From Methanothermococcus thermolithotrophicus DSM 2095 (GTDB lineage Archaea > AGJL01 > Methanococci > Methanococcales > Methanococcaceae): a stretch of 64,000 nucleotides of DNA. Made by a program: the position numbers and the translations under genes. Positions 1 to 64,000 of this stretch are shown here, one piece after another. Under the pieces are notes generated by a model. The model searched no databases, was not told where the DNA came from, and saw only the letters and a list, made by a program, of their open reading frames with translations. Where the stretch lies: NCBI RefSeq assembly GCF_946463545.1, contig NZ_OX296583.1, positions 124,001-188,000 on the forward strand, read 5' to 3'. The stretch's first letter is position 1; the number at the start of each line of letters is the position of its first letter.

Positions 1-1
1 T

Positions 2-1063
2 TTACAGTGCGCGGGATTAATAAGTAAAAAAGGAGTTAAAGAACTTGGAAACCCAAAAGGTATGGTAAACAAAGTTAGGGGAGCATATATTTACTCAAAG
101 AACAACAACCTAAAAGTAGGGAATGAAGAGATAAGAGCCTACGTATTTGAAAGAAAAGTTATGGATAAGGACATCGCGACTAGAGCATCAAAAAACACTG
201 ATTTTTTATTAAAAGCATATGGAAAAATCAAAAATGGAAACAAATCTGAAGGATTACTCAGCAAAATGGGGGTTAAACACGGATACGAAAAAAAATATGA
301 TTTATTGGTTTCCCATATGGGAAATAAGTACCACATATCTCCCGAAGTTATAGTTGGGGCCGATGGTGTAAGATCCACAATAGGGAAATCGTTGGGACTT
401 GTGAGAAACAGGGAGATATTAGCCGGAGCTCAGCTTGAACTAGTAAATGTTAACATTGATGATGATTTTGTTTATGTTTTTTTTGATAGAAAATACAGTG
501 AAAAGTTTTTTACTTGGATAATACCAATGGGAAAGGATAGAGTTAGAGTTGGACTATGTGACACTAAAAATGCCTATGAAAAACTCTTAAACTTCATTAA
601 CAATCATCCTGTTGCAAGTGAAATGCTGAAAAATGCTGTTACAGTTGAGTTTTCTATAGGGGCTCTTCCCATAGGTTATTCAAAAACCGTAAGAAACAAC
701 ACATTACTTGTTGGTGATGCAGCCGGACAAGTTAAGCCTTTAAGTGGCGGCGGTTTATACTATGGGGCAAAATGTGCAAAAATATGTGCAAAAATCATAG
801 ATGAATGCCTATCGAATGATTATGACTTAGAATATTTGAAGAATTATGAAAAGCTCTGGAAAAGAGAAGTAGGTAAAGAGATAGATCATGGACTAACACT
901 TAGAAAGATAATGAATAAAATGGATGACAACAAAATTGATAAAATCTTTAAATTTGTAAATGACAGTGAACTGATAGATTATATTAATGAAAAAGGAGAT
1001 ATGGACAGACCATCTACTGTTGTAAAGCATATATTCGATAGATTTATTTTTGGAAGTAATTGA
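2..1063 (+). CDS. Geranylgeranyl reductase family flavoprotein (5' end outside the window)
   Basis: FAD-dependent reductase of the geranylgeranyl reductase family, which in archaea saturates the isoprenoid chains of membrane lipids. The frame is open from base 2, upstream of the first in-window ATG at base 62, and already reads CAGLISKKG, a family signature near the N-terminal FAD domain; the gene is therefore partial and its GxGxxG loop lies outside. Inside are the FAD motifs VGADGVRST and LLVGDAAG followed by PLSGGGLYYG. Family assignment is firm. The exact substrate (digeranylgeranylglycerophospholipid or a paralogous function) cannot be read from sequence. Confidence 0.85.
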   Translation, partial: LQCAGLISKKGVKELGNPKGMVNKVRGAYIYSKNNNLKVGNEEIRAYVFERKVMDKDIATRASKNTDFLLKAYGKIKNGNKSEGLLSKMGVKHGYEKKYDLLVSHMGNKYHISPEVIVGADGVRSTIGKSLGLVRNREILAGAQLELVNVNIDDDFVYVFFDRKYSEKFFTWIIPMGKDRVRVGLCDTKNAYEKLLNFINNHPVASEMLKNAVTVEFSIGALPIGYSKTVRNNTLLVGDAAGQVKPLSGGGLYYGAKCAKICAKIIDECLSNDYDLEYLKNYEKLWKREVGKEIDHGLTLRKIMNKMDDNKIDKIFKFVNDSELIDYINEKGDMDRPSTVVKHIFDRFIFGSN

Positions 1064-1194
1064 TTTGTTGTAATTATGATTATTATATGTGCATATGGTA
1101 AAATCTGATAGTATATATCAACACATCAATTAAAAATTTTTATATATTCTCAAATCCGAATATTACTAGATATAAAAATCGCGGGGATGATATC

Positions 1195-2646
1195 GTGGGT
1201 TTTTTAGATTCCATTACATCTATTTTCAAAAAATCGCCTAAGGTTCACTATGCAAAATCCCAAACCGTGGATTTACTGGAGTTAAACAGAAATCCATACT
1301 ATATTGTGGCATCGGTTGAATTGGGGAATACTACAACAAAATCCATTATAACTGGAACCAATATGGAAACCGGAAAAACCTGCATAATAAGTAAGGAAGT
1401 AAAGATGACTAGGGATGTTAGGCCACCTAAGAAAGGGGAGAAGGTCTTTGGAAAAACCCTTTGGGGAGTAGAATTAACCAAAGAAGCAGTTTCCGACATG
1501 GTAAAGGATGTTTTACTTGGTGCACTTAAAAACGGAAACTTAACAATTGACGATTTGCACTTTGTAGTAAGAAGTACAGGTGTTACAGCAGGTTTTGCAT
1601 CTCCTGAAGAAGTTAGTGCAATGATTATAGCCTTAGCAGACGGGTGTTTAAAGGCAGGAGTTCCCCCTTCAAAAATGGCTCCAGCAATGTCAAAAAATCA
1701 GCTCCCAAAGCCTTTTGACGAATACAGCTTGATGGACAAAATAATTTTTGATGGAGCTGTTACAGGAGTTGTTCCACCAACTGGAAAAGAAGTCGTTGCG
1801 AATGAGATGGAAGGGGAATTGGTTACAGCAGGTATAAAAGTTGGTAGTAAATGGACAGAAGTGGACTTTAGAAACCCATGTATAAGTATTGACTTTGGTA
1901 CAACACTTGCAGGTAGGATTACAGATGACTCAGAACCTTACGCAAAAGTTGTTGGAAATTTATGCGGTTTAGCTGGGGCAATTGCTGATAGTGTTGTAAA
2001 GGGAAGCAAACTTGTTAGTAAAGATAAAGGTGCAGTTTTAGATATTAAAAAAGAGAAAGGAAAAATAAACAAAGAGTTAGCTGAAAAGTATGCAGAAGAG
2101 GCCCATAAATACATAGTAATCAAAGAAGTTCCAGAAGGAGTGGAAAGATTTGGTACGGTTCCAGTAAATCCTGAAAGTGCTAAAAAAGCCGGAACAGTTT
2201 TAATAGGTTGTGATGTTGGTGAAAACGGCAGTGATATTCCAAAATTAAAAGAAATAGGTGCCAAAATTATCCAAGAAAGTAACGTACCTACATTGTTGTA
2301 TACTTTGGATATAATCTCAGCTGAAATCACGAAGAGAATAGTGGCCCTTGCAAAAGAGAAGGGATTGGTAAGTGATAAAACAGCAGTTGGTATAACTGGA
2401 AGAGCAGGAATCACCGGAGAAAAACCAAAACTGGTTTTAGAAAAATTAAATGAATTAGATATATGGAAAAAAGTTGACGATAACGTTGTATTTGTTGAAG
2501 ACGGTCTTGCACTGGGAGCCAGTGTTATGGCAAGATGTATGAACTGTTTAGGTACTCCAAAAGTTCCAATCGGAGGAAATAGGGGAGGAAAATGCATACT
2601 TGGAAAAAGAATGAAATGGCAAAAAGAGAAAGGAATGATAAAATAA
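1195..2646 (+). CDS. Methanogenesis marker protein 14
   Basis: A 483-residue protein of the methanogenesis marker 14 family, found essentially only in methanogens and of unknown biochemical role. It has an ASKHA-like (actin/hexokinase/acetate kinase type) look: a glycine/threonine phosphate-loop motif VELGNTTTKS near residue 42 and a second one, SIDFGTTLAGR, near residue 229. The start is GTG at 1195, preceded by GGGGATGAT; a TATA-like TTTTATATAT lies about 50 bases upstream. It is monocistronic and faces the convergent radA gene. The family call rests on my recognition of the whole sequence; the fold statement is inference. Confidence 0.82.
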   Translation: MGFLDSITSIFKKSPKVHYAKSQTVDLLELNRNPYYIVASVELGNTTTKSIITGTNMETGKTCIISKEVKMTRDVRPPKKGEKVFGKTLWGVELTKEAVSDMVKDVLLGALKNGNLTIDDLHFVVRSTGVTAGFASPEEVSAMIIALADGCLKAGVPPSKMAPAMSKNQLPKPFDEYSLMDKIIFDGAVTGVVPPTGKEVVANEMEGELVTAGIKVGSKWTEVDFRNPCISIDFGTTLAGRITDDSEPYAKVVGNLCGLAGAIADSVVKGSKLVSKDKGAVLDIKKEKGKINKELAEKYAEEAHKYIVIKEVPEGVERFGTVPVNPESAKKAGTVLIGCDVGENGSDIPKLKEIGAKIIQESNVPTLLYTLDIISAEITKRIVALAKEKGLVSDKTAVGITGRAGITGEKPKLVLEKLNELDIWKKVDDNVVFVEDGLALGASVMARCMNCLGTPKVPIGGNRGGKCILGKRMKWQKEKGMIK

Positions 2647-2686
2647 ATAGTTAGGAACTAAAAAAATAAAAAATAATAATTAAAAA

Positions 2687-3655
2687 TTAATCCTGAATTC
2701 CTTTTTCAGTTATTCTAAACATGGCTTCTGCATCAGGTAAATGTGGTGAATCGTAGAGCTTGGCAACTCTTTTATCTCCTTTTCCTTTTCTTAAAAAGAG
2801 CCTAAATGTTGCAGCGTGACCTACAATGTGACCACCGATTGCCTGTTCTGCAGCTCCAAAGAATGCATCAGGCCTTGCAGCAACCTGGTTTGTAACAAGT
2901 ACAATACAGTTGTATAAGTCTGCAAGTTTGTTTAATGTAGCCATGTGCCTACCGAGTTTTTGCTGCCTTTCTGCAAGTTTTCCTCTACCAGTATATTCAT
3001 TTCTAAATGTACTTGTTAAAGAGTCTATTATAACTAATTTAATGTTATCTCCTGATTTTATCAATTCTTCAATTTTTTCTGTAAATAACATCTGCATATC
3101 GGAATTGTATGCTCTAGCAACATATGTATTATCTAAAACCATCTGTCCATCTACTCCAATGGCCTCAGCCATCTGGATAATTCTTTCAGGTCTAAATGTT
3201 CCTTCAGTATCTATATAAACAGCTTTGGGATTTTCGAGCTCGTTTTCTTTTAAACTACTGTCTGCTATAAATACACTGTCTTCAAACTGCAAACTTACAC
3301 ATGCTTGGTGCATAACTTGAGTTTTTCCGCTCCCAAACATACCTGCAAATTCAGTTATTGACTGGCTTTCCAATCCTCCTCCCAATATCTCGTCGAGCTC
3401 TTTACTACCTGTTGATAGTTTCCAAACACTTCGTCTCTGATTTAGGAGATCTACACCACTTTTGAAACCAAGGTCACACATATCCCTTGCAGCCATTATC
3501 ATTTTAGCTGCAGCTTTCTCACTAATTCCTTCAATATCCGTAAGTTCTCCGATAGTTGCAGTAGCAATTTTCATAAAGTCTAAATATCCTGCTTCAATAA
3601 GCTTTTCTGCAGTTGAAGGACCAACTCCTGGTAAATTTGTTAGATCATCAGCCAT
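2687..3655 (-). CDS. radA: DNA repair and recombination protein RadA
   Basis: Archaeal RecA/Rad51 recombinase (322 residues), which forms filaments on single-stranded DNA and catalyses strand exchange in homologous recombination. The N-terminal helix-hairpin-helix domain ([12 protein letters not shown], then IEGISEKAA) is followed by an ATPase core with Walker [10 protein letters not shown] and Walker [10 protein letters not shown]; the L2 region is close to [11 protein letters not shown]. Length is usual for the family. ATG at 3655 has a strong SD (GGAGGATAGT). There is no intein and the gene is single. Confidence 0.97.
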
Positions 3656-3798
3656 ACTATCCTCCTGTATATAATATATTAATAATAAATATTTAAAAAA
3701 GATATCATTATGACATTAATAAGGTTATCATTATTGACCACTATATAGTTAATGCAATTCACTATTTATAATTTTGTAAGTATATAAAGGTGCAAAAA

Positions 3799-4338
3799 AT
3801 GATAAAAGACGGCGATTTTTTTAGAATGGATGGCGTTCCAATCACAAAAGAAGAAATAAGGGCCGTAAGTATAGGTAAACTAAGATTAAACAAAAATGAC
3901 GTGGTTGTTGACATAGGTTGTGGAAGTGGGGGTATGACTGTTGAAATTGCAAGGAGATGCAAATTTGTTTATGCTATTGACCTTGCAGATGATGCAATAC
4001 ATACAACAAAAAAGAATTTGGAGAAATTTAATATTAAAAACTGTGAAGTAATACATGGTAAAGTAGAGGATGTACTGCCCGATTTAGAATTTAATAAAGT
4101 TTTTATTGGTGGCACAAAAAACATCGATTTGATACTGGAAATATTAAAGAAAAAAGATGTTAGATATATCGTAGCAAATGTAATAGTCCTTGAAAATGCT
4201 ACTAAATTAATAAAAATTCTTGAAGCAGATTATGATGTTGAAATAGTTAATGTTTCAGTTGCATATGGCAAAAAAATAAGTTCTGGCCATATGATGATAG
4301 CAAAAAATCCAATAACAATAATAACTGCAACTAGATAA
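3799..4338 (+). CDS. cbiT: Cobalt-precorrin-6B C15-methyltransferase (decarboxylating)
   Basis: SAM-dependent methyltransferase of anaerobic cobamide synthesis, methylating C15 and decarboxylating the acetate side chain of cobalt-precorrin-6B. The SAM-binding motif VVDIGCGSGGMT and the acidic YAIDLADDAI follow the N-terminal stretch GVPITKEEIRA, all typical of archaeal CbiT. A GTG at 3790 would extend the protein by three residues, but the AAAGGTG there looks like the ribosome binding site for ATG 3799, which also gives the usual family N-terminus. CbiD and CobQ are encoded elsewhere in this window, so the pathway genes are scattered. Confidence 0.9.
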   Translation: MIKDGDFFRMDGVPITKEEIRAVSIGKLRLNKNDVVVDIGCGSGGMTVEIARRCKFVYAIDLADDAIHTTKKNLEKFNIKNCEVIHGKVEDVLPDLEFNKVFIGGTKNIDLILEILKKKDVRYIVANVIVLENATKLIKILEADYDVEIVNVSVAYGKKISSGHMMIAKNPITIITATR

Positions 4339-4438
4339 TGATGTTAGGTTAGATGAACTATATATTTAAATGAGAATCGATATAAATAGATATGGATTAA
4401 CAAGATCATTATTTTGTTTATTGAGATGGTGGGACAAC

Positions 4439-5998
4439 ATGAAAAATACTGCTTACTTTTGTATGGAATTTGCCATCGATCAGGCTTTAAAAACATATGC
4501 TGGGGGATTGGGATTTCTAGCAGGATCTCATTTTAAAGTGGCCAAAAGATTGGAGTTACCACTTGTTGGAGTTTCAATGCTCTGGAGTTATGGATACTAC
4601 GATCAAGTTAGAGATAAAGAAGGCAGGATGAAGGTAGAAAACATCCGAAAGTTCTACGAATTTTTAACAGATATTGATTTAAAGGTTCCGGTAACCATCA
4701 ATGGAGCTACAGTATGGGTTAAAGCATATAAATTAGAAGAAGATGTTTTTGGAACATGTCCGATATATTTTTTAACAACAGATATTCCTGAAAATGACCA
4801 TCTTTCGAGAACTATATCCTATAACTTATACGATGGAAATAATTTAACGCATATAGCTCAGGAAATAGTCCTTGGAATTGGAGGGTATAAAGTTATTAGA
4901 GAATGTGAAAATGTTAAATTATATCACATCAATGAAGCTCATCCTTTGCCACTTGCATTTAAAATGCTTGAGGAGTATGGATTAGATTATGTTAGGGAAC
5001 ATCTTGTTTTTACAACCCATACTCCAGTATCTGCAGGAAATGAAACCCAAGATATAAATTTACTGAACAGTATGGGATTTTTTGGGAATGTAGATGTTAA
5101 AACTGCAGAAAAACTTGGTGGAAACCCATTCAATTTAACTGTTGCAGCATTAAGAATGTCTAAAAAAGCCAATGCAGTTTCAAAGTTACATAAGGACACC
5201 ACAGAGAAAATGTGGAGTTGGGTAGATGATAGATGTGAAATAATAAGCATAACAAACGCTCAGGATAAATACTATTGGCAAGATGAGATAATAAGAGAAG
5301 CTTCAAAGAATAAGGACTATGAAAAACTAAGGGAAAGAAAAATAGAATTGAAAAGGCAGCTCTTTGAAGAAGTTGCAGACCAAACCGGGAAACTTTTTGA
5401 TCCGAATATACTGACCATTGTATGGGCTAGGAGATTTGCAGACTATAAAAGACCTTATTTCCCACTATATGACGAGAAAAGATTGAAAAAATTACTTGAT
5501 GATAAAAAAATACAAATAATTTGGGCAGGAAAACCGCATCCTAACGATTCAAATGCTCAAATTACATTCAATTGGATAATTTCAAAAACAAGAGAATTAA
5601 AAGGAGCTGCGATACTTACAGGTTATGAGTTGAAATTAAGTAAAATGCTAAAAATGGGTTCGGATGTTTGGTTAAACACTCCAAAAAGACCAAATGAAGC
5701 TTCTGGAACATCGGGAATGACCGCATCAATGAATGGTTCAATTCACATGAGTACTTTAGATGGTTGGCATGTAGAATGGGCAGAAATGTATCCTGATGAC
5801 AGTTTTACGATTGGGGACGGAGTAAATACTGATGAGGCTTATGAAGCGAATAGTATGTATGAACAGATTGAAAAAGCTGCCAAGATGTATGATACTGATG
5901 TCTGGTGGGAAAAAGTGGCAAACTGTGTAAATCATGTTGTTGAATACTTCGATGCTGAAAGAATGGTAAAGGAATATGTTGAAAAGATGTATGAGTAA
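4439..5998 (+). CDS. Alpha-glucan (glycogen) phosphorylase family protein
   Basis: A GT35-type glucan phosphorylase homologue of the archaeal/Thermus class, 519 residues from ATG 4439, which has a GATGGTGGGA ribosome site; an in-frame ATG at 4370 lacks one. Phosphorylases degrade glycogen to glucose-1-phosphate using PLP. Family features are the N-terminal YFCMEFAI and TYAGGLGFLAGSH, the phosphate-site region VWARRFADYKRP, and the C-terminal EASGTSGMT plus STLDGWHVEW. The signature normally reads SGTSGMK, with that lysine carrying PLP; here the codon is ACC (Thr). The protein may therefore not be a conventional PLP-dependent phosphorylase, although the rest of the fold is intact. Confidence 0.8.
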   Translation: MKNTAYFCMEFAIDQALKTYAGGLGFLAGSHFKVAKRLELPLVGVSMLWSYGYYDQVRDKEGRMKVENIRKFYEFLTDIDLKVPVTINGATVWVKAYKLEEDVFGTCPIYFLTTDIPENDHLSRTISYNLYDGNNLTHIAQEIVLGIGGYKVIRECENVKLYHINEAHPLPLAFKMLEEYGLDYVREHLVFTTHTPVSAGNETQDINLLNSMGFFGNVDVKTAEKLGGNPFNLTVAALRMSKKANAVSKLHKDTTEKMWSWVDDRCEIISITNAQDKYYWQDEIIREASKNKDYEKLRERKIELKRQLFEEVADQTGKLFDPNILTIVWARRFADYKRPYFPLYDEKRLKKLLDDKKIQIIWAGKPHPNDSNAQITFNWIISKTRELKGAAILTGYELKLSKMLKMGSDVWLNTPKRPNEASGTSGMTASMNGSIHMSTLDGWHVEWAEMYPDDSFTIGDGVNTDEAYEANSMYEQIEKAAKMYDTDVWWEKVANCVNHVVEYFDAERMVKEYVEKMYE

Positions 5999-6302
5999 TA
6001 TGATAGAATAATTATTCTATACCTATCGCTTATTTTTCTAAAGTAATTAAAAGCAAATTTTATTTATTATTTTTTATGTTATGTAATCCATATTATATTT
6101 ACCTAATTTTTTATATTATTAAAAAAATAAGTTAGAGGACCGTATCTATTGTTGAATAGGTAAGAAACACTTTTTCGTTTATGGTGATTCAACTTCCATG
6201 TAGCTTCGCTACAGGGATATAGCTCACCTTCCACTATGTTCGGGTGATTGAATAAAATCCTACGGATTTTATAGCTCACCTTCACTATATTCAGGTGATT
6301 TA
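5999..6302. repeat. Intergenic palindromic-element cluster upstream of the helicase gene
   Basis: No gene is visible in these 304 bases. The right half is a mosaic of small inverted repeats: TGTAGC-TTC-GCTACA near 6196-6210, then two copies of an AGCTCACC...GGTGATT unit flanking the stem TAAAATCC-TAC-GGATTTTA near 6252-6270. The last GGTGA (6294-6298) is the ribosome binding site of the ATG at 6303 and can pair with TCACCT at 6276-6281. The same architecture recurs near 9.8, 11.9, 36.0, 48.6 and 52.3-52.9 kb. The left part is plain AT-rich DNA. Confidence 0.75.
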
Positions 6303-8276
6303 ATGAATATTCACGAGTTTAAAGAATATATTCATGACAAATTCCCATACTATACGATCAGACCGCAACAGATTAAAATGATGGAAAAGATTTTCCACTG
6401 TGTATCTAATGGGAAAAATTTAGTGATTGAAGCTCCGACAGGTGTTGGAAAAACTCTTTCTTACCTTATTCCTGCACTTTATTTTGCAGAAAAGGGAAAG
6501 AGAGTCATGATTTTAACTGAAACAATAGACCAGCAGGAAAGGATATTTGAAGATTTAAATTCATTAAAACATAATTTAAAAGTATCATTTATGATGGGGA
6601 AGGGAAATTTTTTCTGTAAATCCAAAGGAGAAAAAGCAAACACCCTTTACTGCCAGCTAAACAAGAGATGCAACTACCGACCGAATAAAAAACCAAACTG
6701 CATCTGTGGAACAAAAAAAGAACCGATAACAATAGATGATGTAACAAAATACTACTGCCCATTCTGTGTTTGTGACTATCAAAAAGCAAAAATTGAAAGC
6801 ACCGATGCAGATGTTGTAATCATGAACAACAGCATATACTATTATCTAAAAGATGAAATAGACAAAAAAAAGAAAACTGAAATAATATTCTGTGATGAAG
6901 CCCATAAACTAGAAGGAAGTATAAGAAATGCTGCTACAATCACTATAAATCCAGATATAGCCATTAAAAGACTTAGGTTTATGGCTTATCACTATTCACC
7001 AAGTAAATTAAAGAGGTACTTTGAAAGAACTGACAGTGATGAAGGTTTCTGGACTGTAGTTGAAGACTATGTTTCAAAAAATGCTGCCACCATTAAAGAC
7101 TGTAAAAATACACTTATCTTCGATGGCTTTAAGATAACTTCTTGGAAATTTAATGAGGACGTAGCAATATTGGGAACACTTTTAGACGGATATCAGCAGA
7201 TAAAGAAGATAAAACAAAAAATCCAAGGACTTCAAGACAACGTAGAATTGGATAAAAAAAGTTTAAAGTTCAAGATAGATAATAAGGCACTCATACCATT
7301 GGAGCTCCAATTTGTCACCGAAAGAAGAATTGGAGATATGGCATTAATGGAGTTTTTAAACAATTTGGACGGGTTAAAATCAATAACAAACAACTTTGTA
7401 GTTTATAAAAATAACAACTCAATACTTTGTGAGCCTGTTTTTGTTTCAAGCTATTTAAAAAGGCTTTATGGTGATGCTTCGGTTATTCATTGCTCGGCTA
7501 CAATTGGGGACTTAGGTATCCATGCACTTAAAACCGGGATGGGCAGCAGTGAAAAACTGATTTTAGACAGTCCATTTCCAAAGGATAGGAGAAAAATCAT
7601 TGCATTAAGTGACGGAGAAGACATGAAGTTTAACTATACTTCCCCACTATCAAACGACTTAAAGAGAAAAAAAGCAAATGAAAATCTTCTAAAGCTCATA
7701 AAAGCCTGCGATGGTAATACATTAGTTTTATTTAAGAGCTTCGGAGACTTAAAAAGTGCTTATGAATATCTGGTAGATAGATTGAATAGAAGAATATATT
7801 GTTATGAACCAGGAATGGATGGGAAGGAAGCTAAAAAATTAAAAGAAACGTTTGAAAAACACGGAGGTATACTACTTGCGACAGGAAGGTTTGCAGAAGG
7901 AGTAGATATTCCAGGAGACGCACTAACAAGTGTTATTATAGATAGCCTTCCTTTCCCGGTTCCAACACCATTGTTAAAAAGGGAGCAGAATTTATTGGAA
8001 GATAGATTAAAACTTAAAGGGGCTAAAAATGCACATTGGAACGCTTTTTTAATGACTTCGTTCCACATAATGGCTAGAACAGTTATTCAGATGATAGGAA
8101 GACTTATAAGAACAGAAACAGACTACGGTGTAGTGGTTATCCAGGACAAAAGATTCAGTGACTGGGTTGGAAATGAGATGATAAAAAGAGGATATTTGAA
8201 AAATAGATACGATACCATGTCTTTAAGTATGGCTGTTAAACATATTCCAAAGTTCATGAGTGAGTACCGAGAATAG
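6303..8276 (+). CDS. Rad3/XPD/DinG-type iron-sulfur DNA helicase
   Basis: Superfamily 2 helicase of the XPD/DinG group (657 residues), expected to unwind DNA 5'-3' in repair or replication restart. Walker A EAPTGVGKT lies near residues 43-51 and the DEAH box reads CDEAHKLE. Between them is a cysteine-rich segment (FFCKSK, YCQLNKRC, CICGTK, YYCPFCVCDY) in the place of the Fe-S domain of this group. C-terminal motifs include ATGRFAEGVDIPG and QMIGRLIRTETDYG. The cysteine block holds more cysteines than the four needed for one 4Fe-4S cluster. Its SD comes from the palindromic element abutting the ATG. Confidence 0.88.
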   Translation: MNIHEFKEYIHDKFPYYTIRPQQIKMMEKIFHCVSNGKNLVIEAPTGVGKTLSYLIPALYFAEKGKRVMILTETIDQQERIFEDLNSLKHNLKVSFMMGKGNFFCKSKGEKANTLYCQLNKRCNYRPNKKPNCICGTKKEPITIDDVTKYYCPFCVCDYQKAKIESTDADVVIMNNSIYYYLKDEIDKKKKTEIIFCDEAHKLEGSIRNAATITINPDIAIKRLRFMAYHYSPSKLKRYFERTDSDEGFWTVVEDYVSKNAATIKDCKNTLIFDGFKITSWKFNEDVAILGTLLDGYQQIKKIKQKIQGLQDNVELDKKSLKFKIDNKALIPLELQFVTERRIGDMALMEFLNNLDGLKSITNNFVVYKNNNSILCEPVFVSSYLKRLYGDASVIHCSATIGDLGIHALKTGMGSSEKLILDSPFPKDRRKIIALSDGEDMKFNYTSPLSNDLKRKKANENLLKLIKACDGNTLVLFKSFGDLKSAYEYLVDRLNRRIYCYEPGMDGKEAKKLKETFEKHGGILLATGRFAEGVDIPGDALTSVIIDSLPFPVPTPLLKREQNLLEDRLKLKGAKNAHWNAFLMTSFHIMARTVIQMIGRLIRTETDYGVVVIQDKRFSDWVGNEMIKRGYLKNRYDTMSLSMAVKHIPKFMSEYRE

Positions 8277-8493
8277 GCTTGTGCATTAAAATCGCTGCTA
8301 TTAAAGTAAATTTTAAATTTGACAACATATACTTAAAATTTATAGTAATTTAAATTATTTATTTAATTCAATTCAGATATATGCAAAGTTTATAAATTCG
8401 CACACCACCATATAAATAAAATGATGATTAATTTTATTTTAAATTAATAATCTATTTCAATAACATATTATTATTAAAGTATCGGGTGATTCT

Positions 8494-9753
8494 ATGTTCG
8501 TTAGAGAGATTGAATTAAGGGGGCATATCATAGACAACTTAATACTCCCAAAAGTTTTTGATACTGTTTTAGATTTAGATGGAGATTACAAGGTTCTAGA
8601 GTTTGACATAGGAAAGAAAAAAACCGATCCATCATATGCAAAAATATTAATTTGCGGAAAAAATCAACAACATCTGGATCAAATACTGGAAGAGCTCCAG
8701 AACATTGGGGCAGAGATTCCAGAGATTGAGGATGTAGAATTAAAGCCTGCAGAAAAAGACATGGTACTACCAGATGGGTTCTACTCAACTACGAACCACC
8801 CAACTTACATAAAATATAACGGTAACTGGATAGAGGTTGAAAACCCAAAAATGGATGCGGTTATTGTAGTTTATCCAGAAGAAAATAGGGCAGAGACTAA
8901 GGTCATAAGAAAAATCAAAAAAGGAGACTTAATTGTTGTAGGTCACAAAGGAATTAGGGTTATCCCACCTGAAAAACCAAGGGAAAAAGGAGAGTTATTT
9001 GAGTTTATGAACTCTGAAGTTTCTTCGGAAAAACCAAAAGAAGCCATTATCAGAAAAATAGCGAAACAAATGTACCAAATAAGGGAAGAATACAGGAAAA
9101 CCGGAAAAGGTGGAATAGCAATAGTTGGAGGGCCGGCAATAATTCACACAGGTGGAGGTCCTGCACTTGCTAAATTAATTAAAATGGGTTATGTTCAAGC
9201 ATTACTTGCAGGAAACGCACTTGCTACCCACGATATTGAAAGTGCCCTTTACGGAACTTCTTTAGGAGTAAACATTGAGAGTGCAAAACCTGTTTCAGGA
9301 GGGCACAAACACCACCTATACGCAATAAACACGATCATGAAGGCCGGTAGCATTAAAGATGCAGTTGAAAAAGGAATTTTAAATAAAGGAATTATGTACG
9401 AGTGTGTAAAAAATAATGTTCCTTACGTCCTAGCGGGAAGTATTAGAGACGATGGACCACTCCCAGATGTTATTACAGATGTTGTTGAAGCCCAGGACAA
9501 AATGAGGGCTGCAATATTAGATAAAAAAATGGTAATGATGCTTTCAACACTCCTACACTCAATAGCCACTGGAAACTTGATGCCTTCATACATAAAGACG
9601 GTTTGTGTTGACATACTTCCTGCAACAGTAACAAAATTGATGGATAGGGGAACATCTCAGGCAATAGGTGTAGTTACAGACGTTGGAGTATTTTTAGTAC
9701 TACTTGTTGAAGAGCTCGAGAGGCTGGAAGCTCAGAATAAAAATAATGAATAA
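8494..9753 (+). CDS. Archaeal ornithine cyclodeaminase (LOR/SDH domain, TIGR00300 family)
   Basis: A 419-residue protein of the TIGR00300 'LOR/SDH bifunctional enzyme conserved domain' family. A Methanococcus maripaludis member was reported as an NAD-dependent ornithine cyclodeaminase (ornithine to proline and ammonia), unrelated to the bacterial enzyme; the same domain forms the C-terminal part of cyanobacterial AgrE/ArgZ. Visible motifs are IAIVGGPAIIHTGGGPALAK, LLAGNALATHDIESA, SGGHKHHLYAIN and LAGSIRDDGPLPDV. The start is ATG 8494 with GGTGATTCT directly upstream. The upstream 217 bases are AT-rich with a possible TATA (AGTTTATAAATT) near 8389-8400. Confidence 0.85.
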   Translation: MFVREIELRGHIIDNLILPKVFDTVLDLDGDYKVLEFDIGKKKTDPSYAKILICGKNQQHLDQILEELQNIGAEIPEIEDVELKPAEKDMVLPDGFYSTTNHPTYIKYNGNWIEVENPKMDAVIVVYPEENRAETKVIRKIKKGDLIVVGHKGIRVIPPEKPREKGELFEFMNSEVSSEKPKEAIIRKIAKQMYQIREEYRKTGKGGIAIVGGPAIIHTGGGPALAKLIKMGYVQALLAGNALATHDIESALYGTSLGVNIESAKPVSGGHKHHLYAINTIMKAGSIKDAVEKGILNKGIMYECVKNNVPYVLAGSIRDDGPLPDVITDVVEAQDKMRAAILDKKMVMMLSTLLHSIATGNLMPSYIKTVCVDILPATVTKLMDRGTSQAIGVVTDVGVFLVLLVEELERLEAQNKNNE

Positions 9754-9770
9754 AAATAAAAAATGAGAGA

Positions 9771-9813
9771 ATCGGAGAGCTACGAAAATCCGAAGGATTT
9801 TCGTTCAATCACC
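9771..9813. repeat. Palindromic element (single complete copy)
   Basis: A compact example of the dispersed element: ATCGGAGAGCTAC, then a perfect 9-bp stem CGAAAATCC-GAA-GGATTTTCG, then TTCAATCACC. On the minus strand this reads GGTGATTGAA(C), stem, GTAGCTC, CCGAT. It lies between the cyclodeaminase gene and the following gene, about 25 bases before the latter's start, so it could act in the mRNA as a processing or stability hairpin. Related copies interrupt coding sequence near 52.8-52.9 kb. Confidence 0.8.
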
Positions 9814-9838
9814 TAAAAAATAAGTTGGCAGGGATATA

Positions 9839-10519
9839 ATGACAGATAGGTTAAATGATTCAAAATCCTTAGTTAAGAAAGCCATTGACACTATTTCATC
9901 CATTAAAAATGAAGCTGAAAAATCAGTGCAACTACAGTCTTCCACTTCAGAAAAATCAAAAAAAACATATAAAGATGCAAAATCTGGAAAAATAGATATT
10001 GATGAATTTAGAAAGGCGGTTTATACCATTATAGAAGCTGACGACTATCTGTATAAAAAAGCTCCCCTTCACGAGTTAAACGATGAAGAAGCAAAGTCTT
10101 TTTGTAAATTAATAATGGATGCTCAAAAGCATCTCAACAACGTCTTAAAGGAATTCGGGTTTGAATTCGAGGAAGAAATCAACATCGATAAAAATGCACT
10201 ATACATAGTTGGAAACAAAAAACTTATGAAGAATTTAAAGGACATAGATCCTAACTTAAATGTCATATTTACAGAAGGGGTTTTAACCCCAGAGGATATG
10301 AAGGAAATAAATCCAAAAATTCCTGAAAAAGCCCTTGCAGGAATTAAAAAGAAATGTGAAATTATCAACAAACAGATATCAAAAACTATATCCAACATTA
10401 AACCTTCCAGAGTTATCGTAGTTGTTGAAGAAGGTAGTAGGGCCGATGAGTTAATATATTTAAGGGCCAAAGAATACTACAATGCAGAAAAGGTAAATTC
10501 AGAAGATATTTTTAATTAG
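9839..10519 (+). CDS. Conserved methanogen protein of unknown function (possibly DUF2100)
   Basis: A 226-residue soluble protein with no signal peptide or membrane segment. The N-terminal third is helical and lysine-rich (LVKKAIDTISSIKNEAEKS) and probably coiled-coil; the C-terminal half has alternating strands and helices, including LYIVGNKKLMKNLK and VIVVVEEGSRADELIYLRAK. I recognise it only as a methanogen-restricted family, possibly DUF2100. It lies downstream of ornithine cyclodeaminase and upstream of hisC, a neighbourhood I believe recurs in Methanococcus and which may hint at amino-acid metabolism. GCAGGGATATA precedes ATG 9839. No function is assigned. Confidence 0.75.
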   Translation: MTDRLNDSKSLVKKAIDTISSIKNEAEKSVQLQSSTSEKSKKTYKDAKSGKIDIDEFRKAVYTIIEADDYLYKKAPLHELNDEEAKSFCKLIMDAQKHLNNVLKEFGFEFEEEINIDKNALYIVGNKKLMKNLKDIDPNLNVIFTEGVLTPEDMKEINPKIPEKALAGIKKKCEIINKQISKTISNIKPSRVIVVVEEGSRADELIYLRAKEYYNAEKVNSEDIFN

Positions 10520-10592
10520 GTTAAATATTGGATTAAAAATTATTTTTTTATAGCGTCTGACACAATAAACTTAAATCTAATACGCCAAAATA

Positions 10593-10658
10593 TACCTACT
10601 CAACAAAGTTGAGTAGGTATCTGGTTTTGGAATCCAAACCTTTTTCTAAAAGGTTTGG
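10593..10658. repeat. Two adjacent perfect hairpins with 3-nt loops
   Basis: Bases 10593-10619 form a perfect 12-bp stem (TACCTACTCAAC, loop AAA). Bases 10634-10658 form a perfect 11-bp stem (CCAAACCTTTT, loop TCT). Both lie in the 184-base gap before hisC. Stem plus triloop matches the geometry of the dispersed elements, but the GGTGATTGAAC and GTAGCTC flanks are missing. They may be transcript-end hairpins of the upstream gene or members of a related repeat class. Confidence 0.75.
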
Positions 10659-10703
10659 TCTTATACTATAAATTTTTTAAATTTTAAAATTGCAGGTGAA
10701 ACC

Positions 10704-11816
10704 TTGATCGATGATAAAATAAGGGAAATAGTTAAACAGTTTAAACCATATGTTCCAGGGAAATCAAAGGAAGAGATAGCCAGAACTTATGGGATCAATC
10801 CAGATGAAATTATTAAATTGGGCTCAAATGAAAATCCTTGGGGATGTTCACCAAAAATTAAAGAAGAAATTTTAAAGGAAGTCCCAAAATTACACCAGTA
10901 CCCAGAACCTGTTAATCCAGAACTAATGAAAGAGTTAAGTAATTTTTTGAATGTTCCTGAAGAGAACATAATAGTCGGCGGAGATGGGGCTGACGAAGTA
11001 ATTGACAATATGATGAGAATTTTAATCGATGAAGGTGATGAGGTAATAATTCCAATCCCTACATTTACCCAGTACGCCATCTCTGCTAAAATACACGGTG
11101 CAAATATAAAATGGGCAAAGTACGATAAAGAAAAAGATTTTCAACTTGATGTAGATAGTGTTATGGACAACATCAACGAAAAAACGAAAATTATATTCCT
11201 GTGCACCCCAAACAACCCAACTGGAAATATTATTGATTCAAAGGATATTAAGAAGATTGTGGAATCCACAGATGCTCTTGTTGTAATCGACCACGCATAT
11301 ATTGAATATTCAAAAAAAGAACATGATTTAACTGATTGGGCTTTAAAATACGATAATGTCTTAGTTTTAAGGACGTTCTCAAAGGTATTTGGATTGGCAG
11401 GTCAGAGAATAGGCTATGGAGTAACCAGTAAAAAAATTGTAGACTACATGATGAGAATAAAACCAATATTTAGTTTAACCAGAGTTTCCCAGAGATGTGC
11501 AATAACGGCCTTAAGAGATACAGAATTCTTTGAAAAATGTGTAAAAGATGGTATTAAGAGCAGGGGCATGTTATACGATGGATTAAAGAAATTCAAAGAT
11601 TTAAAGGTTTACCCATCCGAGGCAAACTATCTTTTAGTTGAAGTCAAAAATGGGGTGAGCTCGACAGAATTTTCTAAGGAGCTGCTGAAGAGGGGAGTTA
11701 TTGTCAGAGATTGTAGTTCATTTGATGGATTGGAACCATACTATGTAAGAGTTTCAATTGGGACATTTGAAGAAAATGAGAGATTTTTGAAAATATTGGA
11801 AGAAATTGTTGAATAA
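10704..11816 (+). CDS. hisC: Histidinol-phosphate aminotransferase
   Basis: PLP-dependent class I/II aminotransferase (370 residues) interconverting imidazole-acetol phosphate and histidinol phosphate in histidine synthesis. Family marks are [10 protein letters not shown], the PLP-phosphate region [19 protein letters not shown], and the Schiff-base lysine in [19 protein letters not shown] sits near the C-terminus. The start is TTG 10704, with CAGGTGA five bases upstream; no in-frame ATG fits the family N-terminus. Some archaeal HisC enzymes also accept aromatic amino acids, which sequence alone does not settle. Confidence 0.93.
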
Positions 11817-12320
11817 TTTTTTACTTTCGCTTACGAAGTAAGCGACTTAAAACCTTCGATTTTAAGTTTTCTCACTCCGTTCAAAATGCAGTGAAATCGA
11901 AATCTCCGATTTCGAGCTACAAAACTCTTCGAGTTTTGTTCAAACCGAAGATTTTCGTCTAATTTTAACTTTTTTGATTTTAATTTTATAATATGATATC
12001 GAAACATTTATATATCCATTTAATAAATTTAATGAATGCTCTGAACTGATTTTATTACAGTATATCGGAAGTTTATATCCGATAAGTGAAGTAAAACAAG
12101 GAAATGATTGGCACGGCACAATAATTAACGTATTAGGGGTACCAGCGTAGTTCAAAATACCAGGGGGTCGCAAAATACTGCATAAAGAGAACAACAATTA
12201 AAAATGAAATAGTTCAGACTATTTAATATTATTAGGGGTGAGATCTGAAACAGATATGTATATGCACATATGATGTACAGGGGGCTATAACACAGCATAT
12301 GGGTGTAAGTGGTGAGGGAG
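11817..12320. repeat. Intergenic region: hairpin mosaic, then possible decayed coding sequence
   Basis: The left part (11827-11955) is dense with stems: TCGCTTAC-GAA-GTAAGCGA at 11827-11845, an imperfect CTTAAAA stem at 11846-11866, CGAAATC-TCC-GATTTCG at 11898-11914, then GAGCTAC and a 9-bp stem ACAAAACTC-TTC-GAGTTTTGT at 11919-11939, followed by GTTCAAACC. The right part (about 11990-12320) has no intact gene. One forward frame is open for about 52 codons and ends YPISEVKQGNDWHGTI, then INVLGVPA and a stop. A TATA-like TTTATATA lies near 12009-12016, so it may instead be promoter and leader for the surface operon. Confidence 0.6.
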
Positions 12321-12782
12321 ATGATTAAAAATACTGTTTTGATTTGTTTATTGATTGGGGTGATGTTAGCTGGATGTGTAGGGGTAAAGAAAGATGAACC
12401 ATTACCTACACAAACAATTTCCGCCCCAATACAGCCTTATACTGGTTATTTACACTCTGGTGAGAGTATAACCTTCACATATTGGCAACAAAATATTACA
12501 ATGACCTATCAATCCAGCCATCCAAAACATACCATAAAAGTTATTGTAAACGGGAAAGAACAGGCATTCGTAAAGGAAAGAAATGACAAAGAAGTAATAT
12601 ATTATGGTGTAAGTGTGGATTCAGTATCGGGACTACCATTTAAGAACCCTGAACTTCGTTTTGTAATTGAGCCTGTGAGATGGACTGAAAAATATGGAAA
12701 AACAGTTCCTATATATGGCGGGAACTGGAATGTTAGTGAAATATATTTTGAAGTTTTTATGAGAGGGATAACATATGAATAG
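12321..12782 (+). CDS. Predicted secreted lipoprotein of unknown function
   Basis: A 153-residue exported protein: from ATG 12321 (SD GGTGAGGG) the N-terminus is MIKNTVLICLLIGVMLAGCV with lipobox LAGC, so it is probably lipid-anchored on the outer face of the membrane. A GTG at 12309 would add four residues but overlaps the SD. The mature part is beta-rich with many Thr/Tyr/Ser residues and no recognised domain. It overlaps the start of the M6 protease gene by 8 bases, implying co-translation and perhaps a role as partner, anchor or inhibitor of that protease; this role is inference. Confidence 0.75.
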   Translation: MIKNTVLICLLIGVMLAGCVGVKKDEPLPTQTISAPIQPYTGYLHSGESITFTYWQQNITMTYQSSHPKHTIKVIVNGKEQAFVKERNDKEVIYYGVSVDSVSGLPFKNPELRFVIEPVRWTEKYGKTVPIYGGNWNVSEIYFEVFMRGITYE

Positions 12783-15663
12783 AAATAAATTATTGATTGC
12801 TCTACTGACTATTACGGCATTACTAACTGCTACTCAAATGGTTAGTGCTGTCCCAGCAGAACCTAGAACTCATAACTTAACTCAGCCAGATGGATCAATA
12901 ATTCAAGCAAAATTAGTAGGTGATGAACGGTTCTATGTATGGGAAACTACAAATGGTTACACCATTCTTAAAAATAAAGACGGTTATTGGGCATATGCTA
13001 TTAAGAAAGATGGTAAATTAGTTCCAAGTTCATATGTTGTTGGTAAATCCAATATGAACAAATATGGTGCAAAAGAGTACGACATATCTCAAAACTCATA
13101 TGATCTTACTAGACTAAATATTCAAAAACATCTACGCCCAGATAAAGATGTTATTGAACAAAATACATTTAAATCTCTTTCTTCATCAATAAGCACTCAA
13201 ACAAATTATCCATTAAAGTCATCAGCACAATTAACACCGTCATTAATAAATGGAACACAAAAAGCCATAGTAATTTTAATAGAATTCCAGGATGTAAAAC
13301 ATAATCCTAATAATACTCCAGCATATTATGAAAACATGTTATTTAATAAGAGTAATAACCTTAGTATGAATAGATATTATAATGAAGTTTCCTACGGTAA
13401 AGTAGATGTAGTTGGAAACGTGACTTATGTCTGGGTTACAAGTCAATATAATATGTCCTATTACTGGGATGATTATTATTGGTACATAGATGCCAAAAAT
13501 GGTCCAATATATGAGCTCGCTAGAGAAGCTGTTCAGTTAGCAGACCCATATATTAATTTCTCGCAATACGATACAGACGGGGACACTATTGTAGATCACC
13601 TTATAATAATCCATGCAGGATATGGACAAGAATTCAGTGGTAATAGTAGCGATATATGGTCACATAGATGGGTAATCCCTAATTGTACAACAGACGATGG
13701 AGTTTCAGCGTATGGATACACTATGCAATCTGAATATTCTCCAATGGGTACCTTTGCCCATGAATTTGGTCATGATCTCGGATTACCTGATTTATATGAT
13801 AAAGATGGTAGTTCTTCAGGTATTGGAAAATGGGGATTAATGGGCGCAGGTAGTTGGTTGGGTAATCCATCCGGAACTTACCCAGCACATTTATGTGCAT
13901 GGTCCAAGTATTTACTTGGATGGGTATCACCTATCTCAATAAATGGAACACAACACATTGAAATACCAGCGGTAGAATTGAACGACACTGTGTATATGTT
14001 GCTGGATAATCCATTTGGCCCTACTGATTGGGATATGTTTGGCAATGGAGTTGGCGAATACTTTTTAATAGAAAATAGACAAAAAATTGGATTTGATTCG
14101 TATCTTCCAGGTGAAGGGTTATTAATTTGGCATGTTGATGAGAGTGAACCAGGTAATTATAATGAAACCCATTATTTAGTAGACTTGGAAGAGGCTGATG
14201 GATATCAGGAATTGGAAAATGGATACGACAGGGGAAGCAGCACTGACCCTTGGTATTCAAACTTAACAGGATTTACCGATGTATCGAATCCAAATTCAAA
14301 TTTATACGATGGAACGAATAGTGGTGTCCGCGTAACTAATATAAGTGATTCAAGTGTAACAATGACTGCTGATTTAACGGTTTCATCCAATATTACAAAC
14401 ACATCCACGGGTCCTACCTATATAAACATGCTACCTTACGTGATTGACACATCAGGATACTATATATTGAACATAAGTAGCACAGGTATAAACAGTACTG
14501 CCATAACAATAACCGCTAATGATGTTGTACTAGACGGAAATGGACATGTTTTAGAAGGAATGGGGATTAACACCTCGTCCATATACTGGGAGTATCAGGA
14601 GGGTTACCTGGGTTATTCAGGAATCGATATTAGATATTGTAAAAACGTAACTATTAAGAATTTGGCGGTAATGAATTGGAGTGTAGGAATTGATTTTTAT
14701 GGTGTGGATAATAGCAAAATAGAAAATATAACTGTAAGCTCAAATGATTGTGGAATATCCCTCTGGGGTTCAAACAATAATACGCTAAGAAATAATACGA
14801 TGAACAATAATACTTACAATTTCATGTCGTGGAGTTGGGAAGGATATAACGATATAGATACATCAAATACCGTAGATGGAAAACCAATATACTACTTGGT
14901 AAATAAATCAAATCTTACCATAGATTCTTCAAGTAATGCTGGAACGGTTTATTTGATAGATTGTAAAAACATAACTGTTAAGGATCTGCATTTAGCGCAT
15001 AATGGATTTGGATTAAAGCTTTTAAGAACAAATGATTCAAAAATAGAAAATATAACTGTAAGCTCAAATGATTGGGGAATATTCCTTGACTGGAACTCAA
15101 ATAATAATATATTAACAAACATAACTGTAAGCTCAAATGATTGTGGAATATCCCTCTGGGGTTCAAACAATAATACGCTAAGAAATAATACGATGAACAA
15201 TAATACTTACAATTTCATGTCGTGGAGTTGGGAAGGATATAACGATATAGATACATCAAATACCGTAGATGGAAAACCAATATACTACTTGGTAAATAAA
15301 TCAAATCTTACCATAGATTCTTCAAGTAATGCTGGAACGGTTTATTTGATAGATTGTAAAAACATAACTGTTAAGGATCTGCATTTAGCGCATAATGGAT
15401 TTGGATTAAAGCTTTTAAGAACAAATGATTCAAAAATAGAAAATATAACTGTAAGCTCAAATGATTGTGGAATATCCCTCTGGGGTTCAAACAATAATAT
15501 ATTAACAAACATAACTGTAAGCTCAAACGATTACTGTGGGATACTCCTTGACTGGAACTCAAACAATAATATATTAACAAATAGCAATATAACGAATAAT
15601 TGGCATGGTTTGTACATTGGATGGGATTCAAATAATAACACAATTATTTCAATAACTTCTTGA
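12775..15663 (+). CDS. Secreted M6 (immune inhibitor A-like) metalloprotease with beta-helix domain; N-terminal part of a split protein
   Basis: A 962-residue exported protein: signal peptide at about 1-25 (ending MVSA), an M6 propeptide-like start (NLTQPDGSIIQAKLVGDE), then the catalytic domain with zinc motif HEFGHDLGLPDLYD at residues 329-342, GLMGAGSW and LLIWHVDE, all M6 hallmarks. From about residue 520 a NosD/right-handed beta-helix region follows, with NIT-V-SSND and SNNN-L-NN repeats. Residues from 652 contain a 131-residue-period duplication. The frame stops at TGA 15661, exactly where the beta-helix should continue; the missing continuation is in the next frame. The protein is thus probably truncated by a frameshift, or was one ~2000-residue chain. 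Confidence 0.85.
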   Translation: MNRNKLLIALLTITALLTATQMVSAVPAEPRTHNLTQPDGSIIQAKLVGDERFYVWETTNGYTILKNKDGYWAYAIKKDGKLVPSSYVVGKSNMNKYGAKEYDISQNSYDLTRLNIQKHLRPDKDVIEQNTFKSLSSSISTQTNYPLKSSAQLTPSLINGTQKAIVILIEFQDVKHNPNNTPAYYENMLFNKSNNLSMNRYYNEVSYGKVDVVGNVTYVWVTSQYNMSYYWDDYYWYIDAKNGPIYELAREAVQLADPYINFSQYDTDGDTIVDHLIIIHAGYGQEFSGNSSDIWSHRWVIPNCTTDDGVSAYGYTMQSEYSPMGTFAHEFGHDLGLPDLYDKDGSSSGIGKWGLMGAGSWLGNPSGTYPAHLCAWSKYLLGWVSPISINGTQHIEIPAVELNDTVYMLLDNPFGPTDWDMFGNGVGEYFLIENRQKIGFDSYLPGEGLLIWHVDESEPGNYNETHYLVDLEEADGYQELENGYDRGSSTDPWYSNLTGFTDVSNPNSNLYDGTNSGVRVTNISDSSVTMTADLTVSSNITNTSTGPTYINMLPYVIDTSGYYILNISSTGINSTAITITANDVVLDGNGHVLEGMGINTSSIYWEYQEGYLGYSGIDIRYCKNVTIKNLAVMNWSVGIDFYGVDNSKIENITVSSNDCGISLWGSNNNTLRNNTMNNNTYNFMSWSWEGYNDIDTSNTVDGKPIYYLVNKSNLTIDSSSNAGTVYLIDCKNITVKDLHLAHNGFGLKLLRTNDSKIENITVSSNDWGIFLDWNSNNNILTNITVSSNDCGISLWGSNNNTLRNNTMNNNTYNFMSWSWEGYNDIDTSNTVDGKPIYYLVNKSNLTIDSSSNAGTVYLIDCKNITVKDLHLAHNGFGLKLLRTNDSKIENITVSSNDCGISLWGSNNNILTNITVSSNDYCGILLDWNSNNNILTNSNITNNWHGLYIGWDSNNNTIISITS
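14728..15467 (+). repeat. Near-tandem 347-bp direct duplication within the beta-helix coding region
   Basis: Bases 14728-15074 and 15121-15467 appear identical over 347 bases (offset 393, a multiple of three, so the frame is kept). The unit encodes beta-helix coils, including CGISLWGSNNNTLRNN and YYLVNKSNLTIDSSS. Synonymous identity across the whole length points to a very recent duplication or gene conversion. Further shorter NITVSSND coils follow before the frameshift. Such units could expand or contract by recombination and change stalk length. Confidence 0.9.
15639..15662 (+). other. Frameshift junction splitting the surface protein
   Basis: The upstream frame ends ...SNNNTIISITS-stop at 15661. 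The downstream frame is open from 15639 (stop at 15636-15638) and reads HNYFNNFLNNSAN, the expected NosD-type beta-helix continuation, which runs on to GTDNDGDGIGDAPY. A single -1 shift (or one lost base) inside this window restores one chain, for example NNNTI joined to YFNNF. The only start codon available to the second frame is TTG at 15660, without an SD. No homopolymer run or classical slippery heptamer is present. Confidence 0.8.
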
Positions 15664-18600
15664 ACAATTCAGCGAATATATATGCAAACTATTATTCAAT
15701 AAATAGATTTTACTCACTGGATATGGTTAATTACACCTATGCTGGAAAATATTTCACAAACTACTTAGGAAACTACTATTCAGATTACAATGGAACAGAT
15801 AATGATGGAGATGGAATTGGGGACGCACCTTACAACATTTCAAACAACTATTATTATTTAATAAATAATCATATAACCAAAGACACAATACCGCCATATA
15901 TTGAAAATAAATTTAATGCATATGGGTATACAAAACATATATTATCGAATGCTTCAAACTCAATAGTTGAGTATCCAATAGACAACTATCCGTTAATTAT
16001 GCCGGTAGAGAATTATACGATCGGAAATATTGTCGAAACTACAAATACAACAAATCAACACATCGACTTGTTAGGAAACCTAACTTATAGAATTATAAAC
16101 GAAACAGAAAATATAACGACCTTTGAAATAACATTAATAGTAATAAATGATGGAAACTCGACTAGTAACGAGTTTAATACAACGATTTATGTAAACAATA
16201 ACTCAATAAAAACCGAAAGATTATCATTAAACGCAGGAGAATCAAAAGAAATTAAAATCAACTATACAACAAATTTAACAAATAATATTGAAATAAAAGC
16301 AATCATTGATACAAATAAAGAAGTTGATGAAGTTGATGAAAATAATAACATTATCATAAAAACCATAACATTCCCAGATGTTGGAATTACATGGGCATAC
16401 ATGCCAACAGCAGTAAAAATAAATGAAACCAAAGATTTAAGATTTGATTTAAGAAAAGATGGCTATGGAACTGTTGAAGCAAACTTAACAGTAAAATTAG
16501 ACGATAAAATAATACACAATGAGAAAATAACATTTAATGAATGGTATCACGATTATAGATACCGAGAACTACCAATAACATTTAACGAATCTGGAGCTCA
16601 TAACATTACAATAACCATAACTCCAATAGGGACAAAAGACAGAAATATGGCAGATAACACAAAAACTATAAGTGTTACAGTAAAAGAGGCAAAGGCAGAT
16701 ATTGAAAAAGTTTATGGATTACCATACAACAATATATTAAAGGCGGATGGAGAGTACTGGATAGATGTTCGCTACAATGTCTCAGTTCCAAGTTACTATA
16801 CAATTAAAATAAACACGACAAAAGGTATCCAAATAATTGGGGATTCTGAAAAAACAAGATACACTTGGAGACATGGATGGACATACTTCAAAATAAAAGC
16901 AGTGGATATTTCAAACAATGAAAGTATATCAATAGAGATATTTGACCATAACAACAAATTATTGGCAAATGAAACACTGACTGGTATAAAAATAACTGAC
17001 CATCCAGTTGAAATTAAATATTCAAACATAACTTACACAAATTCATCAGCGAATTTAACATTTAGAGTATTCAATACAACAGAATACGATATCGATAGGC
17101 ATGTTGAATATGTGGTAATGATTGGGGAACAAGGAAGGGTTTTAAAAGGAATTGAATATCTTACAGGATATCCACACGGATGTATTGAGCAAACAACATC
17201 ACCAATGGTTGCATCCATCTATGTTAAAAAATACTGTGATCAAAACAACATTTCAACAACCATTGACTTTGGTTCTAATGTAAATAATGGAATTGAGAGA
17301 TTAACAACCGGAACCAATAAACCAGAAGTAATCTCAAGTTATGAATACGCATGGGGACTTTGGGGAGCATCATATCCAAATCCAATCCATACAGGTTACG
17401 TGTTATATGGATTAACCACTGCAAAAATGAATGGTTATGATGTAAATATGACCCATATTGAAAATGGAGCCAGATATTTGGTAAATTCACAAAATGATGA
17501 TGGAAGCTGGAACACTGGTTGGACATACTATATGAGAGATGAATATTCAAGCAATGCATTAATAACAATAAGTTTGGCACAAACATACAACATAACAACC
17601 AATGAAACCCTAAAACAAGAAATATTCAATGCAACAAACAAATCAGTAAGATACTTAATCAGTCAAACTGTCTATGAAAACAACATCTACGACTTAGGAT
17701 TCAAAGCATGGGCATTATCAGAAGCATACAATATGGGAATTAACGATTCAGAAGTTAAAGAAGCATTAAACGAAACAATCATTGCGATAGGTAACTGGAA
17801 AAATGAACATAAGAATGATGAAGCCATCTCATTATTCAGAGGAACTTCAAGCTACAGCGTCTATGGTGTTGCATCAGAAAGTATTGCAGTAGCTTCAATT
17901 GGATGTCAAAAAGCAAATGGCATTATAAACAACAGTGAATATGGAACACTAAACAGCATGCTAATAAACATATACAGTAGATATGGAGGTTCAGGTTGGG
18001 GTTCAACAAAATCCACTGGCTTAGCATTAAGGGCATTAACTGAATCAGGAACTGCAACAAACACCAACAATATCCAAATAACGGTAAAAGTTGATGGAAA
18101 CGAAATAAATACAATAACTGTAAATGCAACAAATCCAAAATTCGTAGGAAAATACTACAACAACACACTCTTAACAAGCGGGAAACATGAAATAGCATTT
18201 GAATTTAGTGGAAGTTCCAAGATATTATGTGGAGCTCTAGTATCACAAACAACACCATATTCAATAGCAATAAAGAGTGATGGTAAGGATTATATCGACC
18301 CATTGGCAGAAGACTTTAACCTAACAATAACAACAACGAAAGCCATTGTTGGTAGGGAATTTAATGCAACATTTACCATAACTAACAAAGCTACTGAGCC
18401 TATTGAAGTAGGAATTATAAAAGTAAAATTACCAAAAGGAATGAATTACACAAACATGACAAAATACATGAATGAATCATATAGTATTAGCTTCAACTCA
18501 ACAACAAATGAAACAACACTATACATCTATCCTGAAATAGTAAAGGCATCAAGCAGTTTATCAATAACAATTCCATTAAATGTAACAGAAGAAAATGCGA

Positions 18601-18767
18601 ACGATATTGAAGCTGTATTCTACCCAATGTATAATGAAGAAACAATAGCTCCAGCAAAAGCAACAACAACCGTAATCCCAATAAGAAAAATGAATGTAGC
18701 ACTTCCAACAGGATGGGTAATGGATGTTGAAGAAAAAGAAGATAAAACAATAATAACCATTAAATAA
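15660..18767 (+). CDS. C-terminal part of the split surface protein: beta-helix end, CARDB-like domain, alpha-2-macroglobulin-type thioester domain
   Basis: A 1035-codon frame lacking a signal peptide and good ribosome site. In order: end of the beta-helix (about 1-120, with the NosD closing motif GTDNDGDGIGDAPY); a CARDB-like Ig domain (about 125-240, DTNKEVDEVDENNN); another beta domain; then about 480-870 an alpha/alpha-toroid resembling the thioester domain of alpha-2-macroglobulin/complement, with GCIEQTTSP at C508/Q511 and, later, GSGWGSTKSTGLALRAL. A final beta-sandwich like DUF11-type domains ends at a plain charged tail without membrane anchor. Cys-X-X-Gln thioesters bind surfaces or trap proteases covalently. 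Function here is inferred. Confidence 0.82.
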   Translation: MNNSANIYANYYSINRFYSLDMVNYTYAGKYFTNYLGNYYSDYNGTDNDGDGIGDAPYNISNNYYYLINNHITKDTIPPYIENKFNAYGYTKHILSNASNSIVEYPIDNYPLIMPVENYTIGNIVETTNTTNQHIDLLGNLTYRIINETENITTFEITLIVINDGNSTSNEFNTTIYVNNNSIKTERLSLNAGESKEIKINYTTNLTNNIEIKAIIDTNKEVDEVDENNNIIIKTITFPDVGITWAYMPTAVKINETKDLRFDLRKDGYGTVEANLTVKLDDKIIHNEKITFNEWYHDYRYRELPITFNESGAHNITITITPIGTKDRNMADNTKTISVTVKEAKADIEKVYGLPYNNILKADGEYWIDVRYNVSVPSYYTIKINTTKGIQIIGDSEKTRYTWRHGWTYFKIKAVDISNNESISIEIFDHNNKLLANETLTGIKITDHPVEIKYSNITYTNSSANLTFRVFNTTEYDIDRHVEYVVMIGEQGRVLKGIEYLTGYPHGCIEQTTSPMVASIYVKKYCDQNNISTTIDFGSNVNNGIERLTTGTNKPEVISSYEYAWGLWGASYPNPIHTGYVLYGLTTAKMNGYDVNMTHIENGARYLVNSQNDDGSWNTGWTYYMRDEYSSNALITISLAQTYNITTNETLKQEIFNATNKSVRYLISQTVYENNIYDLGFKAWALSEAYNMGINDSEVKEALNETIIAIGNWKNEHKNDEAISLFRGTSSYSVYGVASESIAVASIGCQKANGIINNSEYGTLNSMLINIYSRYGGSGWGSTKSTGLALRALTESGTATNTNNIQITVKVDGNEINTITVNATNPKFVGKYYNNTLLTSGKHEIAFEFSGSSKILCGALVSQTTPYSIAIKSDGKDYIDPLAEDFNLTITTTKAIVGREFNATFTITNKATEPIEVGIIKVKLPKGMNYTNMTKYMNESYSISFNSTTNETTLYIYPEIVKASSSLSITIPLNVTEENANDIEAVFYPMYNEETIAPAKATTTVIPIRKMNVALPTGWVMDVEEKEDKTIITIK
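17178..17192 (+). other. Predicted internal thioester motif GCIEQ
   Basis: Codons GGA TGT ATT GAG CAA encode Gly-Cys-Ile-Glu-Gln, matching the GC(G/L/I)EQ thioester of alpha-2-macroglobulins and complement C3/C4; bacterial versions commonly read GCLEQTTS, and here it is GCIEQTTSP. The Cys side chain and the Gln three residues later would form the bond. The motif is embedded in the right fold context, as GWGSTKSTGLALRAL occurs about 270 residues on. Confidence 0.78.
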
Positions 18768-18801
18768 ATATTTTCTTTTTTTAAATTTTGAGGTGAAATT
18801 A

Positions 18802-19752
18802 ATGAAGTATATTATATTGGGAATGATGCTTTTATTATTGATTCCAGTGGTTGTAGGGGAGGTTAGAGAGATACCTCAAGGGAATGTTGAAATAAATATA
18901 ATCCAATATAATGTATCGTTCAACTACACGCTTGAAGAAAATAAAAACCTAACAATATTGGAACTAAACACTTCAAAAGAAAGTGATATTGTAGCATATT
19001 TTGATAATGAGCCATTATTTTCATATGAAGTTTCTAATGATTCATCAACAAAGACGTATAACACCCATTTATTAAATGGAACAATTGTAATAGCGGGAGT
19101 TAATGCATCAAATTATAATAAAATTGAAGGAACCGCAAATTGTACTTTTATAGGATGGAATAAAACACTTGGATATGCATTTTTCTTATTTGATAATATC
19201 GGAGAATCAAAATCAGGAATTATTAAGTTAAAATATGAAGAACCACAAGCACCAACAAACGACAACACACCTCCAACTGGTTTTTCAGGTGGTGGGGGTG
19301 GAGGAGGTGCTGCTCCAGAGACCCCAACCTACGAGGGGGTATCAGAAGAGATAAAATCCATTAAGATAAAAGAATTCGTATTTAACGCAAAAATGATAGC
19401 AGGAAACAATATCGATGGAAATTTCTCAAAAGGACTCAAAAACGCAACAGAATTAGTAAATAAATCACTTGACATAAAAGAAGACTGCATCTTAGTTGGA
19501 GGACCTGTGGCAAACCCGCTGGTTAAAAAATACGCATGGACCTTTAAAGTAAAAGTAACCAATGACTATCCAGGAGCTCACAAAGGAGTGATACAAAAAC
19601 AGATTATTAATGGGCATACTGTAGTACTCCTAGCAGGTTCTGACAGATGGGGGACAAAGGCAGCAGTTGAATACTTCAAAACTTTAGATGATATTCCAGA
19701 CGAACCTATAATCGTAGAATGGAAGGATGGAAAACCTGTTAAAATAGAATAA
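18802..19752 (+). CDS. Secreted S-layer-like protein with glycine-rich linker
   Basis: About 316 residues with a clear signal peptide (MKYIILGMMLLLLIPVVVGE) from ATG 18802, preceded by GAGGTGA; a GTG at 18793 is inside that SD. An N-terminal beta-rich domain (about 25-150, several NxT/S sequons) is joined by a GFSGGGGGGGAAP linker to a C-terminal domain of about 140 residues with ILVGGPVANPLV and TVVLLAGSDRWGTKAA, resembling the C-terminal domain of archaeal S-layer and related envelope proteins. No C-terminal membrane anchor is visible. It follows the thioester protein by 34 bases and is probably co-transcribed, so a cell-surface partnership is plausible. Confidence 0.75.
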   Translation: MKYIILGMMLLLLIPVVVGEVREIPQGNVEINIIQYNVSFNYTLEENKNLTILELNTSKESDIVAYFDNEPLFSYEVSNDSSTKTYNTHLLNGTIVIAGVNASNYNKIEGTANCTFIGWNKTLGYAFFLFDNIGESKSGIIKLKYEEPQAPTNDNTPPTGFSGGGGGGGAAPETPTYEGVSEEIKSIKIKEFVFNAKMIAGNNIDGNFSKGLKNATELVNKSLDIKEDCILVGGPVANPLVKKYAWTFKVKVTNDYPGAHKGVIQKQIINGHTVVLLAGSDRWGTKAAVEYFKTLDDIPDEPIIVEWKDGKPVKIE

Positions 19753-19879
19753 ATATCTTATTTTTCTTTTTGTATTTTTATGTATTTTAAAGTACTATTG
19801 TAATTTATAAATAATGTGTTGTTATATTATTATAAATTTAACTTTAACGTAGTTAATTTTTGGCAAATATGGTGAAATT

Positions 19880-21379
19880 ATGGCAAAGTTTATAATGGTT
19901 GTAGGTACTTCCTCAAACAGTGGGAAGACTGTACTGGTTTCAGCATTATGCAGGTTGTTGGCAAATAAGGGGTATAAAGTAGCCCCTTTTAAATCTCAAA
20001 ACATGAGTTTAAACTCAAGGGTAAGTGTTGAAGATGGTGAAATAGCAGTTGCCCAATACACTCAAGCAAGAGCTGCAAAAACCGAACCTTCCATCCATTT
20101 CAATCCGATACTTTTAAAACCAAAAGGAAATTTTGTGTCTCAAGTTGTGGTCCATGGAAAGCCTTACAAAGATATGGATTATAATGAATATAGAAAAAAT
20201 AAAGATTATTTTTTAGATAAGATAACGGAAAGTCTCGAATATCTAGATAACAATTACGACTATGTGGTTATGGAGGGAGCAGGGAGCTGCTGTGAAATAA
20301 ACTTACTTGAAGACGATATAGCAAACTTAAGGGTGGCTGAAATTGTAGATGCCGATGCTATTTTAGTTTCTGACATCGATAATGGAGGGGTTTTTGCATC
20401 AATCTATGGAACGATTGAATTACTACCAGAAAACTGGAGAAAACTAATAAAAGGGTTTGTAATAAATAAATTTAGGGGAAATGTTGATGTTTTAAAAAGC
20501 GGTTTTAAAAAAATAGAGGAGCTCACTGGCATACCTGTTTTAGGTACGATACCTTACGACGAAAGTCTAATATTACCTGAAGAAGATAGTCAGGCACTAC
20601 AAGGTAGAAAGGTTTTCGGCAATTCAGAAAGCCCTATAGAGGTTAACGTCCTAAGATTTTCAAAAATTGCCAATTTCACAGATGTTGACCCTATTTCAAA
20701 CGATGTATTGGTAAAGTTTATAGATTTTAAAGAGAACATTACTGGAGATATTTTAATACTTCCAGGAACTAGATGTTCAACTGTTGAGATGTCCTTAATT
20801 AAAAAATACGGCATGGATGAAAAAATCTGGGAATTTATAAGGAATGGGGGTATAGTTTTAGGTATCTGCGGTGGTTATCAGATTATGGGGAAGAAGTTAA
20901 TCGATGAAAAAAACACGGAGGGCGATGTTGGAACAATTGAAGGTCTTGGTATCTTTGACCTAGAAACACACTTTGGAAACGAAAAAGCCATTAAGAACTC
21001 AAAGGGAATTTTAAAAATAGATGATATGGAAATTGAAGTTTCAGGTTATGAACTACATGAAGGAATCACCACTTCAAAGGAGGAACCACTTATAAAACTT
21101 TTTAAAGGATTTGGAAATAATGGGGACGGTTTTGACGGTGCGGTGAAGAGAATAGGTGAATCTTACGTAATTGGAACTTACTTCCATGGAATTCTAGACA
21201 ACTATCGATTTAGGAATTATTTGATAAACCTTGCGATAAAAAAGAAATACGAGTCCAATGGCTCCAATAAAGACTTTGAACTCCTTGAACATGACAGCTA
21301 CAAGGACACCTTTGAAAAGAACATGGATAAGTTGGCAAAAATAGTTAGTGAAAATGTAAACTTGAGCAATATTATTTAA
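19880..21379 (+). CDS. cobQ: Cobyric acid synthase
   Basis: Glutamine- and ATP-dependent amidase (CobQ/CbiP, 499 residues) that amidates four side chains of adenosyl-cobyrinic acid a,c-diamide during cobamide synthesis. The N-terminal dethiobiotin-synthetase-like ATPase domain has P-loop GTSSNSGKT and [11 protein letters not shown]; the C-terminal class I glutamine amidotransferase domain has nucleophile Cys in [11 protein letters not shown] and the His of [13 protein letters not shown] 19880 follows GGTGAAATT. It is transcribed alone, separate from cbiT and cbiD in this window. Confidence 0.95.
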
Positions 21380-21444
21380 CACTGACAAAATTTAATTAAA
21401 TTATTTATATGTAATTTTTTAAAATAGAAAAGAATTTATTTATT

Positions 21445-21837
21445 TTATTCGGTAATAGGTACGAATTTATAACCGTAGCTTATTATTCCATCCTTACCAT
21501 CTTCTTTTATTCTCCTAAATGCTGCTTCCACGGGTATTCCAATAGATATCTTATTAATATCACAATCCACTTGAGCTGTTACTTTAGGGCCCTCTTCCAA
21601 CTCAACAATTGCTATTACATAGGGCGTTAATTTATTGAACTCTTTTGGCGGTGCGTAAACTATTGAGTAGGTGTAAATCTTACCTTTTCCACTTAACTGA
21701 AATTCTTCCAATTCTCCTTTTCTTCTACAGTCTGGACATACGGTTCTTGATGGGAAGTAAACCTTACCACAGGTTTTACATCGTGTACCTATTAAGTTAT
21801 ACCTTTCTTTCATATGCCTCCAGGATCTCACTACCAT
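21445..21837 (-). CDS. DUF35 zinc-ribbon/OB-fold protein of the thiolase/HMG-CoA synthase complex
   Basis: A 130-residue protein with a rubredoxin-like zinc ribbon (CKTCGKVYFPSRTVCPDC) followed by an OB fold (YTYSIVYAPP to VEAAFRRI). In archaea this DUF35 protein forms a complex with acetoacetyl-CoA thiolase and HMG-CoA synthase, channelling the endergonic thiolase product into HMG-CoA for the mevalonate pathway. It is the last gene of the cluster; its ATG overlaps the stop of the small CooT-like gene by one base (TAATG), and GGTGA five bases upstream supports this start. Confidence 0.88.
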   Translation of the reverse strand: MVVRSWRHMKERYNLIGTRCKTCGKVYFPSRTVCPDCRRKGELEEFQLSGKGKIYTYSIVYAPPKEFNKLTPYVIAIVELEEGPKVTAQVDCDINKISIGIPVEAAFRRIKEDGKDGIISYGYKFVPITE

Positions 21838-22010
21838 TATTTCACCAGAAGTATTTTATTGTTATTTAAATCTATTTTTTTTATCTCCCCTTCGAATTCC
21901 TTAGTATCTCCAAATAAATCAATCGCTATTATTTTGTCCTCTTTTTTTTCAACTAGCAAGACGTCTTCCATAACGAGTTCATCGTTTAAATATAAGTTAA
22001 TATTGCACAT
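21837..22010 (-). CDS. CooT-family small protein (57 residues)
   Basis: Short gene starting MCNINLYLNDELVMEDV and ending NNNKILLVK. It matches the CooT/COG1532 family, small beta proteins whose Cys2 binds nickel in the CO-dehydrogenase accessory protein CooT; other members were annotated as predicted RNA-binding proteins. Cys2 is present here. An SD-like AAAGTGATATC precedes ATG 22010, and the gene sits tightly between thiolase (16 bases) and the DUF35 gene (1-base overlap). Why a CooT-like protein sits inside the HMG-CoA operon is unknown; a metal or structural role is speculation. Confidence 0.85.
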   Translation of the reverse strand: MCNINLYLNDELVMEDVLLVEKKEDKIIAIDLFGDTKEFEGEIKKIDLNNNKILLVK

Positions 22011-22025
22011 GATATCACTTTGTGT

Positions 22026-23222
<1,197 letters not shown>

Positions 23223-23250
23223 TTAAGCCATCCGCTAGGTTAAAGTTTAA

Positions 23251-24300
23251 TTAAATTTTAATTTTCCCCCTGTATTTGACATAAACTGCATAATCAATGT
23301 ATTTTTTCCTGTTTAACAAATCCAATGTTTTAGGTGCTTTATCCACCACTTCTTTTATCCTTTCAGTTACCGTGATGTCAAATGCATCACTTCCTGCACC
23401 ACTACCATAGGATACAGCGAGAATTCTTGCTCCTTCCTCTGCATGATCCAATATGTTTGACAACCCCAGTGGAACAGCTCCTGAGTATGTATTACCTAAG
23501 TAAGGAGTTAATAAACCGTATTTGTACTGTTCATTTGTAAATCCAAGAGATTTAGCAGCTTTTATGTAAAACTTCCCATTAGGTTGATGGAAAACACAGT
23601 AGTCATAATCTTTTACTGTAGTTCCCATTTTTTCCATTATTCCCTTTGCTGCATTTAAAACGTGTTTGAAGTAGGCTGGCTCTCCTGTAAATCTACCACC
23701 ATGTTTTGGGTAAGATTGTCCTTCCCTTCTCCAGAAATCGGGAGTATCTGTTGTATATGAGTAGGTGCCATTAAAAACGGCAATCATTTCGTCCTTTTTA
23801 TTTCCGATTATGTACGCTGCACCACCAGCTGAAGCTGTATATTCAAGGGCATCTCCCGGAGCTCCTTGAGCAGTATCTGCACCTATTGCCATACCATATT
23901 CTATAAGTCCACTACCAACTAAGCCCATACACATTTGAATACCTGCAGTTCCTGCCTTACATGCAAATTCTAAATCCGCCGCCGTAAGATCAGGTGTGGC
24001 ACCAATAGCTTCAGCAACTGTTGCAGAAGTTGGTTTAACTGCATAAGGGTGACTTTCGCTACCTACATATACAGCACCTATTTTTTCAGCATTAATCCCT
24101 GCTCTTTTTACAGCATTTCTTGCAGCTTCAACTGCAATTGTTGCGGTGTCTTCATCTGGAGATGGGACACTCTTTTCATTAACTACCAGCCCTTTTTTAA
24201 TAGCTTCTGGATCTTTTCCCCACACCTTTGCTATTTCTTCAACTTTTATTCGATATTTTGGAATATAGCTTCCATATCCAACAATCCCAATATCTTTCAT
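23251..24300 (-). CDS. Hydroxymethylglutaryl-CoA synthase
   Basis: Archaeal HMG-CoA synthase (349 residues), condensing acetyl-CoA with acetoacetyl-CoA. The catalytic Cys is in [11 protein letters not shown], the active-site His in CVFHQPNGK, and the N-terminal signature is [14 protein letters not shown]. It heads the HMGS-thiolase-CooT-DUF35 cluster on the minus strand, 87 bases downstream of a helix-turn-helix regulator gene that may control it. AGGTGAGTTA before ATG 24300 is the ribosome site. Confidence 0.94.
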
Positions 24301-24387
24301 TAACTCACCTTCTAATTTAATAACAAAATTATAAATAAATTTAATATCACTTTGTGATAAACAGTATAAAAATATATTATTTAATTA

Positions 24388-25077
24388 TTATTTAATTTCA
24401 TTGAGTTTTCCTAAAAGTTCATCAACTTCTAAATCTGTAACTAGAAGTGGTATGGCTTGAATCTCAGCTAGTTTTAAGGCCAGCCTATCCAATTCAGAAA
24501 CACCTTGAAAAATAACAACTCTTGGTTTTATGTTACTTACCCTTATGGCAACCATTGGACTCCTTCCAGAGGAAACTTCTGTAAAAATTAGCGCCCTTTC
24601 AGTTGTCCAACCGTATAAATTTAAGAAATCTTGACCATCCATTTCTAAAATTGCCTTTATACTATCAACAACAGTATGGCCAAATATTTGGTTATTTAAG
24701 TTCTCTCCATAGATTACTTCCGCATCAATTGTATCTAAAAGGTCTCCTATAGTTATCGGGCTAGCGTATTCCCTAATATTGAGGATGGCTTTCATCGAAG
24801 ATGGCACATTTAATATCCTCTTCAGAGCTCTTACCATGTGCCCTCCGTTTTCTTTGTCAACCTCAATTAAGGCATTTACATATTTCCTTACCAGATTTAC
24901 CCCGGGATTTTTTCTCCTACCTACTTCATAGTCACTTATTACAGATGGAGATACTCCCAGGTATCTAGCCATTTCTATTTGAGGTATGCTAAACATCTCC
25001 CGCCATTTCTTCATGGCTTTTCCAATGTCTTCAGATAATACAATGTCTCCGATTATATGTAACGCTATTTTTTCCAT
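24388..25077 (-). CDS. XRE-type helix-turn-helix transcriptional regulator (COG1709-like)
   Basis: A 229-residue DNA-binding protein: an HTH_XRE domain at about residues 25-65 (IPQIEMARYLGVSPSVISDYEVGRRKNP is the recognition region, given here by its span), then a C-terminal alpha/beta domain of about 130 residues that could bind a ligand or metal. This archaeal family commonly lies beside the HMG-CoA synthase gene, suggesting control of the mevalonate pathway. No SD precedes ATG 25077; a TATA-like TTTTTATAATAGG lies roughly 30 bases upstream, so the mRNA may be nearly leaderless. Confidence 0.8.
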   Translation of the reverse strand: MEKIALHIIGDIVLSEDIGKAMKKWREMFSIPQIEMARYLGVSPSVISDYEVGRRKNPGVNLVRKYVNALIEVDKENGGHMVRALKRILNVPSSMKAILNIREYASPITIGDLLDTIDAEVIYGENLNNQIFGHTVVDSIKAILEMDGQDFLNLYGWTTERALIFTEVSSGRSPMVAIRVSNIKPRVVIFQGVSELDRLALKLAEIQAIPLLVTDLEVDELLGKLNEIK

Positions 25078-25223
25078 ACTTTTTATTCTAATAACCTATT
25101 ATAAAAACGTTTCGATTTTATCGTATAGTCATTCGTCATACGTCGACATCGAGGCAACCTCAGATTTCGTCGAGTAGATAAAAAAGGAAAATAAATTAAA
25201 AAGTAAGTTATAATAAAAGAAAA

Positions 25224-26294
25224 TTAAACATTTAAATTGGTTTCTCTGTCTGTTTTTTCATATATTCCTACTAACTTAGCATACTTTTTAATGGATTCTT
25301 CACTTATCTTAACGCCTTCATGGGACTTCTTTAAAATGTAAGGATAGCCTGAAATAGATATCTCCCTAAGACTTGAAAAGAACTCTTCATTTAGTTTATC
25401 AAATGACGTAATTCCTATAACCCCACTATTATCTTCCAATCTAGCAAATTGATAATACAAGCTATCAATTGTCTGACCAAAGGTGTTTAGATATTTAACA
25501 CTACTATACGAATTGCTATTTACTTCGTCATCTGCTAAATTCAAAGGTTTTGTGTATCCAATTCCCCTGCAATTCTTTGAAAATATGGCTATATCCGGAA
25601 CCAGTGATTTTTCTTTTTTAAAATAGGCGTTCATCTTTGAAGTTTTTGATATTCCTACAATTTTTTCACGATAGTTCTTTAAAAGTTCCATCAACAATAT
25701 AAGATACTCCAACTGCTCCAGAATAATTATTTTTTGGTCGTCAGTCTCTCCGTAATCAATTGTAGGGAGTATCATACTGTTATCCAAATCTTCTAAGATT
25801 TTATTTTTAATTTCCTTGCCGTAGTCCTTGTAGTACTTAAATATACCATCTTCTACCTTCTTACCTTCAGTTATAGATCCATAGGTATGAGTTTGGATCA
25901 ATAGAGAGTACAAAGAACCATCAAAGAGATAATAATCAATATCATTATTTTTTAAATTCCAAAGGGCAGTTTTTAGTTCCATGTTTAGCATATAAAGCCT
26001 TAATCTATCTGAAACGTATTTGTACGGTAGGATAATATCTGCGTCCCAGTGTGATAATGATTCCTTTATTTTCTTTCCAGGTTCATGGATATAGGAGACC
26101 GTTCCAACAATATAAAGGCAATAACCAATATAGTCTATTTTATTGAAACTACCATCCCCCCCTGCAAACACGCAGCTCGAAGGATTATTAAAGTTGCAAG
26201 GTATCCAGTAATTTTCATAATCAAAATCCATATTTATGTTACTTATTTTTTTAGATATTGTATCCTTTTTCCCCATCAAATATGAAAAATCCAT
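25224..26294 (-). CDS. NurA-domain nuclease
   Basis: A 356-residue protein of the NurA family, 5'-3' nucleases working with HerA helicase and Mre11-Rad50 in archaeal end resection. NurA-like acidic motifs are visible: FAGGDGSFNKID near residue 40 and DYYLFDGSLYSLL near residue 120; later ...IAIFSKNCRG and a C-terminal GVIGITSF region fit the family. Start chosen at ATG 26294, which has GGGGTG six bases upstream; an ATG at 26336 lacks one. No herA, mre11 or rad50 is nearby. The catalytic set was not verified by alignment. Confidence 0.75.
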   Translation of the reverse strand: MDFSYLMGKKDTISKKISNINMDFDYENYWIPCNFNNPSSCVFAGGDGSFNKIDYIGYCLYIVGTVSYIHEPGKKIKESLSHWDADIILPYKYVSDRLRLYMLNMELKTALWNLKNNDIDYYLFDGSLYSLLIQTHTYGSITEGKKVEDGIFKYYKDYGKEIKNKILEDLDNSMILPTIDYGETDDQKIIILEQLEYLILLMELLKNYREKIVGISKTSKMNAYFKKEKSLVPDIAIFSKNCRGIGYTKPLNLADDEVNSNSYSSVKYLNTFGQTIDSLYYQFARLEDNSGVIGITSFDKLNEEFFSSLREISISGYPYILKKSHEGVKISEESIKKYAKLVGIYEKTDRETNLNV

Positions 26295-26450
26295 ATGGGC
26301 ACCCCAGTTTAAAGTGTTAACATATAGAACAACCATAATATAAGATTTAACGATTTTTATATAAATTTATGAAATTGAGGTATGAAGATAATAATAATCT
26401 TAATTTAAAAGAGAATAACCAAATTAAAGAACTAAAAAAATAATAAAAAT

Positions 26451-27683
26451 TTACTGTATTATTCCGTAACCTATTAATCTCCATCTTGATCCTACTCTTC
26501 TACTCAAAGCAACCCTGTCTCCCTTATCAGCACATACTGGAAGTTTTAACTTGATTTCTGCAATATCGTCTCTCGCAGAGGTTATAACCCCAACTGTTGT
26601 AGCGGTCCCGATGTTTAACATTAAAACTTCATTCGTTTTTAGGGGTTCTATTGCAAGTTCGTCCTTTGAACCAACAACTCTATCTAAAAGTTTGGTTTTT
26701 ATTGTTATTTCATCAAGTGTTGGTGGTAATGTACCAGGTTCTCCTGCAACACTTCCGCTTAATGCATCTGATTTTGTTAATGCAGGATCCAATTCAGTAC
26801 CAACGCCGACTAAACCTCCTGGACAGGCTTTTTTAACTTTCTTTCCACCGACTCCAAGTGAAACGATTTTTGTAACTATAGGTTTCCAATATGTCTTATT
26901 TCCTTCTGAAACTTTAATTCCAGGCCTTATTTCAATTTCCTTTCCAACTTCTAAAACCCCTTGAATAATACTTCCTCCAATAACCCCTCCCTTCAAGCTT
27001 TTTATCTCAGAACCTGGCTTGTTTACATCAAAACTTCTTGCAATGTACATCCTTGGAGGCAAGTCTATGTCTTTTTCTGAGGTGTCTATTATATCTTCAA
27101 TTGCCTTTAATAGAACATCCACGTTTGCTCCATGGTGGGCTGAAACAGGAATAATTGGTGCATTTTCCGCAACGGTACCTTTTACAAATTCCTTAATTTG
27201 TTTGTAGTTTTCCATTGCTTTTTCTTCATCCACTAAATCTATTTTATTCTGTACAATTATTACGTTTTTAACTCCTAAAGCATCTAACGCCATTAGATGT
27301 TCCTTTGTCTGTGGCTGAGGACATTCCTCGTTAGCTGCAATAACTAAAATAGCACCATCCATTAAAGAAGCTCCAGAAAGCATTGTGGCCATTAAAGTTT
27401 CGTGTCCTGGAGCATCTACAAAAGAAACCCTTCTTAAAACTTCGGTTTTTGAACCGCAAATTGGACATTTTGCCTGTACAGTATAGCACTCAGGTTCTGG
27501 ACATTTTGGACATTTTTTTATCTCGCAGTCGGCATAACCTAATCTAATTGAAATACCTCTTTTCAACTCTTCGCTGTGTGTATCTGTCCAAACTCCAGTT
27601 AATTTCCTTGTTAAACTTGTTTTTCCATGATCTACGTGTCCTACCATTCCAATATTTACTTCTGATTGTTTAGCACATGCCAT
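26451..27683 (-). CDS. Translation initiation factor 2 subunit gamma (aIF2-gamma)
   Basis: GTPase subunit of archaeal IF2, which brings initiator Met-tRNA to the small ribosomal subunit (410 residues). G1 is [13 protein letters not shown]3 is [10 protein letters not shown]4 is QNKIDLVD; an archaeal/eukaryal zinc knuckle (CPKCPEPEC ... CPICG) lies between. The start at ATG 27683 ([12 protein letters not shown]) has GAGGGATATC upstream; an in-frame ATG at 27755 would add 24 atypical residues. It lies 403 bases downstream of the S6e gene, an arrangement seen in many archaea. Confidence 0.96.
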
Positions 27684-27755
27684 GATATCCCTCAATATAT
27701 GTTTTACAATGCCTAAATTATTGTGGTGTGCAATTTTCATTTCCTTTGTAACCAA

Positions 27756-28086
27756 AGGTACCTGGAAGTGGACAACTTTTGCCCAACTAACTAATTGACA
27801 TAGTATTTGACATATTATAAATCCAAAGATAATTATAATTATTCATTTTAAATTTTAAAAATCATTATTCATTGGAATTTCATTATATTATTTGTTTAGT
27901 ATTATGCACACCATATTAATCGTAATTATAATAAAAAACGATCTAAGATTATATTCCCTTTATAGTTAATACTTTATATATTTTTATTACTCCATTAAAT
28001 AACTTTCAAAATCGTGAAAAAAGTGCAAGTATTAAATTACAGAAAATAGAAAAAGATAACATAATATTAAATCGATTAATACAAAC
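27756..28086. other. Intergenic spacer between S6e and aIF2-gamma, no gene seen
   Basis: AT-rich, with no open frame that looks coding on either strand. On the minus strand GGATTTATAATATG near 27810-27825 could be a TATA element for aIF2-gamma, which would make that gene at least partly independent of the S6e transcript. Confidence 0.5.
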
Positions 28087-28464
28087 TTATTCAGATTGTG
28101 AAATTAATTCTGAGATTGGTTTTTCTCCGTATTCTACAACCTTCGTGTTTACTTGAACGATATCTGCGGATATAACATTTCCTCTTACGCTTTTTCTTCT
28201 TCTTATACCTTTGTCCTTTTGTTTGTATCCTGGACCTTTACTTAAAAGTACCCTTAACTTCATACTTCCATGGACATCATGTCTCATTGCAAAACCGCAT
28301 TTGTCTGCTCCGCCTGTAATTTTCAATTTGTATCCTTCCAATCCTACAATAGAGCCGCTTATTTCATCACCAATTTTTTTACCTATTAAGGTATTGTCGT
28401 CTATTTCAAATTGGTATGATTTTGCTTCTTTTGGATCTGAAACCACTACTTTGAACTTTGCCAT
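28087..28464 (-). CDS. rps6e: Small ribosomal subunit protein eS6
   Basis: Archaeal/eukaryotic ribosomal protein S6e, 125 residues, the core domain without the eukaryotic C-terminal phosphorylated tail. Signatures are GLEGYKLKITGGADKCGFAMR, given as its span at about residues 42-62, then HDVHGSMKLRVLLSKGPGY and RRRKSVRGN. A strong SD (AAGGAGGAATAAAC) precedes ATG 28464. It is the first gene before aIF2-gamma on the same strand. Confidence 0.96.
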   Translation of the reverse strand: MAKFKVVVSDPKEAKSYQFEIDDNTLIGKKIGDEISGSIVGLEGYKLKITGGADKCGFAMRHDVHGSMKLRVLLSKGPGYKQKDKGIRRRKSVRGNVISADIVQVNTKVVEYGEKPISELISQSE

Positions 28465-28778
28465 GTTTATTCCTCCTTTTTAACTACTATTGAATATAAT
28501 TCAGTTTTTGAACATGTGTAGAATGTAAAACTTGTTGCAACAAACCGTTGACAACTCGGCGCTGTATTAAATATTATAATTCTCATGTTTCCATTTCGTT
28601 ACCCGTCTTTAGATCTATTATAAATTATCATTTTTATACTTTTTCATACAATCTCTAAAAAAGCCTTAAGAAACCAATGATACACATAAAATTAACGCAC
28701 ATAAAATAAAATATAGATTGAATAATTATAAATTATTTGAATTTTATTTAAATAAAATAAAAAGAGTAAAATCTAAAA
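28465..28778. other. Intergenic spacer between glnA and S6e, no gene seen
   Basis: This stretch holds the AAGGAGG ribosome site of S6e at its left end and otherwise only AT-rich sequence. The right half, downstream of glnA, has A/T tracts (on the minus strand T-rich runs near 28740-28770) that could terminate the glnA transcript. No palindromic element of the dispersed family and no RNA gene was recognised. Confidence 0.5.
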
Positions 28779-30125
28779 TTAGATTTTTAAGTATGCTGTA
28801 GTTTCCCAGTCGGTTACTGAAGTTCTGAAGCTGTCCCATTCTGCGTTTTTGATTTCTAAGAAGCTTTCGAATATGTGTTTTCCTAATGCATTCTTCAATA
28901 CATCGTTGTTTTCTAATTCATCTAAAGCAGCTTTTAAGTTAGCTGGAACTGATTCAATTCCAAGTTCTTTTTTCTCAGCTTCACTCATTGCGAAGATGTT
29001 TCTTTCAACTGGTTCTGGTGCGTCTAACTTGTTCTTTACACCATCTAAACCAGCAGCGAGCATTACTGTGAATGCTAAGTATGGGTTACATGATGGGTCA
29101 GGAGCTCTGAATTCGATTCTTGTTCCTTTTCCTCTAGCTGCTGGAACTCTGATGATAGCACTTCTGTTGCTGTTTGCCCAAGCAATGTTTACAGGAGCTT
29201 CGTATCCAGGAACCAATCTCTTGTAGGAGTTTACGGTTGGGTTTGTAATAGCTACTATAGCTTTAGCGTGCTTTAAGATACCTGCAACGTAGTTCATACA
29301 GGTTTCACTTAATTGGTATGGAGCGTTTTCATCGTAGAATGATGGTTCTCCGTTTAACCATATACTTTGGTGGCAGTGCATACCGCTTCCGTTCATTCCG
29401 AAGAATGGTTTTGGCATGAATGTAGCTTTTAAGCCGTGTTGTTCAGCAATTGTTTTAATTGTTGTTTTGAAGGTTATTACACTGTCTGCTGTTTTAAGAG
29501 CATCGTCGAATTTAAAGTCCACTTCATGTTGTCCAGGAGCAACTTCGTGGTGGGAAGCTTCTACATGGAATCCTAAGTTTTCAAGTGCAAATACTATATC
29601 CCTTCTGATGTCTGGAGCTTCGTCCATTGGTTCTAAATCGAAGTATCCACCATCGTCTGCAGGTATGTACTTGTGTGGGTTGTGTGGGTCTTTTTTCAAT
29701 AAGAAGAATTCTGGTTCAGGACCTACAAAGTATTCTCCGTTGAATTCTTTTTTGAATTCTTCCATAACTCTCTTCAAGCATCCTCTTGGGTCTCCTTCGA
29801 ATGGCTTACCCTTTGTTGTGTAAACGTCACAGATAACTCTTGCAACTGATTTTTCTGAAGGTCTCCAAGGGAGTACTGAGAATGTTGATAAGTCAGGTTT
29901 TAACATCATGTCTGATTCGTTAATGCCTACGAATCCTTCAATTGAGGAACCATCGAAGTATAAACCATTTTCTAAAACGTCTCTTAATTCTTCAATACCT
30001 TTTTCCCCAGCTTTTATAGGAAATGCCACGTTTTTTGGTACTCCGAGAATGTCTACAAACTGGAATCTCATGAATTTTACGTTGTTGGATTTTACATATT
30101 CCAATACTTGCTCCACAGTGCTCAT
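28779..30125 (-). CDS. glnA: Glutamine synthetase, type I
   Basis: Dodecameric GSI (448 residues) making glutamine from glutamate and ammonia with ATP. Signatures: DILGVPKNVAFP, the active-site DGSSIEGFVGI, the ATP-binding KPFFGMNGSGMHCHQS, and RIEFRAPDPSCNPYLAF. No adenylylation-site Tyr consensus of enterobacterial GS was noticed. The start is ATG 30125 with GAGGAGGTATACA directly upstream; a TTG at 30140 overlaps that SD. A perfect NrpR operator lies in the promoter, so expression should rise under nitrogen limitation. Confidence 0.96.
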   Translation of the reverse strand: MSTVEQVLEYVKSNNVKFMRFQFVDILGVPKNVAFPIKAGEKGIEELRDVLENGLYFDGSSIEGFVGINESDMMLKPDLSTFSVLPWRPSEKSVARVICDVYTTKGKPFEGDPRGCLKRVMEEFKKEFNGEYFVGPEPEFFLLKKDPHNPHKYIPADDGGYFDLEPMDEAPDIRRDIVFALENLGFHVEASHHEVAPGQHEVDFKFDDALKTADSVITFKTTIKTIAEQHGLKATFMPKPFFGMNGSGMHCHQSIWLNGEPSFYDENAPYQLSETCMNYVAGILKHAKAIVAITNPTVNSYKRLVPGYEAPVNIAWANSNRSAIIRVPAARGKGTRIEFRAPDPSCNPYLAFTVMLAAGLDGVKNKLDAPEPVERNIFAMSEAEKKELGIESVPANLKAALDELENNDVLKNALGKHIFESFLEIKNAEWDSFRTSVTDWETTAYLKI

Positions 30126-30150
30126 TGTATACCTCCTCAAAAATATAATC

Positions 30151-30164
30151 GGAATTAGATTTCC
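30151..30164 (-). promoter_or_regulatory. NrpR operator in the glnA promoter
   Basis: GGAA-N6-TTCC, extended by C and G to a 16-bp near-palindrome, matches the operator bound by the nitrogen repressor NrpR in Methanococcus maripaludis, where glnA and nif are NrpR targets. It lies 26 bases upstream of the glnA ATG and just downstream of a TATA-like AATATATATA (minus strand, about 30174-30183), a placement where repressor would block transcription initiation. Only one copy is visible. Confidence 0.85.
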
Positions 30165-30294
30165 GATTCTGAGTATATATATTTTACGGTTAGAATACCG
30201 CTAAACGAAACTTTTATTTAAAATTAAATAAGTCCTATATTATACTTTGTTTTAGTATGTTATATGATTATAGGTTTAAGTGTTAGGTGATCGA

Positions 30295-31587
30295 ATGCTG
30301 GTAATTAGAAAAACTGAAAAAATAGAAGGAACTATAAATGCCCCTCCATCAAAATCATACACCCATAGGGCGGTGATATCTGCATCTTTAGCTGAAGGTA
30401 CTTCAGAAATTAGCAGTCCTTTAGCCAGTGCTGACTGTTTATCATCTGTTCATGGATGTAAAATGTTAGGTGCAGAGATTGAACTCGAAGAAGAAAAATG
30501 GGTTATAAATGGGGGGAATCTAAAAACTCCTGAAAATATCATAGATATAGGTAACAGCGGTACCACTTTAAGAATACTAACTGGAATATCTTCTCAAATA
30601 CCAAAAGGTTACACGATACTAACTGGCGATGAGTCCATAAGAAAGAGACCTATGGGGCCACTTTTGGATGCATTAGGACAGCTGGGCATCGAAGCTTTTT
30701 CTTCGAAATTAGACGGAACTGCTCCAATAGTGGTTAAAAGCGGAAAAATAAAAAATGATATTGTTAAGATAAGAGGTGACATGAGCTCCCAGTTTATAAC
30801 ATCTTTAATGATGACCTTACCATTCAGTGAAAAGGATTCAAAAATAGTTCTAACAACTCCTTTAAAATCAGAGCCGTATTTAAAAATCACAATGGATGTT
30901 TTAAGCAAATTTGGAATAAAAATAGATGAATTAAAAGAAAAGAACGAAAAAGGATTTTTCATAAAAGGAAATCAGTCATACAAACCTTGTAACTACACAG
31001 TTGAAGGAGACTATTCTTCAGCTTCCTACCTTGTGGCAGCAGGAGTTTTAATGAATTCAGACATAACTATAAAAAATTTATTTAAAGACTCTAAACAAGG
31101 GGATAAGGAGATAATAAATATTGTTAAGGAAATGGGGGCAGATGTCAAGGTTAATGACGATAAGGTTGTTATTAATGGACCATATAACTTAGAGGGAATA
31201 GACGTTGATGTGACCAATATACCGGATTTAGTTCCAACAATAGCAGTTTTAGGATGTTTTACAGAGGGAAAAACCACAATATATAATGGAGAACACGTCA
31301 GACTGAAGGAATGCGACAGATTACACGCCTGTGCAGTTGAATTAAACAAAATGGGAGCAAAAATAGAAGAAAAAAGAGATGGATTAATAATAGAAGGAGT
31401 AGGTAAGTTAAAAGGAGCAGAACTTGAAACTTATCACGACCACAGGCTTGTAATGGCATTTACCGTTGCCGGAATGATGGCAGAAGGTGAAACAATAATC
31501 AAAGGCGAGGATGCTGTTAAAATTTCATTCCCTAACTTTGTAGATACTATGAAATCTATCGGAAGTATGATCGTTTCACGAAGTTAA
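30295..31587 (+). CDS. aroA: 3-phosphoshikimate 1-carboxyvinyltransferase (EPSP synthase)
   Basis: Shikimate-pathway enzyme joining PEP to shikimate-3-phosphate (430 residues). Family motifs: APPSKSYTHRAVISASLAEG near the N-terminus, GNSGTTLRIL, the GDMSSQFITSLMM loop, ECDRLHACAVELNKMG and the C-terminal TYHDHRLVMAF. ATG 30295 is chosen because TTAGGTGATCG lies directly upstream; a GTG at 30280 would precede that SD. It is divergent from glnA. The chorismate synthase gene lies 25 kb away. Confidence 0.95.
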   Translation: MLVIRKTEKIEGTINAPPSKSYTHRAVISASLAEGTSEISSPLASADCLSSVHGCKMLGAEIELEEEKWVINGGNLKTPENIIDIGNSGTTLRILTGISSQIPKGYTILTGDESIRKRPMGPLLDALGQLGIEAFSSKLDGTAPIVVKSGKIKNDIVKIRGDMSSQFITSLMMTLPFSEKDSKIVLTTPLKSEPYLKITMDVLSKFGIKIDELKEKNEKGFFIKGNQSYKPCNYTVEGDYSSASYLVAAGVLMNSDITIKNLFKDSKQGDKEIINIVKEMGADVKVNDDKVVINGPYNLEGIDVDVTNIPDLVPTIAVLGCFTEGKTTIYNGEHVRLKECDRLHACAVELNKMGAKIEEKRDGLIIEGVGKLKGAELETYHDHRLVMAFTVAGMMAEGETIIKGEDAVKISFPNFVDTMKSIGSMIVSRS

Positions 31588-31827
31588 TACATTTGTAGAA
31601 CGACTTAATAATGAAAAAAGTATAGTCGTTTGCGCTATAACTACCAATCTTCAAGAATTAAGGTATAATTATTCTTTTTAAAATTTTGTTGTGGTTGAAT
31701 AAGTGCAAAAATTCCGAAAACGACCATGCATGTTAGCGAGCTCCCAACATCCATAAACTTTTTTTATTTTCATAACGATACTTAGTCATGACTATATACC
31801 TTTATTATACATGTTGACGGTGGTAGA

Positions 31828-32853
31828 GTGAAACTAACTAATTTTTTAAACTATCTAAGTGAGAACAATATAAAAAAGGCAGTTATTTTAAAAAGAGAGA
31901 ATATAAATTATTTTTTAGAGAGGTATCCGCCTAATTTTTCAGTTTTAATCTTTGATGTAAAAGAGAATAGGGCAATTCTAAAAGTTCCAAAGTTGGACTA
32001 TAGAATGGCTGAAAGTTATAAAACTAAACATTTGGATATTGAATTATTTGAAAAATGGGAAGAGGTATTTAATGGCTGTGATGGAGTCGAAGAAACTCTT
32101 CCTATTAGATTTTTAAAATATCTGGATAAAAACTACAAAATAGTATCCGATAAAATAAACGAGATGAGAGAGATAAAAAATAAAAGAGAAATAGAGCTCA
32201 TCGAAAAGGCTGCAAAAATTAGTGATAAAGCAGTTGAATATGTCATGGATCTCGTTGAAAATTCAAACAAACCAATCACTGAAAACCAGCTTGCCGCAGA
32301 GATTGAGTATGTCATGAAAAAAGAAGGAAGTATTAAACCTTCATTCGATACCATTGTTATATCCCATAAAAAAACTGCATTCCCCCATAGCATGCCGTCA
32401 GATGACACAGTTAAAAATATTCTCTTGATGGATATCGGAGCTACTTTTGAAGGTTACTGCTCAGATATAACTAGAACCATCATTTTAAATCCGAAAAAAG
32501 AATATTTAGATGTTTACGATTTAGTTCATGGTGCAAAAGTTGAAGCTGAAAAAAATCTAAAAGAGGGAATTTCAGTTAAAAAACTTGACTCCATAGCTAG
32601 GGAGTATATGGGAGAATTCAAAGAATACTTTATCCATTCTTTAGGGCATGGTGTTGGCGTTGAGGTACATGAAAACCCATCCGTATCTTCAAGAGCTCAG
32701 GAGGATAAGGTTTTAAAAGAAGGGATGATAGTTACGATAGAGCCAGGTATTTATTTAAAGGATTTTGGAGTTAGGATTGAAGATTTGTATTTGGTTAAGA
32801 AAAATGGATTCAAAAAACTCAGTAATGCGAAAATATGGTCGTTCTGCGAATGA
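31828..32853 (+). CDS. M24-family metallopeptidase (Xaa-Pro dipeptidase-like)
   Basis: Cytoplasmic creatinase-fold peptidase (341 residues) expected to cleave dipeptides with C-terminal proline or remove Xaa-Pro. All five metal ligands of M24 enzymes are recognisable: Asp in LMDIGATF, Asp in YCSDITRT, His in SLGHGVGVEVHE, Glu in VTIEPGIYL and Glu in VRIEDLYLV. An N-terminal creatinase-type domain spans about 1-125. Start GTG 31828 follows GGTGGTAGA. The 240-base gap upstream holds no gene. Confidence 0.9.
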   Translation: MKLTNFLNYLSENNIKKAVILKRENINYFLERYPPNFSVLIFDVKENRAILKVPKLDYRMAESYKTKHLDIELFEKWEEVFNGCDGVEETLPIRFLKYLDKNYKIVSDKINEMREIKNKREIELIEKAAKISDKAVEYVMDLVENSNKPITENQLAAEIEYVMKKEGSIKPSFDTIVISHKKTAFPHSMPSDDTVKNILLMDIGATFEGYCSDITRTIILNPKKEYLDVYDLVHGAKVEAEKNLKEGISVKKLDSIAREYMGEFKEYFIHSLGHGVGVEVHENPSVSSRAQEDKVLKEGMIVTIEPGIYLKDFGVRIEDLYLVKKNGFKKLSNAKIWSFCE

Positions 32854-32975
32854 ATGCATAGATATATAATTTAAATTTCAATTAATACTAACTTAATACT
32901 TACTTGGAATTTTTACAATATATATTGCAGAGCACTTTTATGTACTAATTTTTAATTTTTCTTATGTGTGGTACT

Positions 32976-34085
32976 ATGGAGTATGATTTTAGACGGGAAA
33001 AAAAGTTTGGATATACCACTGGCTCTTGTGCTACAGCCGGAGCCTATGCCGGACTTTATTGTTTAAAAGAAGGAATTAAATTAGACCATGTGGAAATAAT
33101 CAACTGTAAAAATGAGACTTTAATAATACCAATAGAAAAAATCGAAATAGATAAAACAAACAATAAATCCATAGTTACAGTTAAAAAATTTGCTGGAGAA
33201 GACATTGACATAACAAATGGTATTGATATTGTTGTTGAAGTAGAGCTCTCAAAAAATATGGAAAATGAAAAAATTAATGGAAATAATAATGATGGGGTTA
33301 TTATATTGGGGGGTCAAGGAATAGGGACAGTCACAAAGGATGGATTACAAATAAAAAAAGGAGAACCTGCAATAAACCCAAAACCAAGGGAAATGATTAA
33401 AAACAACTTATCAAGACTTTTAGACGAAAACGAAAAAGTTGTTGTGAAAATTTCTGTTCCAAAAGGTGAAGAACTGGCGAAAAAGACTTTAAATCCAAAA
33501 CTCGGCATAGTTGGGGGAATATCGATCCTTGGAACAACAGGAATAGTTAGACCTATGTCCAATGAGGCCTACAGAGAATCCCTTGTTCCGCAAATTGATG
33601 TAGCTCTTGCAAATGGTTATAAAAATTTAATTTTTACGCCTGGAAATATCGGAACAAAGTATGCAAAAATACACTTAAATGCAAATGACGACCAAATAGT
33701 AGAAGTATCTAATTTTTGGGGATATATGCTCGATAAAGCCGCTGAAAAAGGTGTTAAGGAAATAACCATATTTGGTCACTCTGGAAAAATAGTTAAACTT
33801 GCTGGAGGAATATTTGATACCCATTCAAAAGTTTCAGATGCAAGGAATGAAATATTAACCGCTTATTCTTGTATGTATATTAATGAAAAGGAGATTTTAG
33901 AGAAGATACTTTATTCAAATACAACTGAAGAAATTATATATATCTTGAATGAGAAAAAAATATTAAATAAAGTTTTTAATCGTATTGCAGAAAGGGTCGT
34001 AGAAAGACTCTCCAGCAGATGGGAAGGCATAACATTCAATTGCATAATTATAGACATGAAAGGAAATATACTCGGTAGATGTTAA
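32976..34085 (+). CDS. cbiD: Cobalt-precorrin-5B C1-methyltransferase
   Basis: CbiD methylates C1 of the corrin ring in the anaerobic cobamide pathway (369 residues). The diagnostic N-terminus FGYTTGSCATAGAYA and the glycine-rich GGQGIGTVTKDGL, then GGISILGTTGIVRPMS and FTPGNIGTKYA, are present. ATG 32976 is preferred over 32964: GTGGTACT lies just upstream, and the shorter N-terminus (MEYDFRREKKFG) matches the family. Confidence 0.93.
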   Translation: MEYDFRREKKFGYTTGSCATAGAYAGLYCLKEGIKLDHVEIINCKNETLIIPIEKIEIDKTNNKSIVTVKKFAGEDIDITNGIDIVVEVELSKNMENEKINGNNNDGVIILGGQGIGTVTKDGLQIKKGEPAINPKPREMIKNNLSRLLDENEKVVVKISVPKGEELAKKTLNPKLGIVGGISILGTTGIVRPMSNEAYRESLVPQIDVALANGYKNLIFTPGNIGTKYAKIHLNANDDQIVEVSNFWGYMLDKAAEKGVKEITIFGHSGKIVKLAGGIFDTHSKVSDARNEILTAYSCMYINEKEILEKILYSNTTEEIIYILNEKKILNKVFNRIAERVVERLSSRWEGITFNCIIIDMKGNILGRC

Positions 34086-34179
34086 TTTTTATATTATAAT
34101 TTTTGTATATTTTTGATAACCAACTATGATAGTTAAAAAACGTACGTCCATATTTTTAACAAGTATATATGGTGAAAAT

Positions 34180-34680
34180 ATGTTCAAAAAAATGATTTCT
34201 TTAATTGGGATTCTGTTGTTAGTTGGTACAGTTTATGGAGAAGCAATATACATAGGAGATTTGACAATTAAAGATAGTAATAATTATGAAACTACAAAAC
34301 CATTTACCATAAATAAGGTTGAAAATCAAGCATATGATTTAAGTTTTGTACATTATGGGAATGTGGACAATATAACCGTGGTTTTATATTTAAATAATTA
34401 TTCCATTTTTATAATAAAAAAAGATCACCTAATCAATTTTGGCAATAAAAATAAACCAACAATTTCAATAGATATAACTGATAGAATTGTAAATGGGAAA
34501 AATAATATTTCATTAAAGTTAGTGGAAGGTAATCCCGCAAAGAACCAGTGGTATAAATTAAATAGGATAACTATATCAACACAAAATCCGCCAATAAAGA
34601 CCCCAGTACCACTTGGAGCAATTGCCATCTCCTTAATTGGAGTGTTGATACTATTGGTGAGACATCATGAAAATAACTAA
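34180..34680 (+). CDS. Secreted, membrane-anchored protein of unknown function
   Basis: About 166 residues from ATG 34180 (GGTGAAAAT upstream; an in-frame ATG at 34126 has no SD). A signal peptide (MISLIGILLLVGTVYGE) is followed by a beta-rich extracellular domain with NxT/S sequons and a single C-terminal transmembrane helix (VPLGAIAISLIGVLILLV) with positively charged tail RHHENN. It overlaps the downstream nuclease gene by 14 bases, suggesting co-translation. I do not recognise the domain. Confidence 0.72.
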   Translation: MFKKMISLIGILLLVGTVYGEAIYIGDLTIKDSNNYETTKPFTINKVENQAYDLSFVHYGNVDNITVVLYLNNYSIFIIKKDHLINFGNKNKPTISIDITDRIVNGKNNISLKLVEGNPAKNQWYKLNRITISTQNPPIKTPVPLGAIAISLIGVLILLVRHHENN

Positions 34681-35302
34681 AATATATCCAGCTTTAATAC
34701 TGTTTTTCATTTTATTGAGTGGATGTATCGAATTTAACGATAGTAACTACACTAGCGACAGTAGTTATAGTAGCTATGACAAATATAATTTTATACAAAC
34801 ACACGAACACTTTTATGGGTCGGTTTATAGGGTTGTAGATGGAGATACCGTTTATGTAGTCGCTCCAAATGGGACAGAATATAAAATAAGACTTCTTGGG
34901 GTGGATACCCCTGAAACATACATAAAAAATAAACCTTATGAATATTTTATAGATGAAAACACTGCTATGACAGATATAAACTATCTAAAAGAGTGGGGTT
35001 ATAAAGCTACAGACTTTGCAAAGGAAAATCTAGAAAATAAAACTGTAATCGTAGTTTTCGATAAACTATCCCCTAGAAAAGGGAAATATGGAAGATATTT
35101 AGCTTATATATTTATAAATAACACCACCTATGGGATTCAAAAACCGAAGGTTTTCGTAAATTTCAACGAAGAGTTGGTCAAAAATGGGTATGCCAGGGTT
35201 TATATAAGTAATTTTGAACTAAAAGATGTTTTTTTAGAGTATGAAAAACATGCAAAGTCCCAAAGAATAGGAATGTGGAACTGGAGTGGTGCAAATAACT
35301 AA
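34667..35302 (+). CDS. Thermonuclease-family (SNase) lipoprotein
   Basis: Staphylococcal-nuclease-fold protein (211 residues), probably an extracellular calcium-dependent nuclease anchored by lipid: the signal ends LLSGC (lipobox). Core motifs are RVVDGDTVYV, IRLLGVDTPET (catalytic Arg and Asp region), FDKLSPRKGKYGRYLAYI and NEELVKNGYARV. The stretch encoding GIQKPKVFVNF contains a 6-bp stem with GAA loop (35140-35154), similar to the dispersed palindromes but in frame. It overlaps the upstream membrane-protein gene. Confidence 0.87.
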   Translation: MKITKIYPALILFFILLSGCIEFNDSNYTSDSSYSSYDKYNFIQTHEHFYGSVYRVVDGDTVYVVAPNGTEYKIRLLGVDTPETYIKNKPYEYFIDENTAMTDINYLKEWGYKATDFAKENLENKTVIVVFDKLSPRKGKYGRYLAYIFINNTTYGIQKPKVFVNFNEELVKNGYARVYISNFELKDVFLEYEKHAKSQRIGMWNWSGANN

Positions 35303-35328
35303 CTTCCAAATTAATTAGTATCCACTTC

Positions 35329-35733
35329 CTATTGTTCACATATATCCTTACCATGGGGGCACTTTTTAGGCCGGCCCATAAATTCATGCAGCCTTTCAAT
35401 AACTTCATCAGAAACCGCATGTTCTATTTTGCAGGCCTCCTCCTGAGCATAATCCAAATCAAATTTAAGATATTCTGTAAGAAACGTTTCAATTATTCTG
35501 TGTTTCCGTATAATCTTTTTGGCAATTTCCTCTCCTTTTTTATCCAGTCGTATTCCCACATAGGGCTCGTAAATTATATACCCCTCATTACTAAGTTTTT
35601 TAGCCATGCTTGTAATTGCCGCAGGTTTTACATCCAAAATCTTTGCCAATTCCGTAGTCCTCACAGGTCGTCCGTTTTTCTTTATAAATATGCATATTTT
35701 TTCAAGATAATCCTCTATATTTGAAGAAACCAT
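35329..35733 (-). CDS. DtxR-family metal-dependent transcriptional regulator
   Basis: A 134-residue winged-helix repressor of the DtxR/MntR family. HTH region: RTTELAKILDVKPAAITSMAKKL, at about residues 23-45; dimerisation/metal domain at 65-134, with HRIIETFLTEYLKFD, EEACKIEHAVSD (metal ligands Glu/Cys/His) and CPHGKDICEQ. There is no SH3-like C-terminal domain, so it is the short form. It is divergent from feoA, feoB, and a perfect inverted repeat lies between them, so it probably represses iron uptake and itself when Fe(II) or Mn(II) is plentiful. Confidence 0.9.
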   Translation of the reverse strand: MVSSNIEDYLEKICIFIKKNGRPVRTTELAKILDVKPAAITSMAKKLSNEGYIIYEPYVGIRLDKKGEEIAKKIIRKHRIIETFLTEYLKFDLDYAQEEACKIEHAVSDEVIERLHEFMGRPKKCPHGKDICEQ

Positions 35734-35784
35734 ATTATCACCATGGGGAAAACTATATATATTTGTAAAATTATTTTATATTTA

Positions 35785-35804
35785 AATTTAAGTGAACTTA
35801 AATT
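35785..35804. promoter_or_regulatory. Candidate DtxR-family operator
   Basis: Perfect inverted repeat with 9-bp arms AATTTAAGT and ACTTAAATT around GA, in the divergent dtxR-feoA intergenic region. The core TTAAGTGAACTTAA resembles the TTAGGT..ACCTAA type of DtxR sites. It is next to a TATA-like stretch (ATATAAAATAAT) reading toward dtxR and about 13 bases upstream of TTAATATATATAATT (35817-35831) reading toward feoA, so one bound dimer could affect both promoters. Confidence 0.65.
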
Positions 35805-35894
35805 ATTTAAACATTGTTAATATATATAATTTTGGTTCTCAAGATAGAAGCAAATTCCTTTGAATTGAACAAAAATTTGAGATAATTTTTTAGC

Positions 35895-35981
35895 TCATCA
35901 ACGAAGTTGGTGATTTGCTGAGAAACGAGAGAATTTAAAACCGAAGGTTTTAAGTCACCTTCACTTCGTTCGGGTGATTAT
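35895..35981. repeat. Palindromic element abutting feoA
   Basis: AGCTCATCAACGAAGTTGGTGATT, described by span, is followed by the stem TTAAAACC-GAA-GGTTTTAA (35935-35953) and then TCACC (35955-35959), spacer TTCACTTCGTTCG, GGTGA (35973-35977) and the feoA ATG at 35982. The GGTGA is the SD of feoA and can be sequestered by the upstream TCACC, the same layout as before the helicase gene at 6303. Confidence 0.75.
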
Positions 35982-36188
35982 ATGAAGAGCCTTTTAGAAA
36001 TGGGTCCAGGATCCTATACAATTGTAAAAATAGACAAACACTGTAGAAGATTTTACGAACTTGGAATAGTTCCAGGTAGTAGGATAACAGTTATATCATC
36101 AAATCAAAGGGGTCCAATTCTTGTAAGAATCGGAAATTCAAAAATAGCACTTGGTAGGGGTATGGCAAGAGCTATTTTTGTTGAATAG
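35982..36188 (+). CDS. feoA: FeoA family ferrous-iron transport protein
   Basis: A 68-residue SH3-like FeoA protein, an accessory to the FeoB ferrous-iron transporter. Typical features: short chain, LLEMGPGSYTIVKI, RFYELGIVPGSRITVI, a basic loop and KIALGRGMARAIFVE. It is first in the feoA, small Cys-rich gene, feoB operon, divergent from a DtxR-type repressor. Its SD is part of a palindromic element. Confidence 0.92.
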   Translation: MKSLLEMGPGSYTIVKIDKHCRRFYELGIVPGSRITVISSNQRGPILVRIGNSKIALGRGMARAIFVE

Positions 36189-36223
36189 AGTATTGAAACA
36201 TATGGATGATTATTGGTGAAATT

Positions 36224-36379
36224 ATGGAAAAAAACGGAGTAGGAGGGAATACTACATCAGGAGCTATTGAGAAACTTTTAACCAAGGTTTCAAAATTAAT
36301 TGTGGGGTATTCATGTTCATGTTGTTCACATAAGGATAAATGTGGTAAGAAACATTGGAAGGATGATAAACAGAGGTGA
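36224..36379 (+). CDS. Small cysteine-rich protein between feoA and feoB (51 residues)
   Basis: ATG 36224 has a GGTGAAATT ribosome site; the chain ends HWKDDKQR at TGA 36377. The C-terminal half carries CSCCSHKDKC, four cysteines in ten residues, suited to bind iron or an Fe-S cluster. Position between feoA and feoB recalls FeoC, a small winged-helix Fe-S protein of gamma-proteobacteria, but length and sequence do not match it. The tight spacing (35 bases after feoA, 4 before feoB) strongly suggests a functional partner of the transporter. Confidence 0.8.
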   Translation: MEKNGVGGNTTSGAIEKLLTKVSKLIVGYSCSCCSHKDKCGKKHWKDDKQR

Positions 36380-36383
36380 AATA

Positions 36384-38324
36384 ATGTCTAAGGGACACGA
36401 CACTGTGGCTCTATTAGGTCAGCCAAATGTCGGAAAAACCACCCTTTTTAATTTATTAACGGGAATGAAACAACGAATCGGCAATTGGCCAGGAGTTACC
36501 GTTGAAAAAAAAGAGGGATCTTTTAAATACAAAGATAAGGAGTTTAATGTCATTGATTTGCCGGGGATATATTCTTTAATGTCCAATTCAATTGACCAGA
36601 GAATAGCCCGAGATTTTCTAATGGAAAACGATGATTTAATAATAGTCGATGTTATAGACACTCCGAATATCAACAGGAACCTTTACTTAACAATACAACT
36701 CCTTGAGCTCGGAAAATCTCCAATAATTTGTTTGAACTTAATAGATGAAGCTGAAAAACATGGTGTTTATGTTAACTATAAGAAACTAAGTGAAAAGTTG
36801 GGTGTCCCAGTAGTAAAAACCTCTGGAAGACTTAAAATAGGTGTGGATGACCTGAAAGAAGAAATATACAACTACGAATTTAAAAAACCAAATGAAATAA
36901 AATACTCCGAACTTTTAGAAAGAAATTTAGAAAAGATAATTAAAAAATTGGACGAGCATAATTTAACTGATAAATTCAAATCAATCCCAAAAAGATGGGT
37001 GGCCCTTTCTTTACTTGAAAACGATCCAGAGGTAGTATGTGAATTTGAAAACGATAAAGAATTTTTGGATTTTTTAGATAAAATAAAGAGTGACATAGAA
37101 AATGAGATAAAACACGACGTTGAAAGCTACATTGTTGAACAAAGATATAGAAAATGTGATGAGCTCCTTGAAGATGTTTTAATAGACAGCGAAATATACG
37201 AGGATATAGACACAATAATACTACATCCAATTTATGGTTTTGTAATATTCGGAATAGTTATGTACACAATGTACAACTTCGTTTTTGGAGTTGGTGGTGT
37301 ATTTTCAGAACTTATTGCAGCATTTTTTAAATATCTTGGAAATATACTAACAAATACACTCCCACCAGCTTACGTGGGGGTAGTAGTTGATGGATTGTTG
37401 AATGGTGTTGGCGGTGTTTTAGAGTTCTTCCCCCAGATACTTTTAATAATGTTCTCATTGTCTATCTTGGAAGATTGTGGATACCTATCAAGGGTGGCTG
37501 CCTTAACACACTCTTTAATGTCTAAGATGGGATTAGGCGGAAAGTCATTTATTCCGTTAATCACAAGTTTTGGTTGTAGTGTTCCAGGTTTAATGGCTAC
37601 AAGGTTCATATCAAGCCATAAGGAAAGATTAATAACATTACTTGTAGCCCCATTGATCCCGTGTTCAGCCAGGTTTGTAGTTATTGGATTTTTAGCTTCA
37701 GTGTTCTTCCCAAACCATACAAGCCTATTTACTTTAGGAATATTAGCAATAGTATTTAGTTTATTGTTTGGGGTGTCATACTTATTCAGTAAATTCATAA
37801 AAGGAGAAACAGAAGATTTAATATTTGAATTACCAACCTATAGAATTCCTGATTGGAATAATATTTTAAAAATGACTTGGGAAAGAAGTAAAGAATTTTT
37901 AAAGAAGGCAGGAACCATCATAGCTGCAGGTTCTCTTATATACTATTGGATCTCAAACTACCCCTCCCCAGATGCAAGCTATGCCATGACTATTGGAAAG
38001 ATGCTTGAAAGTATAACATTGTTGATGGGGTTGGATTGGAGAGCTGCAATTTCGTTGGTATTTGGGATCTTTGCAAAAGAACTTGTTATATCCACTTTGA
38101 ATATCCTGTACAATGGTGATATAAGCACACACATGACCCCATTAAAAGCCTTTGTACTTACTATTGTGTCTGTACTCTATATACCTTGTCTAGCTACATT
38201 GGCTTCACTGTATCTTGAAACAAAGAGTCTAAAATGGACTTTATTTGGGGCGGGATACAATATATTACTTGCAACTGTAGTTGGGATTGTGATTTATAAT
38301 TTAGGAAAGTTCCTTGGATTTTAA
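36384..38324 (+). CDS. feoB: Ferrous-iron transporter FeoB
   Basis: Membrane Fe(II) transporter with cytoplasmic G-protein domain (646 residues). G1 GQPNVGKTT, the switch [13 protein letters not shown]3 DLPG and G4 NLID are in the first 140 residues; the membrane part begins near residue 285 and contains the two gate motifs, including [12 protein letters not shown] and [12 protein letters not shown] 36384 is preceded by GAGGTGAAATA; in-frame upstream codons belong to the small cysteine-rich gene in another frame. Expected to be repressed under iron sufficiency. Confidence 0.95.
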
Positions 38325-38335
38325 ATTATAGAAAA

Positions 38336-38719
38336 TTATTTTCTTTTTTCTTCATTAATCGATGGCTTTTTTAGTTCAAAATCTTTCCAGTACTTATATG
38401 TTGGCTGAACATCCAATTCTTTTATAAATCTTACCTGCTTGTCAATTTCATCTAATTGCCGAGTATATAATTCTTTAATATAGTCTTCCAATTTACGATT
38501 GAACGGCTTTGGAACTATTGCGACCTTATTCCACAAATCCAATTCTATAATACAGTCTGTTTTCTTCAAGCATATAGTATATTCACTAATTTCAATATCT
38601 CTCAACAGGTATAACAATTCCAGGTTATCCCTCATACTTTCATATCTTGCACGGGCGAGATCTTTATCTTTCAACCGCATTGCTTTAATTATATGAATTT
38701 TATTTATTTTTGTTATCAA
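38336..38719 (-). CDS. Hypothetical protein, helical and charged
   Basis: A 127-residue, lysine/glutamate-rich soluble protein without signal peptide or recognised domain. Helical N-terminal half (KDKDLARARYESMRDNLELL), a short beta patch (YTICLKKTDCIIELDLW), then a helix-rich C-terminus. The start is TTG 38719 with a good GGGGGAT SD; the next in-frame ATG is 13 codons later. It lies convergent to feoB with 11 bases between stops. No function proposed. Confidence 0.6.
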   Translation of the reverse strand: MITKINKIHIIKAMRLKDKDLARARYESMRDNLELLYLLRDIEISEYTICLKKTDCIIELDLWNKVAIVPKPFNRKLEDYIKELYTRQLDEIDKQVRFIKELDVQPTYKYWKDFELKKPSINEEKRK

Positions 38720-38866
38720 GTCAATCCCCCTAGAGATATTTCATATAATTAACCCTAAAAATTATCCACTGAATAATATATATGGATATTCAATAAACGT
38801 TATTTAAATAATAACAATCAAAAAAATAGAAATAATAGAAAAAAGAGAAAAGAAGTAAAAAAGGAT

Positions 38867-40180
38867 TTATAATAAATGGTTAGGTATTAAGTCTTTAGCA
38901 ACTAAATCAGCAAGTGTTTCTCTTTCTCTTATTATGTAAACCCCTTCTTCACTGGTTAAAATCATTCTTGGTCTTCCTCTTGCATTGTAGTTGTTGGCCA
39001 TACTTATACCGTATGCTCCAACATCCAATATTGCTAAAACATCGTTTACTTCTACTTTAGTTAATTCCCTATCTCTTCCAAAGACGTCTGAACTTTCGCA
39101 CAATCCCCCAGCAATATTTAAGACTTCTTTTTCGCCTTCTCTAATTACACAAGGTGTTATTTCATGGTAAGCTTCGTATATTGCAGGCCTCATCATATCG
39201 TTCATTCCTGCATCTATCATAACCCATTTAGCAACTGGTGTTTCTTTTATGTGGTGAACCTTACCAAGTAAAACCCCTGCAGTAGCTACAATACTTCTTC
39301 CAGGTTCTAAAATTAAGTTTGGCATTTCAACTTTATCTTCATATTCGAGCATTGTATTTATTATTGCATCTGCCAGATCATTTTGTACAGGTATTTCTTT
39401 GTCTTTGCTGTATGGTACTCCTAAACCACCACCTAGGTTAACATCCTCTATTTCTATTCCTTCTTTTTTCAGCTCTACCACAAAGTCCATAACTTTTCTT
39501 GTTTCTTCAACAAATGGACTTATGTCTGTTAATTGGGATCCGATGTGACAGTGAACCCCTACAATTTTAATATTTTCCATTTCTGTAGCCATTTTAATTG
39601 CCTTCATGGCAATTCCGCTTCCAACGTCTAAACCAAATTTATTTTTCTTTAAACCTGTTGATATTTTTGGATGGGTTTTTGCATCTACGTTTGGATTTAT
39701 CCTAAATGCAACATTGGCTACCTTTCCCATTTCTTTCGCAGTTTCATTTATCAACATGAGCTCACTTATACTGTCAACGTTGAAAGCCCTTATGTTTGTT
39801 TCAATTCCCATTATTATTTCTTCTTTTAGTTTACAGTTTCCGTTAAAGACGATTTTTTCTGATGGAACTTTTGAAAGTTTTGCAGTGTAGAGCTCTCCTC
39901 CACTTACAACATCAGCACCACAACCTAATTTCGAGAGTAATCTAGTTACAGCCAAATTTGAATTTGCTTTGTAGGCAAAGGCTATGATAAATTCTTTTCC
40001 TGTTTTTTCTTCGTATTTCTTAAATGCATCCATGTATCTTGTGTAGTTTTTTGTAATCTGGGTTTCACTCATAACATAGAGTGGTGTACCATACTTCTCA
40101 GCTAGTTCAGTGGCATCATGACCATCTATTTTTAAGTTTCCATTTTCTATCGTTATCATTTCATTCCCTAAGAACCTCAT
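38867..40180 (-). CDS. lysA: Diaminopimelate decarboxylase
   Basis: PLP-dependent fold-type III decarboxylase (437 residues) making lysine from meso-diaminopimelate, the last lysine step. PLP lysine lies in FAYKANSN; other motifs are FGLDVGSG, GVHCHIGSQLTD, VNLGGGLGVPY, LEPGRSIVA and the substrate/dimer motif CESSDVFGRD. ATG 40180 with GGTGAAAAT upstream gives MRFLGNEMI, which resembles the N-terminus I recall for the M. jannaschii homologue. Confidence 0.95.
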   Translation of the reverse strand: MRFLGNEMITIENGNLKIDGHDATELAEKYGTPLYVMSETQITKNYTRYMDAFKKYEEKTGKEFIIAFAYKANSNLAVTRLLSKLGCGADVVSGGELYTAKLSKVPSEKIVFNGNCKLKEEIIMGIETNIRAFNVDSISELMLINETAKEMGKVANVAFRINPNVDAKTHPKISTGLKKNKFGLDVGSGIAMKAIKMATEMENIKIVGVHCHIGSQLTDISPFVEETRKVMDFVVELKKEGIEIEDVNLGGGLGVPYSKDKEIPVQNDLADAIINTMLEYEDKVEMPNLILEPGRSIVATAGVLLGKVHHIKETPVAKWVMIDAGMNDMMRPAIYEAYHEITPCVIREGEKEVLNIAGGLCESSDVFGRDRELTKVEVNDVLAILDVGAYGISMANNYNARGRPRMILTSEEGVYIIRERETLADLVAKDLIPNHLL

Positions 40181-40310
40181 ATTTTCACCTATAAATGTAT
40201 TAAATTATGTCCTTTAAAAACTATTGGATTAACAAATATAGTAAGTAGTAACAATTAATAGTATTTAATATTTAATTTTATTTAATTTTAAATTAATTAT
40301 TATAATTTAT

Positions 40311-41174
40311 TTAAATTTTGAAGTTCTTTACAGATTCTGGTACCTTATTTTGAGGAATATTATAATGGAACTCCCTTGCAGATTCAAATATTTTTATACA
40401 TCTATCCCCAAATCTCTCAACGTCTTTTAAAAACATTCCAAATTGTATGTAGTAGTTAATATCTGCTGATCCTCGGGATTCATCTTTAGATATTTTCTCC
40501 ATTATTTCACTCAGTTTTTCATGCAGTTTCGTCTCCAATTCATAAATTTTAAATTCCATTTTTTTGTTTTCCAATAAATTCATAGCATTTATGAACATTT
40601 CCCTTATTATTTGGTAAATTTCAACAACATCCTTCATAATACTTGGTTTTATGTTTAATCCATTAACAATTTCTTCAGCTATGTTTGAAATATAATCCCC
40701 ACATCTCTCAATATTTGATGCTATAAATGAAATTAACATAGCCTGCTCTGTTGGAAAGTACTTTAGAGCATTCATTTTGAGGACAAGATTAACCTCATCT
40801 TCCATTTTATTCAACGCATAATCCTGGAGAATTATGCCTTTAGCAGTATCTAAATCTTGATTTTCCAATGCCTTGAAAACTTTGTCTAAATTTTGCAAAA
40901 CATTATATCCCATTTTCTCAAATATGGTCGAAACATCGTCTAAAAACTTATTAATATCTTGGTAAATACCCAATTCAGATAATTTCTCAACATCTACCAC
41001 ATAAGGATGCTTAACGGCACCATTTTCCATTAAAGGTTTTAAAAGCTTTGCAACATATCTCCTGCTAACATTCAGTTTGTTTGCAATGTCATCCTGTGTT
41101 TCAGGTTCTTCTTCTATTATTACTTTTATTATTGCAGCCAAAGTGGCCTCTTTCCCTCTTAACATACTATCCAC
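40311..41174 (-). CDS. PhoU-domain protein with N-terminal helix-turn-helix
   Basis: 287 residues: a winged-helix DNA-binding domain at about 5-65 (TQDDIANKLNVSRRYVAKLLKPL) fused to a PhoU-like all-helical domain with two PhoU repeats (IERCGDYISNIAEEIV and VERFGDRCIKIFE are the metal-binding signatures). Archaeal fusions of this kind are thought to regulate phosphate or related uptake genes. Start is GTG 41174 or ATG 41165; neither has a strong SD. It faces the same way as, and lies 34 bases downstream of, an ABC ATPase gene. Confidence 0.82.
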   Translation of the reverse strand: MDSMLRGKEATLAAIIKVIIEEEPETQDDIANKLNVSRRYVAKLLKPLMENGAVKHPYVVDVEKLSELGIYQDINKFLDDVSTIFEKMGYNVLQNLDKVFKALENQDLDTAKGIILQDYALNKMEDEVNLVLKMNALKYFPTEQAMLISFIASNIERCGDYISNIAEEIVNGLNIKPSIMKDVVEIYQIIREMFINAMNLLENKKMEFKIYELETKLHEKLSEIMEKISKDESRGSADINYYIQFGMFLKDVERFGDRCIKIFESAREFHYNIPQNKVPESVKNFKI

Positions 41175-41208
41175 ACTATTTTATTTTATAGATACTATAT
41201 ACTATTCA

Positions 41209-41976
41209 TCATTTATAGGACTTAAATACTTCACTTTTTAACTCATCGATTATTCTCTTTTTATATTCCAAAAACTCTAAACTGGTTCTTTTTCTAGGTC
41301 TTTCCAAATCAATATCAATTACACTCTTTATTTTTCCAGGTCTTGCAGTCATTATAATTACTCTATCTGATAAATAAATAGCTTCTTCTACACTGTGTGT
41401 AACAAAAACAACTGTTTTCCTATCCTTTTGCCATATTTTTAGCAGATGATCTTGTAGTATAGCCCTGGTCTGTGTATCGAGAGCTCCAAATGGCTCATCC
41501 ATCAACACAATTTTAGGATCGTTTGCAAGGGTTCTTGCAATTGCTACCCTTTGTTGCATCCCTCCACTTAATTCATAAGGGTAGGCCTCTTCAAAACCTT
41601 CCAAACCTACCATTTTTATAAATTTCCTTGCGATATCAATTCTTTCAGATTTGGGCATTCCCTTAACTTCTAAACCAAATGTAACATTTTCTAAAACGGT
41701 TCTCCAAGGTAGTAATGTATATTGCTGAAAAACCATACCCCTATCAGCGTCAGGTTCATTAACTTCCTTATTCTCAAGTAGTATTTTTCCAGAGGTTGGA
41801 GTTTCCAGACCGGCAATCATTCTTAATATGGTTGATTTTCCACATCCACTGGGACCTACAATTGACAGAAATTCATTATTTCTGACCTTTAAACTAACAT
41901 TATCCACTGCTAAAATCTCTTTTTTCTGACTAAAAAACTTTTTTGTAATATTTTCAAGTTCAAGTATTACCGCCAT
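41209..41976 (-). CDS. ABC transporter ATP-binding protein (nitrate/sulfonate/taurine type)
   Basis: 255-residue ATPase of the TauB/SsuB/NrtD class: Walker A GPSGCGKST, Q-loop QQYTLLPW, signature LSGGMQQRVAIA, Walker B IVLMDEPFGALD and H-loop FVTHSVEEA. It energises the adjacent permease (15 bases upstream). This class imports oxyanions or sulfonates, sometimes thiamine precursors; substrate cannot be decided. ATG 41976 with GGTGG upstream. Confidence 0.9.
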   Translation of the reverse strand: MAVILELENITKKFFSQKKEILAVDNVSLKVRNNEFLSIVGPSGCGKSTILRMIAGLETPTSGKILLENKEVNEPDADRGMVFQQYTLLPWRTVLENVTFGLEVKGMPKSERIDIARKFIKMVGLEGFEEAYPYELSGGMQQRVAIARTLANDPKIVLMDEPFGALDTQTRAILQDHLLKIWQKDRKTVVFVTHSVEEAIYLSDRVIIMTARPGKIKSVIDIDLERPRKRTSLEFLEYKKRIIDELKSEVFKSYK

Positions 41977-41991
41977 ACATCCACCTTAATC

Positions 41992-42753
41992 CTATTTCAT
42001 CATTACTTTCCATTTGAAGTATTTACATTCAATAAACCTAAGTCCTTTATCCAAAAATATGCCAATTAACCCGATAATTACCATAGATGCTACGACAACA
42101 TCCATTCTACTCAAAGAATAAGCATACATAATAAGATAACCTAAACCGGCATCACTACCTGGCAGCATTTCAGCGGCTACAACACACATCCATGCAATAC
42201 CAGCTCCGACCCTTAACCCAGTTAAAATACTTGGTGAAGATGCAGGGATTACCACTTTTAAAAGGATATCCTTCCCCTTTCCGCCTAATGTTTTTGCAGC
42301 TTCAATCATTATTTTTGGAACGCCTTTAACTCCAGCAATCGTGTTTAGTAATATAGGAAAAAATGCACCAATAAAAATAATAAATAACATTGATATCTCC
42401 CCAATTCCAAACCATGCAAGTGCAAGTGGAACCCAAGCCAGTGGGGGAATTGGCCTTAAAAGTTCTATTGGAGTATCTAAAAGTTCACTTATCAATGAGT
42501 AATACCCCATAAATATTCCCAAAGGTATGGCAACTACTGCAGATATCAAGAATCCTGACAAAACTCGTTTAATACTTACTATTGTATTTTCCACCAAGTT
42601 TCCAGTACCTAAAATTCCAACATAGGGATGCATTAAGATGTTAATAACATCCTCTACCCTTGGTATTATAACAGGATTATTTAGATAAATGGCTATTGCT
42701 TCCCATGTAAAAACCCCCAACAATGGTAAGAATAAATTCTTTAGAATTTTCAT
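41992..42753 (-). CDS. ABC transporter permease (nitrate/sulfonate/taurine type)
   Basis: Inner-membrane permease (253 residues) with about six transmembrane helices and the EAA-loop region EAAKTLGGKGKDILLKVVIP. N-terminal FTWEAIAIYL and RPIPPLAWVPLALAWFG are usual in the SsuC/TauC class. ATG 42753 has TAGGTGATAG upstream; the GTG at 42762 is part of that SD. No periplasmic substrate-binding protein gene is adjacent, so it must be supplied from elsewhere. The SD lies in what looks like a degenerate palindromic element. Confidence 0.9.
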   Translation of the reverse strand: MKILKNLFLPLLGVFTWEAIAIYLNNPVIIPRVEDVINILMHPYVGILGTGNLVENTIVSIKRVLSGFLISAVVAIPLGIFMGYYSLISELLDTPIELLRPIPPLAWVPLALAWFGIGEISMLFIIFIGAFFPILLNTIAGVKGVPKIMIEAAKTLGGKGKDILLKVVIPASSPSILTGLRVGAGIAWMCVVAAEMLPGSDAGLGYLIMYAYSLSRMDVVVASMVIIGLIGIFLDKGLRFIECKYFKWKVMMK

Positions 42754-43144
42754 ATCTATCACCTAGAAGCCGAGAACTACAACTAAAAAGTTTTCGCTCA
42801 ATTCTCCTTTCATGAAATGTAATATTTCTGTATGATATTCTCGTATGATTATGGTTAAACAAATTTATATTATTTATTAATATTTTAACTACATTTGAGC
42901 AAAACTTAAATACTTTTACATATCCGGAAAAATCGTATATAAACATATATGGCGAGGAAAAAAAGAAGCATACAAGTTGGGGCCAAATATGAGGTATTTA
43001 GAATATATTTGATTATAATACCAAACAATAGGTGAATTACCCTCCCTTACGGAAGGGACTTCTTGCGGAATAAGTTAAAAAACTAAAAAGGATCAAAAAG
43101 TTATACTGCCTCCTATAAAGACTGGAATAAACCTATACCCATTA
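42754..43144. repeat. Intergenic region with degenerate element and a hairpin
   Basis: Bases about 42760-42812 read on the minus strand as TTGAGCGAAAAC, spacer, GTAGTTCTCGGCTTC, GGTGAT, a worn version of the dispersed element, ending in the permease SD. A 6-bp stem TCCCTT-ACGG-AAGGGA lies near 43043-43058. A 28-codon frame from ATG 42949 (MARKKRSIQVG) has a TATA-like upstream stretch but no support as a gene. The remainder is AT-rich. Confidence 0.5.
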
Positions 43145-43690
43145 TTAATTCAATATGGCAATTATAAATCTCGTTTCAGCTTTATCAAGTTCTTCTAAGG
43201 AGTTTCCTTCAATTAAGAACGTATTGTTATATTTTTCAATTGTTGCAGATCTATTACCTCTAACTATTTCAATAACCATAGTTTTATTACTGGCCTTAAC
43301 TGCATTTATTTCATCTGTGTCGTTAAATATACTTTTATCGGTTATAACATGTGGATAATAATTATTAAGGAATGTTAACTTCATTATTAAATCGGTGACC
43401 GTTACACCACCCTCATTATTTGGCAGGGATTCGTTAAATTCTAGATATATTATTTTATGAGCCATATAGTAATTTTTTATATCACTGTCATTTGTGTTTA
43501 TTAACACAGTGCTCATTGAGTTATTTATAGTAGTTCTCAATGGAACTGGAACGGTATTGTTTCCCAACTCCGCATATAAAGTACTACCATATTTTTCAAG
43601 GTTTTTGTCGCCATTATCCTTTACATCAATACATAAACAGAAAAAACTACTCAGGAGAATTAATAAAATTCCCAGTGTTATTTCTTTCAT
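43145..43690 (-). CDS. Predicted exported protein/lipoprotein of unknown function
   Basis: 181 residues: a hydrophobic N-terminus with two cysteines (ILLSSFFCLCID) suggests a lipoprotein-type signal; the rest is Asn/Thr-rich with several NxT/S sequons and a C-terminal alpha/beta part (ETRFIIAIL). The start codon overlaps the stop of the hydrogenase protease gene (TAATG), so the two are co-translated, but nothing ties this protein to hydrogenases. I do not recognise the family. Confidence 0.65.
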   Translation of the reverse strand: MKEITLGILLILLSSFFCLCIDVKDNGDKNLEKYGSTLYAELGNNTVPVPLRTTINNSMSTVLINTNDSDIKNYYMAHKIIYLEFNESLPNNEGGVTVTDLIMKLTFLNNYYPHVITDKSIFNDTDEINAVKASNKTMVIEIVRGNRSATIEKYNNTFLIEGNSLEELDKAETRFIIAILN

Positions 43691-44181
43691 TATTTCACCG
43701 GAGTTTTTATTTCATCCAGCACCATTTCAGCAGCTTTATCAACGGCTTTTTTAACTTCTTCAGTTAATCCCATCTTTATTTCTGGTGCAGATACTTCCTT
43801 TGCCTGACATCCTATGATAACAACCTCTATTCCTTTATTGTGAGCGTCAATTAAGTAAGTCGATAATGGCATGTCGTGGGCATCGAAGTTGTACTTCTCA
43901 ATCTTTGGGAGCTCCTCAATACTAACCTTCTTTAAAGTACCTGGTGTTAGTTTAAAATCTATGACATCAACAATTATTATCTTTTTAACTTCAGAGTCTT
44001 CATCCATTATAGACATTAGATAGTAAGGAGCTCCGGTACCTGCATCTATGATTCCAACATTTTCAGGTAGGTCCATTTTTTCCAGTTTTGAAATTACCTC
44101 ATAACCAAATCCATCATCTGCAAATAGTAAATTACCACAACCAAAAACCAATATCTCCTTTTTTAAAGAACTAGGAACCAA
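43690..44181 (-). CDS. frhD: Coenzyme F420-hydrogenase-type maturation protease
   Basis: HycI/HybD-family endopeptidase (about 163 residues) that clips the C-terminus of the hydrogenase large subunit after nickel insertion. Motifs: VFGCGNLLFADDGFGYEVI (nickel-sensing Glu/Asp region), DAGTGAPYYL, IIIVDVIDF, and HDMPLSTYL with the metal-binding His. Closest in type to FrhD/FrcD. The ribosome site GGTGATAAT precedes TTG 44181; the ATG at 44196 has that SD inside its reading frame, so TTG is preferred. HypC lies 15 kb away. The symbol is tentative. Confidence 0.82.
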   Translation of the reverse strand: MVPSSLKKEILVFGCGNLLFADDGFGYEVISKLEKMDLPENVGIIDAGTGAPYYLMSIMDEDSEVKKIIIVDVIDFKLTPGTLKKVSIEELPKIEKYNFDAHDMPLSTYLIDAHNKGIEVVIIGCQAKEVSAPEIKMGLTEEVKKAVDKAAEMVLDEIKTPVK

Positions 44182-44196
44182 ATTATCACCATACAA

Positions 44197-44584
44197 TAAG
44201 TTTTATCAGAATTTTTACATTTTATTTTTTAATATAACATGAACTATATAATCAGTGAATGTATAGTGGTGTGTATTACTTAACTAATTAATAACAGGTA
44301 AGTTTTATTTAAACATATAATAAACTGTTAAATTAAATTGAACTTATTTACTATAATATTAATTTACAATATTATTAATTAGTTCATTTAAAATTACACA
44401 TTACTATAAAATATCATTTATTATAAATTACTACAGTATGTCGTGATTGATAAAAATAGGCTAATTATAATCGTTCTACAACATGTAATATTCTAACATA
44501 TTTAATATAATTATATCACCCATTCACAGAACGACTATATCTAGTCAAGATTACTATAATCATCATAATCCTGAGGCTGATATT
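44197..44584. other. Long AT-rich intergenic region upstream of selB, no gene seen
   Basis: 388 bases between divergent genes. There is no coding frame, tRNA or dispersed hairpin element. AGAACGACTATA near 44528-44539 recurs partially as AGAACGACTT near 31597, with no clear meaning. Promoters for selB and for the protease gene must lie here; several TATA-like runs (TTTAATATAATTATATC near 44500-44516) are present, none decisive. Confidence 0.4.
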
Positions 44585-46000
44585 ATGGATAGTACAGGCA
44601 TTAAAAACATTAACTTAGGTATTTTTGGACATATAGATCATGGAAAAACAACACTTGCAAAGGTTCTAACGGAAATAGCCTCAACTTCTTCATTGGATAA
44701 GCTCCCAGAATCTAAGAAAAGAGGAATAACAATAGATATTGGCTTCTCATCATTTAAAATTGAAAACTATAGGATAACCCTTGTAGATGCTCCAGGACAT
44801 GCTGATTTGATAAGAGCTGTTGTAGGTGCTGCAGATATTATTGATTTAGCGTTGTTGGTTGTAGATGCAAAAGAAGGGCCAAAAACACAGACTGGAGAAC
44901 ACCTTTTAATATTGGACCACTTTAAAATACCAACAATTGTAGTTATCACAAAAGTATCAAATGCCGCTGAAGAGGACATTCAAAGAACGGAACATTTTAT
45001 TAAATCAGTTTTAAGTTCAACTAATAACCTAAAAAACAGCAGAATTTTAAGAACCTCTGCATTAGAGGGGGTTGGAATTGAAGAATTGAAAAAAACTATA
45101 AAAGAAACACTGGATAACTTGGATATAAAAAGGAATGTTGATGATTACTTTAAAATGCCGATAGACCATGGATTTCCTATAAAAGGAGTAGGTACCGTAG
45201 TAACCGGAACAATACACAAGGGAAAAGTTAGTGTAGGGGATGAACTTACAATCCTACCTATAAATATGGACGTTAAAGTAAGAAGTATCCAATGTTTTAA
45301 AGAAAGTGTTGAAGAAGCTCATGCTGGAGATAGGGTAGGAATGGCATTACAAGGAATTGAAGCTAAGCAGATTTTTAGGGGATGTATTTTAACATCAAAG
45401 GATACAAAGTTGAATATTGTAGATAAAATCGTAGCAAAAGTGAAAATATCCGATATATTCAAGTACAACTTAACCCCAAAAATGAAGGTTCATTTAAACG
45501 TAGGAATGTTGATCGTCCCTGCCGTAGTTGTGCCATTTAAAAAAATAGAATTTGATGGAAAGTTAGAGAATATTATATTAACCGAAGTAGTATCTGGTGA
45601 TGAATTCTACTGTGTATTTGAGTTGGAAGAAAAAGTAGTAGCTGAAGTTGGGGATAGAGTATTGTTAACAAGATTGGACTTACCACCGACAACATTAAGA
45701 ATCTGCGGGCATGGAAATATAGTTGACTTTAAAGGAATAAAAGATCTCGATATTAAAAAAGAAGTAGTCAAAGAAGGTAGCGTTAAAATCGAAAAAAACA
45801 GAGTGGTAATTGAAGGTTTAGCTCAATCAAAAAAATCTGCAGAGAGACTGATTGGTGAAAAAATCACAATACCTTCAAAAAATATTACAGGAACCATAAA
45901 GGGAACATTTGGAACTAAGGGACTCTTGATGGCTGAATTTGATGGAGAAGTACAGAACAAAGACAAAGTTACTTTAAAAAGGTTGAGAAGATGGGGATAA
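44585..46000 (+). CDS. selB: Selenocysteine-specific elongation factor (archaeal SelB)
   Basis: EF-Tu-like GTPase delivering Sec-tRNA to ribosomes at UGA codons (471 residues). G motifs: FGHIDHGKTT, KRGITIDIGFSSF, DAPGHADLIRAV; G4 reads VITKVSNA rather than the usual NKxD, as I recall for archaeal SelB. Domains II-III follow, then a short domain IV-like C-terminus (from about residue 395) lacking the bacterial SECIS-binding winged helices. It is followed, with overlap or two bases, by mevalonate kinase. Its presence implies selenoprotein genes elsewhere in the genome. Confidence 0.92.
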   Translation: MDSTGIKNINLGIFGHIDHGKTTLAKVLTEIASTSSLDKLPESKKRGITIDIGFSSFKIENYRITLVDAPGHADLIRAVVGAADIIDLALLVVDAKEGPKTQTGEHLLILDHFKIPTIVVITKVSNAAEEDIQRTEHFIKSVLSSTNNLKNSRILRTSALEGVGIEELKKTIKETLDNLDIKRNVDDYFKMPIDHGFPIKGVGTVVTGTIHKGKVSVGDELTILPINMDVKVRSIQCFKESVEEAHAGDRVGMALQGIEAKQIFRGCILTSKDTKLNIVDKIVAKVKISDIFKYNLTPKMKVHLNVGMLIVPAVVVPFKKIEFDGKLENIILTEVVSGDEFYCVFELEEKVVAEVGDRVLLTRLDLPPTTLRICGHGNIVDFKGIKDLDIKKEVVKEGSVKIEKNRVVIEGLAQSKKSAERLIGEKITIPSKNITGTIKGTFGTKGLLMAEFDGEVQNKDKVTLKRLRRWG

Positions 46001-46002
46001 AT

Positions 46003-46980
46003 TTGAATCCGGTTAAGATAGAAACACCTTCAAAAGTCATATTGTTTGGAGAACATGCTGTTGTTGATGGATACAATGCAATTTCAATGGCAATAGATTT
46101 AAAAACATATGGAAAAGTATCCAAAAACAGTGATATCAATAGAATAATCATTAACCTTAAAAATCTAAACAAAAAAATTGAAGTTCCCATTGATGAAATA
46201 TTTGATATAAAGAACAAGAACTACTGTAACGATTTAAAGTATGTGGCTTATGCACTAGAGAATACGTTTGAATATTTAGTTGAAAATAATTTATTAAATA
46301 AAATGGGCATAAAACCTTTTACATTGGATATTTCCTCCGGAATTCCTGTAAGCTGTGGTTTAGGCTCTTCTGCATCAGTTGTAATTACAACCATTAAGGC
46401 AATTTTAGCTATCCATGGTGTGGAATTGGAGAAAGATGAATTAATAAAAATCGCCCATGCAGTTGAAAAAGAAGTTCAGGGAAAAGCTAGTATTACTGAT
46501 ACTGCAACCATAACCTACGGCGGAATGTTAAAAATTAAAGATGGAGCTGTTGAACAGATTAAAGGAAACCTAAATGATATTATTAAAGGATGTGATTTTT
46601 TAATTGTTTATGCTGAAGAGAGAAAGAAAAAAACAGCTGAGCTCGTTAATGAAGTTGCAAACCATCCACAAAAAGATGAAATATTTAAATCCATCGGAGA
46701 AGTTGCAAACAAGGTTGAATCAGTGAAAAATATAACTGAGCTCGGAATACTGATGAGTAAAAACCATGAGTTATTAAAAGAACTTGGAGTCTCTACAGAA
46801 AAAATTGATAAAGTCGTAGAAGTTGGGAAAGAATACGGCTACGGTGCAAAACTAACTGGAGCTGGTGGTGGCGGAGCCGTCCTTATTTTGGTGGATGAAA
46901 ACAATAAAAAAGAATTATTAAAACAACTTGATGTATTGGGAGTTATTGGAGTTTTTGAATGTAGAATGAGTGATTATTAA
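46003..46980 (+). CDS. mvk: Mevalonate kinase
   Basis: GHMP kinase phosphorylating mevalonate in archaeal isoprenoid synthesis (about 325 residues). Motifs: ETPSKVILFGEHAVV, the ATP loop PVSCGLGSSASVV, KASITDTATITYGG, and GAKLTGAGGGGAV near the C-terminus. A TTG at 46003 fits best: GGGGAT lies just upstream and the N-terminus becomes MNPVKIETPSK; an ATG at 45991 would overlap selB by 10 bases. Co-transcription with selB is likely. The stop overlaps the stop of a convergent nucleotidyltransferase gene. Confidence 0.93.
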   Translation: MNPVKIETPSKVILFGEHAVVDGYNAISMAIDLKTYGKVSKNSDINRIIINLKNLNKKIEVPIDEIFDIKNKNYCNDLKYVAYALENTFEYLVENNLLNKMGIKPFTLDISSGIPVSCGLGSSASVVITTIKAILAIHGVELEKDELIKIAHAVEKEVQGKASITDTATITYGGMLKIKDGAVEQIKGNLNDIIKGCDFLIVYAEERKKKTAELVNEVANHPQKDEIFKSIGEVANKVESVKNITELGILMSKNHELLKELGVSTEKIDKVVEVGKEYGYGAKLTGAGGGGAVLILVDENNKKELLKQLDVLGVIGVFECRMSDY

Positions 46981-47270
46981 ACGTATTCAATTTCTTTCAA
47001 AATATCTTCTTTTATATATTTTGATAAACTTTCTTTTGTTAATAAATCAATATCCTCTCCAAAAAGTTCTTTTAGATAATAATAAAGGTTTATAAAATTA
47101 TCATAGTTCTTTTTACCTTCCTCAAATTCAACAACTATATCAATGTCACTACCTTCTTTTGCGTCATTCCTTACGTAAGAGCCAAATAAACCGATTTTTT
47201 TAACTCCAAATTTTTTAAACTCTTTTCTGTTTTCAATAAGTTTTTTTAATATCCTTCTTTTTGTTAACAT
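46977..47270 (-). CDS. MNT-type minimal nucleotidyltransferase (antitoxin-like), orphan
   Basis: 97-residue protein of the MNT family with the polymerase-beta-like motif LFGSYVRNDAKEGSDIDIVV (Gly-Ser plus two catalytic Asp). Such proteins usually pair with a HEPN toxin and in MntA-HepT systems AMPylate it. No HEPN gene is adjacent, unlike the two modules near 52-53 kb, so this copy is an orphan or acts on a distant partner. It is convergent with mevalonate kinase. Confidence 0.85.
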   Translation of the reverse strand: MLTKRRILKKLIENRKEFKKFGVKKIGLFGSYVRNDAKEGSDIDIVVEFEEGKKNYDNFINLYYYLKELFGEDIDLLTKESLSKYIKEDILKEIEYV

Positions 47271-47370
47271 TTCCCACCCGACCTTTTAAGATTTTTAAAA
47301 TGCCTTCTTTTAATTTTGGCATTATAATTTTTTGGCATGTTAACGCCCCTTATTATATTTTCCCCATTTA

Positions 47371-48498
47371 TTAATTCTTTTCTTCCCCAACGCCTATGAA
47401 CATTCTATTTTTACCAACTCTTCCCTTAGCCATTGAGTACAACTCTATATTATTTTCTTTTGAATATTCTTCAACTTTTTTTCTTCCAGCATCTATTGTT
47501 TTTTCACCAAAGGATATAACTACGATAGAATCATCTATCTTTTTTGAACCTATTACTGGTTTTGTGGTCATGTTTGCCAATTCATCACTTTCACTTAGAT
47601 GTGAAGCTATCATGTTTGCATCATCAATAAATGGAAAATCTTTAAGATACTTTACAATGAAATCTATATTTTTCTTTCTCTTTTGGCCATACTTTTTTAT
47701 TTTAACCTGGTAGTAGTTGAGTTTTCCACTTTGAAAATCCTTAATTATGCTTTTAGCGGTTCTTTTTAAATCGATTTCCCCGTTTTTCCCTAAAAAGTTT
47801 AATTTTTTGCCTATTTTCTCGACTAAGTCTTCGTCTATTTCATCTATTTCATTTATGTCAATACCATAGTAGTTTTTAAGTATGTCTTTATTGAAGGTAT
47901 GCAGTCTTTTCAATATCTTTAATGCAGGTGGGACAGGATTTTCAACTTTTTCATACCTCAGAGCTCCGGATATAACGAGCTCATCCTCATCTTTAGGTTC
48001 AATTACTCCAGGAGTATCGAGTAGTTTTATATTTTTTGTTAATTTTATCCACTGCTCTCCTTTTGTGAGTCCTGCAGTTAATCCACTTGGTGCACTCTTT
48101 TTTCCAGTTAAAGCGTTTATTATTGAAGATTTTCCAACGTTTGGATATCCGACAATTCCTACCTTTCCTTCCTTGATGTTGTTTATCTGGAGATAGTTCT
48201 TTATCTCATCCCTTAGTATTTTTGTCCCTATTTTATGTTTTGCACTTATAAAAACCACTGAAGAATTTGGATTCTGTGTTTTAATAAGATTTTTCCATTT
48301 TTCTAAAATATCTTTTGGCACTAAATCGGATTTATTTAAAACATAGATTAGTTTTTTATTTGAATCTATTATTTTATTCTCCAATTCTAAGTTTCTTGTA
48401 GTTTCTGGATCTCTTGCATCTAAGACCATCAAAATAATATGGCATTCTCTTATTATCCTGTTTGCTATTTTCTTTGCTGGAACTTTTTTATATCTCAT
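47371..48498 (-). CDS. Circularly permuted GTPase (YlqF/RbgA-NOG family)
   Basis: 375-residue ribosome-assembly GTPase with permuted motif order: G4 LNKSDLVP and G5 ISAKHKIG come first, then G1 GYPNVGKSS, G2 region GLTAGLTKG and G3 DTPGV. Eukaryotic and bacterial relatives mature the large ribosomal subunit; archaeal role is inferred. The C-terminal extension (about residues 190-375) includes a helical domain and an alpha/beta tail. GGTGATTTT before ATG 48498 belongs to the palindromic element immediately upstream. Confidence 0.88.
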   Translation of the reverse strand: MRYKKVPAKKIANRIIRECHIILMVLDARDPETTRNLELENKIIDSNKKLIYVLNKSDLVPKDILEKWKNLIKTQNPNSSVVFISAKHKIGTKILRDEIKNYLQINNIKEGKVGIVGYPNVGKSSIINALTGKKSAPSGLTAGLTKGEQWIKLTKNIKLLDTPGVIEPKDEDELVISGALRYEKVENPVPPALKILKRLHTFNKDILKNYYGIDINEIDEIDEDLVEKIGKKLNFLGKNGEIDLKRTAKSIIKDFQSGKLNYYQVKIKKYGQKRKKNIDFIVKYLKDFPFIDDANMIASHLSESDELANMTTKPVIGSKKIDDSIVVISFGEKTIDAGRKKVEEYSKENNIELYSMAKGRVGKNRMFIGVGEEKN

Positions 48499-48801
48499 AA
48501 AATCACCTAAACGTAATGAATGTAAGCTATGAAAATCTGAAGGAATTTGTTCAACCGTAGCTCACGAAGTGAGCAAAGGGCTACAAACACGAAGTGTTTG
48601 TTCAATCACCTAAACGTAGTGATGATGACTTAAAAAACCTTCGATTTTCATTCATCACTAAAATCTAAAATTGTTAAATGGTATAATCAACTAATAATTG
48701 CTCAAAATCTAAAGGTGTGTTTCTCCCTAATTTAATATGGATAATTATGACTATCGCTGAGCAACTATAAAAAGTTAAAAATAGAAAAACCAATATTTTG
48801 T
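48499..48801. repeat. Palindromic-element cluster between hsdR and the YlqF-type GTPase gene
   Basis: Contains tandem element units. Read on the plus strand: AGCTATG, imperfect AAAATC stem, GTTCAACC; then GTAGCTCAC-GAA-GTGAGC, GGGCTAC, the 8-bp stem ACAAACAC-GAA-GTGTTTGT near 48585-48603, and TTCAATCACC; then a CTTAAAA/TTCGATTTT segment. On the minus strand the last GGTGATT becomes the SD of the GTPase gene. The right third is AT-rich and featureless. No gene is seen. Confidence 0.75.
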
Positions 48802-51800
48802 TTATGCCATTAGTGGATAATCCCCATATAGTTCCACGGCCTGTTTAAAAATTATGTCTGTTAATTCATCCATGTTTTTCTGTTTTAATATTTTATGTTT
48901 TACTCTATATTTTCTCAATATGCGTTTTATGGATGCCCTAACTTTTGCCTTTGAGCTCTCATATTTAAACCAATCTGTGGATAGATTTTTCTTTATTTTT
49001 TCGGTAATTTCCCTTACAATTTCTATAATTATTTTCATTTCGTCGTCGTTTAAATTTGAATTGCCATATAAATATATTAAAGCATCATAAAATACTTCCT
49101 CTTCATCGGTTAAACCAAGTTTTTTAGCATTATCTGATGAATACCTCAATTCCTCGGCGATATTCATAAGCTGTTCTATCACCTGTTCAACAGTAATCAA
49201 TCTATTGTTATACTTTCTTATAGCTTCCTCTATTTTTTCTTGAAAAGATTTTCTTTTAATTCGGTTTCGTTTAAGTAATACTCTTACTTGGTCATTTAGT
49301 AGTTTCTCTAAAACCTTAATTCGAACATCTTTAACCTCAATATTATCAAGGTATTTTAAGAATTCTGGATCAAATATAGATATGGGGTTATCATCTTTTA
49401 GTCCAAAAATATTAACAATATCTTTTGCTTTAATACTTCTATTTACGAGCTCAATAAGTGCATCTTCTAAGGAGTCGGATATTTCGTTATTTTTGGTGTA
49501 GATATAATTTCTAAGATTTCTTGCTACCAATTGGAAAAATTCTAAATCATCCCTAATTTTCATTGCCTCAGGGTGTGGGCTCACAAGTGCATAAACCTTT
49601 GTTAATTCCGATACTAATTTTAAATAATTTCTTAAAGTTCCTTTTTCTTTTTTATCCTCCTCTGTGATTTTATGATATGCTATCTGTATAAGTTTTGCGA
49701 GCTCCGTATTTGATAAAGATTTCCAATTGGAATAATCTATTTTATTTAAATACAACCTTACTATATCATACTTATCTTTCATTAGCTTTAACGCTTCATT
49801 AAGTGGGAGCATGGTTTCTTTTACAACCTTTCCGCTGTATCTATCAAGTGATTTTTTAAGGTCGTCGGTAATTCCAATATAATCTATTATCCAGCCCCCC
49901 ACTTTATTAGGATAAACCCTATTTACTCTTGCAACTGCCTGTAATAGATTGTGATTTTTCATTGGTTTATCAATATACATTCTATCCACAACAGGCACAT
50001 CAAAACCTGTGAGCCACATATCTACAACTATTACAATTTTTAAAGGGTCATCGGGATTTTTGAATCTTTCTGCGAGCTCCTCCAATTCATGCTTTGTTCT
50101 TATGTGCTCCCAAAATTTCTTAGGGTCGTGGCTTTTATTTCCAGACATTACTACGGCTATTTCCGGGCAATCTTTTATTTTTTTCATATAGTTATACATT
50201 TCTACGGCGGCATTTCTGCTTATACATACAACCATGGCTTTTGTGTCCAATTCTTTGCCGTTAAAGTGGGTAATAATATCTTTTGCTATTTTTTCCATTC
50301 TTGATGGTGTTGTAATAAGGGTTTCAATTGCTGAAAATCTCCTTTTTACATTTTCTTTCTTTGAATTTTCCAATTCTTTTGTGATGTCTTCAAAATCTAA
50401 ATCTAAATATTCATTTGAAAGATGGAGCTCTGAAAATCTTGCCTCATAGTAAATAGGAACAATAGCTCCATCCTCTGTCGCATCCTTTATTGTATATATT
50501 CCTGCATAATCTCCAAAAGTATTTGTTGTAGATTTATCTTCAAGTTCTATTGGCGTTCCTGTGAATCCAATAAACATTGCATTTGGTAGAGCTCCCCTTA
50601 TGTTCTGGGCAAGTTTTTTATACTGGCTTCTATGTGCCTCATCTGCAATTACTATGATATTATTTCGATCTGAGATTTTAGGGAATGTATTATTTTTATT
50701 CTCTAATTCATCCTTTGTTAGTTGGAATTTTTGAATGGTTGTAAATATTATGTCCCCTGATTTGATGTTTAACTTATTTCTAAGGTCTTCTATTGATTCT
50801 GCCTTTTTTCCGTATGCTCCTAACTCAGTTTTTATAAAGGTTTTATAGATTTGATCGTCTAAATCGTTTCTATCGGTTAAAATTAATACTGTTGGATTGT
50901 TTAGTTCTGGAAGTTTTATAATTTTTCTCGTGTAAAATAACATGGATAAAGATTTACCGCTTCCCTGTGTGTGCCAAAATGTCCCGATTCTCTTATCTTT
51001 TGAGTTTATGGCTTTTAGTGTTCTATTTACTGCCTTTCTAACATCGTAAAACTGGTGATACATGGCTATTTTTTTAATAATTTGTTTTTTGTCAATCTCA
51101 TAGACAATAAAATCCTGAATATATTCTAAAAGCCTTTTTTTATTGAACAATCCTTTAATTAAAACCTCTAATGAAGGGGTTGTTTTTTCCTCGTAGTCGT
51201 ATTTATCGTTAATTCCTCTCCATTTTGAAAATCTTTCGTAATCTGCAGTGATGCTTCCTATTTTAGTTTCCAATAGGTTGCTTATTACCAATATTTCGTT
51301 GTAGTAGAATATTTGGGGTGCGAGCTCCTTATAATTTTGAATTTGTTTATATGCACTTTTTATGGATGAGTTGGCTGGATTTTTAAATTCAAATAATGCT
51401 ATTGGTAGTCCGTTAATAAATAGGGCTAAATCAAATCTTACTCCATCCTTATTTTCTTCCTTTACTACAAATTGATTTGATATTAAAAAAGAGTTATTAT
51501 TTATATTGTTAAAATCTATTAATTTTACTATATCGGCTTTTATATTGCCTTCTTTGTCTCTATATTCTATAGATATTCCGTTTATAAGTAATCTATGAAA
51601 ATTATAGTTTGCCTCTTCTATACTTATGTTTGATAAGGATATTATTCGATTATATGCTTCTTCTAGTGCGGCATCTGGAATATTTGGGTTTAATGTTCTT
51701 ATAGCCTTTATGAATCTTTCTTTTAAAATCACATCTGCGAAGGTTTCCCTTTCTCCTTTTTCTGGAGTGAGCTCCCTACCATGTATATATTGATACCCCT

Positions 51801-51864
51801 CCCCCTCACTTAACCAATTTATAGCTGGCTGTTCCACTATCGTGTCTTCGCTGATACTTCCCAT
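48802..51864 (-). CDS. hsdR: Type I restriction enzyme R subunit
   Basis: Translocating endonuclease subunit (about 1020 residues). N-terminal PD-(D/E)XK nuclease core at about 140-190 (FDLALFINGLPIALFEFKNP), then SF2 motor: Walker A HTQGSGKSLSML, VLILTDRNDLDDQI, DEAH box IADEAHRSQ, FIGFTGTPI and motif VI AVARVNRVY. Helical C-terminus binds the M/S core. ATG 51864 has GGTGATGG directly upstream; a longer in-frame start at 51921 lies in the repeat following the HEPN gene. It is the last gene of the hsdM-hsdS-(TA)-hsdR operon. Confidence 0.95.
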   Translation of the reverse strand: MGSISEDTIVEQPAINWLSEGEGYQYIHGRELTPEKGERETFADVILKERFIKAIRTLNPNIPDAALEEAYNRIISLSNISIEEANYNFHRLLINGISIEYRDKEGNIKADIVKLIDFNNINNNSFLISNQFVVKEENKDGVRFDLALFINGLPIALFEFKNPANSSIKSAYKQIQNYKELAPQIFYYNEILVISNLLETKIGSITADYERFSKWRGINDKYDYEEKTTPSLEVLIKGLFNKKRLLEYIQDFIVYEIDKKQIIKKIAMYHQFYDVRKAVNRTLKAINSKDKRIGTFWHTQGSGKSLSMLFYTRKIIKLPELNNPTVLILTDRNDLDDQIYKTFIKTELGAYGKKAESIEDLRNKLNIKSGDIIFTTIQKFQLTKDELENKNNTFPKISDRNNIIVIADEAHRSQYKKLAQNIRGALPNAMFIGFTGTPIELEDKSTTNTFGDYAGIYTIKDATEDGAIVPIYYEARFSELHLSNEYLDLDFEDITKELENSKKENVKRRFSAIETLITTPSRMEKIAKDIITHFNGKELDTKAMVVCISRNAAVEMYNYMKKIKDCPEIAVVMSGNKSHDPKKFWEHIRTKHELEELAERFKNPDDPLKIVIVVDMWLTGFDVPVVDRMYIDKPMKNHNLLQAVARVNRVYPNKVGGWIIDYIGITDDLKKSLDRYSGKVVKETMLPLNEALKLMKDKYDIVRLYLNKIDYSNWKSLSNTELAKLIQIAYHKITEEDKKEKGTLRNYLKLVSELTKVYALVSPHPEAMKIRDDLEFFQLVARNLRNYIYTKNNEISDSLEDALIELVNRSIKAKDIVNIFGLKDDNPISIFDPEFLKYLDNIEVKDVRIKVLEKLLNDQVRVLLKRNRIKRKSFQEKIEEAIRKYNNRLITVEQVIEQLMNIAEELRYSSDNAKKLGLTDEEEVFYDALIYLYGNSNLNDDEMKIIIEIVREITEKIKKNLSTDWFKYESSKAKVRASIKRILRKYRVKHKILKQKNMDELTDIIFKQAVELYGDYPLMA

Positions 51865-51917
51865 TCCATCACCTAGTATATAGTATATATTGTCCCCTCG
51901 GAGCTCCGACTTATATA

Positions 51918-52238
51918 TCATTTGTCGAGCTCTTTTAAAATTTTTTCAACAGTTTGTTTTAGTTTTGGGAGCTCCTCTTTAATAATAAACCATGTAGTTT
52001 CATAATCTACTCCAAAGTATTTATGAATTAAAATATTTCTAAATCCGATTATTTTTTTCCACGGGATTTCAGAATATTCCTCTCTAATCTCAACGGGCAC
52101 ATATTTTGATGCCTCGCCTATTATTTCTAAATTTCTTGTAATGGCATCCACTAAAAGCTCATTTTTAATAAAATCTTCAAATTCAATGTTGTTTGTCCAT
52201 CTTTCTATTTTACTTGCAGAATTTAAGATGTCCCACAA
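51918..52238 (-). CDS. hepT: HEPN-domain RNase toxin (HepT/DUF86 type), start codon altered
   Basis: HEPN ribonuclease-type toxin (106 residues from TTG 52238) with the RX4-6H motif [10 protein letters not shown] near the middle and a conserved LEIIGEASK helix. Homology extends eight codons further upstream (KRDAKKF), where the expected ATG is a CTG at 52262, directly at the edge of a palindromic element. The native start was apparently replaced by the element; translation must use CTG, TTG or fail. It pairs with the MNT gene just upstream. Confidence 0.8.
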
Positions 52239-52256
52239 AAATTTTTTAGCATCCCT

Positions 52257-52302
52257 TTTCAGGTAAAATCTACGATTTTACTACTCTACGCTTCGCTCCG
52301 AT
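52257..52302. repeat. Palindromic element at the MNT/HEPN junction
   Basis: Plus strand: stem GTAAAATC-TAC-GATTTTAC (52263-52281), then TACTCTACGCTTCGCTCCGAT, by span to 52302. In minus orientation it starts ATCGGAGCGAAGCG, as in the copies within the second HEPN gene, but inserted the other way round. It supplies the last codons of the MNT gene (ending YRSEA) and removes the ATG of hepT. Confidence 0.75.
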
Positions 52303-52594
52303 AGACATATATTAAATCCTCCTCAACGGATTTTTTTAAATAAGGATTTTGTATTGATTTTTTAATTATTAAATCAACCTCAATATTAAGTATTTTTTCT
52401 AAATATTCCTTTAAATCAACTATATCTAAGCCGATAGGTTCATAAAATTCAACTAATATGTCTATATCTGATGTTTCTTTCTGTTCCCCCCTTGCATAAC
52501 TGCCAAATATTCCGATGGTTTTAACCTTATATCTTTCTCTTAGTTCTTTTTTATGTTCTAAAATTATCTTTTTAATCTCGTTTAAAGTTTTCAT
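52286..52594 (-). CDS. mntA: MNT-type nucleotidyltransferase antitoxin (MntA-like)
   Basis: About 102 residues from ATG 52594, preceded by GGGGATAAT; the nucleotidyltransferase motif is IGIFGSYARGEQKETSDIDI, by which MntA proteins AMPylate and neutralise HEPN toxins. The first ~50 residues are nearly the same as in the second MNT gene at 53052-53357, while the C-terminal half differs completely (IGLDIVDLKEYLEKIL), as in a recombination chimera. The last residues YRSEA come from a palindromic element. Confidence 0.85.
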   Translation of the reverse strand: MKTLNEIKKIILEHKKELRERYKVKTIGIFGSYARGEQKETSDIDILVEFYEPIGLDIVDLKEYLEKILNIEVDLIIKKSIQNPYLKKSVEEDLIYVYRSEA

Positions 52595-52756
52595 ATTATC
52601 CCCTCGGAGCTCCGATTTATATATCATTTGTCGAGCTCTTTTAATATTTGTATAACATCATCTTTTAGAGGTGGTAGTTTATTCTCAATAACATCCCAAA
52701 TAATTAAAAGATTTATTTTAAAATAACTATGAATTAAAACATCTCTAAATCCTGCT

Positions 52757-52811
52757 ATCGGAGCTACGAAGTAGCGAAGAGATACAAAATCACAAAGTGA
52801 TTTTGTTTAAT
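52757..52811. repeat. Palindromic element inserted in the HEPN pseudogene (copy 1)
   Basis: About 54 bases: ATCGGAGCTAC-GAA-GTAGCGAAGAGATAC, by span, then the stem CAAAATCAC-AAA-GTGATTTTG and TTTAAT. It splits the codons for Lys-Lys-Ile and Ala-Gly-Phe of the HEPN gene just before the RX4-6H catalytic motif. No obvious target-site duplication longer than two bases. Confidence 0.82.
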
Positions 52812-52876
52812 TTTTTTCCAATCGCTGTTAGGATATTTTGATTTTATTTCGTCGGGAATTTTTTTAACCGCATCGG

Positions 52877-52922
52877 AGCGAAGCGGAGAGCTACAAATCC
52901 GTTAGGATTTGTTCAATCATCA
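52877..52922. repeat. Palindromic element inserted in the HEPN pseudogene (copy 2)
   Basis: About 45 bases: continuation of ATCGGAGCGAAGCGGAGAG, CTAC, stem ACAAATCC-GTTA-GGATTTGT, then TCAATCAT. It splits the Ile-Ile-Gly/Glu-Ala segment of the HEPN gene. Together with copy 1 it shows that the stem sequence varies while the flanks (ATCGGAG..., GTTCAATCA) stay alike. Confidence 0.82.
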
Positions 52923-53051
52923 ATTATCATTAGGTTCTTAATTACTGCATCTTGAACTATTTGCTGCTCTAAAAATTCATCATAGGTATTAATATTATAA
53001 GTGTAATTTTCTATTCTTTCTATTGCATCTAAAATATCATTTAAATATAAT

Positions 53052-53357
53052 TTATAATCCCTCGGCATATTCAACCTCATTTAGAATATACTTTTTTAGC
53101 TCTGGTTTAATATCATCTTTAATTACTAAATCGACTTTTTTATTGAATAAATCCTCTAAATAGTATTTTAATCCCATGTAGTTATCAAAATTTATATATC
53201 CTTTTTCAAATTCAACTAATATGTCTATATCTGATGTTTCCTTCTGCTCCCCTCTTGCATAACTGCCAAATATTCCGATAGTTTTAACTTTGTATTTTTC
53301 TTTTAGTTCCTTTTTGTGTTCTAAAAGTATCTTTTTTATTTCGTTTAAGGTTTTCAT
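53052..53357 (-). CDS. mntA: MNT-type nucleotidyltransferase antitoxin (second copy)
   Basis: 101 residues with IGIFGSYARGEQKETSDIDI; start ATG 53357 follows CCGGGGGATTAAC. The C-terminal half (GYINFDNYMGLKYYLEDLF) resembles the orphan MNT at 46977-47270 more than its neighbour at 52286. Its stop overlaps the ATG of the disrupted HEPN gene. If it only acts on that toxin, it is now without a partner, which may be why it and the neighbouring module could recombine. Confidence 0.87.
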   Translation of the reverse strand: MKTLNEIKKILLEHKKELKEKYKVKTIGIFGSYARGEQKETSDIDILVEFEKGYINFDNYMGLKYYLEDLFNKKVDLVIKDDIKPELKKYILNEVEYAEGL

Positions 53358-53450
53358 GTTAATCCCCCGGAGCTCTGATATAAAAATTTTAGATATAAAA
53401 TTTTTATCATCAAAATTAAAGTTAATAATTATTTTGTAGTTAAATGTTTA

Positions 53451-54716
53451 TTAAACTCTTACTCTAATTTTCCCTGTGATGAGTTTAGGTAATAACGTAT
53501 CTCTTATTTTAGTTAAGGTTTGGATTTCTTTTTGATTATTTAAAATTTGGTTAAATATGGGGTTTGCAATTTTCTTAAATTTTTTAATTATATCTATTTT
53601 AGGAATTAAAATATCTAAATTCTTTACAATACTTACATTCAAATTTTGCTGTGCCGCCCCAGAAGCTAAATTATTTAGATATTCCCTTTGAGATAGTAAA
53701 TATAAAAATAAATATTCATATGATACCATTTCTTCATTTACCACCATCCCACAAGCCGCCTGATTAAAGGTGGCTTCTTTTGATAATATCCCTAATTTAC
53801 CAACAGTGGGGGATGCATAAATGGCCATCACTACGCTATTTTTAGGAAATAATTTTGCAGATGATTTATATAATGCCTCTTCTGAAATTTTTTCTTCAGT
53901 GTCTAATATATAATTATCATTTAATTCTTTGGTTTTTGCCCAAAGAATATCTCCATTAAAGAAGTTCTCATTTTTCCTTGATGGGGTGCCCCCTGATGCC
54001 AATTTTAAACATATATTTTTTAGTTTTTCAACTCTCCACCCCTTCGGTATCTCTCCGAGCTCACTATTTATAAACTCTCCACCAGAACTTTTATATGGTT
54101 TTCCTTCTTCGTTTGGAAATTCAAAATCTATAAACCATCTTTTAAAAATTGTTTTTGCCATTTCTTCTAATGTTTTATTCATTTTAATGTTTAATTCGAT
54201 TTTCTCATCTAAACTTGATAGTATTTCTGCTATTTTTTGCTGTTCTTTGAGTGGTGGTAAAATAACTTGAAATTGACTTAAAACCTTAGCATTAGCTCCA
54301 GCTTGTGCGGAACCAGATTTCACATTTTTTATATATTCCCACCATGCATTACTTCTCATTTGATACCAAACATGCTTAGGATGGGCTAATTTTCTGTTTA
54401 TTCTGAACCTTATTAAATATGATGCAAACACAACATCGCAATCTTCATCAAAAAAATAATTTTCTCCCGTACTATTTCCTGTTCTTGCGACAACAATATC
54501 TCCATTTTGAAGCTTATATTTTTCTATATCTTTTTCCTCTATTTTACAAAATGGTACTTCCTCCCAATTAACAATTCCACCATTAATATCAGTAATTCTA
54601 AGAAACTTAATTTTCCCTTTCTGGACTGCTGATGCGGTATATCCATAATTAACACTTTCTGCAACTTCTCCCAATTTTCGAACTTCCCAACCTTCAGGTA
54701 AATTTAAATCGTCCAT
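53451..54716 (-). CDS. hsdS: Type I restriction-modification specificity subunit
   Basis: DNA-recognition subunit (421 residues) with two target recognition domains: TRD1 at about 1-160 (starting LPEGWEVRKLGEVAE) and TRD2 at about 215-380 (IPKGWRVEKLKNICLKLASGGTP), each followed by a conserved coiled-coil: LPPLKEQQKIAEILSSLDEKIELNIKMN, by span at 155-182, and NQKEIQTLTKIRDTLLPKL. A full two-TRD protein, therefore a bipartite recognition site. It is 42 bases downstream of hsdM. No inverted or silent hsdS copies are visible in the window. Confidence 0.93.
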   Translation of the reverse strand: MDDLNLPEGWEVRKLGEVAESVNYGYTASAVQKGKIKFLRITDINGGIVNWEEVPFCKIEEKDIEKYKLQNGDIVVARTGNSTGENYFFDEDCDVVFASYLIRFRINRKLAHPKHVWYQMRSNAWWEYIKNVKSGSAQAGANAKVLSQFQVILPPLKEQQKIAEILSSLDEKIELNIKMNKTLEEMAKTIFKRWFIDFEFPNEEGKPYKSSGGEFINSELGEIPKGWRVEKLKNICLKLASGGTPSRKNENFFNGDILWAKTKELNDNYILDTEEKISEEALYKSSAKLFPKNSVVMAIYASPTVGKLGILSKEATFNQAACGMVVNEEMVSYEYLFLYLLSQREYLNNLASGAAQQNLNVSIVKNLDILIPKIDIIKKFKKIANPIFNQILNNQKEIQTLTKIRDTLLPKLITGKIRVRV

Positions 54717-54758
54717 AGTATCACATTATATAAATTTATTAATGATAAAAATTAAAAT

Positions 54759-56378
54759 TTATATTCGAAATCCCAATTCACTTAAATTATTCTTTATTCT
54801 CTCTTCGAGCTCCTTAGATTTTTTAAATTGTTCCGATAATTCCTTAGTCAATCTTTCCATTTTCTCTTCAAAAGGTTCCGAATCTTCTTCAACATCTGCA
54901 ATTCCAACATAACGCCCAGGAGTTAAAACATAGTCCTGTTCTCTTATTTCATCTATTGTAGCAACCTTACAGAATCCTTTTTCATCCTTATACTCTGGAT
55001 AGCCCTCTTCTCCCCTATAACTTCTATAAACATCAGCTATTTTTTTAATCTGTTCCTCTGAAAATTCATTCTGATTTCTAGATACTGGGGTGTAAATCTC
55101 CCTTGCGTCTATAAATAGAGTTTCCCATTTCCTACTTCTAAACCTTCCATTCTCTTTGTTTTTGTCTATTACCCATATACAAGCTGGAATTTGCGTAGTA
55201 TAAAACATCTTATTAGGTAGCGATATTATACAATCTACAATACCCTCTTCTATTATCTTTTTTCTTATCTCCCCTTCTTTACCACCAGCAGATAGGGAAC
55301 CATTAGCCATAATAAAAGCAGCTATACCATCATCCGATAAGTGATAAATAAAATGCTGTATCCATAAAAAGTTTGCATTCCCACTTTTTGCATTTTCTGC
55401 CTTTTTTGGAACGATTCCATAGGGAAACCTTACATCCCCTTCCAAAACCTTTGGGTCATAATCCTTATAGTTAAACGGTGGATTTGTAATAATATAGTCT
55501 GCCTTTAAATCCCTATGTTTATCATTTGATAGCGTGTCTCCCTGTTTTATCTGGTCATGCGGTAATCTATGTATCGCAAGGTTCATTTTACATATTCTAA
55601 CATTTGAAGAATTCAACTCCTGACCATATATTGCTAAATCTACACCATTTCCATTTTTTATATACTCCTTCACAAACTTAGAGCTCTGAACAAACATTCC
55701 ACCACTACCACATGCAGGGTCGTATATTCTACCTCTTAAAGGTTCTACTAACTCAACAAGCAGTTTTACAATACATTCAGGAGTAAAGAACTCACCTCCT
55801 TTTTGCCCCAATTTCTGGGAAAAGTTCCTCATAAAATACCCATAAATTGTTCCGAATACATCCCCTATACTCTCATCCTTGTTTTCTATGAATTCCTTAT
55901 AATTAATATTATTAAATAAGTCAAGTAATGCCCCTAATTTCTCATGTGGAATTTCTGCTCTTACATATTCTTTAGGCAATACTCCCTTTAATTTACTGTT
56001 GTGTTTTTCCAGTAAAATCATAGCATCGTCCAATAACTTGGCAATGTTTGGATTTTTCGCATTTTTTATTAAATAATCCCATCTTGATTTTTCAGGAACA
56101 TAAAAAACATTTTCAGAAATATATTCTTCCTTATCCCCCAAAAGCTCTATTTGCTCCTCCTCTGTTTCACAGTAATATTCACTATCAGGATTTTTAGACA
56201 AATTTATTAATTCTTTTCTTCTTTCTTCAAACATATCAGATGCATATTTTAAGAATATGATGCCCAATACTATATCCTTATATCTTGAAGGGTCAACACT
56301 GCCCCTTAATTTCTCCGCACTGCTCCATAGTGTTTTTTCAAGTTTTTTTAATATTTCCTGTTTCTTCTTTAGCTTCAT
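54759..56378 (-). CDS. hsdM: Type I restriction-modification DNA methyltransferase subunit
   Basis: N6-adenine methyltransferase (539 residues). N-terminal helical domain (LWSSAEKLRGSVDPSRYKDIVLGIIFLKY by span), SAM motif I DPACGSGGMF near residue 215, catalytic motif IV NPPFNYKDYD. With HsdS it forms the modification enzyme and with HsdR the restriction complex. First gene of the minus-strand operon, ATG 56378 with GGAGGAGAAT upstream. Confidence 0.95.
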   Translation of the reverse strand: MKLKKKQEILKKLEKTLWSSAEKLRGSVDPSRYKDIVLGIIFLKYASDMFEERRKELINLSKNPDSEYYCETEEEQIELLGDKEEYISENVFYVPEKSRWDYLIKNAKNPNIAKLLDDAMILLEKHNSKLKGVLPKEYVRAEIPHEKLGALLDLFNNINYKEFIENKDESIGDVFGTIYGYFMRNFSQKLGQKGGEFFTPECIVKLLVELVEPLRGRIYDPACGSGGMFVQSSKFVKEYIKNGNGVDLAIYGQELNSSNVRICKMNLAIHRLPHDQIKQGDTLSNDKHRDLKADYIITNPPFNYKDYDPKVLEGDVRFPYGIVPKKAENAKSGNANFLWIQHFIYHLSDDGIAAFIMANGSLSAGGKEGEIRKKIIEEGIVDCIISLPNKMFYTTQIPACIWVIDKNKENGRFRSRKWETLFIDAREIYTPVSRNQNEFSEEQIKKIADVYRSYRGEEGYPEYKDEKGFCKVATIDEIREQDYVLTPGRYVGIADVEEDSEPFEEKMERLTKELSEQFKKSKELEERIKNNLSELGFRI

Positions 56379-56438
56379 TATTCTCCTCCTTAGTTTATAA
56401 TATTACTAGGCCATCAAAATATTTGTATTAAATATTTT

Positions 56439-57584
56439 TTAGTTCATATTTAGCCTGCATGGATGAATAAATCCTCCTCTAATCATCAAATCAGCAAGGG
56501 TTATTGCAACCATAGATTCCAAAACTGGAATAGCCCTTGGAACTATTATCGGGTCGTGTCTTCCCCCAATTTCTATTTTTTCATTTTCTTTAGTTTTTAA
56601 ATTGACTGTATCCTGTAGTTTTGAAATAGATGGAGTAGGTTTAATAGCAGCTCTTAATACTAAAGGAGCTCCACAACTTATGCCCCCCAATATGCCACCG
56701 CAGTTGTTGGTTTTTAACTTAATGTCTTCATTTTCGTAGTAGTATTTATCGTTCATCTCACTTCCGTAAAGTTCTGAGCTCTCAAAACCTTTTCCAATCT
56801 CTACACCTTTAACTGCATTGATATTCATCAGAGCTCCTGCAAGTTCTCCGTTTAGTTTTCCAAATATCGGGTTTCCAATACCTGCTGGAACATTGAGTGC
56901 CAATACTTCAACAACTCCACCAACGCTGTCTTTATCATCCATGGCTTTGAGCACATAATCCTTCATTTCATCGGAGTTTGAAGAAGGGCATCTAAGCGGA
57001 TCATTTTCAATCTTTTCAATTAATTTATCCAACTCCTTTAGTTTATTGGTATTATCCAAATTAAACAATTCTGGGTTTTTGTAATAGTCAAAATCACCTT
57101 CGATTTTTCCGATTTTTGTTGTGTATCCGATTATTTTAATATTATGAGTGTATTCCAAAAGTTTTTTTGCTACTGCACCGCCTATAACATGACCTATCGT
57201 GGTTCTTCCACTACTTCTCCCTCCTCCCCTATAATCGTAATTACCGTACTTAATATTGTAGGTTAAATCCGCATGTCCTGGTCTTGGGGTATTTTTTATC
57301 TTGCTGTAATCCTTTGATTTTTGATTTTTATTATAAACCATTGCAGAAATTGGAGTTCCAGTTGTTTTTTCGTTAAAAACTCCTGAAAGCAATTCAACTA
57401 GATCTTCTTCCTTCCTAGGAGTTGAAAAAAGACTGTAACCTGGACGCCTTCTATTTAATTCCCTTTGAATATCATCCTGAGTTAAAGGTAAGTTTGCAGG
57501 ACAGCCATCAATCACGGCACCAAGAGCTCTTCCATGACTTTCTCCCCATGCTGTAACCCTAAACATTTTTCCTATAGTGTTCAA
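56439..57584 (-). CDS. aroC: Chorismate synthase
   Basis: FMN-dependent synthase converting EPSP to chorismate (381 residues), the last common step to aromatic amino acids. Motifs: FRVTAWGESHGRALGAVIDGCP, by span at residues 8-29; YNIKYGNYDYRGGGRSSGRTT; the C-terminal GGRHDPIIVPRAIPVLESM. Length is normal. GGTGATAAAT is upstream of ATG 57584. The gene lies next to hsdM but is likely separate, with its own promoter. Confidence 0.96.
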   Translation of the reverse strand: MNTIGKMFRVTAWGESHGRALGAVIDGCPANLPLTQDDIQRELNRRRPGYSLFSTPRKEEDLVELLSGVFNEKTTGTPISAMVYNKNQKSKDYSKIKNTPRPGHADLTYNIKYGNYDYRGGGRSSGRTTIGHVIGGAVAKKLLEYTHNIKIIGYTTKIGKIEGDFDYYKNPELFNLDNTNKLKELDKLIEKIENDPLRCPSSNSDEMKDYVLKAMDDKDSVGGVVEVLALNVPAGIGNPIFGKLNGELAGALMNINAVKGVEIGKGFESSELYGSEMNDKYYYENEDIKLKTNNCGGILGGISCGAPLVLRAAIKPTPSISKLQDTVNLKTKENEKIEIGGRHDPIIVPRAIPVLESMVAITLADLMIRGGFIHPCRLNMN

Positions 57585-57708
57585 TTTATCACCTTTTCTA
57601 TAAAATTAATGATTATTTACCATAAAAGTGTACAAACCCTAATATAGTTTAATTTATTATAGTATTATCATAAGTATATATTATAAATAGTTAAAATGGG
57701 GGATTAGT

Positions 57709-58887
57709 ATGATTGCAGTAGTAGGGGGCGGACCTGCCGGTAGATTTTGCGCCATGGAACTGGTTAAAAGAGGTTTTGAGGTAGAAGTTTATGAAAAGGA
57801 TAAAATAGGTGGCACCTGTTTAAACTATGGTTGCACATACCTACTAGCTTTAAGGGAAGTTGCCGATGTTATTGAGAATATTAATTCAATAAAGGGCTCT
57901 AAAACGGTTTTAGAAGATATAATATCATTTAAAGAACTACAAGAAAAGATTTCATCGATCCACAATAAAATAAGAAATGTGCTAACAAATGAGATGATTG
58001 AAAAAGGAATCAAAATTCATTTTAAAGAGTTTAGTGACGCAGATTTGCAGAATAACGACTACAGTCATGTAGTTTATGCAACAGGGCGAAACTATCCAAC
58101 AGAATATGAAGGTATAAAATGTTTAACCCATAATGATATACCTAATTTAAAAGAGCTCCCTGAAAAGATTTTAATAATTGGGGGAGGCGTTGTCGCGGCA
58201 GAGCTTGCATCCATATTTTCAACCTTTGGAAGCGATGTAACTGTTTATGTCCGCTCAAAATTCTTAAAAATGATAGAAGACCCGGATGTAAGAAATTATA
58301 TTAACAAAATAATAAACTTCAAAATCACAAACGATAAGGACGTTTTAAACGAGTTATTACATGATGACGAATATACAAAAATTCTTGCAATAGGAGGGGC
58401 TCCCAAATACAATAACAACGATGTTGATGAATATCTAAGATTAAAGAACGATAGCAACAATATTAAAAAATACGTCTGTGGCGATGCTGTCAAAGGGGGA
58501 TTTACCCCAATAGCTCGAAGAGAGGGAAAAGTCGTTGCGGAAAATATATATAGGGAGTTGAATAATAAACCATTAATAAAAATGAACTATAATTTAATAC
58601 CCTACTCTATAAGAATGTCATTAAACATATCAGCAGTAGGAAAGCAGACCAACGATCACAAAACAATACCGAACAGTGCTGGAAAGGGAACATACTATAG
58701 GGTACTAAACCACGTAGGTATTAATAGGATATACTATGAAAACGGAAAGGTTGTTGGCTGTGTGACTATGACTCCAGCAACAGAAACTGTATCGTACTTT
58801 GCACAGTATTTAAAAGGAATAGATGTTTATAAAGATTTTGTAGAAATACATCCATCTACAGATCCATTCTACAAATTACTACTTTAA
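57709..58887 (+). CDS. Pyridine nucleotide-disulfide oxidoreductase-like flavoprotein
   Basis: 392 residues related to dihydrolipoamide dehydrogenase/mercuric reductase. FAD loop AVVGGGPAGRFCAMEL, redox-active cysteine pair GGTCLNYGC (C-X4-C), second Rossmann loop IIGGGVVAAELASIF and FAD motif CGDAVKGGFTPIARREGK. After the second cysteine the usual PSKAL lysine motif is replaced by TYLLAL. The chain is about 60-70 residues shorter than the family. C-terminal dimer domain includes EIHPSTDPFYK (His-Pro). Substrate unknown. ATG 57709 follows GGGGGATTAGT. Confidence 0.8.
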   Translation: MIAVVGGGPAGRFCAMELVKRGFEVEVYEKDKIGGTCLNYGCTYLLALREVADVIENINSIKGSKTVLEDIISFKELQEKISSIHNKIRNVLTNEMIEKGIKIHFKEFSDADLQNNDYSHVVYATGRNYPTEYEGIKCLTHNDIPNLKELPEKILIIGGGVVAAELASIFSTFGSDVTVYVRSKFLKMIEDPDVRNYINKIINFKITNDKDVLNELLHDDEYTKILAIGGAPKYNNNDVDEYLRLKNDSNNIKKYVCGDAVKGGFTPIARREGKVVAENIYRELNNKPLIKMNYNLIPYSIRMSLNISAVGKQTNDHKTIPNSAGKGTYYRVLNHVGINRIYYENGKVVGCVTMTPATETVSYFAQYLKGIDVYKDFVEIHPSTDPFYKLLL

Positions 58888-58936
58888 CTTTTTATTTGCC
58901 ACCTCTTGACGATTTATCCTAACTTGGAGATAAAAA

Positions 58937-59407
58937 ATGATAGATTTCGAAATATTCAAAACAGTAGGACTTGGGATTGTTGAAAATTATGGTATCTTGG
59001 GAATTTTTTTAATCGGATTCTCAGAACCTATATTTCAACCAGTTCCTACTGAAATATTTATAGTTGGAGGCGTAGCATTAGGGCTGGACTGGAAATCTGT
59101 TTTAATAGTTTCCACATTTGGCACCACTTTTGGTTCAATAGTTACATACTATCTTGCTTCAAAATATGGTGAAAAATTAGCTTTAAAATTATTTAATTCA
59201 GAAGATATGGAAAAAGGGGAAAAATTTTTGCAGAAATACGGCATAATTGGGGTTATAGTAATCAGTTTTACACCATTGCCCTTTGAAATTATATGTTGGA
59301 TTTGCGGAATATTCGAAATGCCGTTTAAAAGGTATGTGACGGCGGTATTCTTAAGTAGGCTAATAAAACATGGGCTGTTCGTACTACCCTTTGTAGCTCT
59401 TACATAA
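58937..59407 (+). CDS. DedA/YqaA-type (VTT domain) membrane protein
   Basis: 156-residue integral membrane protein with about four hydrophobic segments. FSEPIFQPVPTEIFIVGG, a TFGTTFGSIVTYYLASKYG helix pair and KYGIIGVIVISFTPLPFEIICWICG fit the YqaA subgroup of the DedA/VTT family, thought to take part in lipid flipping or membrane homeostasis. It follows the flavoprotein gene by 49 bases in the same direction. Precise role unknown. Confidence 0.8.
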   Translation: MIDFEIFKTVGLGIVENYGILGIFLIGFSEPIFQPVPTEIFIVGGVALGLDWKSVLIVSTFGTTFGSIVTYYLASKYGEKLALKLFNSEDMEKGEKFLQKYGIIGVIVISFTPLPFEIICWICGIFEMPFKRYVTAVFLSRLIKHGLFVLPFVALT

Positions 59408-59505
59408 CCTAGTATTTACGATATTTTTAAATATGGTTTAATTATATATGGCTATATTACGGTCATCATTATACATTAGTTATTAATATTCCGGTGATTA
59501 TTACT

Positions 59506-59778
59506 ATGTGTTTAGCCATACCTTGTAAAGTAATAGATATATTTGAAGAAAATGGAGAGAAATACGCACTTGCAGAATATAAAGGCGTAAAACAAAAAGC
59601 AAAACTTGCATTACTTGAGGATGTAAAAATAGGTGACTATATACTTATCCACACAGGGTATGCTTTAGAGGTCCTAAGTGAAGAGGATGCAAAACTAAGT
59701 TTAGATACTTGGGAAGAACTATTTGAAGCCCTTGATGAGATGGATAACGAATCAGAAAGAGAATCCAAAAGTAATTAA
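59506..59778 (+). CDS. hypC: Hydrogenase assembly chaperone HypC
   Basis: HypC (about 90 residues) binds hydrogenase precursor and HypD while the Fe(CN)2CO group is built. Met-Cys at the N-terminus (MCLAIPCKV) is essential because processed HypC uses the N-terminal Cys; this fixes the start at ATG 59506 and not at the GTG 59494 upstream, which overlaps the GGTGATT SD. Further motifs are [13 protein letters not shown] and an acidic, Ser-rich tail. Confidence 0.95.
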
Positions 59779-59873
59779 ATTTATTAAAAATTTTAAAAAA
59801 ATAATAAAGATAATACTATCTTTTTTTAACAAAGCAAAAATATTATGGTCCAAAAGAACCTATTTTTAACACA

Positions 59874-60059
59874 TTATTCTTTAACGGTTATCGCATCTGT
59901 TGGACATACATCTACACATACCATACAAAATGTACAGTCATCTTCTTTTGCTACAACTACTTTATCCCCTTGGATTTCAAATACTTCCATAGGACATGCG
60001 TTTACACATTCAGCACATTCTGGACCTTTACATTTATCGTAATCTATTGTTACACTCAT
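59874..60059 (-). CDS. Ferredoxin, 2[4Fe-4S]
   Basis: 61-residue bacterial-type ferredoxin with two cluster motifs: C-X4-C-X2-C-X3-CP (CKGPECAECVNACP) and C-X2-C-X2-C-X3-CP (CTFCMVCVDVCP). The first motif has two extra residues compared with the classical CxxC. It carries electrons for methanogen oxidoreductases, partner unknown. ATG 60059 has GAGGTGGATAGA upstream; an ATG at 60068 overlaps the SD. It lies 81 bases downstream of the enolase-like gene. Confidence 0.92.
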   Translation of the reverse strand: MSVTIDYDKCKGPECAECVNACPMEVFEIQGDKVVVAKEDDCTFCMVCVDVCPTDAITVKE

Positions 60060-60139
60060 TCTATCCACCTCTTTTAGGTTTACCTGTGTATCTATCTAAT
60101 ATGTGCTATTAATATTTTTCTATTCTTGTTTCATGGATT

Positions 60140-61105
60140 CTAAAATCTACTCATGTTTGGATTGTTCAATATCCTCTCTATGTTCCATAATTCATTGAGA
60201 ACATTTGAATTAATGTTGGCCCTTAAAAGTGGTACTCTGAAACCAACCCCAATGTGTGAAAATGAGGTCTTATTTCCTTCGATTGTTGGAATTAATCCCT
60301 TTTCAAGGAGATAACTAATATAATGATACATTTCGGTAAGGGTGCCCATGTTGTACGGATTTATTTTTGAAAAATCTGCTTCTTCGTTGATACCATCTGT
60401 GCAGAGCATCCCATCAAATTCAACTATTTCATAGCTTTCCAGATAATCCAACTCAGAAACTCTATCATTATATTCCACAATGGCAGCTCCCGTTAGTATG
60501 TCTATATCTTCCTCATCAGCGATATTGTTTAAAATAGATTTAAATTCATCCATCTCATTAAAAACATTTTTACAGACGTATTCTCCATTAAAGTTCATAA
60601 CATCGTATTTTTTGGATAGTTCATTTAAAATCCTATTATATATAAATGCCATTTCCCCTATGGACTCCACCATTGGGATAGCTATTAACTTATTTTCTTT
60701 ATCTGTCAAAACTGAACAGCCTAAAATAGGAATTTCCGTTGATAGCACCCCACCAATGTGTTTAAACAATGGTATATCCATGCTGTTTGCCGCAGCTCTT
60801 GCAATGCTTAAAGAAACCCCCATTGTTATCTTTGGACTATCAACTGAGGTATCGCATATAAGCGAGTCTATAAAGTCTTGATCATGGGCAGGATATCCGA
60901 CTAATTCCGGTGCTACTACATTTTCTACATCTGAAACTACATAATCAGGATTTTCTACATCAATCACATCATAACCTATCCCTGTTGTAGTAAATGTTGT
61001 GATTTTTACTTGGATTTTAGAGTTTTTAAAAACTTTTTTTGCACTTATTCTTTCAATAGTGGTAGTATTTTCCACAAGAATCCCCTTGAAAGTTGAAATC
61101 ATCAC
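60140..61105 (-). CDS. Enolase-like protein, probably non-enolase
   Basis: 321 residues, about 100 shorter than enolase. Enolase-like stretches are visible: N-terminal IERISAKKVFKNSKIQVKI (versus RxILDSRGNPTVEV), ITMGVSLSIARAAANSMDIPLFKHIGG (span), and KINPYNMGTLTEMYHYI (versus LKVNQIGTLTE). The substrate-loop SGAS is absent, and the catalytic Lys position before QIGT appears to be Asn; the SHRSGET block is not recognisable. It sits after rpoN and rpoK where archaea often carry eno. Probably a diverged paralog with another role. Starts GTG 61105 or ATG 61102. Confidence 0.65.
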   Translation of the reverse strand: MMISTFKGILVENTTTIERISAKKVFKNSKIQVKITTFTTTGIGYDVIDVENPDYVVSDVENVVAPELVGYPAHDQDFIDSLICDTSVDSPKITMGVSLSIARAAANSMDIPLFKHIGGVLSTEIPILGCSVLTDKENKLIAIPMVESIGEMAFIYNRILNELSKKYDVMNFNGEYVCKNVFNEMDEFKSILNNIADEEDIDILTGAAIVEYNDRVSELDYLESYEIVEFDGMLCTDGINEEADFSKINPYNMGTLTEMYHYISYLLEKGLIPTIEGNKTSFSHIGVGFRVPLLRANINSNVLNELWNIERILNNPNMSRF

Positions 61106-61145
61106 ATATTATTTAAAATTATTACAAAAATAAATATAACTTAAA

Positions 61146-61325
61146 TTATTCGTTTTTCTTTGAAGGCCTTTTAACTTTCAGTGGAATTATATTATTTTCA
61201 AATTCCTCTCTTGCAATTTCCAATGAAGATCCTTTTCTAGATTCAATTACTAAGGGAGCTCCATTTGAAATCTGTAGTGACCGTGCGCCTAAAATTCTTG
61301 CACATTCGAATTTTGTGTATTTCAT
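61146..61325 (-). CDS. rpoK: DNA-directed RNA polymerase subunit K (Rpo6)
   Basis: 59-residue subunit homologous to eukaryotic Rpb6 and bacterial omega. MKYTKFECARILGARSLQIS and GAPLVIE, then EIAREEFENNIIPLKVKRP, match archaeal RpoK. A GGTGATTTT ribosome site precedes ATG 61325. It lies between the tRNA-Pro gene and the enolase-like gene, continuing the ribosomal/RNA polymerase operon. Confidence 0.93.
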   Translation of the reverse strand: MKYTKFECARILGARSLQISNGAPLVIESRKGSSLEIAREEFENNIIPLKVKRPSKKNE

Positions 61326-61379
61326 AAAATCACCATCTTAATTTAAGTTTAGTTACTTATGAGATATATGAAATATAAA

Positions 61380-61457
61380 TGGTGGGGCCACCGAGATTCG
61401 AACTCGGGTCGCACGCCCCCCAGACGCACAGGATGGTCCAGGCTACCCCATGGCCCC
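61380..61457 (-). tRNA. tRNA-Pro (GGG anticodon)
   Basis: Minus strand: acceptor GGGGCCA pairs with TGGCCCC, discriminator A and an encoded CCA at 61380-61382; D arm GGGT..ATCC; T arm CCGAG-TTCGAAT-CTCGG. The anticodon arm is best read as TGCGT-CTGGGGG-GCGTG, giving anticodon GGG (Pro), though the stem holds several G-U pairs and a GTGCG/CGTGC pairing with larger loop is possible. It lies within the operon between rpoN and rpoK. Confidence 0.88.
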
Positions 61458-61561
61458 TATTAATCTATTAAACAAAGATGTACTTGTTAAACTCCAAATA
61501 TGGGATCTTAAGCCCTACAGACGTACATATTGACCACATATTTGTAAATAGTATAAGAATT

Positions 61562-61582
61562 AGGCGAAATCCAATGGATTTC
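61562..61582. repeat. Isolated hairpin of the dispersed stem/triloop type
   Basis: CGAAATCC-AAT-GGATTTCG, an 8-bp stem with a 3-base loop, in the 220 bases between tRNA-Pro and rpoN. The conserved flanks (GTAGCTC, TTCAATCACC) are missing, but GTTATTTTCCGTTCATT follows. No gene is seen in the rest of this gap. Confidence 0.65.
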
Positions 61583-61680
61583 GTTATTTTCCGTTCATTG
61601 ATTTCCTGCTATTCTTCGTTTAGTCTATTTAAGTTTAGTTTATCAGTGATCATCTACTATTTTAATTAAATAAAATTAAA

Positions 61681-61887
61681 TTATTTATAATTCATGATGT
61701 CTTCAAAGAGCTCTTTACCATCTTCCACTCTATGGGATATAAACATTCTCCTACAACAATATTTTTTAATTCCTAACTCATCTAAAATATCGTTGGGGTC
61801 ATCTCCATTATTTAATTTGAAGATGTACTCGTCATAAACTTCAGAAATTACATTTCCGCAAGAAAAACACCTAACTGGAAATATCAC
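61681..61887 (-). CDS. rpoN: DNA-directed RNA polymerase subunit N (Rpo10)
   Basis: Zinc-binding subunit homologous to Rpb10 (68 residues). The zinc signature CFSCG near residue 6 and CCRRMFISH near residue 43 are diagnostic. GTG 61887 is the start: AGGTGGTAAAA lies directly upstream and the N-terminus becomes MIFPVRCFSCG; the GTG at 61896 lies within that SD. Confidence 0.95.
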   Translation of the reverse strand: MIFPVRCFSCGNVISEVYDEYIFKLNNGDDPNDILDELGIKKYCCRRMFISHRVEDGKELFEDIMNYK

Positions 61888-61968
61888 TTTTACCACCTAA
61901 AATTAAATAAAAGTTAAACAAAAGCAAAGGCTTTTGCATGTTCCCTTTTCGGGAAAAAAGAAAAGCAA

Positions 61969-62373
61969 TTATCTGTAGGATTTTTGTCTTTTTGCTCTCG
62001 GACCTTTTGTAGATCTACTTGGTTTGTGAGGTTCTGTCCTTCTTGCATCGCTAACAAGTAAGGTCCTGTCGTAAGCTACAAATTTCTCTTTTAATTCCAT
62101 GTTTCCAGTAAACTCAACAATAGCTTTACCAATAGCAGTTCTTGCAGCTTCCATCTGACCTGCAATTCCACCGCCTTTAACAACAACATCAATATCAATG
62201 TTGTTTAAAGCATCTCCTGCCAATATAATAGGTTCCATTAATCTCATTTTAATGTATTTTGGTTCCATAATTTCTAAGGGTTTTTTGTTTATTCTAACCC
62301 TTCCATTACCTTCTTTTGCAACTGCCCTAGCAACTGCACTTTTTCTTTTACCAACGGTATGGATGATTTTCAA
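61969..62373 (-). CDS. rps9: Small ribosomal subunit protein uS9
   Basis: 134-residue archaeal S9 with [20 protein letters not shown] near the N-terminus, [18 protein letters not shown] in the middle, and the basic C-terminal tail [14 protein letters not shown], ending RAKRQKSYR, that reaches the P-site. Follows uL13 by 13 bases. GAGGTGGTATATT precedes ATG 62373. Confidence 0.97.
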
Positions 62374-62386
62374 TATACCACCTCAA

Positions 62387-62800
62387 TTAAAATTTAGCTC
62401 CTAAATATTTACTGAGCTCTCCAATAGTTACAAATTTGTTCGTGTTTGGGTTGCTTGCAAAGTTAACATCTACAACTGTTCCCTCAGGAACTCCAACATT
62501 AACTTTAACTTTTTTGAATGCGTCTCTTCCTCTTGGTTTTTTGTAAGGGAGCATTCCTCTTATTATTCTTCTTACTATATCTTCAGGTCTTCTAGGGTAT
62601 TTTGGACCCATTCTTCTAGGGTTTGTTATACTCTTTCTTGTTCTATTTTGCAAGTATTTTTTGAATATAAATTCTTTATTTCCTGTCATTATCGCCTTTT
62701 CAGCGTTTACTATAACAACTTCTTCCCCGCTTAATGCAAGTTTTGCAGCATAAGAAGCCAACCTTCCAACAACGGCATTTTCGGCATTTATAACAACCAT
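62387..62800 (-). CDS. rpl13: Large ribosomal subunit protein uL13
   Basis: 137-residue archaeal L13: AVVGRLASYAAKLALSGEEV, INAENA at the N-terminus, RRPEDIVRRIIRGMLPYKKP, then GRDAFKKVKV. SD GGAGGTATACT before ATG 62800. It is in the conserved order L18e, L13, S9. Confidence 0.97.
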   Translation of the reverse strand: MVVINAENAVVGRLASYAAKLALSGEEVVIVNAEKAIMTGNKEFIFKKYLQNRTRKSITNPRRMGPKYPRRPEDIVRRIIRGMLPYKKPRGRDAFKKVKVNVGVPEGTVVDVNFASNPNTNKFVTIGELSKYLGAKF

Positions 62801-62828
62801 AGTATACCTCCACTCGTGTTTTATCTGA

Positions 62829-63191
62829 TTATGCCATAATTCTTACATTTGAACCTTTAGGATTTTCTTTAACTAATTCTTCAATTGTTAAGCACTTTCC
62901 ACCTGCAGCTTCAACTGCCTTTTTAGCTGTTTCTGTGAATGCAAATGCTGCAATAGTCACCTTTTGTTTAAGTGATCCAGCACCTAAAACTTTACCTGGA
63001 ACTATTACAACTTCTCCTTCTTTTGCATATCTGTTTATTTTACTCAAATTAACTTCAGCCCTCTTTCTTGCTGGCTTGGATAATCTTTTAGCAATTTCTT
63101 TCCAAATTTTTGCATCGTTTTTAAAAGCTGCTACTTTCAAATCTTGTACCAATTCGACAATTTGTGGATTGGTAGCCAATAATTTTCTCAT
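62829..63191 (-). CDS. rpl18e: Large ribosomal subunit protein eL18
   Basis: 120-residue archaeal L18e, with LAKRLSKPARKRAEVNLSKI-type basic region (KEIAKRLSKPARKRAEVN), VVIVPGKVLGAGSLKQKVTI by span and the C-terminal ENPKGSNVRIMA. AAGGTGAAATT precedes ATG 63191. About 106 bases separate it from rpoD upstream. Confidence 0.96.
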   Translation of the reverse strand: MRKLLATNPQIVELVQDLKVAAFKNDAKIWKEIAKRLSKPARKRAEVNLSKINRYAKEGEVVIVPGKVLGAGSLKQKVTIAAFAFTETAKKAVEAAGGKCLTIEELVKENPKGSNVRIMA

Positions 63192-63297
63192 AATTTCACC
63201 TTATGCCATTAAATCCCCATATTCAATCATTCGCTTAATTACAACTGATAATGTATAGATAATATAACCAATCTGTTTAGTACTTAATCTATAAAAA

Positions 63298-63882
63298 TTA
63301 TTGGTCTTTTAACTCATAACCTTCCAATTCATATAAAAAAATCTCTGCCTTGTTTTTTAATATTTCCACAGAGGATCTCAAAATATCTTCAGAGTCCATG
63401 TTTCCAAAAGATTCGACCAAAAACTCAACTTCATCTTCATCTGTTTGTTTATAAACAACATTACATGGCTGCCATTTGGCATGGATCTTTCCAATACCTA
63501 CCAAAGCCTCACATTCCAACTCTACTTTTTGCCCTTCAGACAGCTTAACTATTGGAATGTTTTCAAATGCAACTTCACCAACTTCAGATTTTAAATCTGA
63601 AGAATAAACCGTACAAGGGCCCTCTTTAACAAGTGTGAAGGTTATTACTTCATCATTACTAACTGGTTTCCCCTTGATCGGAATTAAACCTAATCTATGG
63701 GCCAATACTTCATCGTACATTGAGGAAGTATTTTCATAAATATATACATTTTCAACTGCATAAGTAGGAACTTCAGATATCATGATCCTCCTTACTGCAC
63801 TAGAAAAAGATAAGGGAGCTTTTAATTTAAACTTAAGTGATTCCCCTATCTTTGTTTTTTCTTTTTGAACATCATTAATCAA
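63298..63882 (-). CDS. rpoD: DNA-directed RNA polymerase subunit D (Rpo3)
   Basis: Rpb3/alpha-like assembly subunit (194 residues from TTG 63882, which has GGTGAT spaced correctly; a TTG at 63894 overlaps that SD). Dimerisation motifs: LKFKLKAPLSFSSAVRRIMISEVPTYAVE by span, DEVLAHRLGLIPIKG. The central Fe-S-type cysteine domain of some archaeal RpoD proteins is missing: the region around FTLVKEGPCTVYSSDLKSE has a single Cys, so no cluster is expected. Confidence 0.94.
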   Translation of the reverse strand: MINDVQKEKTKIGESLKFKLKAPLSFSSAVRRIMISEVPTYAVENVYIYENTSSMYDEVLAHRLGLIPIKGKPVSNDEVITFTLVKEGPCTVYSSDLKSEVGEVAFENIPIVKLSEGQKVELECEALVGIGKIHAKWQPCNVVYKQTDEDEVEFLVESFGNMDSEDILRSSVEILKNKAEIFLYELEGYELKDQ

Positions 63883-63894
63883 ATAGATCACCAA

Positions 63895-64000
63895 TTATCT
63901 ATTCTTTCTTTTTGGTGTAGTTCCGTCATGAGGGATTGGTGTTGCATCTTCGATTCTTCCAATTCTAATTCCGGCCCTTGATAATGCCCTAATAGCAGCC
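63895..64000 (-). CDS. rps11: Small ribosomal subunit protein uS11 (C-terminal part only)
   Basis: Thirty-four codons at the right edge of the window, reading [20 protein letters not shown] and then [14 protein letters not shown]-stop: the standard S11 C-terminus. The gene continues beyond the window. It precedes rpoD directly, the usual archaeal order. Confidence 0.95.

What the first reader, a model, noticed from the sequence alone, without database searches (positions are those of the whole stretch)
12775..18767. Metalloprotease, beta-helix and alpha-2-macroglobulin-type thioester domain apparently in one archaeal surface protein
Seen: M6 zinc motif HEFGHDLGLPD (329-342 of the first frame), beta-helix repeats, then, one frame over, CARDB-like and alpha/alpha-toroid sequence with GCIEQTTSP and GWGSTKSTG. 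Known: GC-x-EQ thioesters occur in protease-trapping alpha-2-macroglobulins and complement; M6 enzymes are secreted proteases. Inference: a secreted archaeal protein that combines a protease with a covalent-attachment domain could bind foreign cells, surfaces or proteases, or activate itself by cleavage. I do not recall this domain combination being described. It is flanked by a lipoprotein and an S-layer-like protein that may complete a surface system.
Basis: partly seen in the sequence, partly recalled or inferred. Interest (0 to 1): 0.88.

Follow-up and report, generated by a model that had tools for sequence, protein, structure and literature searches.

The report
Archaeal protease joined to thioester domain
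A methanogen surface-protein gene joins a protein-cutting enzyme to a chemically reactive "thioester" domain like those of animal complement and alpha-2-macroglobulin, and relatives show this pairing recurs across archaea with three unrelated protease types, which suggests an uncharacterised surface system that may covalently grab and cut targets.

Summary
ORF1 is a secreted M6 metalloprotease (TIGR03296 E 3e-62) plus a beta-helix. ORF2, one frame over, is CARDB/Ig domains plus an alpha-2-macroglobulin/C3-type CUB-TED-MG8 module (PF07678 E 2.5e-16) with GCIEQ. A predicted model matches native A2M, C3 and TEP1 over about 600 columns. The split is a single frame change in the 15639-15663 overlap; ORF2 has no recognisable signal peptide and 3.1 kb stays open. 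The M6-TED pairing itself is known only from this genome. The same-position gene of a sister genus is unsplit and carries a C25 protease instead. A more distant archaeon fuses an S8 subtilase to TED. In 21 of 26 further archaeal loci an S8 gene lies directly upstream of the TED gene. Bait-region and MG2/MG3 models did not match in the members scanned, and these TEDs form their own clade. The CARDB-TED cassette, with the N-domain of the next gene, was recently exchanged between genera, while the upstream lipoprotein-protease part differs. Most likely reading: an S-layer-displayed protein whose thioester covalently captures targets next to a protease. Recurrent protease-TED linkage is well supported; the mechanism is inferred. 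Archaeal TED proteins were known; I found no description of the systematic protease pairing.

The parts
12309..12782 (+). Small lipoprotein gene (157 aa, lipobox LAGC), overlaps the protease start by 8 nt; position held by an unrelated lipoprotein in the C25 version
   Evidence: no similarity to L011:2202-2666
12775..15663 (+). ORF1: signal peptide, pro-region, M6 metalloprotease, beta-helix
   Evidence: signal peptide and pro-region by eye
13270..14133 (+). M6 metalloprotease domain (TIGR03296, full length of the model)
   Evidence: E 3.4e-62; relative of solved InhA 4yu5, E 2.8e-21
13759..13800 (+). Zinc-site motif HEFGHDLGLPDLYD
   Evidence: sequence, ORF1 residues 329-342
14392..15660 (+). 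Right-handed parallel beta-helix (NosD/para_beta_helix repeats)
14708..15400 (+). 300-bp duplication inside the beta-helix (14708-15007 and 15101-15400, 98% identical)
15639..15663 (+). Overlap in which the reading frame changes between ORF1 and ORF2
15639..18767 (+). ORF2 (open frame): end of beta-helix, CARDB/Ig domains, CUB-TED-MG8
16098..16352 (+). CARDB domain
   Evidence: E 5e-11
16971..18764 (+). A2M/C3-type C-terminal module (CUB-TED-CUB-MG8), modelled at mean pLDDT 81
17136..18044 (+). TED (PF07678), alpha/alpha toroid
17178..17192 (+). Thioester motif GCIEQ (Cys508, Gln511 of ORF2)
   Evidence: sequence; invariant, GC[PV]EQ in 26 of 26 loci
17994..18020 (+). GWGSTKSTG, the TED's conserved W-G-S-T-x-x-T segment
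18793..19752 (+). Adaptor gene: secreted N-terminal domain, Gly-rich linker (about 19284-19315), S-layer outer domain (PF05124, 19477-19674)
   Evidence: conserved next to the TED gene in L011 and L013
16200..19200 (+). Recently exchanged tract: 84-95% DNA identity to the G006 locus, against 65-80% on the downstream side; covers CARDB to MG8 and the adaptor's N-domain, stops before the S-layer domain

Best explanation
The locus encodes a surface-displayed protease-thioester protein. An M6 protease zymogen sits at the N-terminus on a beta-helix stalk, followed by CARDB/Ig spacers and the C-terminal half of an alpha-macroglobulin/C3 (CUB-TED-MG8). Cys508 and Gln511 are expected to form an internal thioester shielded by MG8. 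The next gene probably holds the C-terminal part at the S-layer through its S-layer domain. When the shielded thioester is exposed by contact, strain or cleavage, it acylates an amine or hydroxyl of a foreign protein, particle or cell, and the co-tethered protease cuts the captured target (capture-and-cleave). The co-encoded lipoprotein, which differs between the M6 and C25 versions, is a candidate self-protection or assembly partner. Shown: domains, motifs, homologues, recurrent protease linkage, exchange tract. Inferred: thioester formation, S-layer docking, capture-and-cleave, the lipoprotein's role. In this genome the M6 and TED parts are currently out of frame.
For: Protease and TED are linked repeatedly with three unrelated protease families: M6 (window), C25 fused in one 2728-aa frame at the same locus of a sister genus, S8 fused in one 2668-aa frame in G826. 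An S8 gene lies directly upstream on the same strand in 21 of 26 TED loci, many with dockerins on both proteins. In G332 the only two dockerin proteins found in the genome are that S8 and that TED protein, which are neighbours. GCxEQ is conserved throughout. The TED model matches native A2M/C3/TEP1 over about 600 columns; a profile of bait-less members alone finds C5/C3/C4 TEDs at 1e-10 to 1e-14. The 87%-identical CARDB-TED cassettes of window and G006 serve two different protease classes, which favours a protease acting on captured targets over one cutting a specific site in its own TED. The exchange tract includes the adaptor's N-domain but not its S-layer domain, suggesting that the N-domain and the TED protein work together.
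Against: No chemistry, localisation or target is tested. The adaptor N-domain is not detectably a cohesin and does not match the p250 protein at the same position elsewhere, so docking is inferred only from synteny and co-transfer. The frame change in this genome may inactivate the gene. Several TED proteins (G009, G010, G242) have no protease recognised in the stretch examined. Exchangeable proteases are also compatible with low-specificity activation of the TED. The 26 loci come mostly from related genomes and are not independent.
Confidence: 0.42

Rival explanations
1. Self-activation, convertase-like: the linked protease cuts the TED protein upstream of the CUB-TED module, releasing TED to attach covalently to a target, as C3 is activated by a partner protease. 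The protease is the trigger, not the executioner.
For: TED proteins of this fold are classically activated by proteolysis (established for C3 and A2M). Protease and TED sit in one polypeptide or on shared dockerins, ideal for cutting in cis or between neighbours. The TED-only model aligns better to native (rmsd 6-9) than to C3b-type structures (rmsd about 32), so a trigger is plausible.
Against: Nearly identical CARDB-TED cassettes are paired with M6 in one genome and C25 in another, so no co-adapted cleavage site is evident. No bait-region or anaphylatoxin domain is detected.
Confidence: 0.28
2. Covalent self-anchoring: the thioester bonds the protein to the producer's own S-layer, glycans or neighbouring cells, as thioester adhesins do, and the protease is cargo displayed there.
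For: Adjacent S-layer-domain protein; no transmembrane segment was noticed at the C-terminus; other members use dockerin/cohesin anchoring.
Against: Members that already have dockerins and neighbouring cohesin proteins would not need a covalent anchor, yet GCxEQ is kept in 26 of 26 loci.
Confidence: 0.12
3. Alpha-2-macroglobulin-type protease inhibitor that traps foreign proteases.
For: TED and MG8 homology to A2M.
Against: No bait region, MG2, MG3 or A2M domain in the window, G006, G009, G010, G242, G332, L107 or L108 proteins, whereas control archaeal A2Ms score bait region, MG2 and A2M. An inhibitor is not expected to carry its own active protease.
Confidence: 0.06
4. The two ORFs are simply a broken gene or an assembly/sequencing error in this genome, with no working product here.
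For: Single frame change in a 25-nt overlap; ORF2 has no recognisable signal peptide; near-identical 300-bp repeats lie just upstream.
Against: ORF2 is otherwise intact over 3.1 kb with dN/dS about 0.25 against G006, so any loss is very recent. This does not touch the reality of the domain combination, because unsplit relatives with other proteases exist.
Confidence: 0.12

Closest known systems
Archaeal alpha-2-macroglobulin homologues with TED and CxEQ (PMC8416519, 2021)
   Same: TED with CxEQ, secreted, varied domain architectures, archaea; 27 proteins in 24 genomes; endoproteases noted among genes of some neighbourhoods
   Different: The text names no M6, C25 or S8 fusion, no conserved S8-TED gene pair, no dockerin/cohesin link. 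Its Figure 3 and supplements could not be read here, so overlap in individual proteins is possible.
Alpha-2-macroglobulins (human A2M, A2ML1; E. coli ECAM)
   Same: CUB-TED-CUB-MG8 module and GCxEQ
   Different: No bait region and no MG2/MG3 match; instead a protease is fused or encoded next door
Complement C3/C4 and insect TEP1
   Same: TED for covalent attachment; predicted native-like packing
   Different: No anaphylatoxin or C345C domain matched; the protease is in the same chain or gene cluster, not a separate zymogen cascade
Immune inhibitor A (M6, 4yu5)
   Same: M6 catalytic domain and zinc motif
   Different: InhA is not known to carry a TED (own knowledge); here the C-terminal half is TED-type
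Gingipain family C25
   Same: Catalytic domain and C25 propeptide in the G006 version
   Different: Followed by beta-helix, CARDB and TED
Archaeal cohesin-dockerin surface assemblies (ANME, PMC9012536)
   Same: Dockerins/cohesins on S8 and TED proteins in the widespread version
   Different: That paper contains no thioester or macroglobulin mention; the window version has no dockerin and an S-layer-domain neighbour instead

Membership tests
M6 metalloprotease (TIGR03296/PF05547) | M6 catalytic domain over curated cut-off | tested here: met
   210.9 bits vs 110.8; 107.6 vs 22
M6 metalloprotease (TIGR03296/PF05547) | HExxHxxGxxD zinc site | tested here: met
   HEFGHDLGLPD at 329-339 of ORF1, aligned with the corresponding region of InhA
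M6 metalloprotease (TIGR03296/PF05547) | Proteolytic activity | not testable with these tools
   needs expression and assay
Alpha-macroglobulin superfamily, TED module | TED over cut-off with GCxEQ | tested here: met
   60.1 bits vs 22; GCIEQ invariant in the family
Alpha-macroglobulin superfamily, TED module | Toroid in CUB with MG8 after it | tested here: met
   AlphaFold model pLDDT 81, Foldseek 7s63 E 7.7e-22 over about 600 columns; a computed model, not a solved structure
Alpha-2-macroglobulin protease trap | Bait region (PF07703) and MG2/MG3/A2M domains | tested here: not met
   no match in ORF1/ORF2 or relatives; control archaeal A2Ms match
Alpha-2-macroglobulin protease trap | Complete MG ring at structure level | tested here: inconclusive
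   the 918-aa model also aligns its upstream Ig domains to A2M chains, but at rmsd about 18
Alpha-macroglobulin superfamily, TED module | Intact thioester reacting with nucleophiles | not testable with these tools
   needs mass spectrometry / methylamine
Complement C3 type | Catalytic His about 100 residues after the Cys for hydroxyl transfer | tested here: inconclusive
   by eye in the profile alignment with CD109, the loop that carries it is short here
Gram-positive internal-thioester adhesins | Their thioester-domain Pfam model | tested here: not met
   no such hit in Pfam scan of ORF2 up to E 1
VARTIG arCOG07710 Ig proteins | Ig protein without TED, hypervariable C-terminus | tested here: not met
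   TED present here; the paper states VARTIG proteins lack TED
Archaeal dockerin/cohesin complex | Dockerin or cohesin domain in the window proteins | tested here: not met
   no Pfam dockerin or cohesin match in window proteins; present in G009, G332, G242

The most novel reading that the evidence does not exclude
Bait-less TED proteins paired with exchangeable proteases (M6, C25, S8) form a widespread archaeal cell-surface effector system, analogous in logic to complement: foreign cells, vesicles or virus particles are tagged covalently by the thioester and attacked by the co-displayed protease, with protease-plus-lipoprotein and TED-plus-adaptor cassettes exchanged by recombination.
Probability: 0.25. 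Interest if true: 0.92.

Novelty: new variant of a known kind. Interest (0 to 1): 0.76.

Why it matters
Covalent thioester proteins are known mainly from animal immunity and from bacterial protease inhibitors. An archaeal clade that lacks the bait region and instead carries, or is encoded beside, its own protease of three different catalytic classes implies a different working principle, and makes the question of extracellular defence or antagonism in archaea directly testable. It also offers a natural module that could couple covalent capture to proteolysis.

Tried and rejected
(1) Programmed frameshift: no slippery heptamer was recognised by eye in the 25-nt overlap; not pursued. (2) Close relatives in named genome contigs: two pattern scans returned no confirmed relative, so relatives carry only handles. 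(3) Plasmid origin: tblastn of ORF2 against plasmids, no match. (4) Adaptor N-domain as a cohesin or as the p250 protein: not supported. p250 itself resembles cohesin only weakly (43% probability), no meaningful Pfam match. (5) Lipoproteins of the M6 and C25 loci being homologous: no. (6) A2M-type inhibitor: rejected on missing bait/MG domains. (7) TED-only subalignment A3 was mis-cut for L012 and not used. (8) The 26-locus S8 count includes many related genomes; treated as conservation, not as independent events. (10) Bacterial promoter/terminator scan of the region: no excess over shuffles, and not suited to archaea.

Full report
What is in the window. ORF1 (12775-15663, 962 aa) has a signal peptide and pro-region (by eye), an M6 metalloprotease domain (TIGR03296 210.9 bits, E 3.4e-62; PF05547 E 9.6e-31) and a parallel beta-helix; its closest solved relative is InhA (4yu5, E 2.8e-21). 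ORF2 (open 15639-18767, first TTG at 15660) continues in another frame with the end of the beta-helix, a CARDB domain (E 5e-11) and a TED (E 2.5e-16, residues 493-795) with GCIEQ at 507-511. A lipoprotein gene overlaps the ORF1 start by 8 nt and an S_layer_C protein follows.

The break. The two frames overlap by 25 nt (15639-15663). ORF2 has no recognisable signal peptide at its start and is otherwise intact for 3.1 kb; against the G006 homologue dN/dS is about 0.25. The frame change is thus either very recent, or an error of the assembly; I saw no slippery site by eye. Where relatives join a protease to TED in one chain they are unsplit, but no relative with an M6 domain joined to TED was found.

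Structure. A 598-aa model of the C-terminal part (mean pLDDT 81, TED blocks mostly 87-98) matches native A2M, A2ML1, C3, C5, CD109 and TEP1 over about 600 columns, best E 7.7e-22; native forms align with rmsd about 6-9, C3b-type structures with about 32. A 918-aa model that adds the upstream Ig domains again has only alpha-macroglobulin/complement top hits, E down to 1.7e-31, though at rmsd about 18. Because A2M control rows were in those alignments, I also searched solved structures with a profile of bait-less members only: C5, C3, C4 and TEP1 TEDs are found at about 1e-10 to 1e-14. The fold and motif therefore support a thioester domain; the chemistry is not shown.

Homologues in the same family of organisms. 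Of 36 genomes in the phylum four have this module. In G006, at the same locus (hisC ... cobQ), one 2728-aa frame holds Propeptide_C25, Peptidase_C25 (E 2e-42), beta-helix, CARDB and TED. G010 has CARDB-TED with another N-terminus, G009 has PKD/CARDB/TED/dockerin next to a cohesin gene. No relative of the M6 part was found among 40 related genomes; its nearest relatives among 394 genomes are in other archaeal families, and no TED is recognised in the four such proteins, three of which were read in full.

A mosaic locus. Between window and G006, DNA identity is 84-95% from about 16200 (start of CARDB) to about 19200 (end of the N-domain of the next gene), with one 79% block just left of it, then 65-75% in the S-layer domain and about 70-80% in cobQ. 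dS is 0.29 in the module and 0.55 in the adaptor, against saturation in hisC and cobQ. On the other side nothing matches between hisC and the beta-helix: lipoprotein and protease are different. Thus a TED cassette that includes the adaptor's N-domain but not its S-layer anchor was exchanged between genera, and protease plus lipoprotein look like another exchangeable unit. The anchor is 83% identical to that of a cohesin platform elsewhere in the same genome but 76% to the G006 adaptor. I read this as the N-domain working with the TED protein and the anchor fitting the host's own S-layer; that is inference.

Protease linkage is general. With a profile of bait-less TEDs, 30 of 395 relatives of G332 match. 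In 26 loci examined, GC[PV]EQ is present in 26, and an S8 subtilase (DTG/HGTH/GTSM motifs in most; the few incomplete cases still show the Ser motif) lies directly upstream on the same strand in 21, often 0-30 nt away, near the TED gene in two more (L100, L102), and was not seen in three (L101, L103, L109). A protein of about 250 aa with a predicted C-terminal membrane anchor and a large protein, often with a cohesin-like domain, usually follow. Dockerins occur on both the S8 and TED proteins in many loci; in G332 they are the only two dockerin proteins found. In G826 S8 and TED are one 2668-aa chain (S8 E 1.6e-44, TED E 7e-12). In a tree of 37 TEDs the bait-less archaeal TEDs (99/97) separate from bait-region A2Ms (99/97); long branches make details unsure. 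Control archaeal A2Ms with bait regions (L046, L047, L049, L050, L052) have no S8 beside them, but these are only five.

Mechanism. Best reading: capture-and-cleave at the cell surface, about 0.42. Main rival: the protease activates the TED, about 0.28. The same TED cassette working with M6 and C25 argues mildly against a co-adapted cleavage site. A2M-type inhibition is unlikely without bait region. Self-anchoring is possible but dockerin-bearing members keep the thioester. None of these was tested experimentally.

Known or new. Archaeal TED proteins with CxEQ were described in 2021 (PMC8416519), with a remark on endoproteases in some neighbourhoods; its text mentions no subtilase, dockerin or cohesin, and its figure and supplements were not readable here. 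Searches for M6/C25/S8 with thioester proteins found no description, within an open-access library only. I rate it a new variant of a known kind: known domains, new and recurrent combination.

Noticed in passing
G000:C1:1215425-1218775 (L063:2426-5776, -): Elsewhere in the genome: 1117-aa protein with cohesin-like repeats, CARDB-like domains and an S_layer_C anchor, next to a protein with dockerin-like sequence (L063:5848-7206): a second surface display platform.
   Followed up: partly
window 14708-15007 and 15101-15400: 98%-identical 300-bp duplication inside the beta-helix, a likely site of repeat-number variation.
   Followed up: no
L062:6091-8799: M6 protease in G351 followed, by eye, by beta-helix-like and dockerin-like sequence without TED; M6 plus beta-helix may travel as a unit.
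   Followed up: no
L010:2-3021: G040: S8 subtilase next to a 617-aa toroid-like protein without GCxEQ; a possible degenerate relative of the pair.
   Followed up: partly
L136:8914-14520 and 16266-18497: G817: TED protein with YPYWCVEQ (Gly before Cys replaced by Trp), and an S8-dockerin protein nearby on the same strand.
   Followed up: partly
L093 (G709:C136:2200-3222): TED frame with one internal TAG.
   Followed up: no
L061:1891-4860: RtcB-like protein that appears to carry an intein-like insertion (by eye), beside an M6 protease gene in G238.
   Followed up: no
L012:3239-6108: G009: cohesin-CARDB and S_layer_C parts lie in two adjacent ORFs where the window's genome has a single-frame paralogue; possibly another split gene.
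   Followed up: no
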